The translations under genes were made by a program, and so were the position numbers. DNA of 42,964 nt from Bacteroidota bacterium (GTDB lineage: Bacteria; Bacteroidota; Bacteroidia; CAILMK01; JAAYUY01): the NCBI GenBank assembly GCA_018698135.1, contig JABINZ010000287.1, positions 1 to 42,964 on the forward strand, given 5' to 3'. Positions within the stretch are counted from its first letter, which is position 1, and each line of letters opens with the position of its first letter. Positions 1 to 42,964 of the stretch are shown in pieces. The notes beneath the pieces were generated by a model. It worked only from the letters and a program-made list of their open reading frames with translations, made no database searches and was not told the origin of the DNA.

Positions 1-1
1 A

Positions 2-1846
2 ATACTCTTGGTTCTAATCCTGGTTCTGCTATTCACAAAAAATATAATTTTTCAGCAAAAGCTGAAGAAAAAAATTGAAAGCCTGGAAGAAAAACACCAT
101 ATTGAAATACAATATGATTTGGTAAAACTCAAAGGTCTAAGTCGATTTAGTTTGGATGATTTATATATTCATAAAGAATCGGATACTCTTCTTTTTGTCA
201 ATAGTGTAGGGATTGAATTGAATTTGAGATCTTTATTGAAAGCACAGATTAAACCGAAAACAATAAGCTTTGACTGTGCTGAAATATTCGTAAAGAATAG
301 TGTTTCTGATACGTTAATTCATTCTGATGAAAAGATAAGTAAGTCATCTCTTCAATTACATCATTCACTGATCCAATTAATGGACAGATTAAACCATTAT
401 TTACCGAATGCAGTGATTTTTAATTCACTCAAAATTGAATCAGATTATTTTCCTCATGGCCAAATTGAATTATTTGCATTTGATATGCACAATCAAACCA
501 TAGAAACAGAACTAAAGTATTTTTATCAGCAGGATACACTCATTAATCATATCGGATGTAAGCTATCTTCATCAAGGCGAGATTTTACAATGGATGTTTA
601 TTCAGAAGATGCTATACAATTAGAGATTCCATTTCTAAATCAAGCAGAATTATTTTTGGAAAAACTAAGTTTTAATGTTTCATTAACTAAAATAAAAAGG
701 GATAAGCTAAAAGTCATTATGGCTTTGGATCAAACAGAAGCATCAATTAACTATTCAAGATTAAATCAAGAGCCTGTTGTTTTTGATGCTTTTGCATTTA
801 ATCAGGAAATAATGATCAGCAATAATTTGCTCGAATCATTATCGTCTAGAATACTACTTAACAAAATTGAAATTCATCCCTTTTTTACGGTAGATTTAGA
901 TCCACTTACATTAAAGTTGGAGCTGAATGAAAAGAAAGTGGATGTTCATCAATTTATTCAATCGTTACCGGAAAATTGTTTTACTTATTTGAATCATGTA
1001 CAAGCTTCAGGAAATTTTGATTATCATTTCTTGTTTATCCTTCCTTGGAATACGCCTGATTCCTTGCATTTGGAATCGGAAGTAAAAACAATGGATTTTA
1101 GGATACAGGATTTTGGTCAGCTTGATTTTACTAGCTTATCAGATAATTTCGAACATAGGCCTATAAATACGTTGCACGATTCCTTTACTATTCTTATTGA
1201 TCCGCAAAATCCTCATTTTAAAACCTTAGATGAAATTAGTCCTTTATTAAAAGCAGCTGTTTTGTATTCAGAAGATGGCTTGTTTTATTACCACAAAGGG
1301 TTTCTTCTAGATGCAATTAAAGAAGCCCTAATTGATGATATCAAGGAGAGAGCCTTTGTCAGAGGAGGAAGCACCATATCGCAGCAATTGGTTAAAAACC
1401 TATATCTAGACAATAAGAAGGTTGTAAGCAGAAAGTTGGAAGAGATTATAATAACCTGGCTTTTAGAAAATTATGGCCAAGTTTCAAAGAATAGACTTTT
1501 TGAAATTTATTTGAATATAATAGAATGGGGGCCAGGTATTTATGGAGCCAGTCAGGCATCATGGTTTTATTTTAATAAAGATGTGAAGGAGTTAAGTTTA
1601 TCAGAATCGATTTTTATGGCTGCTATAATTCCAAGACCTAAGAAATTTCAATATGCATTTAATAAAGAAGGTAAGCTACACGATTATTTTGCATCTCATT
1701 ATCAGGTTGTGGGACAGAGAATGATCAAGCATGAAATTATTAATCAGGAGCAATTTGATCAGCTTATTCCAAATGTAGAGTTGAAAGGACTTGCAAAAAA
1801 TAAATTGAAAGTAATTCAATTGCAGGAGATTGATTCTATTATGTAG
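2..1846 (+). CDS. Transglycosylase (GT51) domain protein with long N-terminal domain, 5' end cut
   Basis: Peptidoglycan glycosyltransferase of family GT51, the fold that polymerises lipid II outside the cytoplasmic membrane. Counting from a TTG at position 8, the catalytic domain fills about residues 400-560: E422-D423 in an EDGLFYYHKGF block, RGGSTISQQLVKN from R452, and EIYLNIIEWGPGIYGA from E499. No transpeptidase domain follows, so it is monofunctional. Residues 1-10 are hydrophobic and look like the end of a membrane anchor. About 390 residues between anchor and enzyme resemble AsmA/TamB-like repeats by pattern (inference). The reading frame is open to the window edge, so the true start is probably outside; TTG at 8 is a weaker alternative. 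It converges with the subtilase gene. Confidence 0.85.
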   Translation: MLLVLILVLLFTKNIIFQQKLKKKIESLEEKHHIEIQYDLVKLKGLSRFSLDDLYIHKESDTLLFVNSVGIELNLRSLLKAQIKPKTISFDCAEIFVKNSVSDTLIHSDEKISKSSLQLHHSLIQLMDRLNHYLPNAVIFNSLKIESDYFPHGQIELFAFDMHNQTIETELKYFYQQDTLINHIGCKLSSSRRDFTMDVYSEDAIQLEIPFLNQAELFLEKLSFNVSLTKIKRDKLKVIMALDQTEASINYSRLNQEPVVFDAFAFNQEIMISNNLLESLSSRILLNKIEIHPFFTVDLDPLTLKLELNEKKVDVHQFIQSLPENCFTYLNHVQASGNFDYHFLFILPWNTPDSLHLESEVKTMDFRIQDFGQLDFTSLSDNFEHRPINTLHDSFTILIDPQNPHFKTLDEISPLLKAAVLYSEDGLFYYHKGFLLDAIKEALIDDIKERAFVRGGSTISQQLVKNLYLDNKKVVSRKLEEIIITWLLENYGQVSKNRLFEIYLNIIEWGPGIYGASQASWFYFNKDVKELSLSESIFMAAIIPRPKKFQYAFNKEGKLHDYFASHYQVVGQRMIKHEIINQEQFDQLIPNVELKGLAKNKLKVIQLQEIDSIM

Positions 1847-1863
1847 TGCAGTTTCAACCTGTT

Positions 1864-1886
1864 GTTCGTAGCTTGAAGCTGCGAAC
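1864..1886. terminator. Inverted repeat between convergent genes
   Basis: GTTCGTAGCTT and AAGCTGCGAAC pair over 11 bases with one G-U wobble. The hairpin lies between the converging transglycosylase and subtilase genes, so it may end transcription from both sides. There is no T-run on either side, so an intrinsic terminator is not proven. Confidence 0.4.
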
Positions 1887-1903
1887 AGCTAAAGTTTGCA
1901 AAG

Positions 1904-3595
1904 CTATTGCTTCAAAAAACCAACTTGCTCAAATTGATTATTTTCAGGATTGAAAACAGAAAGAATATAATACCCTGAACTTAAATGATTTAAATCCAGA
2001 TGTTGGTTGTAATTTCTATTTGCTAAGGTTAGTAACTCTTTACCAAAAATTGAATAGATTTTGATATCCAAAGAGGAATTTTGATGATTATTTAACTCAA
2101 CAATAAGTTTGTCTTTTACAGGATTAGGATAGATGTTTTTTATCAGGCTGTTTGCTCTTGTTGGATGCTCATTAATTGATGTATTATAACAAAACTTAGA
2201 TGACTCAAGTATTGCATTATATGCATTCAATCTGCCTTGTGTGGTGGTAATATTAATCAGACTTCCTTTTAAGTCAGTTCCATTTAATAAAAATTTACGC
2301 ATCAAAAAAGCAACACTGTCTGGATTTGTTTTGGCCGTTTTCATCAAATTTTCGCAGGCTGCAGCATAAAGCAACCCAATGACTCCAGCAACCTGAGGAG
2401 CAGCAGCCGAGGTGCCACCAAAATAATCAAATCCATCAGGATCCGATTTGGTATCGTCTGTAGTAAACACATTTTTACCTGGAGAACCCAAATCAACATG
2501 AATTTTACCATAGGCAGCACCATTTACTTTTAAGTCATTTTTGTCTGTATTGGTTGCAATAATTAAGTATTTACTGGGACATTGAGAAGGTAAATCGCCT
2601 TCCACATCTACGTCTCGATCTGCATTAGCCGTAGCGCCAACATTTAGAACACCATGCTTACCTAAACTGTCATACAAAGAGCACCATATTGGAGCATCTG
2701 CCGCTTTACCAAAATCTATTCCCCACGATGCATTGGTCGCCACAATATAAGCTCCTTTAGCTCCATTGCTTGAATTATATAGTTTTCTCATGGCTAAAAC
2801 GTAGGAGTAGGAAGTAATTGCATCTGCTTCATCTCCACCACCAACAATTATCATCAATTTTGTGTTCCAATTGATACCAGCAACTCCACTTGTATTATTT
2901 CCTTTTGCTCCAATTATTCCAGCTACAGAGGTACCATGATATCCGCCACCAGTAAAAACATCATTATCATCGTAATAGGTGTTCCATCCATAATAATCAT
3001 CGATATATCCATTTAAGTCATCATCAATTCCATTGGCAGGAATTTCATGATAATTTATCCAAATGTTATCACCAAAATCTTTGCGAGCTTCATCAATTCC
3101 ATCATCAATCACGGCAATAACTATGGTATCACCCAAAGCTGTTAAACCACCGGTTGTGGTATCCCAAGCTTGATCTGCATCAATATCAGCATCAATCGTT
3201 CCTCCTGTGCTTCCATCATTATACAATTGCCACTGCAAGTAAAAAAGCGAGTCGTTGGGTGGGTTGGAGCGTTTTGTTATTTTATGGTTGAATTGAGCAG
3301 AAATTACTCCCGTGTGAGCATAAACATGTTCAAAGAAAGTAATTTCATCAATTAGGTTATAATTGAATTGTATCAGATGGATATTCAAATCTTTTGAAAG
3401 ACATTTTACAGGCTGAATGGACGTAACCTCATCTTTGAATAAAGCTAATTGATGACATAATTCTGAAACAGGAAAGTCACTTACTAAGTGAACAATAATT
3501 TCTCCTTTTTCATGTCCGTTATCTTGAGCTTTCACAATAAAACCCAACAAGAGTATTGACAGAGTAATGATATGTAATCTGGTATATTTTAGCAT
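1904..3595 (-). CDS. Secreted S8 (subtilisin-like) serine protease with T9SS sorting domain
   Basis: Exported subtilase, 563 aa. A signal peptide (about 1-23, ending VKAQ) is followed by a propeptide-like region (about 30-110). The catalytic domain (about 135-465) has all triad residues: D164 in AVIDDGID, H220 in GYHGTSVAG and S396 in GGTSAAAPQVAG, with N288 as the probable oxyanion-hole Asn. A DDDLNGYIDD stretch (191-200) is a likely Ca-binding loop. The C-terminal 75 residues start IYPNPVKDKL and end in a beta-rich GYYILSVF block, as in type A sorting domains of T9SS cargo, so the enzyme is probably delivered to the cell surface or medium. The start lies 3 bases after the pfkA stop, so the two are probably co-transcribed although their functions are unrelated. 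Confidence 0.93.
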   Translation of the reverse strand: MLKYTRLHIITLSILLLGFIVKAQDNGHEKGEIIVHLVSDFPVSELCHQLALFKDEVTSIQPVKCLSKDLNIHLIQFNYNLIDEITFFEHVYAHTGVISAQFNHKITKRSNPPNDSLFYLQWQLYNDGSTGGTIDADIDADQAWDTTTGGLTALGDTIVIAVIDDGIDEARKDFGDNIWINYHEIPANGIDDDLNGYIDDYYGWNTYYDDNDVFTGGGYHGTSVAGIIGAKGNNTSGVAGINWNTKLMIIVGGGDEADAITSYSYVLAMRKLYNSSNGAKGAYIVATNASWGIDFGKAADAPIWCSLYDSLGKHGVLNVGATANADRDVDVEGDLPSQCPSKYLIIATNTDKNDLKVNGAAYGKIHVDLGSPGKNVFTTDDTKSDPDGFDYFGGTSAAAPQVAGVIGLLYAAACENLMKTAKTNPDSVAFLMRKFLLNGTDLKGSLINITTTQGRLNAYNAILESSKFCYNTSINEHPTRANSLIKNIYPNPVKDKLIVELNNHQNSSLDIKIYSIFGKELLTLANRNYNQHLDLNHLSSGYYILSVFNPENNQFEQVGFLKQ

Positions 3596-3598
3596 AAT

Positions 3599-4699
3599 TT
3601 AATCTCCAAATGAAATTCCAACATTTCTGGCAATTTTAACCAATTCTCCTTGTGGATCAACCAATTTCTGACGTCCAATAATGTTTTCTAAATGCACATG
3701 AGTCATCTTTTCGTTTTGAAGACAAACCATATTGCCAAAGTGGTTTTCTTCAATCAATTCAATAGCAGCAACACCATATCGTGTTGATAATATTCTGTCG
3801 AATGTAGATGGTGAACCACCACGCTGAATATGACCTAGAACTGTGGTGCGAATTTCATGATCAGTCACAATGGGCTCTAAATCCATGGCAAGTTTGAATC
3901 CAACACCTCCTAAACGAATAGGGTCAGGACTGTCTTTAACTATGCGATGAATAACAGCTTCTCCACCAATGGCTTTGGCTCCTTCAGCAATTACAACAAT
4001 GCTAAACAGTTTTCCACGTTTCTCCCTGTCTTTGAATTTTTCTGCTATTTTATTAATATCATAAGGTATTTCTGGAATTAATATCACATCAGCTGTGCCT
4101 GCAATACCTGAATGTAAAGCAATCCATCCTGCATTTCGCCCCATGACTTCTAAAATCATAATACGATGATGAGATTCTGCTGTAGTATGCAAGCGATCAA
4201 TAGCTTCCGTGGCAATATTAATGGCAGTCATAAAACCAAATGTATACTCGGTATAATCCAAATCATTGTCGATGGTTTTGGGCACCCCAATAACACGAAT
4301 ACCTTTACGTGCAAAATCACGGGCAGATGTTAAGGTTCCATCACCACCAATTATGATAAGCACGTCAACACTTTCTTTTTTCAGATTTTCAATGGCGACA
4401 TGTGACATATCTTTTTTGATTTTTTTGCCATTTTCTTCGACTTCATAATCAAAAAGATTGTCTTTGTTTGAGCTATATAAAATGGTTCCACCAATATGCT
4501 GAATGCCAGAAACGGCAGCCATATCAAGCTTGATGAAATCGTTTAAGTAAAGCCCACGATAACCAAAACGATAACCAATAAGCTCTAGATTGTGTTTTAA
4601 AATAGCTGTTTTTGTTATAGCTCTGATAACAGCATTCAAGCCAGGGCAATCGCCACCACCTGTCAGAATAGCTATTTTTTTTATTTTTGGATCAATCAT
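3599..4699 (-). CDS. pfkA: 6-phosphofructokinase
   Basis: Phosphofructokinase of family PFKA, 366 aa, converting fructose 6-phosphate to fructose 1,6-bisphosphate in glycolysis. The nucleotide loop GGGDCPGLNA is at 14-23, GGDGT at 118-122 and PKTIDND at 140-146 (catalytic Asp144 region), followed by MEVMGR-like substrate residues (EVMGRNAGW). Gly121, the position that is Asp in PPi-dependent enzymes, points to ATP as donor. Lys141, where E. coli PfkA has Gly, is the pattern of group III ATP enzymes of the actinobacterial type. A good -7 box lies 22 nt upstream of the ATG. The subtilase gene follows after 3 bases. The family and reaction are certain; the phosphoryl donor is inferred. Confidence 0.95.
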   Translation of the reverse strand: MIDPKIKKIAILTGGGDCPGLNAVIRAITKTAILKHNLELIGYRFGYRGLYLNDFIKLDMAAVSGIQHIGGTILYSSNKDNLFDYEVEENGKKIKKDMSHVAIENLKKESVDVLIIIGGDGTLTSARDFARKGIRVIGVPKTIDNDLDYTEYTFGFMTAINIATEAIDRLHTTAESHHRIMILEVMGRNAGWIALHSGIAGTADVILIPEIPYDINKIAEKFKDREKRGKLFSIVVIAEGAKAIGGEAVIHRIVKDSPDPIRLGGVGFKLAMDLEPIVTDHEIRTTVLGHIQRGGSPSTFDRILSTRYGVAAIELIEENHFGNMVCLQNEKMTHVHLENIIGRQKLVDPQGELVKIARNVGISFGD

Positions 4700-4720
4700 T
4701 CATTTGAATTTTAACTGTTA

Positions 4721-4728
4721 CAAAGTTA
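4721..4728 (-). promoter_or_regulatory. Probable -7 box of pfkA
   Basis: TAACTTTG on the minus strand matches the Bacteroidota -7 consensus TAnnTTTG exactly and lies about 22 nt before the pfkA ATG. No clear -33 TTTG was found at the usual spacing. It suggests pfkA and the subtilase start their own transcript, separate from the upstream lipoprotein genes. Confidence 0.5.
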
Positions 4729-4787
4729 ATAATTAATGATAGGAGTATTATTTACTGTGAATGATTTTACTAACAAACAACTGATGT

Positions 4788-5795
4788 TTATTCAAATTGC
4801 TTATAATACTGTATGCGTTCATAAAGCAAATTTGCATATTCACTGGTTTCGATACTTTCCTGTTTACGAAAAGATCGGATTGCCCATAATCGTGCTTTCC
4901 AGAGTTCTCCATTAACTTCGTTAGCCACTGCTAAGTTATAGGCAGCTTTGGCAGCGATTTGATCATTTTTATTTCCTCTGTAAATGGCATCCCAAATGTC
5001 AATAGCGTCTGGCCATTTATTCGTGCTAGCATATTTAAATGCTTTACGCATATTTTCACTACCAGTAAAATACAATTTCCGTATTCCCTTATGCCACGAG
5101 GGAATGATTTGTTGTGCATAAGCATAGGCGTCATTATATGCAACTGATGCTATATAGTCTAATGAATCGGCTAAATAGTCACTTGCTTCACTCTTTGTTT
5201 CGCTGCCTGTTTTCTGTGTATAAAATTGGAAAAAAGTTAATGAATCAAGTATCGTTTTATTTTCAGGATTAAGTAACAACAGTTGGTTTTGATAGTTTAT
5301 TTTGATTCCATATTTTTTTTGAAGAATAACTTGATCTAACTCATATTCTTTTTCATAATAAGGTGCTAATTCTGTGGTATATTGTTTTAAATCTACCACT
5401 AATAATAGCACACTTCTAGAAATTCCGTGCTCTTCAATTCTAGACCAATCAATAATATTATTATGAATTAGTTCATTTTTTACATTAATTGGCCTGACAC
5501 TTTTAAAATGACTGTATAGATTGGTGCAGCTGCTTATTCCAATAATCGATTCAAAGGCAGCTATTTGTTTGGTATCAAAACTATCGGCTGGTATATCGGA
5601 ATCAATATACTTTAATAAAACTGAGGTATCAAGTTCAGTATTATTGGAGGCAACAAACAAATCTGTTTTGTAAGCAGGGATTACAATATTACCAGGTACA
5701 TAAGTTTCAATTGTAATGTTTTTTGTGCTTTTGCAAGACGAAAATACAATGACTACGAATATTGAAAGTAGGATGTTGTATCTAGAAAAGGACAT
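4788..5795 (-). CDS. DUF6340-like lipoprotein with TPR-like C-terminus
   Basis: Lipoprotein of 335 aa with no known activity. The signal peptide ends in a lipobox FSSC, with Cys21 the lipidated residue. After it comes a PGNIVIPAYKTDLFVASNN block that resembles the DUF6340 family of Bacteroidota (recognised by pattern, not searched). The last 90 residues have alternating helices rich in A, W and Y (AFKYASTNKWPDAIDIW, AAKAAYNLAVANEVNGELWKA), as in tetratricopeptide repeats. It starts 3 bases after the lipoprotein hydrolase stop and is probably the last gene of the OsmC-thioesterase-hydrolase run. Confidence 0.75.
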   Translation of the reverse strand: MSFSRYNILLSIFVVIVFSSCKSTKNITIETYVPGNIVIPAYKTDLFVASNNTELDTSVLLKYIDSDIPADSFDTKQIAAFESIIGISSCTNLYSHFKSVRPINVKNELIHNNIIDWSRIEEHGISRSVLLLVVDLKQYTTELAPYYEKEYELDQVILQKKYGIKINYQNQLLLLNPENKTILDSLTFFQFYTQKTGSETKSEASDYLADSLDYIASVAYNDAYAYAQQIIPSWHKGIRKLYFTGSENMRKAFKYASTNKWPDAIDIWDAIYRGNKNDQIAAKAAYNLAVANEVNGELWKARLWAIRSFRKQESIETSEYANLLYERIQYYKQFE

Positions 5796-5798
5796 AAA

Positions 5799-6578
5799 TT
5801 ATTCTGCTAAGAATTTCAGAAGAGCATCCCAATACTCTTGATGGTCCTTTTTTTCTGCCCATAATGCTTTTGAACCGTGCTCTCCTTCACCCTCAGGAAT
5901 AAACTGAGTTTTTTCAATTGATGGTATCGCGTCAAATATTGCTTTTGCTTCATCTGCTTCCTTTTTGGATGAAGTGATAAAAACGGGTATGTTTAAATTG
6001 GCAATACTTTCTTTTAATTTAAGATGTTCACCAAAATATTCTCCGGGACTAAAAGATATCACTTTGGCAACATTTTCATTTTCGGCTGCTATTTTCAATA
6101 CCAAAGAAGCAGAATAGGAGCTTCCGACAAGTATTACTTTGCGACCATAAAACTGTGTTGCATAATTTACAGCAGCAATTATGTCTTGTTCAGCATCCAG
6201 ATATTCTGTAGGTAAACCTTGGGATTTTGCTCTTTTTGCTGTAATATTTTTGACCTGATTAACTTCATCACCTGATCGTTGATCGATAACAAAGCAATTG
6301 TAACCTAAATCATAAAACTTTTGTGCAGTTTCGGTATACTCTCCACGAGAATATCCTGCCTGATGACAAAGAACAAATACTTCAGCTTCTTTATTATTAC
6401 AATATATTTCAGCTGTTATCAACAAACTGTCCAATGAATGAAAAGTAACAGATTCAATTACTGAATTCATATTATCTTCACATTCATTTACGATAAATTC
6501 TTCCTGTGCCTGTTTGTTATCTTGACATGAAAACAAGGCAAATAGCAATATGAATAAATAACATCCTTTACAATACAT
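5799..6578 (-). CDS. Alpha/beta-hydrolase lipoprotein
   Basis: Small alpha/beta hydrolase, 259 aa, anchored as a lipoprotein (lipobox LFSC, Cys18). The nucleophile elbow is GSSYS with Ser154 as probable nucleophile; the last position is Ser rather than the usual Gly. Cys71-His72 in VLCHQAGYSRGEY forms the oxyanion loop, and His234 in EGEHGS is the likely catalytic His. The acid residue is not obvious: the position after strand 7 reads FITSSKKEAD. The fold resembles dienelactone-hydrolase and peptidase S9-like carboxylesterases. The substrate is unknown. It lies 2 bases after the thioesterase gene and 3 before the DUF6340-like gene. Confidence 0.82.
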   Translation of the reverse strand: MYCKGCYLFILLFALFSCQDNKQAQEEFIVNECEDNMNSVIESVTFHSLDSLLITAEIYCNNKEAEVFVLCHQAGYSRGEYTETAQKFYDLGYNCFVIDQRSGDEVNQVKNITAKRAKSQGLPTEYLDAEQDIIAAVNYATQFYGRKVILVGSSYSASLVLKIAAENENVAKVISFSPGEYFGEHLKLKESIANLNIPVFITSSKKEADEAKAIFDAIPSIEKTQFIPEGEGEHGSKALWAEKKDHQEYWDALLKFLAE

Positions 6579-6580
6579 AT

Positions 6581-6967
6581 CTATAATATTTTATCAAAAA
6601 ACTCTTCTTTATTTACAATATGACGCGTATGAGTGGCTGTTCCAATAAGCTGATCCTCTTCCATGCAAGCAATGTTAAAAATAAGTTTATTGCCTTTTTG
6701 CTCTATGAGTTCTGCTTTACAACTAACCGATTTTTCTACCAATGTAGCTTTCAAATGTTTCACATTGATTTCGGTACCAACAGTAACATGGGTGTCAGGT
6801 AAAAACTTCTGAACACAAACATGGGCTGTGTTTTCCATAAAAGCAACCATTGCAGGTGTCGCAAAAACTTCAACCAATCCACTTCCAAAATGGCTGGCTG
6901 TATCTTCCAGTTTCACAATCGTTTCAGATTGATTTATGGTTCCAATGGGTATATTAAATTCACTCAT
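6581..6967 (-). CDS. FlK-like hotdog thioesterase
   Basis: Hotdog-fold acyl-CoA thioesterase of 128 aa. It resembles the fluoroacetyl-CoA thioesterase FlK. Thr37, Glu45 and His71 have exactly the spacing of the FlK triad Thr42-Glu50-His76 (8 and 26 residues). Residues sit in VEVFATPAMVAFMENTAH and NVKHLKATLV. Family members outside the fluoroacetate producer are common and act on unknown short acyl-CoAs, so no fluoro-substrate is implied. The start overlaps the end of the OsmC gene by 8 bases, which implies translational coupling. Confidence 0.85.
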   Translation of the reverse strand: MSEFNIPIGTINQSETIVKLEDTASHFGSGLVEVFATPAMVAFMENTAHVCVQKFLPDTHVTVGTEINVKHLKATLVEKSVSCKAELIEQKGNKLIFNIACMEEDQLIGTATHTRHIVNKEEFFDKIL

Positions 6968-7379
6968 TTTCAGGGTAATTAAAAGTGATGACTTGTTTTA
7001 AATTAGGATGCAAACTTTGAGAAACAGGGCAGGTGAAAGCTGCATGTTTAATATGTTTTTTCTCCCGTTCAGAATAATTATTATGAGGAAAAGAGAGATT
7101 TATATGAATTTCACTAATTCGTCTTGGATTTGAAGCCATCACTTTGGTGACTTCGGCTATCGTGCCATCTATATTAAAATGATGCGTATTTGCAGCAATT
7201 CCCATGATCGTTAACATACAAGAGGATAGGGAAGTGGCAACTAAATCAGTAGGGGAAAACTTTTCGCCTTTACCTTGATTGTCAATAGGTGCATCTGTAA
7301 TAACCACACTTTCCGATTGTAAATGAGTCATTTCTGTTCTCAGATTACCAATATAAACAGTTCGGGAAGTTATCATCAC
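6960..7379 (-). CDS. OsmC/Ohr family protein
   Basis: OsmC-family thiol protein of 139 aa. It carries both conserved cysteines: Cys54 in SLSSCMLTIMGIAA and Cys117 in AAFTCPVSQSL. These form the peroxidatic pair that reduces organic hydroperoxides in characterised OsmC and Ohr enzymes. It looks closer to the YhfA-like OsmC subgroup than to Ohr, but that is a guess. It is first in a four-gene minus-strand run (OsmC, thioesterase, hydrolase, lipoprotein). Confidence 0.88.
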   Translation of the reverse strand: MMITSRTVYIGNLRTEMTHLQSESVVITDAPIDNQGKGEKFSPTDLVATSLSSCMLTIMGIAANTHHFNIDGTIAEVTKVMASNPRRISEIHINLSFPHNNYSEREKKHIKHAAFTCPVSQSLHPNLKQVITFNYPENE

Positions 7380-7664
7380 TTATATTTAAATTTCTCCTGT
7401 TAAAAACATAAATTTTGTTCAAAGTAAAATTCAAAATTTATATTTTCAGTCGGAATCGCTTCGCTTTTACATGATTTTTTTTCATTTGTCTGTAGGTAAT
7501 TTCAAACGAAAAAAAATCATATATATTTGACTAGTTCAAACCTACAAATTATTTTTGAGAAAAAAAGCGATCATTATTGAATTACCTTAACTGCTACTTA
7601 TAAATTGATAAAAATCAAGTAATGCAAGACAAGTCATATAAAAACATCGATGCAAAGATGCATA

Positions 7665-8426
7665 TTAATGAAATTCAAAACCTATACGAATAGCAAAACG
7701 GTTAATTTCATCTCTTCGTGTAATATCTGCATTTAAATCGGGATTGAAATACGTTGAAAATTGTTCCTGACGTCTGTAGCCCAATGTAACAATTATAGCT
7801 GAGCTATTACTAAATGTGCTTTTAATTCCAAATAGGGCATTAAACATATAACCGCCTATGTAGTCATGTTCCCAATCTGAGTTGCTGCGTCCATCAGCGA
7901 AAAAAGTATATCCACCTTGAAGAATAGCAATGGGTGTAAACTTTTGTTGTCTAAATTCATATCTGGCGTCAGCAAATAATGGAAAGGATGCTTGTCCTGT
8001 ATAGTCAGGTCCGAAGCCCAATCCCAATGAAAATCGATTAGCAAATCGATATCCGTTTACGGTGAAAATGCTGGCTCGTACAGGATTATAATAATAATAG
8101 GAATTACTTCCAATGAGCAAACCAAAGTTAGTATGATTGAAATATCCTTTCTCATGAAGCACAACTGGCTTCTTCTTTTTGAATATATAGGTTTCTTCTT
8201 TTTCAATTTTCAGAATTTCATCTGCTTGAAAAACCCACACATTTCCACCTATAGTTTCAATTTTAACATGTTTGTCTGGGAAATATTCGATAATCTTACC
8301 ACGTACAAGTCCTCCGTTTTTAAGATAAACTACATCTTCCAAATCTGATTGTGCGCTTAGTACTATACTAAATCCTACAGAAATAAGGACTAAAAAAAAT
8401 CGTTTCAACATAATATTACAGTTCAT
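7665..8426 (-). CDS. Secreted beta-rich protein, probable outer-membrane barrel
   Basis: Unrecognised exported protein of 253 aa. A signal peptide ends VLSAQ; Met6 at 8411 is an equally good start. Residues about 30-65 (VVYLKNGGLVRGKIIEYFP...VWVFQADEILKIEKEE) match the short beta domain often found at the N-terminus of Bacteroidota surface proteins. The rest alternates aromatic and polar residues in strands (FGLLIGSNSYYYYNPV, LGLGFGPDYTGQASF) and ends in a Phe-containing strand (RIGFEFH), as in small outer-membrane barrels. It stands alone, with about 285 bases of non-coding sequence on its downstream side. Confidence 0.7.
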   Translation of the reverse strand: MNCNIMLKRFFLVLISVGFSIVLSAQSDLEDVVYLKNGGLVRGKIIEYFPDKHVKIETIGGNVWVFQADEILKIEKEETYIFKKKKPVVLHEKGYFNHTNFGLLIGSNSYYYYNPVRASIFTVNGYRFANRFSLGLGFGPDYTGQASFPLFADARYEFRQQKFTPIAILQGGYTFFADGRSNSDWEHDYIGGYMFNALFGIKSTFSNSSAIIVTLGYRRQEQFSTYFNPDLNADITRRDEINRFAIRIGFEFH

Positions 8427-8536
8427 ATGAAGAGGCTGTTTAAAAGATTATTCAAATTTGAGTATTATTGTTCAATAATGATGTAATAAGTTTCAAGAAG
8501 GTTGCTTATATCCTGAACTCAAGTTTATAATAACAA

Positions 8537-8544
8537 TATTTTTG
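8537..8544 (+). promoter_or_regulatory. Possible -7 box of the LVIVD gene
   Basis: TATTTTTG fits the TAnnTTTG consensus. It lies 77 nt before the ATG at 8622 and would give a leader of about 70 nt. No -33 element was seen, so it is tentative. Confidence 0.35.
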
Positions 8545-8621
8545 TAAAAATATTTTATGAATGCGCAACCAATTTATTTGTCTTCTCATCTAATGGTCAG
8601 ATAAGTTAAAAATTACAAATC

Positions 8622-9935
8622 ATGAAAATATTGAAATTGAAAAACACGCTACAATTAGCAGTTATTTTATCACTTGTATTATTCTCATATTCTTGTGACA
8701 AATCAACAGAAAAATTCACATATGTAGCCAATGTACCCATATACATGGATTACGATGAATTCAGAGCAACTGCAATAACATTTGAAGCACCAATGCCTCT
8801 GGAAAACACAGGTAAAATATATTTTAAGGGAGGAAAAATCTATGTCAATGAGTTATTTAAAGGAATTCACGTAATAGATAATTCAGATCCCACAGCTCCA
8901 AATAATATTGGATTTATTAGCATCCCTGGTAATGTTGATATTGCCATAAAAGGAAATATCCTTTATGTTGATAGCTATATTGACTTATTAGCCATTGATA
9001 TTAGTAATATCAACAATCCACAAGTTACAACCCGCTTAGAAAATGTTTTTGAACCATCTTTGCCACCTTTTGATGAAACTTTTCCTGTGGCACCTTTAGA
9101 TCATGATCAGGGTGTTGTAATTGATTGGAAAATTGAAAAGATAACTGAAAAAATTGATGTTACTGGAAACTATTATTATGGAGGTACACGTTGGTTATTT
9201 ACTGAAGTAGACGCACTTAGTGCTAACAGCCCAGGTAGTGGAACCAAAACATATTTTGTTCCAAATGCAGTTGGGGTAGCTGGTTCAATGGCTCGTTTTA
9301 TTATTTTTTCTGATTATTTGTACACTATCAATGCCGAGGATATCAAAGTCTTTAATATTTCAAATACTCCAGAACCACAGGAAGGTGCGTCTGTAGAAAC
9401 AGCACGTATTATTGAAACCTTATTTGTTTATAACGATAATTTGTTTGTTGGATCAACAACTGGAATGCTAATCTATAGTTTGGGAAATCCTGCAAATCCA
9501 ACTTATTTATCTATGCTTGATCATTTTAGATCATGTGATCCAGTTGTTGTGGAAGGCGATTATGCCTATGTAACCCTTAGAGCAGGAAGTGGTTGTGGTA
9601 GCAGTAATTCAAATCAGCTTGATGTGGTAAATATTGCCAATATTACCAGCCCATATTTGGTGAAAAGTTACTCTATGACGGGCCCTTACGGATTAGGCAT
9701 TGATAATGATGTGCTCTTTATTTGTGATGGAGATGATGGTCTTAAAGTGTTTGATGCAACTGATAAAACACGAATCAGCAATAATATGATCAAACATTTT
9801 CCTGCCATAAATGCATTTGATATTATTCCTTATAATAATTTAGCCATGATGATTGGCTCAGATGGTTTGTATCAGTATAACTACAGCGATCTTGATAACA
9901 TGGAATTATTAAGTGTAATTCCAATTGTAAAATAG
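8622..9935 (+). CDS. LVIVD-repeat lipoprotein
   Basis: Lipoprotein of 437 aa with lipobox SYSC (Cys25). It has repeated units of the form GKIYVNELFKGIHVIDNSDP, NILYVDSYIDLLAIDISN, DYLYTINAEDIKVFNISNTP and DVLFICDGDDGLKVFDATDK. These are LVIVD-type blades that pack into a beta-propeller. The role of the family is unknown; surface location follows from the lipobox. A Cys-rich loop (SCDPVV...GSGCGSSNSN) is inserted in the middle. It lies 4 bases upstream of the radical SAM gene and is probably co-transcribed with it. Confidence 0.85.
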   Translation: MKILKLKNTLQLAVILSLVLFSYSCDKSTEKFTYVANVPIYMDYDEFRATAITFEAPMPLENTGKIYFKGGKIYVNELFKGIHVIDNSDPTAPNNIGFISIPGNVDIAIKGNILYVDSYIDLLAIDISNINNPQVTTRLENVFEPSLPPFDETFPVAPLDHDQGVVIDWKIEKITEKIDVTGNYYYGGTRWLFTEVDALSANSPGSGTKTYFVPNAVGVAGSMARFIIFSDYLYTINAEDIKVFNISNTPEPQEGASVETARIIETLFVYNDNLFVGSTTGMLIYSLGNPANPTYLSMLDHFRSCDPVVVEGDYAYVTLRAGSGCGSSNSNQLDVVNIANITSPYLVKSYSMTGPYGLGIDNDVLFICDGDDGLKVFDATDKTRISNNMIKHFPAINAFDIIPYNNLAMMIGSDGLYQYNYSDLDNMELLSVIPIVK

Positions 9936-9939
9936 TTTT

Positions 9940-10830
9940 ATGAGGTTTTTACATCTTGGCTACGATATGCCTTTGTATAGGCCTCCCAGTGAGGCAAATT
10001 CCCTTATTTTACAGCTGACAATTGGTTGTTCCTGGAATAAATGTGCATTTTGCGAAATGTATAAGGCCAAAAAATTCAGGATAAGAACAGAGGAAGAAAT
10101 AGAGGAAGAAATAGAATTTCTGGCCACTTATGATACAGACGTTAGAAGAGTTTTCTTTGCCGATGGCAATGCAATGGTTCTGTCGGCAGACAAACTCCTT
10201 CGAATTATTGATAAGATTCATGCAAATTTCCCCAAAGTTCATAGAATCTCAGCCTATGCCTTACCAAAAGATATTCTGTCCAAATCAGAGGAAGATTTAA
10301 AAGCCCTTAAAGAGGCTGGATTGAATTTACTGTATGTGGGAATTGAATCGGGTGATGATGAATTATTAGAAAAAGTAAATAAGGGCGAAACCTATGAATC
10401 AACACTTATTAGTCTTTTAAAAGCTAAACAAGCAGGAATAAAACTCTCTTTAATGGTCATTAATGGTTTAGGTGGAAAAAAGTATTCATTCCAACATGCG
10501 CTTAATTCGGCAAAACTCATTAATGAAATCCAACCAGAATATGTTTCAACACTTGTATTAAGTTTTCCTACTGGAGAAAAAAAATATGCAGAACACTTCA
10601 ATGGAGATTATGAATCGATGACCAAAATTGATTTAATTCAGGAGATGGAGGTGTTTCTTGAGCATTCAGATTTGAATTGCTCAATTTTCAGATCTGATCA
10701 TGCATCAAATTATCTGGTATTGAAAGGAATATTGGGACGAGATAAAGGACGGCTTTTAATGCAAGTGAAAAAAGCAATTAGTAATCCTCATTTAGTTGAA
10801 TTGAAAGAAGAATGGCAATTGGGCTTTTAG
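9940..10830 (+). CDS. Radical SAM protein with CX4CX2C cluster motif
   Basis: Radical S-adenosylmethionine protein of 296 aa. The iron-sulfur cysteines are Cys30, Cys35 and Cys38 in GCSWNKCAFCEMY, spaced CX4CX2C rather than the usual CX3CX2C. This spacing recurs in a subgroup of Elp3/MiaB-like proteins of unknown function. The SAM-binding region includes VFFADGNAMVL and LYVGIESGDDELLEKVNKG. No auxiliary cluster or B12 domain is visible. It follows the LVIVD gene by 4 bases and converges, with a 4-base overlap, on the NAD(P)-binding protein gene. The substrate is unknown. Confidence 0.88.
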   Translation: MRFLHLGYDMPLYRPPSEANSLILQLTIGCSWNKCAFCEMYKAKKFRIRTEEEIEEEIEFLATYDTDVRRVFFADGNAMVLSADKLLRIIDKIHANFPKVHRISAYALPKDILSKSEEDLKALKEAGLNLLYVGIESGDDELLEKVNKGETYESTLISLLKAKQAGIKLSLMVINGLGGKKYSFQHALNSAKLINEIQPEYVSTLVLSFPTGEKKYAEHFNGDYESMTKIDLIQEMEVFLEHSDLNCSIFRSDHASNYLVLKGILGRDKGRLLMQVKKAISNPHLVELKEEWQLGF

Positions 10831-11489
10831 ATTTGTGTCATTTCAATAATCTTCTCGGATTCGATTATATTTTCATTTAAGCCTTTCTGTATTACTAAAT
10901 TCATAGCTTTGGCCACATCAGATGCCTGTACACCTCTGTATTTCCTAAGTTTTCCTCTTAAAGCAATCTTAAATGTTTGCATGAAAACTTTACCTAATTT
11001 TTCTCCAAATCTCTTTTCTCGCCTGCTTCCTAATAGTAGAGAAGGTCGTAAAAAATAATAGTGACTAAATCCAATTGTTTTTATTTTCTCTTCAACTTCT
11101 CCCTTGGTTCGTAAGTAGAAATTGGATGAATTCGAATTTGCCCCAAGTGATGAAATCAGGACAAGTCGTTTAACACCATTTTCATGAGCTAATGTGGCTA
11201 CTTTTACTGGCAATTCATAATCAACATATCTAAAAGCATCCTGGCTTCCAGCGGTTTTAATTGTTGTACCCAAACAAATAAAAATAACGTCACCTTTAAT
11301 TAGATGTGCGTATTTATCTATTTGGTCAAAATTAGTGACATGTTGTATGATTTTTGGGGAAGTGATGGGTAAGGCTTGTCTTAAAAATACTTCGGCTTTA
11401 GTCCAGTAATTATCGTCAATTAACAAATTAAGTAACTCGGTTCCAACCAATCCTGTTGAACCAAAAACAATGGCTGTATTTGAACTCAT
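10827..11489 (-). CDS. NAD(P)-binding atypical SDR protein
   Basis: Rossmann-fold protein of 220 aa. The nucleotide loop GSTGLVGTELL is near the N-terminus (about 9-19), and the ISSLGANSNSSNFYLRTKGEVEEKI block replaces the classical YxxxK, with a Tyr-Lys-like pair (Y...TKG). This is the pattern of the atypical SDRs of the NAD(P)H-binding/HTATIP2 type. The substrate is unknown. The 3' end overlaps the convergent radical SAM gene by 4 bases. Confidence 0.8.
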   Translation of the reverse strand: MSSNTAIVFGSTGLVGTELLNLLIDDNYWTKAEVFLRQALPITSPKIIQHVTNFDQIDKYAHLIKGDVIFICLGTTIKTAGSQDAFRYVDYELPVKVATLAHENGVKRLVLISSLGANSNSSNFYLRTKGEVEEKIKTIGFSHYYFLRPSLLLGSRREKRFGEKLGKVFMQTFKIALRGKLRKYRGVQASDVAKAMNLVIQKGLNENIIESEKIIEMTQI

Positions 11490-11647
11490 TTATTAATTGT
11501 ATATCAACAATATTTACATAAAAACGAAGTTGTAAAATTAGCAATATTAAGGTTAACGAGTAGCATCAATAAACTAATTTTATGATTTACCCCATTTGCT
11601 TGAAATATTGATTTGTAGAATCACTTAAGCTTTTAATCAAATAAAAG

Positions 11648-11655
11648 TATTTTTG
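11648..11655 (+). promoter_or_regulatory. Probable -7 box of the HMG-CoA reductase gene
   Basis: TATTTTTG matches TAnnTTTG and ends 12 nt before the ATG at 11668. Given the usual distance to the transcript start, the leader would be very short. The second ATG at 11677 would then give a more comfortable leader and may be the real start. Confidence 0.5.
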
Positions 11656-11667
11656 TAAAACTAAAAG

Positions 11668-12999
11668 ATGGTAAAAATGGCAAAGTCAAAACTAATTTCT
11701 GGTTTCTCCAAACAGACAAAAAATGATAAAATTGAATTGATTGCACAGAATTTTACTAATCCAGTCGAAACCATAAAGGAGTATAAATCATTTTGGCATA
11801 ATGACGCTGAAATTCAAAAATTACTTGACGAGTTTAGTGAAAACACTATTTCGAATTTCTATTTCCCCTATGGCATCGCGCCAAATTTTGTCATCAATGG
11901 TAAGAATTATATTCTGCCCATGGTTATCGAAGAAAGCTCAGTAGTTGCAGCAGCAGCAAATAGTGCTAAGTTTTGGTCGACAAGAGGTGGCTTTCATGCA
12001 AAAGTAGTTTCATCTGTAAAAATTGGTCAGGTTCATTTTACATGGAAGGGTAATCTTGAAAAATTACAACTCCATTTTGAGGAAATGAAGCAAAGGATGA
12101 TTAAAAACGCCAAGCCAATAACAGCTAAAATGGAAGCACGTGGTGGTGGAATAGTAGATATTGAATTGGTCGATATGACCCATGAAATTGATGACTACTA
12201 CCAGCTTAAAGCTTCATTCGAAACAGTGGATTCAATGGGAGCTAATTTTATTAATTCCTGTCTAGAGGATTTTGCCATGACATTGCGCTCTTTTCTTTAT
12301 AATATGCCCTATTTTGAAGGAAGTGACAAAGACTGCACGGTTATCATGTCCATATTATCGAATTATACACCAGATTGTTTGGTACAAGCATGGGTTGAAT
12401 GTGATCTAGAAGATTTGGGCCCTTTTGATGATGGGCAATCTGTTGATGACTTTGTTATGAAGTTTGAGCAAGCGATTAAAATTGCTAAAGTTGATACATT
12501 TAGAGCTACTACACATAATAAAGGAATATTTAATGGAATTGATGCAGTTGTATTAGCAACTGGAAACGATTTCAGAGCAGTTGAAGCAGCTGGACATACA
12601 TTTGCTTCGAGAGATGGAAAATATAGAAGTTTGACTGATGTTACTATTGAGAATGGTCGATTTAAATATATGTTGACAACTCCGATGGCCATAGGAACAG
12701 TTGGCGGTTTAACATCACTACATCCATTGGCAAAATTAAGCTTGGAGTTGTTAGGTCGTCCGGGAGGAAAAGAACTAATGATGATTGCAGCCACTTCTGG
12801 ATTGGCAAATAATTTTGGAGCAGTAACCACATTGGTCACAAAAGGAATTCAGAAAGGGCACATGAAAATGCATTTGCTAAATATATTGAATAGCTATAAT
12901 GCTACGGATACTGAAAAACAGCAAACAGTTGATTATTTCAAAGACAAAAAGGTAAGTTTTAATGCTGTAAGAGAATATCTTGATCAATTAAGAAAATAA
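11668..12999 (+). CDS. mvaA: Hydroxymethylglutaryl-CoA reductase
   Basis: HMG-CoA reductase, 443 aa, which makes (or in degradative enzymes consumes) mevalonate. The catalytic set is complete: Glu88-Glu89 in PMVIEESSVVAAA, Lys285 in THNKGIFNGIDAVVLATGND, Asp301 in that same block and His398 in KGHMKMH. Length and the HNKGI...GNDFRA layout fit the soluble bacterial (class II) enzyme, without membrane segments. The cofactor (NADH or NADPH) is not decided. The next mevalonate gene begins in the -1 frame around this stop codon; the last sense codon AAA is preceded by another A, so the sequence reads AAAATAA. Biosynthetic use is inferred from the neighbouring pathway genes. Met4 at 11677 is a possible alternative start. 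Confidence 0.94.
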   Translation: MVKMAKSKLISGFSKQTKNDKIELIAQNFTNPVETIKEYKSFWHNDAEIQKLLDEFSENTISNFYFPYGIAPNFVINGKNYILPMVIEESSVVAAAANSAKFWSTRGGFHAKVVSSVKIGQVHFTWKGNLEKLQLHFEEMKQRMIKNAKPITAKMEARGGGIVDIELVDMTHEIDDYYQLKASFETVDSMGANFINSCLEDFAMTLRSFLYNMPYFEGSDKDCTVIMSILSNYTPDCLVQAWVECDLEDLGPFDDGQSVDDFVMKFEQAIKIAKVDTFRATTHNKGIFNGIDAVVLATGNDFRAVEAAGHTFASRDGKYRSLTDVTIENGRFKYMLTTPMAIGTVGGLTSLHPLAKLSLELLGRPGGKELMMIAATSGLANNFGAVTTLVTKGIQKGHMKMHLLNILNSYNATDTEKQQTVDYFKDKKVSFNAVREYLDQLRK

Positions 13000-13916
13000 T
13001 CATCGAAACTTATTATTCAAACGGGAAATTATTATTCACTGGTGAATATCTGGTGTTAAGAGGAGCAAAAAGTTTAGCTGTTCCTGTTAAGTTTGGTCAA
13101 TCTTTACAAATCGAACGTATTGATGAGCAAAATGTTCTTTATTGGCAAAGTAAAGAATTCGGCAAAACATGGTTTGAAGCCAAAATCAAACTGGATTCTT
13201 TTCTAATCGAACATACAAGTGATGATACAATTGGATCGAAACTATTGTCCGTTTTAAAGGAGGCTAGAAATTTAAATTCATCATTTTTGAGTGACGGGAG
13301 AGCTTTTAAGTGCGAAACGAATTTGAATTTTAATAGAAAATGGGGATTGGGCTCCAGCTCAACATTGCTTTCCTTAATTGCAGAATGGTCAAAATGCGAT
13401 GTATATGAATTGCTGAAAAATACTTTTGGAGGATCTGGATATGATGTTGCCTGTGCACAAAGTGCTGGCCCATTAACATATCAAATAGTAAATAATATGG
13501 CAGTCGTTAATCAAATTAATTTTAAGCCTGATTTTAGAAAGAATATCTGTTTCGTTTTTTTAGGAAAGAAACAACAAACAGATCAGGAAATTAAAAGGTT
13601 TAATTCTGAATCAATTATTAGCAAGTTTGAAGTAGAACAAATAAGCAATTTAACAAACGATATTATCAATGCGTATAGTCAGGGAGATTTTAATGAAAGT
13701 TTGACTAAACATGAGAAAATCACGGCTTCTGTTATAAAAAGAATCCCAATTAAAGATGAGCGATTTGCAGACTTCAATGGTGAAATTAAATCATTGGGTG
13801 CATGGGGTGGTGATTTTATTATGGTCTCTTCTCTCATGAACAGAGAAGAAACAATGGCTTATTTCGAATCTAAAGGTTTATCAACTATACTGAGCTATGA
13901 TGATATGGTTTTGTAA
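12987..13916 (+). CDS. GYDIA-type GHMP kinase, non-AUG start
   Basis: GHMP-superfamily small-molecule kinase. Its GGSGYDVACAQSAGP block is the signature of the GYDIA family found in Bacteroidota mevalonate loci. WGLGSSSTLL is the ATP-binding motif 2. The first in-frame GTG, at 13053, would cut off the family's conserved N-terminus: the codons just before it read YYSNGKLLFTGEYL, a typical GHMP motif 1. No ATG, GTG or TTG exists between 13053 and an in-frame TGA at 12981. Candidate starts are ATT 12987 (used here, 309 aa), ATA 12996 or ATC 12999, all around the HMG-CoA reductase stop (12997-12999), which lies in the +1 frame relative to this gene. A -1 slip at AAAATAA is the other option. The substrate is inferred to be phosphomevalonate, because no classical phosphomevalonate kinase is present. 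Confidence 0.8.
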   Translation: MKKIIIETYYSNGKLLFTGEYLVLRGAKSLAVPVKFGQSLQIERIDEQNVLYWQSKEFGKTWFEAKIKLDSFLIEHTSDDTIGSKLLSVLKEARNLNSSFLSDGRAFKCETNLNFNRKWGLGSSSTLLSLIAEWSKCDVYELLKNTFGGSGYDVACAQSAGPLTYQIVNNMAVVNQINFKPDFRKNICFVFLGKKQQTDQEIKRFNSESIISKFEVEQISNLTNDIINAYSQGDFNESLTKHEKITASVIKRIPIKDERFADFNGEIKSLGAWGGDFIMVSSLMNREETMAYFESKGLSTILSYDDMVL

Positions 13917-13921
13917 ACGAA

Positions 13922-14344
13922 CTATTCTTCAGTTGCTTTTCTTCCCTTATGAATATATTTATTTACTTTTCGCAATAAAACATCCCTTTTAATTGGCTTT
14001 GTAATCAAGTCATCACAACCAGCATCTAAAACTAAGTGCTTATTATTGTGATATACATAAGCTGTTTGCGCAACAATAGGTAAATCAGGTCTTAATTTCC
14101 GGATGATTCGTGTCGTTTCATAACCATCAATGCCGGGTAAACGAATATCCATTAAAACAAGGTCAATGTTCTCGTGTTCCTTACACAGCTCAATTCCTGT
14201 TTCTCCATCCATTGCCCATAAAACTTGTGCATAAGTTCTTCTTAAAATACTATCAATGATCATATGATTGGTTTCCATGTCCTCTACCACAAGAATCATT
14301 TTTCCCATAAAATCATATTGCTTCTTTTTCTTATCCTCTACCAT
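13922..14344 (-). CDS. Receiver-only response regulator 1
   Basis: Single CheY-like receiver domain of 140 aa with no output domain. The acidic pocket is Glu21-Asp22, the phospho-acceptor Asp66 (LVLMDIRLPG), the switch Thr94 (AQTAY) and Lys116 (TKPIK). All are intact, so it can probably be phosphorylated. A short basic stretch (KKKK) precedes the domain. It is one of two adjacent paralogues, with an intergenic gap of 15 bases, and no histidine kinase is next to them. It ends 6 bases from the stop of the convergent GYDIA kinase. Partners are unknown; it could relay to a kinase or pole protein. Confidence 0.9.
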   Translation of the reverse strand: MVEDKKKKQYDFMGKMILVVEDMETNHMIIDSILRRTYAQVLWAMDGETGIELCKEHENIDLVLMDIRLPGIDGYETTRIIRKLRPDLPIVAQTAYVYHNNKHLVLDAGCDDLITKPIKRDVLLRKVNKYIHKGRKATEE

Positions 14345-14359
14345 TTGATCGATTATTTT

Positions 14360-14791
14360 CTATTTTGTATCGATATATTTCGAAATCTTTTTGAGAAGAA
14401 TTTCTTTTTTAATTGGTTTGGTAATCAGGTCATTACAACCAACTTCAATGACTTTGTGTTTTTCCTCTTCCATTACATAAGCGGTTTGCGCAACAATAGG
14501 TAATTCAGGTCTGAATTTACGAATTGCCTGGGTTGCTTCATAACCATTCATCTTAGGAAGACGGATGTCCATTAAAACGATATCAATATCTTCATTTTCT
14601 TCACACATTTCAACAGCTTGCTTGCCATCCATTGCCCACATTAATCGAGCACTGGTAGGACGTAACATCAGGTCGATGAGCATGTGGTTCGTTCTTTCAT
14701 CTTCAACAATGAGTATAAACTTATTTAGCCAGCGGTATTTGCGACCTGAATCCGATATTTTTTTCTTTTTTCTTTTTTTTAGTTCAACCAT
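14360..14791 (-). CDS. Receiver-only response regulator 2
   Basis: Second CheY-like receiver protein, 143 aa from the ATG at 14791. The longer frame starting with TTG at 14812 is less likely, because MVELKKRKKKK lines up with the start of the neighbouring paralogue (MVEDKKKK). The phospho-acceptor Asp is in IVLMDIRLPK, the switch Thr in VAQTAY and the Lys in TKPIK, all as in its neighbour. The pair is clearly a tandem duplication: the blocks LMDIRLP, PIVAQTAYV and DLITKPIK are shared. No DNA-binding or enzymatic domain is attached. It is divergent from mvaD, with about 180 bases between them. Confidence 0.9.
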   Translation of the reverse strand: MVELKKRKKKKISDSGRKYRWLNKFILIVEDERTNHMLIDLMLRPTSARLMWAMDGKQAVEMCEENEDIDIVLMDIRLPKMNGYEATQAIRKFRPELPIVAQTAYVMEEEKHKVIEVGCNDLITKPIKKEILLKKISKYIDTK

Positions 14792-14919
14792 GATATACAC
14801 TTTAATCCTCAAAAAAGAAGGGATTATTGACTTTATTTAACTAATTCTCGTGCTTCTAAAATAAGGTTTTTTAAAATAACAAATAATAATAATATGAACA
14901 ATTCTGAATTTATGTTGCT

Positions 14920-14949
14920 TTTGGTATTTCGATTATAAGTTTAACTTTG
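14920..14949 (+). promoter_or_regulatory. Bacteroidota-type promoter of the mvaD-mvk-MBL block
   Basis: TTTG at 14920-14923 and TAACTTTG at 14942-14949 match the -33 and -7 elements, 18 bases apart. The -7 box ends 20 bases before the TTG start of mvaD. This is one of the best promoter matches in the window and supports independent transcription of the second mevalonate block. Confidence 0.65.
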
Positions 14950-14969
14950 CAGAGAAAAAACAGCTAAAA

Positions 14970-16049
14970 TTGTATTCAAATCCAGAATTAGTATTGAAAG
15001 GAGCTTTTTTAGAGAGTTCTATTTGTTGGCAAAGCCCATCCAATATTGCTTTGATAAAATATTGGGGAAAATACGGTATACAACTGCCTCAAAATCCTTC
15101 ATTAAGTATTACCCTAAATAATGCAGTAACCAAAACGAAAGTTACCTATGCTTATTCTACTACAGGTAAAATTGAAACACAGCTTGTTTTTAATGATGGA
15201 GAAGCGCCACTGTTTCATGAAAAAATTAATGTTTTTCTAAAATCGATTCTACCAATTTTTCCATTTTTAAGTCAATTGAAGATGACTATTGAGTCAAGCA
15301 ATACATTTCCTCATTCCGCTGGAATTGCTTCTTCAGCATCAGCCATGAGTGCATTGGCTTTATGTTTATGTTCAATAGAGAATAAGTTGTTTAGTTCATT
15401 ATCCAATGCTAGTGATTTTTTTAATAAAGCAAGTTATGTAGCCCGATTAGGTTCAGGGAGTGCTTCCCGATCTGTTTATGGAGGACTGGTGCTTTGGGGA
15501 AAATATGATGAAATCAATGAAAGCTCCAATGAGTTTGCAGTTCCATTAAGGGAAAATATACATCCCAATTTTGCAACTTTACATGATGCAATTTTAATAG
15601 TTTCTGATCAGGAAAAGAAAGTTTCCAGCACAAAGGGGCATAGTTTAATGCATGGCCATCCGTTTGAAAAAGCTCGATTTGAACAAGCAAGAGCAAATAT
15701 GAAGGTATTATTAAGTGCTTTGAAAGATGGAGATATACCTCAATTTATTGAAGTAGTTGAAAATGAAGCACTGAGTTTGCATGCCATGATGATGACTTCC
15801 AAGGAGTCGTTTTTATTAATGGAGCCTGCAACTATCCACATTATCGACAAAATCAGATTTTTCCGTAAAGAAAATAAAGTCGATATTTGCTTTACACTTG
15901 ATGCAGGGCCGAATATACACTTGATTTACAGTGAAAAGGATAAACATCATGTGAAGGGATTTATTAAGAATGACCTACTCAAAAATGGTCTAATAAAAAA
16001 TTGGATTGATGATTGTGTTGGTGATGGTCCTAAAATAATAAAGGAATAA
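14970..16049 (+). CDS. mvaD: Diphosphomevalonate decarboxylase
   Basis: Mevalonate 5-diphosphate decarboxylase, 359 aa, converting mevalonate diphosphate to isopentenyl diphosphate with ATP. Motifs: SPSNIALIKYWGK (22-34, substrate binding), PHSAGIASSASA (114-125, ATP loop), RLGSGSASRSVYGG, and the catalytic Asp in TLDAGPNIHLIY near the C-terminus. The start is TTG at 14970, chosen because a good promoter ends just upstream and the SPSNIALIKYWGK motif sits at the normal distance. The stop overlaps the ATG of the mevalonate kinase by one base. Confidence 0.95.
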   Translation: MYSNPELVLKGAFLESSICWQSPSNIALIKYWGKYGIQLPQNPSLSITLNNAVTKTKVTYAYSTTGKIETQLVFNDGEAPLFHEKINVFLKSILPIFPFLSQLKMTIESSNTFPHSAGIASSASAMSALALCLCSIENKLFSSLSNASDFFNKASYVARLGSGSASRSVYGGLVLWGKYDEINESSNEFAVPLRENIHPNFATLHDAILIVSDQEKKVSSTKGHSLMHGHPFEKARFEQARANMKVLLSALKDGDIPQFIEVVENEALSLHAMMMTSKESFLLMEPATIHIIDKIRFFRKENKVDICFTLDAGPNIHLIYSEKDKHHVKGFIKNDLLKNGLIKNWIDDCVGDGPKIIKE

Positions 16050-17038
16050 TGAATTATAAGGTAGGTAAAGAATTTCATGCGAAGATTATGCTGTTTGGAG
16101 AATATGGCGTAATCTGTAATTCGATGGGATTGACTATACCTTATCAGGAGTTTAAAGGTCGCTTGAATTTTAAAGAAAATGTTCCTGAAAAAATTCATGA
16201 ATTTGCAATTAACTCAAACAAAAGCATACGGAATTTCTTTTCATATCTTAAAAAACTTCACGATAAAAAGCAGTTAAAGTTTACTTTGAATACAGAGCTT
16301 TTTGAAGAAGAAATAAAGGAAGGATTGTTTTTTGAATCCAGTATTCCTCAAGGTTTTGGTATTGGGAGTTCAGGTGCATTAGTGGCTGCTTTATACGATC
16401 GTTATGCGCTAGATCGAATTAACAACAGAAAGAATATAAATCCACTAAGGATTAAGAAATTAAAAGATGTTCTTGCCCAGATGGAGTCTTATTTTCATGG
16501 GAAATCCTCAGGATTGGATCCTTTGAATTGCTATATGAAACAGCCATTGCTGATTCAATCGAATAAAGAAATTGATAAAGTTGGACTCGATATGGCATCC
16601 AAACAAAAAGGGATGTTCTTAATCGACACGGGTACAATAGGAGAAACGGAACCTTTGGTTAATTATTTTATGGAACAATGTCAGAACGATGTTTTCTTTA
16701 AAGGACTACAAACCGAAATGATTCCTTCCAGCGATCGTTGTATTAAATCCTTTATTAAAGGTGAGGTCAGAGAATTTTATAAGAATATCAAAGAATTATC
16801 CAAATATTTATTAGTCAATTTTGCGCCGATGATTCCTGAACCTTTCAGGGATGTGTGGAAAAAAGGACTTGAAACCAGTGTCTTCTATCTCAAACTTTGT
16901 GGTTCAGGAGGTGGTGGATACTTGATTGGTTTTGCTGAAGATCTAGAATATGCCAGGAAAATGCTGGAAGAGTTGGATGTGAAAATCATTCCTTTGTATC
17001 AAATGGCTGAGCAAACAGACACTAAACAATCGAAATAA
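16049..17038 (+). CDS. mvk: Mevalonate kinase
   Basis: GHMP-family kinase of 329 aa that phosphorylates mevalonate. Motif 1 is HAKIMLFGEYGVI (10-22), motif 2 is IPQGFGIGSSGALVAALY, and the third motif is CGSGGGGYLIGF. The catalytic-base region reads FHGKSSGLDPLN. The N-terminus and motif 1 (GEYGVI) are those of mevalonate kinases rather than the GYDIA family. It is translationally coupled to mvaD (TAATG overlap) and followed after 8 bases by a metallo-beta-lactamase-fold gene. Mevalonate specificity rests on family features and context. Confidence 0.88.
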   Translation: MNYKVGKEFHAKIMLFGEYGVICNSMGLTIPYQEFKGRLNFKENVPEKIHEFAINSNKSIRNFFSYLKKLHDKKQLKFTLNTELFEEEIKEGLFFESSIPQGFGIGSSGALVAALYDRYALDRINNRKNINPLRIKKLKDVLAQMESYFHGKSSGLDPLNCYMKQPLLIQSNKEIDKVGLDMASKQKGMFLIDTGTIGETEPLVNYFMEQCQNDVFFKGLQTEMIPSSDRCIKSFIKGEVREFYKNIKELSKYLLVNFAPMIPEPFRDVWKKGLETSVFYLKLCGSGGGGYLIGFAEDLEYARKMLEELDVKIIPLYQMAEQTDTKQSK

Positions 17039-17046
17039 CACCCAAA

Positions 17047-17901
17047 ATGAAATTGTATAAGATAAATACCGGTTATTTTAAACTGGATGGAGGAGCTATG
17101 TTTGGTGTAGTTCCAAAAGTAATATGGCAAAAAACAAATCCTGCTGATGAAAATAATTTATGCAGCTGGGCAATGCGCTGTTTGTTAATTGATACCGGTG
17201 ATAGGAAAATTCTGATTGATAATGGAATAGGAGAGAAGCAAAGTAAAAAATTCTACAGCCACTATTTCCTTCATGGAGATGATACAATGATTAAATCATT
17301 GGCTGCACATGGTTTTACTCCAGATGATATTACCGATAATATTCTGACACATCTGCATTTCGATCATGCGGGTGGTGGTATTAAGAAAAAAGATGATGGG
17401 GACGGCTATGGACCTGTTTTTAAAAATGCCACTTATTGGGTGAGTAAATCTCAGTGGGACTGGGCTATGAATCCAAATGGAAGAGAAAAAGCATCGTTCA
17501 TGGATGAGAACCTATTACCGATGCAGGAGTATGGACAATTGAAATTTATCGAAGAAGAAACTGAATTATATCCTGATATTTTCCTTCGAATATTTGATGG
17601 ACACACCAAAGGACAAATAATTCCTCAAATCAATTTCAATGGCCGCACCTTGGTTTATATGGCTGATTTACTTCCATCAACAGGACATATTCCATTATCT
17701 TATATCATGAGTTATGACACCAAACCTTTGGTAACATTAGAAGAGAAAATCAAGTTTATGGAAGAAGCAGTTGAGAATAAGTACACTCTCTATTTTGAGC
17801 ATGATTACTACACGGAATGCTGTTCATTAAAACGAACCGAAAGAGGGGTAAGGCATGATAAGAGTTTTTCTTTGGAGCAGTTTGTAACCAATAATTTTTG
17901 A
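17047..17901 (+). CDS. Metallo-beta-lactamase-fold hydrolase
   Basis: MBL-fold protein of 284 aa. Zinc ligands are complete: His102, His104, Asp106 and His107 (THLHFDHAGGG), His186 (FDGHTKGQ), Asp207 (MADLLP) and His252 (FEHDYYTE). The overall layout resembles lactonase-like MBL hydrolases, but the substrate is not readable from sequence. It follows mevalonate kinase by 8 bases in the same operon, which suggests shared regulation; whether it acts on a pathway compound such as mevalonolactone is speculation. Confidence 0.88.
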   Translation: MKLYKINTGYFKLDGGAMFGVVPKVIWQKTNPADENNLCSWAMRCLLIDTGDRKILIDNGIGEKQSKKFYSHYFLHGDDTMIKSLAAHGFTPDDITDNILTHLHFDHAGGGIKKKDDGDGYGPVFKNATYWVSKSQWDWAMNPNGREKASFMDENLLPMQEYGQLKFIEEETELYPDIFLRIFDGHTKGQIIPQINFNGRTLVYMADLLPSTGHIPLSYIMSYDTKPLVTLEEKIKFMEEAVENKYTLYFEHDYYTECCSLKRTERGVRHDKSFSLEQFVTNNF

Positions 17902-18176
17902 TTTAATTCCCCTGTAGAGAGGGGTTAGGGGTGTGTTGAAACTCTTATAGCTTTGATTTTTACCTCCCAATGCCACCTGCAAAGGACTCAGTGAATTGTT
18001 AGTTTGTCAATATCTGAGTCATCAAAGATTGACTCAGATGGGAGTTGCTATAATGTCATTCATCTTTAAGTAACTGATTCATAGAAATATAAATTATCTC
18101 TTGAAAACAAATCAGGAATCTGTGGCAATTTTCACATCATAGTTACAATTACGGATATTCAATAAAATTTTAATAT
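17902..18176. other. Gene-free stretch with two inverted repeats
   Basis: About 350 bases separate the MBL gene from the PerR-like gene, and no ORF in them looks real. It holds CCCCT-N6-AGGGG at 17909-17924 followed by a second AGGGG, a G-rich type often seen in Bacteroidota intergenic DNA. It also holds a perfect 9-base inverted repeat (ATCTGAGTC-N10-GACTCAGAT) at 18012-18039. Neither is followed by a T-run. Confidence 0.5.
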
Positions 18177-18211
18177 TTTGTCTCACACTTAACATAAATG
18201 TATTACTTTTG
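18177..18211 (+). promoter_or_regulatory. Promoter of the PerR-like/ahpC operon
   Basis: TTTG (18177-18180) and TACTTTTG (18204-18211) are 23 bases apart, at the long end of the normal range. The -7 box ends 37 nt before the ATG of the regulator. Confidence 0.5.
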
Positions 18212-18216
18212 TATCT

Positions 18217-18246
18217 GATAATAATTCTTATCTAATAATAATTATT
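18217..18246. promoter_or_regulatory. Probable Fur/PerR-type operator
   Basis: Two AT-rich palindromes lie between the -7 box and the start of the Fur-family gene. GATAATAATTCTTATC (18217-18232) has GATAA/TTATC arms like a Fur/PerR box, and AATAATTATT (18237-18246) is a perfect 10-base palindrome. Their position fits autoregulation by the protein encoded immediately downstream (inference). Confidence 0.5.
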
Positions 18247-18248
18247 GA

Positions 18249-18677
18249 ATGAATCGTCAAATTTCCATAGAAGATAGTAAGCAGAAGTTAGTGGAGCATG
18301 ATTTACGTGTTACCCATCAGCGCTTGGTTATTTATATGGAATTGTTTTCATCGCTTGAGCACCCTACAGCAGAAATGATACATTCGAAACTTGTAAAAGA
18401 GTATCCGACAATATCATTGGCAACAGTGTATAAAACATTAGACACTTTCGCAAAAAGTGGTTTGATCAAGAAACTGAAATCAATTGATGATTCGCTGCAT
18501 TATGATGCAGATCTTCATTTCCATAATCATTTAGTTTGCAATAAAACCAGTAAAATACTTGATTATGACGATGAGGAATTGAACACGCTTGTACATGATT
18601 ACTTTAAATCAAAAAAGATTGATAATTTTGATGTACAGGAAGTTAGACTTAAAATATTTGGTGAAATAAAAAATTAA
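18249..18677 (+). CDS. PerR-like Fur-family regulator without structural zinc cysteines
   Basis: Fur-superfamily transcription repressor of 142 aa, winged helix about 10-80 (HPTAEMIHSKL, ISLATVYKTLDTF), then the metal-binding dimer domain. His38, Asp86, His92, His94 and Asp105 correspond one-for-one to the regulatory-site ligands of Bacillus PerR (His37, Asp85, His91, His93, Asp104). The Asp at the last position is the PerR hallmark. The structural zinc site is gone: only Cys97 remains of the first CxxC (Thr100 replaces the second Cys), and the protein ends at IFGEIKN before the second CxxC. It is followed after 14 bases by a 2-Cys peroxiredoxin, a classic PerR target, and preceded by Fur-box-like palindromes. 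Peroxide sensing is likely but not shown. Confidence 0.85.
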   Translation: MNRQISIEDSKQKLVEHDLRVTHQRLVIYMELFSSLEHPTAEMIHSKLVKEYPTISLATVYKTLDTFAKSGLIKKLKSIDDSLHYDADLHFHNHLVCNKTSKILDYDDEELNTLVHDYFKSKKIDNFDVQEVRLKIFGEIKN

Positions 18678-18691
18678 ATTAATTAGAAATC

Positions 18692-19321
18692 ATGTCTTTA
18701 GTAGGAAAAAAAGCTCCTGCATTTGTAGCAGATGCAGTAGTAAACGGTGGTGAATTTGTCGAACAATTTTCACTCGAACAGTATATTGATGATAAATATG
18801 TTGTATTCTTCTTTTATCCATTGGATTTTACATTTGTTTGTCCAACTGAAATTCTTGCTTTTCAAAAAGCAAAAGCAGAATTCGAGAAAAGAGGAGCTGT
18901 TGTTGTAGGTTGTTCTGTGGATTCAAAATTTAGTCATTGGGCTTGGTTGAATACACCAGTAGATAAAGGTGGTATTCAGGGAGTTCAGTATCCTATAGTA
19001 GCCGATTTATCAAAAACGATTGCCATTAATTATGGCGTTTTAGCAGGTGAATATGATATGGATGAGCAAAGTAATTGGGTATTTGAAGGTGCACCTATTG
19101 CATTCCGTGGTTTATTCTTAATTGATAAGAAAGGAATAGTCCAACACGAATTGGTAAATAGCTTAGACTTGGGTCGTTCAACAACTGAAGCCTTAAGAAT
19201 GTTAGATGCTTTAAAGCATTTCGAGGAAAATGGTGAAGTTTGTCCAGCAGATTGGAAAGAAGGCGATGATGCCATGAAACCAACTTCAGCTGGTGTGGCT
19301 GATTATTTGGCCAATCACTAA
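18692..19321 (+). CDS. ahpC: 2-Cys peroxiredoxin (AhpC/Prx1 type)
   Basis: Thiol peroxidase of 209 aa that reduces hydrogen peroxide and alkyl hydroperoxides. Peroxidatic Cys50 is in DFTFVCPTEILAF and the resolving Cys184 in GEVCPADWKEG. The segment between YGVL and IAFRGLFLID (about 115-137) is roughly a dozen residues longer than in common Prx1 proteins. No AhpF or thioredoxin reductase gene is adjacent. It lies directly after the PerR-like regulator and is probably co-transcribed. It ends at a strong terminator about 40 bases downstream. Confidence 0.94.
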   Translation: MSLVGKKAPAFVADAVVNGGEFVEQFSLEQYIDDKYVVFFFYPLDFTFVCPTEILAFQKAKAEFEKRGAVVVGCSVDSKFSHWAWLNTPVDKGGIQGVQYPIVADLSKTIAINYGVLAGEYDMDEQSNWVFEGAPIAFRGLFLIDKKGIVQHELVNSLDLGRSTTEALRMLDALKHFEENGEVCPADWKEGDDAMKPTSAGVADYLANH

Positions 19322-19359
19322 TAATATATGATAGAAAACAGTGATAACTGAAAAGAATC

Positions 19360-19384
19360 AGGGACCTTCGGGTCCCTTTTTTTT
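19360..19384 (+). terminator. Rho-independent terminator after ahpC
   Basis: GGGACC-TTCG-GGTCCC forms a perfect 6-base stem with a UUCG tetraloop, followed by eight T. It lies 39 nt after the ahpC stop. It is the clearest intrinsic terminator in the window. Confidence 0.93.
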
Positions 19385-19463
19385 GTTACTACACAGAGCT
19401 GACCATAGTTTGAAGATACGGACAACTTCTATTTTATAGAATAGTTGTTTAATTTTTGCTTCT

Positions 19464-19471
19464 TATTTTTG
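19464..19471 (+). promoter_or_regulatory. -7 box of the YY-repeat gene
   Basis: TATTTTTG matches TAnnTTTG and lies 15 nt before the ATG at 19487. It decides the start: the TTG at 19445 would lie upstream of the transcript start. A weak -33 TTG is at 19445-19447, 16 bases away. Confidence 0.55.
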
Positions 19472-19486
19472 AAAAAACAAATTCTT

Positions 19487-20155
19487 ATGTCAAACTCAAT
19501 TAAATTCATTCTCTTTTTGGGCATCTATTTTATTTGCAGCACAGCTTCAGCACAAAATGTAAAGCTTAAATCAATTGAAGTTAATTCTTTAGGACAAGTT
19601 ACAGAATATCGTTTTTTAGTTAATTCAGGTTATGATGAATTAGATCTAATTATCAATGGGAATGGATTTATTAAAGGACTGGAATTAGTCAACAGTGAAG
19701 CTGATCAGGCATTTGAATACTATGATGAATATGAAGAGTTTGAATTGCACTCAAAACTTTCTAAAATCGGAGATACAGAAATTAAGTACTACTCATCATT
19801 TGAAGTGAAAGAAAAAGCCGGGAAAATTTCGCAAATTGGTCATATAAAAATTGATTATTATACAATTGATCCTGATAAAGTATCGAAATTGTATTCCATT
19901 GGCAATATTGTGCTGAAATATTACATCAGAAGCCAGCATGCAAGTTTAGCTGGAAAAATGCGCAGTATTAATGATTTAGAATTTGATTATTATACCAATA
20001 CCGTTGAAACTGAAAAAGTTGGAAGTGTGATGCAAATTGGAAAATACACTTTTGATTATTATACGGAATATGATAGTCGTGCCAAGATAGGTAAGCTAAA
20101 GGAGGTTGAAGGAGAAGATGAAAGTTTTGAGTTGAGAGTTTTGAATTTGATGTAA
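19487..20155 (+). CDS. Exported protein with five ~23-residue YY repeats
   Basis: Unrecognised exported protein of 222 aa. The signal peptide ends STASAQ. After a first domain the sequence becomes strictly periodic: Tyr-Tyr pairs fall at 78-79, 101-102, 124-125, 145-146, 168-169 and 191-192 (steps of 23, 23, 21, 23, 23). Each unit reads about 'GK(I/L)xxIGxxxIxYY', e.g. AGKISQIGHIKIDYY. The alternating hydrophobic pattern and constant length suggest a stacked beta structure such as a small solenoid or roll. The surroundings (lone gene, -7 box just upstream, opposite strand to the ammonia-lyase) give no functional hint. No Cys is present in the mature part. Confidence 0.75.
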   Translation: MSNSIKFILFLGIYFICSTASAQNVKLKSIEVNSLGQVTEYRFLVNSGYDELDLIINGNGFIKGLELVNSEADQAFEYYDEYEEFELHSKLSKIGDTEIKYYSSFEVKEKAGKISQIGHIKIDYYTIDPDKVSKLYSIGNIVLKYYIRSQHASLAGKMRSINDLEFDYYTNTVETEKVGSVMQIGKYTFDYYTEYDSRAKIGKLKEVEGEDESFELRVLNLM

Positions 20156-20223
20156 TTATTTTACCATACCAATAGAATTTAGATTTGACAACTTTCGTAA
20201 AGTTGTCAAATCTGTCCTATCCA

Positions 20224-21750
20224 TTATTCCTCTAGAGAACCAACTTCTTTCTCTACTTCATGCAATATTTCGCAAGACTTAACCAATTTCTGCATATTTG
20301 TATGATCAGGATATAATGGTCGGTCAATGTCTAGGAAATCAACATATTTGCGAATAACTTCTTTGGCTTTTGTTGTTCCCTTACCAAAACTATATTCTCT
20401 AAAATCCAATGCCTGAGCAGCTGCCATAAATTCAATTCCCAATATGCCATAAGCGTTATCAAGTATTTGAAAGTTTTTAATAGCAGTATTCATTCCCATG
20501 GATACAAAATCTTCCTGGTCGGCAGCAGCTGGTATAGACTGGATGCAGGCCGGTGCAGAGAGAATTCTCTGTTCAACAATCTGCATATCAGCTGTATATT
20601 GGCTTAACATCAATCCTGAAAACATACCGGCACCTTTGGTTAAGAAAGCAGGCAATCCAACACTTAAAGCAGGATTATTTAAACGATTCATTCTTCTTTC
20701 TGACATTATTGAAACCATTGTAATGCAATAACCGGCCATGTCCATTGGAACTGAAACTGGAGAGCCCTGAAAATTAGCACCACTCAATTGCATATCTTCT
20801 TCGGGGAAGAAAATTGGATTGTCACCCACACCATTTAATTCTATTTCAACTTGCGAGCGAGCATAAGCCAATGCATCATGTGCTGATCCAATAACCTGAG
20901 GAGTTGAACGCATGGAATATGCATCCTGCACTTTACATTTTACTTTTTCTTCCTTCAAATCACCACCAGTAACAATTTTGTTAATCGATTCAGCACTACG
21001 AACAGCACCTTTAAATCCACGTACTTCATGAAGTTTACGTGTATAGGGTTTCATGTTTGCTTTAAGTGCTTCTAAACTCATTGCGGCAGCAATTTCTGCC
21101 TGTTTCAACCAATTATTTGCATCAAATAGAAACAAAGCACTCATGGCTGTTAATAGGTTTGAGCCATTAATAGCTGCTAATCCATCACGTGCCTGAAGAC
21201 CAGGAATCTCAATTTCTGCCTTGTCCATGGCGTCTTTTCCTTCCAATAATTCTCCTTTATAATAAGCCTGTCCTTCCCCCATAAGCAGAAGGGCTATTTG
21301 AGACATAGGGGCAAGGTCCCCAGAAGCTCCTACAGAACCCTTTTGACAAACAAAAGGAGTAACTCCTTTGTTGAGCATTTCAACATAAGTTTGGGTGATA
21401 ATTGGGCGACAACCTGAATTTCCATGTGCATGCACATTAATTCTACCCAACATGGCAGCTCTAACATATTCAATTGGAGCAGGATCTCCAATACCAGCTG
21501 CATGATTGTAAATCAAATATTTCTGAAAATCCTGTACCTGATCATCATCCAGCACTACTTCTGAGAATTCTCCAATACCTGTATTTACACCATACATAAT
21601 TTCATGGGCATCAATTTTCCTTTCAAGCATTGCACGACATACTTTCATACGCTCTAAAGCATCAGGATGAAGTTCTACAATCTCATTTTCTCTCGCTACT
21701 TTGACCATTTTTTCAATAGTCAGTCCAGAACCTGTAATTACAATAGTCAT
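20224..21750 (-). CDS. hutH: Aromatic amino-acid ammonia-lyase, HAL-like
   Basis: MIO-type ammonia-lyase of 508 aa. The prosthetic group forms from Ala142-Ser143-Gly144 in GSVGASGDLAPM; Tyr53 in YGVNTGIGE is the catalytic Tyr, and NGSNLL, GANFQGSPVSVPMD and QEDFVSMGMN complete the active site. Histidase would release urocanate and ammonia from histidine. The selectivity pair reads Asn82-His83 (YNHAAG), where histidases usually have Ser-His, and NFQGSP differs from the common NFHAEP. No hutU, hutI or hutG lies nearby, so the substrate (His, Phe, Tyr or another) is not settled. The symbol reflects the closest named family only. Confidence 0.85.
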   Translation of the reverse strand: MTIVITGSGLTIEKMVKVARENEIVELHPDALERMKVCRAMLERKIDAHEIMYGVNTGIGEFSEVVLDDDQVQDFQKYLIYNHAAGIGDPAPIEYVRAAMLGRINVHAHGNSGCRPIITQTYVEMLNKGVTPFVCQKGSVGASGDLAPMSQIALLLMGEGQAYYKGELLEGKDAMDKAEIEIPGLQARDGLAAINGSNLLTAMSALFLFDANNWLKQAEIAAAMSLEALKANMKPYTRKLHEVRGFKGAVRSAESINKIVTGGDLKEEKVKCKVQDAYSMRSTPQVIGSAHDALAYARSQVEIELNGVGDNPIFFPEEDMQLSGANFQGSPVSVPMDMAGYCITMVSIMSERRMNRLNNPALSVGLPAFLTKGAGMFSGLMLSQYTADMQIVEQRILSAPACIQSIPAAADQEDFVSMGMNTAIKNFQILDNAYGILGIEFMAAAQALDFREYSFGKGTTKAKEVIRKYVDFLDIDRPLYPDHTNMQKLVKSCEILHEVEKEVGSLEE

Positions 21751-21794
21751 TTGAATATGTTTTAAATTTATTAGTTGTATTTATAAATAGATTT

Positions 21795-21802
21795 CAAATG
21801 TA
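21795..21802 (-). promoter_or_regulatory. Possible -7 box of the ammonia-lyase gene
   Basis: TACATTTG on the minus strand matches TAnnTTTG, 44 nt before the start codon. No -33 element was found, so support is modest. Confidence 0.4.
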
Positions 21803-22094
21803 AATAAATAGGAATAAATTCTAATTCCTTATATAAACTTTCTAGCTGAAACATAATCTCCGTTAATAAATAGCCACTTGGTTTAGAAATAGATAAGTCT
21901 ACAAACTATCCAGTCGTTTTAATAAGATTAACTCGATTACTCATGCAATATCATATTTTAAGCAAACCATTTGATGTGATGCGTTAACAACTTAAAACGT
22001 TTATTCGCCAATATAATTCCTGTATTTACAATGTAAATTACTCAGATTGTATATTTTGCATTTTCTTTGCATTGATAAAACAAAATACAATGAC
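21803..22094. other. Gene-free divergent intergenic stretch
   Basis: About 290 AT-rich bases between the ammonia-lyase and the PspC-domain gene. No ORF, RNA gene or strong hairpin was recognised. A TTG at 22047 opens the PspC frame, but the ATG at 22095 is a better start. Confidence 0.5.
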
Positions 22095-22568
22095 ATGACA
22101 AATCGTAGATTATTTAGAGATTCTTCTAATGAAGTAATTGGTGGAGTTGCCTCAGGTATCGCAAATTATTTTGACGTTGATGTAACCATAATTCGAATAT
22201 TGTTTGTTTTAGCTGCCATTTTTGGTGGATGGGGACTGATTGTTTACATTATTTTCTGGATTGCTGTGCCACGTGATATCTCCAAATCACATGATAATTC
22301 TTATAAGAGAGAGCCTAAAGATGAAAGCAAAAGCTCCGACTTCTCTGAAAAAAGGTATAATTCAACAACAGATTCACCTGAAGTTGAAAAAAGAAAAAAG
22401 GGGAGTTTAATAGGAGGGACAGTACTTATTATAATTGGTGCTTTTTTTATCATTGAGCGTTACATTCCTAGAATTGACTTTGATGATTTCTGGCCATTTA
22501 TTCTGGTTATAATAGGTTTGGGACTTCTCTTTTCAGGTTTTTTAAAAACGGGTAAAGATGAAAGATAA
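22095..22568 (+). CDS. PspC-domain membrane protein
   Basis: Membrane protein of 157 aa from the ATG at 22095, chosen because TNRRLFRDSSNEVIGGVASGI is where PspC proteins begin. Residues 4-60 are the PspC domain (GGVASGIANYFDVDVTIIRILF, then one hydrophobic helix ending WIAVP). A charged linker (K/E/S-rich) follows, then two hydrophobic helices (GTVLIIIGAFFIIERYIP and FWPFILVIIGLGLLFSGFL) like the membrane part of LiaF-type proteins. PspC proteins take part in envelope-stress sensing. The stop overlaps the next gene by 11 bases. Confidence 0.85.
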   Translation: MTNRRLFRDSSNEVIGGVASGIANYFDVDVTIIRILFVLAAIFGGWGLIVYIIFWIAVPRDISKSHDNSYKREPKDESKSSDFSEKRYNSTTDSPEVEKRKKGSLIGGTVLIIIGAFFIIERYIPRIDFDDFWPFILVIIGLGLLFSGFLKTGKDER

Positions 22569-22833
22569 TCAATTCAAAAGCATTATTTGGGGTATTATTC
22601 TAATCGTTCTGGGAGTTCTATTTCTATTATCAAACTTGGATATTATTGATTTCCATTGGAGAGACTTCATGCAATTATGGCCAATGCTATTGGTTTATTG
22701 GGGACTTAGTGCACTTCCGATTAATAATTACATTAAGCTTGTGCTCGTTATTCTAGTATTAGGATTCACTGTATATCTTGCCATGGAGTATCCTCAGCCA
22801 TTTAGATTTGATTTTAATACACATAATGCATGA
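22558..22833 (+). CDS. Small LiaF/DUF5668-like membrane protein
   Basis: 91-aa protein with three hydrophobic segments (IIWGIILIVLGVLFLLSNLD, FMQLWPMLLVYWGLSALP and LVLVILVLGFTVYLAM). The spacing WGIILIVLGVLFLL...LWPMLLVYWG is the pattern of the DUF5668/LiaI-LiaF membrane module, the same as the C-terminus of its upstream neighbour. The overlap with that gene (11 bases) suggests they work together. It overlaps the next gene (ATGA, 4 bases). Confidence 0.7.
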   Translation: MKDNQFKSIIWGIILIVLGVLFLLSNLDIIDFHWRDFMQLWPMLLVYWGLSALPINNYIKLVLVILVLGFTVYLAMEYPQPFRFDFNTHNA

Positions 22834-23834
22834 TAAAATTGGATCATGTTAATTGGGGTATGATTGGTTGCGGCCAAGTTACTGAGAACAAAAGTGGACC
22901 TGCATTTAATAAAATTGCTAATTCGAATCTCATAGGTGTTATGTGCCGTAACGAGACTAAAGTTAGTGATTATGCAAAACGGCATCAGATTAAAAAATAT
23001 TTTACAAATGCAGATCAGCTTATTAATGATGCTGAAATAAATGCCATTTATATTGCCACTCCTCCAAACATGCATGCTGAATATGCCATAAAGGCCATGC
23101 TTGCAGGTAAAGCAGTTTATGTTGAAAAACCGATGGCTCGTAAGTATCAAGAGTGCTTGGAAATGCAGCAGGTTCGTAAAAGCACCCAGATCCCCTTATT
23201 TATAGCGTATTATAGAAGGGCATTACCTTATTTTTTGAAGATTAAGGATATTTTAAAGAGCAACTGTCTCGGAAAAATATATGAAATAAACACTACATTA
23301 TTCAAGAAACCTAGGAATACAGATTCTGATCAAATAAATCGACCTTGGCGAGTCAAACCTGATATTAGTGGTGGTGGCTATTTCTATGACTTAGCTTCAC
23401 ATCAATTGGATATATTTGACTTGTATTTTGGACAAGGTACATTGCAATCATCACAAGTGCTAAATTTGGCTGGATTGTACGATGCGGAAGATACAGTAGC
23501 AGCAGAAATAGCATATGGAGATACTTTGTTAAAAGGCAAATGGTCTTTTATTGTCCAAGCTGAAGAAGAATATGACAGAACTATTTTTAAAGCAGAATAT
23601 GGGGAGCTAGCGTTCTCATTTTTTTCCCAAGAAGCAATTGAACTAACGCTTAATGGGAAAATAGAAAGGTGGGAAATAAAGGCGCCTGAGCATATTCAAA
23701 TGCCCATGATTGAATTAATTGTAAATGAATTAATTGGAAAAGGCAATGCACCCTCTAATCTGAGTGCTGCAATACGGACAAATAAACTAATGGAAGATAT
23801 TGTCAAGCCTTATTATACCATAGACAAAGCCTGA
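22830..23834 (+). CDS. Gfo/Idh/MocA family oxidoreductase
   Basis: NAD(P)-dependent oxidoreductase of 334 aa. An N-terminal Rossmann domain (GMIGCGQVTENKSGPAF, AIYIATPPNMHAEYA, VYVEKPMA with the conserved Glu-Lys-Pro) is followed by the C-terminal substrate domain (GGGYFYDLASHQLDIFDLYFG, with an expected catalytic His in SHQLD). Members act on sugars, inositols or related polyols; the substrate is not readable here. It is coupled by a 4-base overlap to the small membrane protein. It overlaps the convergent pyrophosphatase gene by 22 bases at the 3' end. Confidence 0.88.
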   Translation: MIKLDHVNWGMIGCGQVTENKSGPAFNKIANSNLIGVMCRNETKVSDYAKRHQIKKYFTNADQLINDAEINAIYIATPPNMHAEYAIKAMLAGKAVYVEKPMARKYQECLEMQQVRKSTQIPLFIAYYRRALPYFLKIKDILKSNCLGKIYEINTTLFKKPRNTDSDQINRPWRVKPDISGGGYFYDLASHQLDIFDLYFGQGTLQSSQVLNLAGLYDAEDTVAAEIAYGDTLLKGKWSFIVQAEEEYDRTIFKAEYGELAFSFFSQEAIELTLNGKIERWEIKAPEHIQMPMIELIVNELIGKGNAPSNLSAAIRTNKLMEDIVKPYYTIDKA

Positions 23835-24484
23835 TCCAGAGAATCAAATTTGTGTCTGTAATCTTCCATTGAACAAAGAATTATTTCCTGAGCCTCTTCA
23901 GCACTATACATATGCGTTATTTCGACATCTTTTTTATTGCCAGGCATATCCTTATAGGTGAGAAAATAATGTTTCAATCGTTCAATAACCATCTCAGGAC
24001 AATCAGTAATGTCTTTATAGCCTTCGTAAACAGCATCATTATTTAAAACAGCAATAATTTTGTCGTCAGCTTCATTATCATCAATTAATCTGAAGCCTCC
24101 AATGGGACGTGCTTCAACTATGATATTTCCATGAACGATTTCACTTTCTGTCAATACACAAATATCAATAGGATCTAAATCTCCTTTAATGTTTTTCAGA
24201 TCCGTTTTATTCATGCAATACTCAGCCACCTTATCAGCACTGAATGTTTGTGGAATAAATCCATAAAGAGCAGGAATGGTATTGGAATATTTCTGAGGGC
24301 GGTCAACTCGCAGGTAACCACTTCTTTTGTCAATTTCGTATTTAACTGTATCTCTGGGAACCATTTCAATATAGCAATCAACGATTGCAGGTGCATTAGC
24401 TCCAATATCAACACCATGCCATGGATGTGATTTATATCGTAGGCCCATCAAACGGCCAATTGGATCCATTATTTTGTTTTTCAT
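23813..24484 (-). CDS. ppa: Inorganic pyrophosphatase, family I
   Basis: Soluble family I pyrophosphatase of 223 aa, hydrolysing diphosphate to orthophosphate with Mg2+. The signature GDLDPIDICVLTE (the DxDPxD metal core) is in the middle; IPALYGFIPQTF and RDTVKYEIDKRSGYLRVDRP correspond to the substrate Lys/Arg/Tyr positions. It is longer at both ends than the ~175-residue E. coli type. It helps pull pyrophosphate-releasing reactions forward. It is transcribed toward the Gfo/Idh/MocA gene. Confidence 0.92.
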   Translation of the reverse strand: MKNKIMDPIGRLMGLRYKSHPWHGVDIGANAPAIVDCYIEMVPRDTVKYEIDKRSGYLRVDRPQKYSNTIPALYGFIPQTFSADKVAEYCMNKTDLKNIKGDLDPIDICVLTESEIVHGNIIVEARPIGGFRLIDDNEADDKIIAVLNNDAVYEGYKDITDCPEMVIERLKHYFLTYKDMPGNKKDVEITHMYSAEEAQEIILCSMEDYRHKFDSLDQALSMV

Positions 24485-24693
24485 CAGTCTATAATTGTTT
24501 TTTAGTTGTCAGATGGAACTCGCATATAGTCATTTCCTTGTGCCTTCACAGCGAAGTGTTTCGGTACACAAGTGTGTGTGTAAACTTATTCTCATGCTCG
24601 TTTCATCTTATTTTCATCTTTAATTGGGATTGCAAAAATAACGAATCATTTGTTCAAAGTATTTACGCATATAGTCAAAAGTTGAATTATGAT

Positions 24694-24701
24694 TATTTTT
24701 G
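24694..24701 (+). promoter_or_regulatory. -7 box of the PrsW-like gene
   Basis: TATTTTTG matches TAnnTTTG and ends 18 nt before the ATG at 24720. No convincing -33 element was found. Confidence 0.5.
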
Positions 24702-24719
24702 CTCATACAAAACTGACAT

Positions 24720-25397
24720 ATGACCTTATTATTAGTTTCCATCGCTCCAATAATAATAATTGCTTTCTATATTTATTTTAGAGATAAATATGAAAAAGAG
24801 CCTATTGGTTTGCTCTTGCTAAGCTTGCTTTCAGGTGGCTTGATTTTTATTCCTATTCTATTGCTTGGTAGTTTGTTAAAGCCATTAGGTGAAACCCTGA
24901 GTGGTTTGTATCAGGCTGGTTTTGATGCTTTTATCATGGCTGCTTTTATCGAAGAAGGATTTAAGTTTTTAGCTGTTTATTTGCTTATTTGGAAGAACAA
25001 GAATTTCAATGAAAAATTTGACGGAATTGTTTATGCTGTATTTGTCAGTTTAGGATTTGCACTGGTTGAAAACATAATTTATGTATTTTCAAATGGATTG
25101 TCTACTGGGTTATTGAGAGCGTCTACAGCAGTGCCATTTCATGCCATTGATGGTGTTATTATGGGTTTTTACTTTGGAATTGCTCGTTTTAAAATGATTA
25201 ATAAATCATCCAATCTCGCAAAGGCTTTTATTTTACCCTTTATTTTTCATGGATTATATGATTTCTTCTTGATGTCTCAGAATGTTGTCTTTCTATTATT
25301 ATGGATTCCATTATTAGTTTATCTCTGGAGAAATGCTTTTAAAAAAATGAAATTGCATTCACAGACTTCAGTATTCAATGACGAAAATCATTTATAA
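24720..25397 (+). CDS. PrsW-like glutamic intramembrane protease
   Basis: Polytopic membrane protein of 225 aa, about six to seven helices. It has the three PrsW motifs: FIEEGFKFLAVY (Glu78-Glu79, Lys82), FVSLGFALVENIIY (Glu117) and HAIDGVIMGFYFG (His141), plus FIFHGLYDF (His177). PrsW cleaves anti-sigma factors in the membrane in Bacillus; here the substrate is unknown. An ATG start 18 nt after a good -7 box is used. It is separated from the next gene by 73 bases. Confidence 0.88.
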   Translation: MTLLLVSIAPIIIIAFYIYFRDKYEKEPIGLLLLSLLSGGLIFIPILLLGSLLKPLGETLSGLYQAGFDAFIMAAFIEEGFKFLAVYLLIWKNKNFNEKFDGIVYAVFVSLGFALVENIIYVFSNGLSTGLLRASTAVPFHAIDGVIMGFYFGIARFKMINKSSNLAKAFILPFIFHGLYDFFLMSQNVVFLLLWIPLLVYLWRNAFKKMKLHSQTSVFNDENHL

Positions 25398-25440
25398 GTA
25401 AAACAGATAGTAACCTTTTTTATAAGAAAGAATTAAATAG

Positions 25441-25448
25441 TAGATTTG
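25441..25448 (+). promoter_or_regulatory. -7 box of the 154-aa membrane protein gene
   Basis: TAGATTTG matches TAnnTTTG and ends 22 nt before the ATG at 25471. No clear -33 element was seen. Confidence 0.45.
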
Positions 25449-25470
25449 AGTTAACAAAGAATTTAATATT

Positions 25471-25935
25471 ATGGGTTTATTACGTACGCTTAGAAATGAT
25501 TTAATGGGATTGAGAAAATATTATAATTTCTCACAATGGATTATGAGGTTAGTCCTTTTTGCCTATATCTTAATTGTTTATAGTGGACGATTAACCTACT
25601 TAGATGTTAACTCAGAATATTTTCTTCTTGCTGTTATTTATACTTTTTTCGGATTTTTTGTTATTGTTGGCGGATTTAGTCGTTCTTCTGAATTAACACG
25701 TATATCCTCTATTGTGATGTTAATCACGGTTGTTGCTCATACATCTGCTTCATTTTTCATTTACCATAATTTTGACGAGGCATTTGCTTCCCGTTTATTA
25801 TTCATTGGGATATTATTATATTTTGCCACTGTTAGTAAGCGAAGTGATTATTATTGGAGAAGTAAATATGATCGCAAAGATCTGGATGTAGAGGAGATGG
25901 TTTTAAATCCTAAAGACAAGGAAATGAATCAATAA
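25471..25935 (+). CDS. Conserved-looking membrane protein, unknown function
   Basis: Unrecognised membrane protein of 154 aa. Four hydrophobic segments are visible (about 25-40, 50-70, 78-98 and 105-125). The N-terminus is amphipathic and basic (LLRTLRNDLMGLRKYY) and the C-terminal 30 residues are charged (YWRSKYDRKDLDVEEMV), probably cytoplasmic. It lies between the PrsW-like gene and parA. A -7 box just upstream suggests it has its own promoter. No domain is assigned. Confidence 0.7.
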   Translation: MGLLRTLRNDLMGLRKYYNFSQWIMRLVLFAYILIVYSGRLTYLDVNSEYFLLAVIYTFFGFFVIVGGFSRSSELTRISSIVMLITVVAHTSASFFIYHNFDEAFASRLLFIGILLYFATVSKRSDYYWRSKYDRKDLDVEEMVLNPKDKEMNQ

Positions 25936-25977
25936 GATTCAATGTTATTAAGCATCTTATTCAATCCAAATTTTTTG

Positions 25978-26008
25978 TTGAGGAAATAGTTTTATCAGGT
26001 TATCTTTG
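25978..26008 (+). promoter_or_regulatory. Promoter of the parA-lepB operon
   Basis: TTG (25978-25980), 20 bases, then TATCTTTG (26001-26008): full match to both promoter elements. It lies 98 nt before the parA ATG, leaving a leader of about 90 nt. Confidence 0.55.
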
Positions 26009-26106
26009 TATGGAAATTGTATTTTAATGGTCAATTTGCAAGCTTGAAAAAACACTGCCTGTATGACTTTGAAAGACAATAATCTAAAACACAGATAGAA
26101 AAGTAG

Positions 26107-26904
26107 ATGGCTAAAATTATTTCCCTGGCAAATCAAAAAGGAGGAGTTGGTAAAACCACCACCACAATTAATCTAGCTGCAAGTTTAGCAGCTTTAGAGT
26201 ATAAAACCCTCGTTATTGATGCAGACCCTCAGGCAAATGCAAGTTCCGGACTCGGTATTGATCCCAAAGAAATTAGTACCAGTATTTATGAATGCATCAT
26301 AAACAATTTGGATCCAAATGAAGGAATTGTTAAAACACAGATTGACAATTTATACATTATTCCTTCTCATATCGATTTAGTTGGAGCTGAGATAGAAATG
26401 ATCGGGCTTCCTGAAAGGGAAAACATGATGAAGAAAGTCATTGCAAAAATCAAAAATGATTTTGACTTTATTATCATAGACTGTTCACCTTCATTAGGGA
26501 TTATTACTGTGAATGCCCTCACCGCCTCAGATTCTGTAATAGTACCTGTTCAATGTGAATATTTTGCTTTAGAAGGATTAGGGAAACTATTGAATACAAT
26601 TAAAATTGTTCAAAATAATTTGAATCCCAATTTAGAAATTGAAGGGATTTTATTAACCATGTACGATATCCGCCTAAGGTTATCTAACCAGGTTGTTGAA
26701 GATGTAAAAACACATTTTCAGCAATTGGTTTTTGATACCATTATCCATCGTAATATTCGAATCAGTGAAGCTCCTGGTTTTGGAGTACCTGTGTTAATGC
26801 ATGATGTAGAAGGCAGAGGAGCCATTAACTATTTAAATTTGGCAAAAGAAATATTAACAAACAATAATCTTGCTGTTAGCAAGGAATTAAAGAGTGTAGA
26901 ATAA
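26107..26904 (+). CDS. parA: ParA/Soj chromosome-partitioning ATPase
   Basis: ParA-family ATPase of 265 aa. The deviant Walker A is KGGVGKTTTT (11-20), followed by VIDADPQANASSGLG and IIDCSPSLGIITVNAL. With ParB it segregates newly copied origin regions. First gene of a five-gene run (parA, parB, DUF5683, dapB, lepB) with gaps of 4 to 14 bases, typical of Bacteroidota chromosomes, so this is the chromosomal set rather than a plasmid one. No parS 16-mer was recognised in the window. Confidence 0.95.
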   Translation: MAKIISLANQKGGVGKTTTTINLAASLAALEYKTLVIDADPQANASSGLGIDPKEISTSIYECIINNLDPNEGIVKTQIDNLYIIPSHIDLVGAEIEMIGLPERENMMKKVIAKIKNDFDFIIIDCSPSLGIITVNALTASDSVIVPVQCEYFALEGLGKLLNTIKIVQNNLNPNLEIEGILLTMYDIRLRLSNQVVEDVKTHFQQLVFDTIIHRNIRISEAPGFGVPVLMHDVEGRGAINYLNLAKEILTNNNLAVSKELKSVE

Positions 26905-26908
26905 ATAG

Positions 26909-27802
26909 ATGAGTGCAAAACGACAAGCTTTAGGGAAAGGATTAAACGCACTATTAGCGGATTCAAATACAGATGTAACTGCTAAAAATCCAGTACCGTT
27001 AAACAATGTGGCCGAAATTCCTATTAACGAAATAGAAGCCAATCCTTTTCAGCCACGAGAAGCCTTTAATGATGAAGAGCTTGAAGAGCTGGTCGAATCC
27101 ATAAAAATTCATGGTATTATCCAACCAGTTACTGTCAGAAAGATTGGAAGAGGGAAATATCAACTTATTTCTGGAGAAAGAAGAACCAGAGCAAGTATCC
27201 GAGCCGGCTTAAAGAATATACCAGCCTATGTTCGTATTGCAGATGATCAGGGTATGCTTGAAATGTCTCTGATCGAAAATATTCATAGAGAGAATTTAAA
27301 TGCTATTGAAATAGCTATAAGTTATAAAAGACTTATTGAAGAGTGCAGCCTAAAACAAGAAGAAGTTGCTGGTAGAATTGGTAAAAACAGAACAACAGTA
27401 ACAAACTATCTCCGTTTATTAAAATTGCCTGACGAAATTCAATTGGCTATCAGAGACAATAAATTAAGCATGGGGCATGCACGTAGTTTAATTACAATCG
27501 AAGATAAGGAACATCAATTGGCTATTTTGGAAATCATTCTGAAAGAAGAGCTTTCAGTTCGAGAAGTGGAAGAATTGGTCAAACAAGGCAAAGAAGAAGT
27601 GTTTCAAAGAAATGAAAATTCGGAGCCCAAATTAAAGTCAAAAGTTCAAAAAATTGAGTATAATCATTGGGAACAAAAATTTGCTGATCTTTATTTAACA
27701 AAAGTAAAAATAAGATCAAAAAGAGCTGGAAAAGGAGAGCTGATTATTCCATTTCAATCAGAAGAAGACCTTGAGAGACTGGCATCTTTATTGTCAAAAT
27801 AA
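26909..27802 (+). CDS. parB: ParB/Spo0J partition protein
   Basis: ParB of 297 aa. The CTP-binding domain reads IQPVTVRKIGRGKYQLISGERRTRA (GERR motif), then the adjoining IENIHRENLNAIE, and a helix-turn-helix (CSLKQEEVAGRIGKNRTTVTNYLRLLKLP). The C-terminal dimer domain ends in ERLASLLSK. It binds parS sites and loads SMC. It follows parA by 4 bases. The N-terminus has the usual KRQALGKGLNALL motif that engages ParA. Confidence 0.95.
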   Translation: MSAKRQALGKGLNALLADSNTDVTAKNPVPLNNVAEIPINEIEANPFQPREAFNDEELEELVESIKIHGIIQPVTVRKIGRGKYQLISGERRTRASIRAGLKNIPAYVRIADDQGMLEMSLIENIHRENLNAIEIAISYKRLIEECSLKQEEVAGRIGKNRTTVTNYLRLLKLPDEIQLAIRDNKLSMGHARSLITIEDKEHQLAILEIILKEELSVREVEELVKQGKEEVFQRNENSEPKLKSKVQKIEYNHWEQKFADLYLTKVKIRSKRAGKGELIIPFQSEEDLERLASLLSK

Positions 27803-27808
27803 TTTACT

Positions 27809-28432
27809 GTGTCATTAAAATCTACATGTTTAATATCAGGTTTGTTTTTTGCCTTGATCGTGCAATTTTCATTTAGTCAGGTTAAAGCACAGCATACTCT
27901 TACACCCGTTTTTACCTCCTCTGTTTTAGTTAAGGATAGCCTGAAAAAAGACGACCTGATTAGTCCTAATCGAGTTTTGTTACGATCAGCTATTATTCCA
28001 GGTTGGGGTCAGTTAACCAATAAACAATACTGGAAAATGCCAATTGTTTATGCTGGATTAGGAGCCTGTGGGTATTTTATTTATACGAATAATATGTACT
28101 ATCGAAGGTTTAAAGAAGCCTTTATATTGCGAACTGATGAGGATCCTTTAACAATTGATCAGTATGATCCTATTGCAGGAACTTCAGAATTTCGATATGC
28201 ATCAAGTACACAATTGCAGCAAAAAAGAGATGAATCTCGTAGAAATCTTGAATTATCGGTATTAGCAACAACGGCATTTTATCTATTAAATCTAGTTGAT
28301 GCATATGTGGGCGCTCATCTTCGAGAGTTTGATATCACTGATGATTTGTCGTTTACGCTAAGTTTACCTGAAGCATATATGTTTGAGAATAATAAAGCAG
28401 TAATTTATTCTGGATTAGTTTTGACATTTTAA
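27809..28432 (+). CDS. DUF5683 family exported/membrane protein
   Basis: 207-aa protein of the DUF5683 type, found next to parB in Bacteroidota. A signal-like N-terminus (SGLFFALIVQFSFSQVKAQ) is followed by SAIIPGWGQLTNKQYWKMP and YAGLGACGYFIYTNNMYYRRFK, the family core. A second hydrophobic stretch is near 150. Start is GTG at 27809. Function unknown; the constant neighbourhood suggests a link to envelope growth or partition. Confidence 0.85.
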   Translation: MSLKSTCLISGLFFALIVQFSFSQVKAQHTLTPVFTSSVLVKDSLKKDDLISPNRVLLRSAIIPGWGQLTNKQYWKMPIVYAGLGACGYFIYTNNMYYRRFKEAFILRTDEDPLTIDQYDPIAGTSEFRYASSTQLQQKRDESRRNLELSVLATTAFYLLNLVDAYVGAHLREFDITDDLSFTLSLPEAYMFENNKAVIYSGLVLTF

Positions 28433-28446
28433 TAAAATAGAAACTC

Positions 28447-29184
28447 ATGAAAATATTTTTATTTGGTTACGGACAAATGGGCAAGGAAATTGAAAAACTT
28501 GCCATCACCAGAGGTCATGAAATTACTGGCGTCTATGACCCTTATCATGCATTTAAGTTCAGCGAAAAGGATTTTTTGAATGCCGATATCATTATCGATT
28601 ATACAACACCAGGTAGCGCAGTTTATAACATAACAAAAGCTTTTGAAGCCAATAAACCTATTGTTGTGGGAACTACAGGATGGTATGATGAATTTGATAC
28701 CGTTGAAGCTTTAAGTAAAAAATACAATGGTACATTGTTCTATGCTACCAACTTTAGTATAGGTGTAAACGTAATGTTCAGTATTAGTGAATTACTAGCC
28801 AAAATGCTTAATAATCAGGATAGCTATTTAGTTTCAATTAACGAAACTCATCACAGCAAAAAGAAAGATGCTCCAAGTGGAACAGCAATTACTTTAGCTG
28901 AAAATCTAATTAAGCATATGGATTTTGTTGATCACTGGGAAAAGATCGAAAAAGGGCAGGAGTTTGAACAAAAAGGTGGGGTAATTCCTATATTTTATTC
29001 CCGAGAGGATGAGGTGGTTGGAACCCATGAAATAAGCTTACATTCCAATGTTGATAAGATAACAATTCGTCACGATGCCTTTAATAGAACAGGTTTTGCC
29101 ACTGGTACATTAATTGCAACTGAGTGGGTTGCTGATAAAAGAGGTATTTTCACAATGAAGGATCTTTTCCAAAACATAAAATAA
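28447..29184 (+). CDS. dapB: 4-hydroxy-tetrahydrodipicolinate reductase
   Basis: Lysine/diaminopimelate enzyme of 245 aa that reduces the product of DapA with NAD(P)H. The N-terminal Rossmann motif is FGYGQMGKEIEKLA, and the signature is NETHHSKKKDAPSGTAITLAE (catalytic His in ETHHSKKKD). IDYTTPGSAVYNI and GTTGWYDE fit the cofactor domain. It supplies DAP for peptidoglycan. It is in the parA-lepB run, 14 bases after the DUF5683 gene and 5 before lepB. Confidence 0.95.
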   Translation: MKIFLFGYGQMGKEIEKLAITRGHEITGVYDPYHAFKFSEKDFLNADIIIDYTTPGSAVYNITKAFEANKPIVVGTTGWYDEFDTVEALSKKYNGTLFYATNFSIGVNVMFSISELLAKMLNNQDSYLVSINETHHSKKKDAPSGTAITLAENLIKHMDFVDHWEKIEKGQEFEQKGGVIPIFYSREDEVVGTHEISLHSNVDKITIRHDAFNRTGFATGTLIATEWVADKRGIFTMKDLFQNIK

Positions 29185-29189
29185 AAATA

Positions 29190-30617
29190 ATGAGTCTACC
29201 TAGTTTCTACATCTTTCTTATTATCTACTATTTATTGCTTTCATTTTCAGTTTATAAGTTATTTCCATTAGCAGGAATTGCTAGCTGGAAAGCATTAGTA
29301 CCTGTTTATAATCTATTTCCTATCCTTAAATTAAGCGGTCGTTCCTGGTGGTGGTTTTTACTACTATTAATTCCTGGTGTTAATTTATTAATGTTGGTGA
29401 TCATTGTATTAGGAATTCTTAAATCATTTGGAATATACAACAATAAGGAACTCATTATTTATACTTTGATTGCTCCTTTATCGCTTATTTACTTAGCGAT
29501 GACTAAAAAACCAAAGTACGAAGGTCCAGGTGGTTCTGCAGAATACATTGCCATGCGTAAAAAATCAAAGTCAAGAGAATGGGTTGATGCGATTGTTTTT
29601 GCAGCCATTGCCGCTACCATTATAAGATGGTTTTTTATTGAAGCCTATACGATTCCAACCTCATCTATGGAAAAAACCCAACTGGTAGGTGATTTTCTAT
29701 TTGTTAGTAAGTTGAATTATGGTCCCAGAATCCCAAATACTCCGATTGCTTTTCCATTTGCACATCATACAATGCCTCTTTTAGGTGGTAAATCTTATGT
29801 TGAATGGTGGAAAATACCCTATAAAAGATTACCAGCTTTTGAAAAAATTGAAAACAATGATGTAGTTGTTTTTAATTATCCAATGGAAGATTGGCGACCT
29901 GTAGATAAAAAAGAAAATTATATTAAAAGATGTATTGCCATTCCTGGTGATTCTCTAAGAATAATAGATAGGGCTGTTTACATAAACAGCAGTTTAGTTG
30001 AGTTGCCTGATAAAGGGCAATATCGATATTTTGTGAAAACAAATGGAACCGGATTTAATCGAAGATTATTGCATGAAATGCAAATTACAGAAGTGCAAAC
30101 TTTGATGAGTAATCAAGGAGAGTTTGTGATGTGGTTAACCCGCGAAAACGCTACAAAAATTAAAGAACTGAAAAATGTAATTCAAATTGAACCTATTATT
30201 CAGGCCAAAGGCGAATTAGATCCGGATGTTTATCCTTTTTATCCAGCATTCAATTGGAATATTGATAACTATGGTCCTATTTATGTCCCGCAAAAAGGAG
30301 ATAAAATTGAACTGACACTGGAAAACTATAAAACCTATGAAAGGGTTATTAAAGAATACGAAAACAATCCAACTCTCAAAATGAAGGATGGGGTTGTTTC
30401 AATTGATAATCAGACTATCACGCATTATACGTTCGAAATGGACTATTATTGGATGATTGGTGATAACCGTCACAATTCAGCAGATTCAAGATATTGGGGT
30501 TTTGTTCCTGAAGATCATATTGTTGGAAAGGCACTGTTTATCTGGATGTCATGGGATAAAGATGGAAAAGGATTTAATAAAATTCGTTTCAATCGATTAT
30601 TTAAAGGAATCCATTAA
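29190..30617 (+). CDS. lepB: Signal peptidase I with extra N-terminal membrane domain
   Basis: Type I signal peptidase, 475 aa, which removes signal peptides from exported proteins. The N-terminal ~115 residues are hydrophobic and resemble a DUF5684-type region seen in Bacteroidota LepB proteins. The catalytic helix reads EAYTIPTSSMEKTQ (Ser159), and the general base Lys246 is in YIKRCIAIPGDSL. GDNRHNSADSRYWG forms box E, followed by VGKALFIWMSWD. The roughly 170 residues between boxes D and E are much longer than in E. coli LepB. Last gene of the parA operon. Confidence 0.94.
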   Translation: MSLPSFYIFLIIYYLLLSFSVYKLFPLAGIASWKALVPVYNLFPILKLSGRSWWWFLLLLIPGVNLLMLVIIVLGILKSFGIYNNKELIIYTLIAPLSLIYLAMTKKPKYEGPGGSAEYIAMRKKSKSREWVDAIVFAAIAATIIRWFFIEAYTIPTSSMEKTQLVGDFLFVSKLNYGPRIPNTPIAFPFAHHTMPLLGGKSYVEWWKIPYKRLPAFEKIENNDVVVFNYPMEDWRPVDKKENYIKRCIAIPGDSLRIIDRAVYINSSLVELPDKGQYRYFVKTNGTGFNRRLLHEMQITEVQTLMSNQGEFVMWLTRENATKIKELKNVIQIEPIIQAKGELDPDVYPFYPAFNWNIDNYGPIYVPQKGDKIELTLENYKTYERVIKEYENNPTLKMKDGVVSIDNQTITHYTFEMDYYWMIGDNRHNSADSRYWGFVPEDHIVGKALFIWMSWDKDGKGFNKIRFNRLFKGIH

Positions 30618-30622
30618 TGATT

Positions 30623-31576
30623 TTAACGATAGGCTGCTCTTGTCAGCCTGTCATTTATAGCTAATCCCAAACCTGTTTTTGGAAATACTTCTGTAAGGAT
30701 TATGTCAGCATGCAGAGAATCTAAATGATGCATGGCTTGAAAAAGCTTTTGGGCAGCTTCTTTTAAATCCCCTTTTTTTGACAGCACAACTTGATTCTTA
30801 ATTTGTGAGTATTCCTTTTCGAATGATAAAACCGCTAGTTTTTTGTCGGAATATTTCAAAATTAGTTCTTCAATATCTCCTATTAGCATTGGGGTTTGTG
30901 TTGCATAATGACTTTTTAATTGTCCTGGAGCATTAATTTGCTCAGCCTGATGAAAGACAACATTTCTGCTACCTACTGTATCATATAGCTGATCGATCGT
31001 TATTCCTCCTAATCTGAGAACCTGAAGCTTATTATTATGAAAGCTTACAATTGTTGATTCAATTCCAATTTTGCAATTTCCTCCATCAAGAATAAATGGA
31101 ATTTTGCCTTGTAGCTGATTATAAACATGCTCTGCTTTTGTTGGACTAATTTTTCCAAATAAGTTTGCGCTTGGGGCAGCCAGAGGAAAAGAAAGCGAAC
31201 TCAATAATTCAAGAGTAAGTGGATGATCAGGAATTCGAATAGCAACAGAAGGAAGTCCACTACTAACAATGTCGGGAATAAGATCAGATTTTGGCAATAC
31301 GTAGGTTAAAGGGCCAGGAGAAAACTCTTCTGAGAGTTTGAAAATTATATCCGGGATATTTTTTACAAAAGTTGAAATCTTAGTTAAAGAGTTCGTATGG
31401 ACTATTAATGGATCAAAACTTGGTCTTTGCTTGACTTCATATATTTTCAGTACTGTTTCAGGATTAAGCGCATTTCCTGCTAAACCATAAACAGTTTCGG
31501 TTGGTATTGCCACCACCTCATCTTTTTTGAGAAGTGCAATTGCTGTTTCTACATTCGTGTCAATTCGTGTAATCAT
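30623..31576 (-). CDS. tsaC: L-threonylcarbamoyladenylate synthase (Sua5/TsaC)
   Basis: YrdC-fold enzyme of 317 aa that makes threonylcarbamoyl-AMP for t6A37 in ANN-decoding tRNAs. The core shows VVAIPTETVYGLAGNA, KQRPSFDPLIVH (KxR motif), PGPLTYVL and AAPSANLFGKISPT. The length and a C-terminal ~120 residues make it the long, Sua5-like form rather than the short TsaC. It has its own -7 box on the minus strand and is the first tRNA-modification gene of a local group. Confidence 0.92.
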   Translation of the reverse strand: MITRIDTNVETAIALLKKDEVVAIPTETVYGLAGNALNPETVLKIYEVKQRPSFDPLIVHTNSLTKISTFVKNIPDIIFKLSEEFSPGPLTYVLPKSDLIPDIVSSGLPSVAIRIPDHPLTLELLSSLSFPLAAPSANLFGKISPTKAEHVYNQLQGKIPFILDGGNCKIGIESTIVSFHNNKLQVLRLGGITIDQLYDTVGSRNVVFHQAEQINAPGQLKSHYATQTPMLIGDIEELILKYSDKKLAVLSFEKEYSQIKNQVVLSKKGDLKEAAQKLFQAMHHLDSLHADIILTEVFPKTGLGLAINDRLTRAAYR

Positions 31577-31591
31577 ATATTATTTGAATTG

Positions 31592-31599
31592 CAAAAATA
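31592..31599 (-). promoter_or_regulatory. -7 box of tsaC
   Basis: TATTTTTG on the minus strand matches TAnnTTTG and lies 15 nt before the start codon. No -33 element was seen. Confidence 0.5.
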
Positions 31600-31629
31600 C
31601 GAATACATGCACTAATCATGTATTGACGA

Positions 31630-32202
31630 TTAGAATGAAAAATTAATAAAAGAGATGAGGCTAATCATTCCCAGTATACTTTTTAATATAGTGTATATTC
31701 CGAGTGTAATTATAACGGAAATAATGATGTAGCTAATAAAATGCCTTTCTATAATTTCAATGTACTTCTTACATGCTAAATAATAAAAGTAAATCCCTAA
31801 TAATCCAATCAATTCAAATTTGTGATTTAATTGGAAAATATAAATGAAAAATAAAGCAATAAAATAAGGCAACAACGAAAATGAAATCATGACCAAACTT
31901 TGCTGCAGACTTGCATTGCTGCCAAGTGGTTTAGCGAGTTTATAAACCATCCACGAACTTGCGAGAACTAAACTGTTTGGAAAAACAAAGCCATAAAGAA
32001 TTGAAATGACTAAGTCGGGTAAACTAAAACATTCAAATATGTTTAAGGGGCCAAGAAGTATGGCTAAGATCAATAAAATTGAAATGGGGAGTAAGGTCTT
32101 AACAAAAACATCCTTATCGGTTAGTTTCCTTGAAAATATAAATTCCCAATAACGCTTGGGTTTAAATAATAGTTGGATCACTTTTGCATTAAAACGTATC
32201 AT
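31630..32202 (-). CDS. YIP1-family membrane protein
   Basis: 190-aa polytopic membrane protein with about five hydrophobic helices. It starts with a short basic region (FKPKRYWEFIFSRKLT) containing the PxRFW-like motif common in bacterial Yip1 proteins, then SILLILAILLGPLNIF and repeated helix-loop units. Function is unknown. It lies between tsaC and yidC, 20 nt downstream of a -7 box. Confidence 0.65.
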   Translation of the reverse strand: MIRFNAKVIQLLFKPKRYWEFIFSRKLTDKDVFVKTLLPISILLILAILLGPLNIFECFSLPDLVISILYGFVFPNSLVLASSWMVYKLAKPLGSNASLQQSLVMISFSLLPYFIALFFIYIFQLNHKFELIGLLGIYFYYLACKKYIEIIERHFISYIIISVIITLGIYTILKSILGMISLISFINFSF

Positions 32203-32222
32203 AACACTCTTTCTGTACAGAG

Positions 32223-32230
32223 CAAATATA
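32223..32230 (-). promoter_or_regulatory. -7 box of the YIP1-like gene
   Basis: TATATTTG on the minus strand matches TAnnTTTG and lies 20 nt before the start codon. Confidence 0.45.
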
Positions 32231-32303
32231 TTAAGTTAAACGAGTTTTCTGCATGATAGCTGAAATTAAGGAGATTCAGGCTTTTCTCAATGCAATATTT
32301 ACC

Positions 32304-32311
32304 TATTTTTG
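32304..32311 (+). promoter_or_regulatory. -7 box of yidC
   Basis: TATTTTTG matches TAnnTTTG and ends 21 nt before the yidC ATG. Confidence 0.5.
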
Positions 32312-32332
32312 CACTTAAATTAAAATTTACCA

Positions 32333-34222
32333 ATGGATCGCAATTCAATATTAGGATTCTTATTAATAGCAGCTGTATTGCTGGGTTTTTATTTTATTAA
32401 TAAGCCAAATGAACAAGAATTAGCTGAAAAGCAACGAATATCTGATTCAACTTTTGTTGTACAGGACTCTATTCGGAAACAAGCGATAGTTCAAGCTGCA
32501 ATTGCAGATACTGGAACACAAATTCAATCTATTAGTGATACAAGTAGTTTTCAGGAAGCAGTAGTGTTGAATGTTCCTGCTGAATTTGAAAAATTTACTG
32601 AGGGATCAGATGATTTTATAGTGCTTGAGAGTAATTGGTTGAAAGTTAAAATTGCTCCTAAAGGAGGTCGTGTAGTCTATGCTGAGTTAAAAGAGTACAC
32701 TACTTACGAAGGTGCACCATTGATATTATTTGACGAAGGTGATCAGGAATTTGGCTATAAATTTTCTGCTTCAAATAAAATTGTAAATACCTCAGATTTA
32801 TATTTTGAGGTCGATCAAAATGCAACAGCCATGTCAACTGAGGCTGGTTCAACAGTTTCTATGAAAATGAAACTAAATGAACACCAATATATTGAGCATA
32901 AATTTAGCTTGGTTGATGACTCTTATATGCTGGATTTTCAAATCAATTTGGTTGGATTCGATCAAGTTATTCCAAGGACAATTAAGTACATCGATCTGAA
33001 TTGGAATACAAAAACTCTTTTTCTGGAACGAAAAGCAAAAAAGAATTCGAGAATAGTGGGAAGTAATCCAACCGTATATTATCGATATGAGAATGAAAAA
33101 CCCGGCCGTTTAAATGATACTAAAGATGGAAGCGAGAATCTGGATGGCAAAGTACAGTGGGTTGCATTTAAACAACACTTTTTTAATCAGACCTTAATTT
33201 CAAAAACCAATTTTCTCAGAGGTCATATCGAAAGTGAAACGATAGAAGATGAAAAACACCAAAAGCGTTTGGATGCTACGTTAAGCTTTGCATTTGAGCA
33301 TATTCCGGTGCAAACTTATGATTTGAATTTCTTTTATGGCCCCAACCATTACAAAACCCTCAAAGCCTATAATTTGGAAATGGAGGAGCAAATTTTCCTC
33401 GGAAGAAACATTTTAAGATGGGTGAATGTTGGTGTTGTTATTCCTGTATTCAATTTTCTGAGTAAATACATTGCCAACTACGGAATTATCATATTGCTGC
33501 TTACGCTTATAATTAAAATGATTTTATTGCCATTGACTTATAAATCATATTTGTCAACTGCAAAAATGCGTTTACTAAAGCCTGAGCTAGATATACTGAA
33601 AGAAAAAGTAGGGAAGGATCAGGCTAAAATGCAACAGGAGCAAATGAAGCTTTACCGACAAGCAGGGGTGAGTCCAATGGGCGGTTGTTTGCCGATGTTA
33701 TTGCAGATGCCTATACTGATAGCCTTATTTCGCTTTTTTCCTTCATCTATAGAATTAAGACAAGAGAGCTTCCTCTGGGCTCATGATTTATCTACCTACG
33801 ATTCAATATGGACATTTGGTTATGTACCTCTTTTGGATAAGATTTATGGTGACCATGTGAGTTTGTTTACTGTGTTGATGACCATCTCTACACTTATTTA
33901 TACGCGTATGAATAGTCAAATGATGGGTGGTGGAAATGATGCCATGGGCAAACAAATGAAAATAATTCAATATGTGATGCCTATCATGTTCTTGGGTTTC
34001 TTTAATAATTATTCTGCAGGTTTAAGCTATTATTATTTCCTTGCCAATATCATTACTTTTGGTCAGCAATATCTGTTTAAGCAATTTGTTAATGAAGATA
34101 AGCTGAGAAAGAAAATTGAAATGAATAAGAAAAAGAAAACAGGCAAAGGAAAGTCAAAGTGGCAACAGCGGCTTGAAGACATGCAGAAACAGCAGCGCCA
34201 AGCAAATCAGAAAAAGAGATAA
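32333..34222 (+). CDS. yidC: Membrane protein insertase YidC
   Basis: YidC of 629 aa, which inserts and folds inner-membrane proteins. An N-terminal anchor (SILGFLLIAAVLLGFYFIN) is followed by a large periplasmic beta domain (about 90-330) and then the five-helix insertase core: KYIANYGIIILLLTLIIKMILLPL, the GGCLPMLLQMPILIALFRFF hairpin, and MPIMFLGFFNNYSAGLSYYYF. The tail is rich in Lys and Gln (KKKKTGKGKSKWQQR), expected to bind the ribosome. Gene order differs from the common rnpA-yidC arrangement. Confidence 0.95.
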   Translation: MDRNSILGFLLIAAVLLGFYFINKPNEQELAEKQRISDSTFVVQDSIRKQAIVQAAIADTGTQIQSISDTSSFQEAVVLNVPAEFEKFTEGSDDFIVLESNWLKVKIAPKGGRVVYAELKEYTTYEGAPLILFDEGDQEFGYKFSASNKIVNTSDLYFEVDQNATAMSTEAGSTVSMKMKLNEHQYIEHKFSLVDDSYMLDFQINLVGFDQVIPRTIKYIDLNWNTKTLFLERKAKKNSRIVGSNPTVYYRYENEKPGRLNDTKDGSENLDGKVQWVAFKQHFFNQTLISKTNFLRGHIESETIEDEKHQKRLDATLSFAFEHIPVQTYDLNFFYGPNHYKTLKAYNLEMEEQIFLGRNILRWVNVGVVIPVFNFLSKYIANYGIIILLLTLIIKMILLPLTYKSYLSTAKMRLLKPELDILKEKVGKDQAKMQQEQMKLYRQAGVSPMGGCLPMLLQMPILIALFRFFPSSIELRQESFLWAHDLSTYDSIWTFGYVPLLDKIYGDHVSLFTVLMTISTLIYTRMNSQMMGGGNDAMGKQMKIIQYVMPIMFLGFFNNYSAGLSYYYFLANIITFGQQYLFKQFVNEDKLRKKIEMNKKKKTGKGKSKWQQRLEDMQKQQRQANQKKR

Positions 34223-34259
34223 GTATTAGCCTGTCATTTATAGCAATTAGTATTTTAAT

Positions 34260-35711
34260 TTGAAAGATATTCAAACCGATATCAGTAGTTATCTAGCTGG
34301 TAATGAAATATTCAGCTTAGTATCTGATTTATCCGATAAGTCCCAAACAGATGTTTATGTTGTTGGTGGTTTTGTCAGAGATCAGTTTCTTCATCGTCCA
34401 TCAAAAGATATCGATTTTGTTGTTGTTGGAGATGGTATTGAATTCGCAAAACTATTTGTTAAGTCGATTGGTCATAAAGCTGATTTGAATATTTTCAAAA
34501 CTTTTGGTACCGCAAACATCAAATTCAAAGGTTATGAAATTGAGTTTGTTGGTGCTCGCAAAGAGTCTTATCAGCTTAATTCCAGAAATCCAATTGTCAG
34601 TAAGGGTAGTTTCGAAGATGATTTGAATCGCAGAGATTTTACAATTAATGCGATGGCAATTAGTATGAGAAAGCAGGATTTTGGATCCTTAGTTGATCTT
34701 TTTTCTGGTTTGAATGACCTAAACAGTTGTATTCTACGCACTCCATTACATCCTGATAAAACATTTATTGACGATCCTTTGAGAATGATGCGTGCAGCTC
34801 GATTTGCTTCTCAACTTGGATTTAGCCTGCATCCTGATACTTTCGATTCGATATGCAAAAATGCAGATCGTTTGCAAATAATCACACAGGAAAGAATTAC
34901 AGATGAATTGAATAAGATCATGTGCTCACCAATACCTTCAATTGGATTTAAATTATTACATGATACTCACTTATTAGATTATATTCTTCCTGAATTGTTG
35001 GATTTGAAAGGAGCAGAAACCATTGATAATATCTCACACAAAGACAATTTTTATCATACGCTGCAAGTACTGGATAATATTTCTGAAGTTACTGATAATC
35101 TGTGGTTGCGTTGGGCATCACTTTTACACGATATTGGCAAACCTGCTACCAAAAAATTTGATAATAAAGTAGGCTGGTCCTTTCATGGGCATGAAGTAGT
35201 TGGATCGAGGATGGTTCCTCAGGTTTTTAAAAAGTTGAAGCTTCCAATGAATGAGAAAATGCGGTATGTAAGAAAAATGGTTTATCTGCATTTACGTCCT
35301 GTAGCTCTCACAAAAGAAGAAGTTACTGATTCAGCCATCAGACGATTAATAGTAGAGTCAGGTGATGATATAAATGACCTACTGGTACTTTGTAAAGCAG
35401 ATGTGACTTCAAAAAATCAAGAAAAAGTAAAAACTTTCTTGAGACGTTTTGATAATGTAAAAATCAAAATAGAAGAGGTCACTGAAAAGGATGAATTGAG
35501 AAATTGGAAGAATCCAATTGCTGGTGAAACCATCATGAAAGCATTAAAATTAAAGCCTTCCCGATTAGTTGGTGAAATAAAAGATGAAATAAAAGAAGCC
35601 ATTATGGAAGGGGTAATTGGAAATAATTATTCAGAAGCTTTTGCATTATTACTGAAAATTGCAAAAGAAAAAGGTCTTGAAGTTGATTTAAATGAAAACA
35701 AGGCTAATTAA
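34260..35711 (+). CDS. cca: CCA tRNA nucleotidyltransferase/HD-domain protein
   Basis: Class II tRNA nucleotidyltransferase of 483 aa that adds or repairs the 3' CCA end. The N-terminal polymerase head has VVGGFVRD (Gly36-Gly37, Arg40-Asp41) and SKDIDFVVVGDG (Asp50, Asp52 carboxylates). RRDFTINAMA and DPLRMMRAARFASQLGF form the neck. A C-terminal HD domain contains LLHDIGKPATKKF. The start is TTG at 34260, 37 bases after yidC; an upstream ATG in frame was not found. Confidence 0.93.
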   Translation: MKDIQTDISSYLAGNEIFSLVSDLSDKSQTDVYVVGGFVRDQFLHRPSKDIDFVVVGDGIEFAKLFVKSIGHKADLNIFKTFGTANIKFKGYEIEFVGARKESYQLNSRNPIVSKGSFEDDLNRRDFTINAMAISMRKQDFGSLVDLFSGLNDLNSCILRTPLHPDKTFIDDPLRMMRAARFASQLGFSLHPDTFDSICKNADRLQIITQERITDELNKIMCSPIPSIGFKLLHDTHLLDYILPELLDLKGAETIDNISHKDNFYHTLQVLDNISEVTDNLWLRWASLLHDIGKPATKKFDNKVGWSFHGHEVVGSRMVPQVFKKLKLPMNEKMRYVRKMVYLHLRPVALTKEEVTDSAIRRLIVESGDDINDLLVLCKADVTSKNQEKVKTFLRRFDNVKIKIEEVTEKDELRNWKNPIAGETIMKALKLKPSRLVGEIKDEIKEAIMEGVIGNNYSEAFALLLKIAKEKGLEVDLNENKAN

Positions 35712-35743
35712 TTGTCTCGTTTGCAATTTATAAACTAATTTTG
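35712..35743 (+). promoter_or_regulatory. Promoter of the ORF3-like/miaA pair
   Basis: TTG (35712-35714), 21 bases, then TAATTTTG (35736-35743), a full promoter match ending 22 nt before the ATG at 35766. Confidence 0.55.
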
Positions 35744-35765
35744 AAAGAGTAATCAAATTAATACC

Positions 35766-36392
35766 ATGTCAGTTTATAGTATAAAAATTTCTGTAAAGGA
35801 TGATCCGGATATTTTCAGGATTATTGACGTAGATGCAAATCATCCTTTGATTGTATTGCATAAAGCAATCCTGAATTCTGTGCATTTTGAAGATGGCGAA
35901 TTAGCATCTTTTTACCAGAATTATGATAGTAGAAGTGATCGTGAAGAATTTTGCTTAACTGACATGCAAAAGGAAGAAGGCGCTACATTGATGAAAGATG
36001 TTAGTATTGCTGATGTGTTAAAAGAAACTGGAGATAAACTGACTTATATTTATGATTTCTTAAACATGTGGAATTTTGAAGTTGAATTAGAAAGCATTAG
36101 AAAAGAAAAGTTAGAGAATGAAAAATTACCTAAATTAATAAAGTCCTCAGGTGATGATCCAAAACAAGAGTTATTTGCTGGTTTTGATGAAAAAAGCATG
36201 TCGGATGACGATATGGAATTATTGAAAAACTTGATAGAAAAGAATGATGATGTTTATGATGGAGGCAACGAATCGGATAAATTTGATTTAAAAGATTTGG
36301 ACGATCTGGATGATTATAAAGATGAATTAAGCGGATTTGAGAGTTTGGATAGTTTAGAAGAAGATTATCCTGACAATGATAATTATTATTAA
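35766..36392 (+). CDS. pRiA4b ORF3-like protein with acidic tail
   Basis: 208-aa protein. The first ~100 residues (YSIKISVKDDPDIFRIIDV, HPLIVLHKAIL, LTYIYDFLNMW...ELE) match the pattern of the plasmid pRiA4b ORF-3 domain, an all-beta fold of unknown function often near transposon genes. The C-terminal ~60 residues are very acidic (DLKDLDDLDDYKDELSG), as in disordered tails. It lies 8 bases upstream of miaA. Assignment is by pattern only. Confidence 0.75.
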   Translation: MSVYSIKISVKDDPDIFRIIDVDANHPLIVLHKAILNSVHFEDGELASFYQNYDSRSDREEFCLTDMQKEEGATLMKDVSIADVLKETGDKLTYIYDFLNMWNFEVELESIRKEKLENEKLPKLIKSSGDDPKQELFAGFDEKSMSDDDMELLKNLIEKNDDVYDGGNESDKFDLKDLDDLDDYKDELSGFESLDSLEEDYPDNDNYY

Positions 36393-36400
36393 TCCTTCAC

Positions 36401-37300
36401 ATGTCCAAAATTGTAGTCATTCAAGGCCCTACAGCATGTGGAAAAACTACTCTAGCTATCTCCCTTGCATTAAAGTTTGGTGCTGAAATTATTTCGGCCG
36501 ATTCTCGGCAATTTTACCATGAACTAAATATAGGAACAGCAAAACCCTCAGATACAGAGTTAGCTCAAGTAAAGCATCACTTTGTTGGTTTCGAATCGAT
36601 ATTGAATCCTGTAGATGTTTCTGCATTTGAGCAAGTTGCTTTAAAAACAATAAGCCAGTTATTGAAAGCTGGTAAATTGCCATTTCTAGTAGGTGGTTCA
36701 GGATTATTTATTGATACAGTTACCAAAGGAATAAACCATATTCCTGAAGTTGATAGCTCCATTAGACAAGAATTGGACTTACGCATGGAAAATGAAGGAC
36801 TTGCCATTTTGTCTGACGAATTGAAACAGCTGGATATCTTCACTTACAACAAAATAGATATACATAATCCCAGGCGAGTAATTCGAGCTTTAGAAGTATG
36901 CATAGGAACTGGAAAAGCTTTTTCTTATTATACAAATCAACAGTTACCAAAACGTGATTTTGAATCTGTTAAAATAGGCATCGAAGTTCCAATCGAAGTT
37001 TTATACAAGCGTATAGAAGACCGATGCGATCAAATGTTTGACAATGGATTAGTAAATGAAGTAGAAAGTTTGATTGAATTTCGTGAGCTGACTTCCTTGA
37101 AGACCATTGGCTATACTGAATTTTTTGATTATTTTGATCACAAATATTCACTTGATGAGGCCATTGCTAAGTTTAAGCAGCATAGCAGGAATTATGCAAA
37201 ACGACAAATGACTTGGTTAAGAAGAGACAAAGAGATTGTTTGGTTTCAGGCTAATGAAATTCAAAAGATGGAAGAATTTATTCGATCTTCATTGAATTAA
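36401..37300 (+). CDS. miaA: tRNA dimethylallyltransferase
   Basis: MiaA of 299 aa, which transfers the dimethylallyl group of DMAPP to A37 of tRNAs reading U-starting codons. The P-loop is GPTACGKTT (9-17), the catalytic Asp34 is in ISADSRQFY, and DIHNPRRVIRALEV and SLKTIGYTEF follow in the usual order. It consumes an isoprenoid that the mevalonate genes in this window would make. It is 8 bases after the ORF3-like gene and probably shares its promoter. Confidence 0.95.
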   Translation: MSKIVVIQGPTACGKTTLAISLALKFGAEIISADSRQFYHELNIGTAKPSDTELAQVKHHFVGFESILNPVDVSAFEQVALKTISQLLKAGKLPFLVGGSGLFIDTVTKGINHIPEVDSSIRQELDLRMENEGLAILSDELKQLDIFTYNKIDIHNPRRVIRALEVCIGTGKAFSYYTNQQLPKRDFESVKIGIEVPIEVLYKRIEDRCDQMFDNGLVNEVESLIEFRELTSLKTIGYTEFFDYFDHKYSLDEAIAKFKQHSRNYAKRQMTWLRRDKEIVWFQANEIQKMEEFIRSSLN

Positions 37301-37378
37301 ACACATATTTATTTTGTTCTTATTATACAATTCCTAATATTTACATCCTGAACAAATAGCCATTTAAAATCCTTAGAA

Positions 37379-38128
37379 ATGATTGATGCCATTTTTAATC
37401 ATAAAAGTATACGTAAGTATAAAAATACGCCAATTGATGCCTCGACATTAAACACTGTTTTGGAGGCTGCAAGCAGAGCGTCTACTACCGGTAATATGCA
37501 GGTGTATAGTATTGTAGTTTCAAAATCTCAAGAAATACGAGATGAACTATTAGGTTGCCATTTTAATCAGGCTATGGTCAGTGAGGCACCTGTTGTATTA
37601 ACCTTTTGTGCAGATATAAATCGTTTCAACAAATGGTGTAAGTTAAGTAAGGCTGAGCCTGGTTATGATAACTTTCTGTTTTTCTTTACTGCAGCCATCG
37701 ATGCTTTATTAGCAGCTCAAAATGCTTGTATTGCTGCTGAGGATCAAGGATTGGGGATATGTTATTTAGGAACTACTATCTATTTAGCTGATAAAATAAT
37801 TGATGTTCTTAACCTGCCTAAAGGTGTTGTACCTATTACTACAGTGGTTGTTGGCTATCCGGATGAAAATCCAGGTTTAACAGATCGCTTACCTTTAGAA
37901 GCCATTGTTCATGAAGATACCTATCAGGATTATTCAGATGAAACAATCAAATCTCTTTTTGAAGAGAAGGAGAACATGAACTTTTACAAAGAAATTGTGA
38001 AAGAAAATGATGTTGAAACATTAGCCCAGGTTTTTACAGATAAACGCTACAAAAAAACAGATAATCTCCATTTTTCAAAAGCTTTTCTTGAAGTGATCAC
38101 GAAGCAAGGCTTTATGAATAATGATTAA
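37379..38128 (+). CDS. NfsA/FRP-like nitroreductase
   Basis: FMN-dependent oxidoreductase of 249 aa. FMN-binding residues are in HKSIRKYKNTPI (Arg12 region) and the AASRASTTGNMQVYS loop; the second part GICYLGT...LNLPKGVVPITTVVVGYPDE is the typical NfsA/flavin-reductase end. Family members reduce nitroaromatics, quinones or flavins with NADPH. The C-terminal ~45 residues (FYKEIVKENDVETLAQVF) are an extra helical tail. It stands alone, with a hairpin and dispersed repeats downstream. Confidence 0.88.
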   Translation: MIDAIFNHKSIRKYKNTPIDASTLNTVLEAASRASTTGNMQVYSIVVSKSQEIRDELLGCHFNQAMVSEAPVVLTFCADINRFNKWCKLSKAEPGYDNFLFFFTAAIDALLAAQNACIAAEDQGLGICYLGTTIYLADKIIDVLNLPKGVVPITTVVVGYPDENPGLTDRLPLEAIVHEDTYQDYSDETIKSLFEEKENMNFYKEIVKENDVETLAQVFTDKRYKKTDNLHFSKAFLEVITKQGFMNND

Positions 38129-38154
38129 GGAATTTCGAATTGTTTCAATACATT

Positions 38155-38215
38155 TCCTATTCTTAGTCTGTAGAAATAGCCTTGTGTTTGGGGACTCAGG
38201 ATTATGAAATTGAAT
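38155..38215. repeat. Dispersed repeat copy A (diverged)
   Basis: The stretch around TAGAAATAGCCTTGTGTTTGG is a diverged copy of the 61-base repeat described for the following entry. A GGGGACT (38190-38196) inside it pairs with AGTCCCC at 38230-38236. Confidence 0.45.
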
Positions 38216-38248
38216 TAATACTTGTCCATAGTCCCCACGCCTTTCGCC

Positions 38249-38272
38249 ATTGTTGGTGTTATCACCAACAAT
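38249..38272. repeat. Perfect hairpin, possible terminator
   Basis: ATTGTTGGTG and CACCAACAAT form a perfect 10-base stem with a TTAT loop. It lies between the nitroreductase and the convergent rapA gene. The sequence after it is AT-rich but has no clean T-run on either strand. Confidence 0.6.
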
Positions 38273-38307
38273 TAATAATAATTTAGTGAAAACACCAAAT
38301 AAGGCAA

Positions 38308-38368
38308 CCCCACTAACAGTAGTTTGTAGAAATGGCTTTGAGATTTAGGACTAAGGATTAATTAACTC
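38308..38368. repeat. Dispersed direct repeat copy B
   Basis: 61-base element starting CCCCACTA and ending AAGGATTAATTAACTC. By hand count it agrees with copy C at 42460-42520 in 47 of 61 positions without gaps, in the same orientation. Its last 11 bases are the end of the rapA coding region, including the stop. Confidence 0.6.
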
Positions 38369-41237
38369 TAATAAGTTGGAGTGCATCCAACCTGATTCTT
38401 GCCTCACTAATGAGGTTTGCAAGAGTTGACTGTTCTTGTAAAGCAATCTGAATTTCTTCCGGTCGAATGTGCTTATTTTTTTTTTGTAACAATTTAAGTC
38501 GATCGATTTCGTGATCCAGAGTGAAATTCATCTTTTTCATCCCATTTGCTACTTCTGTTGCCCCTAAGGCTTCAGCAATTTTGGAGGCTTCTGACATCAT
38601 ATTAGGAAGAATGCTTTCCATAAAGCTGTCATTATCTATCAAATCGTCCATTTTACCGGGTAGCAATTGTTGGTCAAAGGTTTCAACTGAATATAAATGA
38701 GTTACATCCGTGCAACTGTGGTCAACAACAACTCTCAGGGGTGTATTGGGCAGAAAACGATCCACATAAATGCTTTGTTCTCCTGCTGTTTCAAGAACAA
38801 AAAGTAGCTCCAGGAGCAGGGCAGGGTTTCCTTTTTTACGAAGGACTCCAAAACTGACAGCTCCAGTTCCTGAACTCAATACCATGTCAATGGCATCTGT
38901 TACCATAGGATGATCCCAGCTGAGGAAACGAATATCTTCCCGGCTCAGTGCTCGCTTACGATCAAATGTGATTGAAACACCTGTATTTGGAATCGAAGGA
39001 AAAACCTCATTATTGGTTCTGTCAGGATGCAATAAATAGGTTTGGGGAGCAAGGTCTTCTATTTCAACACCAAAATGGTCAAAGACATTGTTCATGTATA
39101 TTTCAAGACTCATATTAAGGTCTTCTGCCTTGATCAGCTCAACCAGTTTTTTTGCAATTTCAGGACGATAGGAATTCATTTCCAGTAAACGATCGCGCCC
39201 GTCTGCAAGGGTCTTTTTTAATTCTTTTTGGAAAATAGCTGTTTCAGCGATCAATGATTTCAATTGCTTTTCAGCATCAGGTGATGAGAGCGATATGGCA
39301 GTCTTGAGCAGACGATCGCTAAATAACTGAGCCAGTTGATTACCTCCTTCAAGGTTTTCCCTAAAAGCATCTAATCCTTCATGAAACCATCTGACAAGTA
39401 CTTCTTGAGGGCTTCCTTCCAGGTATGGGACATGAATGTGGATATCATTTGACTGACCGATCCGGTCGAGGCGGCCTATTCGTTGTTCCAACAATTCTGG
39501 ATGAAATGGCAAATCGAATAAAATGAGGTGATTTGCGAATTGAAAATTTCTTCCCTCGCTTCCTATTTCGGAACATATAAGTAATCGGGCACCATCTGTT
39601 TCTGAAAACCAAGCTGCATTTCTATCCCGTTGGACAATAGTGAGATCCTCATGAAAAACACCAACTTTCAGATTAATTCGATTAACTAGTGCCTGTTCCA
39701 AGGCAATCACCTTTTCTTTACTCCTGCAGATGAGTAGTGCTTTTGCAGGGTGTAGATCCTCCATTTTTTTTACAAGCCAGTCAACTCTTGGATCATTAGT
39801 GAACCAAAATTGTTGTTTAACCGAAGAGTCCACAGTAGACTCCATATCCACTAAAAACTCCTTTGACAAACGCTCTTTCCAAAGGTCAGACTCGTCTACG
39901 CCCTTGATTGGAATCAAGTGAGCCTTTCGCTTTGGAAAGCCGCTCATTGCTGATCGTGTATTTCGGAATACAACCCGGCCTGGTCCATGTTGGTCAAGCA
40001 AATCCTCGATTAGATTCTTCTGTGCTGAATATCCACCTACAGCCAGAGAATCTATTCTTTCTTTGCCAAATATCGATTGTAGTAAACTTTTATCCTTAGC
40101 CCGTAAAGATTTGCCTAATGATAATTTTTCAACAACATCAGCAATCTCTTTATGATCTGAAGATTCGTTTTTGAAAGCATCATAATCAGCGTATCTGTCA
40201 GGATCAAGTAAACGAAGTCGTGCAAAATGACTTTGAAGTCCCAATTGCTCAGGGGTAGCTGTCAGGAGAAGTAAGCCTTTTGCAACTTTACTCAATTGTT
40301 CAACAACACTGTAGGCTGGACTGACTTTATCAACTGACCATTCCAGATGATGTGCTTCATCTACAACCAGCATATCCCAATTGGCCGATAGTGCTTGTCG
40401 GGCTCTAATCTCTGAACCTGCTAAGAAAGCCGTACTACAAATGATTGATTGATTGTCCAGAAAAGGGTTTCCATCTGGTGCGCTCTTGTCAATTGAGGAA
40501 CAACGCTCTTCATCAAAAATGTGAAACCACAGATTAAATCTTCGAAGTAATTCGACAAACCATTGATGAACAAGTGACTCAGGAACGAGAATCAAAACTC
40601 TTGATATCCGCCCACTTAAAAGTAAACGATGCAGAATTAAGCAAGCCTCTATTGTTTTTCCAAGACCTACCTGGTCTGACAGCAGGACACGAGGGGCATA
40701 TCGCATACTCACCTCATGTGCAATGTAAAGTTGATGAGGAATCAGATCGATTCGGCCACCGACAAATCCATTTACAGGAGAAATTCTCCTATTATGATCA
40801 TGTTGAAGAGTCTTCCTGCGTAATGAAAATAGTTCTGGTGTGTCCACATCTCCCATGGAAAGTCGATCATCTAAACCATATTTTACTGACACATCTCCAA
40901 TATCTGCCTCAGATAATGTCCAATCTTGACCAAAATAAGTGAATAATTTGCCATCTTCATGAACTCGTTCAATTAGCATTGAACGTTTATTGGTGTCCAC
41001 AATTGTATCCCCCGGCTTGAAGAATACTCTGCGAACCGGAGCATTTTCTATAGCATAAAGTCGGGTTTCACCGGATACTGGAAAATGTATCTTTACCCGA
41101 CTTTTACTGATTTCAGTAACGATTCCTAGTCCGAGTTCAGGCTCACCTTCACTAGTCCATCTTTGATCAGGAAAGAAAATTTCCATATTGTGATTCATAT
41201 TTGTTGATGATTCATCACCTTTTTGGGATGGTATCAT
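38358..41237 (-). CDS. rapA: RNA polymerase-associated SWI2/SNF2 protein RapA
   Basis: 959-aa homologue of E. coli RapA (968 aa), alike from end to end. The N-terminal Tudor-like part (DQRWTSEGEPELGLGIV, VSGETRLYAIENAPVRRVFF) precedes the ATPase lobes: Walker A GLGKT (191-195), DEAH box 293-296 (VVDEAHHLEW), TATPEQLG, RNTRSAMSGFPKR and the motif V/VI region CSEIGSEGRNFQFANHLILFDLP...RIGRLDRIGQ. The C-terminal RapA domain (ISFLSWDHPMVTDAIDMVLS-like block, RLDALQLI end) is also present. RapA recycles stalled RNA polymerase. Start is uncertain: Met14 (41198) or Met18 (41186) fit better with the E. coli start than 41237. The gene is unusual for Bacteroidota and flanked by repeats. Confidence 0.93.
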   Translation of the reverse strand: MIPSQKGDESSTNMNHNMEIFFPDQRWTSEGEPELGLGIVTEISKSRVKIHFPVSGETRLYAIENAPVRRVFFKPGDTIVDTNKRSMLIERVHEDGKLFTYFGQDWTLSEADIGDVSVKYGLDDRLSMGDVDTPELFSLRRKTLQHDHNRRISPVNGFVGGRIDLIPHQLYIAHEVSMRYAPRVLLSDQVGLGKTIEACLILHRLLLSGRISRVLILVPESLVHQWFVELLRRFNLWFHIFDEERCSSIDKSAPDGNPFLDNQSIICSTAFLAGSEIRARQALSANWDMLVVDEAHHLEWSVDKVSPAYSVVEQLSKVAKGLLLLTATPEQLGLQSHFARLRLLDPDRYADYDAFKNESSDHKEIADVVEKLSLGKSLRAKDKSLLQSIFGKERIDSLAVGGYSAQKNLIEDLLDQHGPGRVVFRNTRSAMSGFPKRKAHLIPIKGVDESDLWKERLSKEFLVDMESTVDSSVKQQFWFTNDPRVDWLVKKMEDLHPAKALLICRSKEKVIALEQALVNRINLKVGVFHEDLTIVQRDRNAAWFSETDGARLLICSEIGSEGRNFQFANHLILFDLPFHPELLEQRIGRLDRIGQSNDIHIHVPYLEGSPQEVLVRWFHEGLDAFRENLEGGNQLAQLFSDRLLKTAISLSSPDAEKQLKSLIAETAIFQKELKKTLADGRDRLLEMNSYRPEIAKKLVELIKAEDLNMSLEIYMNNVFDHFGVEIEDLAPQTYLLHPDRTNNEVFPSIPNTGVSITFDRKRALSREDIRFLSWDHPMVTDAIDMVLSSGTGAVSFGVLRKKGNPALLLELLFVLETAGEQSIYVDRFLPNTPLRVVVDHSCTDVTHLYSVETFDQQLLPGKMDDLIDNDSFMESILPNMMSEASKIAEALGATEVANGMKKMNFTLDHEIDRLKLLQKKNKHIRPEEIQIALQEQSTLANLISEARIRLDALQLIRVN

Positions 41238-41539
41238 GGTGTGAAAAAATGAAGACTAATGCATAATTTGCTTTATACAAACGAAAATAAAAGCCCTTTT
41301 TCAATGGCACGAAGAAAAAGAAAGTAGATGAGATAACAAAAGCCTGAGTTGAATAATTGGCAATTGAATTAAATAGTTTTGGCTGACCCAATTAGGGCAA
41401 TACTTATGGGTTAAACAATGTATTCTATTATAGTCCGTAGTAAACTTGCTACTAATCCAAGCTACCGGCCGATAGCTGGGTGAATATAAGATTGCGTTAT
41501 TGTATATAGTGCTATTTAGAATGTATTAATAAATTTTAG
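41238..41539. other. Gene-free stretch upstream of rapA
   Basis: About 320 bases between the divergent rapA and the 298-aa gene, with no credible ORF. It contains ATTATAGTCCGTAG (41427-41440), nearly repeated at 42564-42577 (one C/T change), and a short hairpin AGCTA-N8-TAGCT (41460-41477). Confidence 0.45.
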
Positions 41540-41547
41540 TATATTTG
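41540..41547 (+). promoter_or_regulatory. -7 box of the 298-aa exported protein gene
   Basis: TATATTTG matches TAnnTTTG and ends 12 nt before the ATG at 41560. It overlaps the TTG at 41545, ruling that out as the start. Confidence 0.5.
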
Positions 41548-41559
41548 ATAAAAAATATC

Positions 41560-42456
41560 ATGAAAAAACTACTAATTACTATTCCATTTTTAATTTTATA
41601 TTTTATTAGTTTTGCCAATGGAATACAAATAAGCCCCCAGTCTTTTGAATGTGATACTGTTATAATAGGATCTGAAATAGAAATAATATATACAATAAGC
41701 AATACATCTAATTCGACTACTGAAATTCTTAATATCAAATATCTTTCACCTGATATTTCACATTCACTTGATTCGAAATATATTTCACCAAATTCTCAAA
41801 CCATACTAAAAATTATTTTCACTCCACCTATAGTAGGAATGTTTTATAAATCTATTCAGATAGTCACTGCAGAAGGTATGGAGGTTGTTTTTTTTAAAGG
41901 TTACGCAGTTGAGGGTGAACAATCTAAGCATCAGGAAACAATTGACACTGGTTTTACTTTTCGTAATAGCTTATGGGGGATGACAAAAGATGAAGTATTA
42001 AATTCGGAGAAGTTACCAGATCCAATTAATAAAGATGATATTATTGGTTACAGTTCCACAATAGCAGGCTTTGATTGTTTCATATTTTATATTTTTATTG
42101 AAAATAAATTAGTTCGATCAAAATATGTTTTTACTCAAGTGCATTCTAATGAAAATGATTTTATTTCAGATTATTATTCTCTAAAAAATATTTTGAAAGA
42201 AAAATATCATGATCCAAGTCTGGATAAGATTTTCTGGAAAAATGATTTGTATAAAAACGATCATGATCAATGGGGATTTGCTATCAGTCTTGGCCATTTA
42301 AGCTATTACTCGGTTTGGGTAACATCAAGAACAAAAATTTATCTTTATTTAACAGGGGAAAATTATAAAACTAAATTAGAAATCGAATATGTTAGTATTG
42401 ATTTATTGGATTTTGAAAAGGAAAAGAAAAAAGAAAAAGTATTAGAAGATTTTTGA
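41560..42456 (+). CDS. Exported protein with DUF1573-like beta domain, unknown function
   Basis: 298-aa exported protein, starting at ATG 41560. The signal peptide ends about ISFANG. The next ~100 residues (ISPQSFECDTVIIGSEIEIIYTI, SPNSQTILKIIFTPP, VGMFYKSIQIVTAEG) have the Ig-like layout of DUF1573/ASH domains. The C-terminal half begins FRNSLWGMTKDEVLNSE, a 'WGM...EV' pattern common in small Bacteroidota/Firmicutes proteins of unknown role, then beta-rich sequence with many aromatic residues. The sequence is more AT-rich, to the eye, than rapA next to it. Confidence 0.75.
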   Translation: MKKLLITIPFLILYFISFANGIQISPQSFECDTVIIGSEIEIIYTISNTSNSTTEILNIKYLSPDISHSLDSKYISPNSQTILKIIFTPPIVGMFYKSIQIVTAEGMEVVFFKGYAVEGEQSKHQETIDTGFTFRNSLWGMTKDEVLNSEKLPDPINKDDIIGYSSTIAGFDCFIFYIFIENKLVRSKYVFTQVHSNENDFISDYYSLKNILKEKYHDPSLDKIFWKNDLYKNDHDQWGFAISLGHLSYYSVWVTSRTKIYLYLTGENYKTKLEIEYVSIDLLDFEKEKKKEKVLEDF

Positions 42457-42459
42457 TGC

Positions 42460-42520
42460 CCCCACTATCCTTAGTATATAGAAATGGCCTTGTGTTAGGA
42501 GAACAAGGATTAATTAACTC
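42460..42520. repeat. Dispersed direct repeat copy C
   Basis: Second clear copy of the 61-base element of 38308-38368, same orientation, starting 4 bases after the stop of the 298-aa gene. The two copies bracket rapA and that gene, about 4.15 kb apart. Confidence 0.6.
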
Positions 42521-42826
42521 GAATTTTTATTTAAAGTGAGAACAAAAAAAACATATTGAATCAATTATAGCCCGTAGACCCCTTTCTTCGAACCCAAGAC
42601 TGACTAATGAAAGGTAGGGAACTTGAGCAAACTGGAAATACTATCTTATTTAAGATAACTATTAATTATCGACTAAGTCTTTTATTACTATATAGTTGCT
42701 TAAGTATTTCTTCCTGTGTTGAATTCCGAAGCCCTGGTAAAATAGGTTTCAACTCGCTTTCAGCACCAAAGAAAACAATATGCGCTTTGGTAACTAAGTG
42801 AATATTGATCTTAAGAATTTCTGATG
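42521..42826. other. Gene-poor stretch before the insertion sequence
   Basis: About 300 bases with no convincing gene. A 64-codon frame (42607-42801) is discussed among rejected items. It contains ATTATAGCCCGTAG at 42564-42577, a near repeat of 41427-41440. Confidence 0.4.
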
Positions 42827-42964
42827 AGGGTGTAAATTAAACTCTGTCCAAAATCGTAAATTTGATTATGGATCAGAACTATTTAGACAATTTAGAAGAA
42901 AAAGCGCTAGAACAGTTTAAGAGTGGGAAGTCGCTTTTTGGAAAAGATGGAGCGTTTGCTCCAT
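42827..42964 (+). mobile_element. Left end of an IS256-family insertion sequence
   Basis: Starts near AGGGTGTAAATTAAACTCTG, which fits the terminal inverted repeats of IS256-type elements that begin with GGGTGTAAATTAA-like sequence. The transposase gene begins 41 bases further in. The right end lies outside the window. Confidence 0.65.
42868..42964 (+). CDS. IS256-family transposase, 3' part outside window
   Basis: Only 32 codons are visible. The end, LEQFKSGKSLFGKDGAFAP, matches the N-terminus of Bacteroidota IS256/Mutator-type (DDE) transposases, where a K(S/T)GKSLxGKDGAFAP block is conserved. The catalytic residues lie beyond the window. It starts at an ATG 41 bases after the presumed left terminal repeat. 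Confidence 0.8.
   Translation, partial: MDQNYLDNLEEKALEQFKSGKSLFGKDGAFAP

Follow-up and report, generated by a model that had tools for sequence, protein, structure and literature searches.

We propose that the GYDIA-family GHMP kinase encoded next to HMG-CoA reductase (HMGR) is translated from an AUC codon at 13002-13004, where the ordinary initiator tRNA would supply formyl-methionine with the aid of an A-rich element. The gene lies in a 42,964-nucleotide stretch of DNA from a Bacteroidota bacterium, hereafter the window. Judging from the comparison of homologous loci, we assign this interpretation a probability of about 0.88. The absence of a canonical start codon is, on the same grounds, almost certainly a conserved biological feature of the gene, and neither a sequencing error nor the trace of a frameshift fusion.

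Table 1. Features at the HMGR-kinase junction (positions in the window)
Feature	Position	Strand	Remarks
HMG-CoA reductase (HMGR) gene	11668..12999	+	Upstream partner in a two-gene operon; TIGR00532 and PF00368
GYDIA-family GHMP kinase	13002..13916	+	304 aa from AUC; stop TAA 13914-13916; conserved from AUC onward in relatives
Proposed AUC start (predicted to be read as fMet)	13002..13004	+	ATC at the homologous slot in the congener and in 73/221 GYDIA loci; context as in other AUC starts
A-rich leader before the start	12987..12998	+	A at -12 and -11, counted from 13002; overlaps the HMGR 3' end
Alternative start candidates AUA 12996 and AUC 12999	12996..13001	+	Less likely: A at -1, rare at AUC starts
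A AAA TAA, proposed slip site	12993..12999	+	In both genus members; not needed
First in-frame canonical codon GTG	13053..13055	+	Rejected as start: GTT in the congener; after conserved motif I

A kinase gene lacking a canonical start codon

The HMGR open reading frame matched TIGR00532 with 263.9 bits (cut-off 259.95) and PF00368 with an E-value of 2.6e-83, and its 3' end reads TTA AGA AAA TAA, with the stop at 12997-12999. The kinase frame, which is -1 relative to HMGR, is open from a TGA at 12981-12983 to the TAA at 13914-13916. Its product is a full-length member of the GYDIA family of GHMP kinases, covering positions 1-299 of the 299 in the profile NF040656 (GHMP_GYDIA) with 357.7 bits (cut-off 225); what differs from the family in the window's genus, and in many Saprospiraceae, is the start codon. 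Position 1 of the profile corresponds to residue 9 of the stop-to-stop frame and thus lies upstream of GTG 13053. A frame scan detected no ATG, GTG, or TTG between the TGA at 12981 and this GTG, and the conserved YYSNGKLLFTGEYL is encoded upstream of it. The sequence-only reading had described a kinase without an AUG/GUG/UUG start, and its coordinates and list of candidate codons were correct; its placement of the motif YYSNGKLLFTGEYL before the first GTG was likewise confirmed in the frame and in the profile alignment.

The comparison with close relatives that it had suggested gave the same picture, as the junction in the congener also has no canonical start. This congener (G001; L003 = L014 = JADHTG010000024), the metagenome-assembled genome (MAG) BS150m-G14, which we take to be of Black Sea origin, was the sole other genome of the genus compared. 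The two genomes share 83% identity in HMGR and 52% in the kinase. At the congener junction, TTAAGAAAATAATAATTATCAAAACT, GTT is found where the window has GTG. Between ATC 13002 and GTG 13053, the two sequences differ by six synonymous and three non-synonymous codon changes, and because of this excess of synonymous changes the stretch is, as far as codon substitutions can tell, translated and under constraint at the protein level.

Two tandem response-regulator receiver-like genes lie on the minus strand, convergent to the kinase (13922-14812), the second of which is listed from a TTG start. In the diphosphomevalonate decarboxylase gene (mvaD, 14898-16049), TTG 14970 is the only early start available; mvaD of the congener has a Met codon nearer the conserved domain, and the two genomes seem to start the gene at different positions. 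A mevalonate-kinase-like gene comes after mvaD, with an overlapping start at 16049.

AUC at the putative start position of GYDIA kinases

Sampling of the class Bacteroidia, and then of one rich family (f63), yielded 221 distinct GYDIA loci, mostly from draft or metagenome-assembled genomes; the second round of sampling targeted the AUC clade. The family f63 includes a Lewinellaceae record and is presumably Saprospiraceae-like. We scored a canonical start as ATG, GTG, or TTG in the 14 codons preceding the [SAG]-x-G-K motif, and found one in 133 of the 221 loci. Among the 88 loci that lack it, 86 have an isoleucine codon (AUH; ATC 73, ATT 7, ATA 6) at the position that Met occupies in other loci, at -5/-6 and in a few cases at -7/-8, which is the range where canonical starts peak. 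The 73 occurrences of ATC compare with 23.7 expected from the Ile codon use in the same genes (naive binomial p = 2e-28, which overstates independence as the loci are related). The first, unaimed sample of f63 lacked the canonical start in 36 of 95 loci, and AUH starts were found in 37 of the 134 genera sampled. Because the absent start recurs in 88 of the 221 loci, nearly all in one family, it is not due to chance. In these loci, no ATG, GTG, or TTG precedes the conserved N-terminus and the same codon is kept across species at the nucleotide level, as befits a conserved non-canonical start. No other codon is often left for starting, since stops frequently stand one to five codons before ATC, as in TAA ATC ATC GGC CAG (L150), TGA GAT ATC GGA CAA (L285), and TAA GTC ATC GCC (L294); in part of the loci with AUC at this position, however, a TTG or ATG is present a few codons earlier.

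A Winogradskyella MAG (L015; JAGQZO010000077) has ATA GAA ACA TAT TAT AGC in the start slot of its GYDIA kinase. An open repeat (CTACGCTCAGCCACCGAAAAC...) precedes it over 141 codons in frame, the last 25 of which contain no ATG, GTG, or TTG. A 96% complete genome from the family of the window genome (G002) gave no GYDIA kinase match, and the occurrence of the kinase within this order is patchy.

In a tree of 165 kinases with SH-aLRT support, the AUH state occupied 30 of the 44 rows of one clade (SH-aLRT 100), the other 14 having GTG (5), TTG (5), or ATG (4). Outside this clade, AUH was found in 9 of 121 rows and ATG was dominant with 76. The genus of the window is a separate occurrence of AUH, and at least seven changes are forced by the well-supported branches.

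The AUC start is gene-specific and does not reflect a changed code, because the kinase was the only clear case in a scan of 132 non-overlapping gene pairs, of which 101 compared G321 with G207 and 31 the window with G001. It was the only gene among them with a conserved N-terminus that, in both genomes, extends tens of codons upstream of the first NTG, with 81-94% identity; in the other pairs listed, the extension was 6-15 residues long and less well conserved, and an NTG was near. Genome-wide use of AUC was accordingly discarded as an explanation, with this single clear case in the two genome pairs. An unusual initiator tRNA was considered as well and provisionally set aside on the basis of the tRNAs typed, which included the eight weakest matches only in part: the one initiator-like tRNA (L199) carries the normal anticodon CAT within a CTCATAA loop, none resembled an initiator with GAT, and tRNA-Ile(GAT) was not seen.

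When the 73 AUC starts were aligned on ATC, A was present at -13, -12, and -11 in 79, 86, and 79%, respectively, a pyrimidine (C or T) preceded ATC in 68 of the 73, and a purine (A or G) followed it (+4) in all 73. The same features set AUH starts apart from canonical starts of the same gene, in counts taken over related loci: at least two A at -13 to -11 in 75/86 against 55/133, a pyrimidine at -1 in 79/86 against 80/133, and a purine at +4 in 84/86 against 83/133. In Flavobacterium johnsoniae, A is enriched at -14 to -11 of initiation regions (Baez et al. 2019; PMC6847099), and A at -12, -13, -6, and -3 has a positive effect on initiation (PMC6847099). The A box at -13 to -11 is an initiation signal at the proper distance from AUC; it matches this Bacteroidetes determinant at a set distance and therefore points to ATC as the start.

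Alternative explanations and the choice of codon

The sequence-only reading had offered a sequencing error as the plain alternative. The window is indeed part of a draft genome of 287 contigs, from which a base error could have removed an ATG, but the congener, assembled independently, and dozens of further genomes lack a start at the same codon slot, which reduces the chance of a sequencing or assembly error to practically nothing. It is also exceedingly improbable that we are dealing with a truncated or decaying kinase whose start is GTG 13053, even though this is the first canonical in-frame codon: such a start would delete the conserved N-terminal NGKLL-TGEY motif, and the synonymous changes outnumber the non-synonymous ones upstream of it (6 against 3). 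The congener, having no start at the junction and GTT in place of the GTG, therefore excludes both explanations for practical purposes. There was no solved relative of the kinase in the PDB by which to judge its N-terminus.

It had also been suggested that tRNA-Lys slips by -1 on A AAA TAA where HMGR ends and so gives an HMGR-kinase fusion; both genus members do retain the heptamer, together with the -1 relation of the frames, despite a length difference of 3 nt. Conservation of the last HMGR codons would be expected from HMGR itself, however, and one run of AAAA makes a weak slip site. In the 33 AUH loci that have HMGR upstream, the HMGR stop lies 5-207 nt away, in frames 0, 1, and 2 and with in-frame stops between, so the fusion fails as an account of the relatives. 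AUH relatives would start the kinase at the same homologous codon without HMGR; in relatives that share the missing start, the HMGR stop was 15-207 nt away in any of the three frames or was not present within the upstream DNA examined. The junction fold had no unusual stability against shuffled sequences (z of 0.87 and 0.07). We found neither the fixed frame relation and slip site nor the stimulatory structure of a programmed -1 frameshift, only the AAAA run. We thus consider the slip very improbable and, given the variable distance and frame of the HMGR stop in relatives and the ordinary fold, A AAA TAA in the genus of the window most likely incidental.

The exact start codon in the window is less certain than the class of start, because three AUH codons follow one another (ATA 12996, ATC 12999, and ATC 13002). 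Starting at AUA 12996 or AUC 12999 by termination-reinitiation, in overlap with the HMGR stop, is unlikely, though several features speak for it: the overlap of AUA 12996 with the stop has the geometry of the classic AUGA type, an AUA stands at the same place in the congener, and infC of this genus appears to use AUA. Yet the AUC at the 13002 slot is the codon common to the congener and Saprospiraceae, and both alternatives have A at -1, a base found at only 3 of the 73 AUC starts. ATC 13002 is flanked by C (-1) and G (+4), and upstream of it A occupies -3, -6, -11, and -12, with T at -13. Judged by the shared slot and the fitting context, AUC 13002 is the best start in the window, with a predicted product of 304 residues beginning (f)M-E-T-Y-Y-S-N-G-K... 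The codon is placed 2 nt after the HMGR stop in the window and 5 nt after it in G001. Of the rare AUU/AUA start envisaged from the sequence alone, the rare start is strongly supported, while the codon appears to be AUC 13002 instead. Reinitiation after HMGR, raised at the same time, could still assist in the genus of the window with its nearby stop, but relatives manage without it.

Proposed mechanism and comparison with known systems

In the proposed initiation at AUC 13002, the initiator tRNA would read AUC through two Watson-Crick pairs with a mismatch at the third position. Initiation would be aided by the A-rich element around -13 to -11, a feature that these Bacteroidota, poor in Shine-Dalgarno sequences, employ in any case. 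In an extended codon-anticodon pairing, the bases at -1 and +4 would face A37 and U33 of the initiator tRNA; a -1 pyrimidine might contact A37 and a +4 purine U33. Ribosomes finishing HMGR may also feed the AUC just downstream of the stop. The conserved weak start probably throttles kinase expression, holding output low in an IF3-sensitive manner by analogy with infC and sigR. GTG and TTG are prevalent among the non-AUC members of the AUH clade, which fits selection for low initiation. More tentatively, AUC might be more than a tolerated weak start and represent a specific initiation class in Shine-Dalgarno-poor Bacteroidota, defined by the A box and pyrimidine-AUC-purine with extended initiator-tRNA contacts, gated by IF3 and setting the kinase dosage relative to HMG-CoA reductase. 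Recognition of AUC in particular is suggested by its strong preference over AUU and AUA, but we regard this broader proposal as rather doubtful.

The A-rich, Kozak-like initiation of F. johnsoniae shares its positive determinants with the kinase (A at -14 to -11, -6, and -3); it was described for ordinary starts, and AUU is unmentioned in the main text (PMC6847099). The sigR gene of Streptomyces resembles the kinase as a non-translation gene with a lineage-conserved non-canonical start, low output, and a place in a coupled two-gene operon. Its start is repressed by IF3, and canonical replacement leads to overproduction (PMC5472188). However, sigR is a regulatory gene with GTC instead of ATC and a strong Shine-Dalgarno sequence, and its repression by IF3 is experimental, whereas that of the kinase would follow by analogy. 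The gene for IF3, infC, likewise has a conserved AUH start (AUU/AUC/AUA), being ATT in E. coli and ATC in Streptomyces (PMC5472188). It encodes a translation factor and is controlled by its own product, whereas the kinase is a metabolic enzyme.

In many genera that initiate without reliance on Shine-Dalgarno pairing, this metabolic gene keeps AUC in a sharp and testable context, and it offers a natural system for studying start choice without such pairing and start-codon-based dosage control in the mevalonate pathway. To our knowledge, few bacterial genes keep a non-canonical start. Gene callers assume that conserved non-canonical starts do not exist, and standard annotation would truncate or miss AUC-start kinases. 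In the open-access literature, neither "AUC start codon" together with Bacteroidetes nor GYDIA was found, which does not in itself prove that the start is unreported.

The infC genes of both genus members (L220, G000:C80 ~9850-10375; L222, G001:C126) have no ATG, GTG, or TTG start either. Their frame reads AAAAAGGAGGTTAAT ATA GCT ACC AAT TAC; AUA appears to be the start and is preceded by AAGGAGG, a strong Shine-Dalgarno-like sequence. This arrangement is unusual for Bacteroidota, and it differs from the A-rich leader and AUC of the kinase. In the Saprospiraceae-like infC examined, a TTG is available. With an apparent AUA start of infC in both genomes of the genus, AUH starts seem to be operative in these cells.
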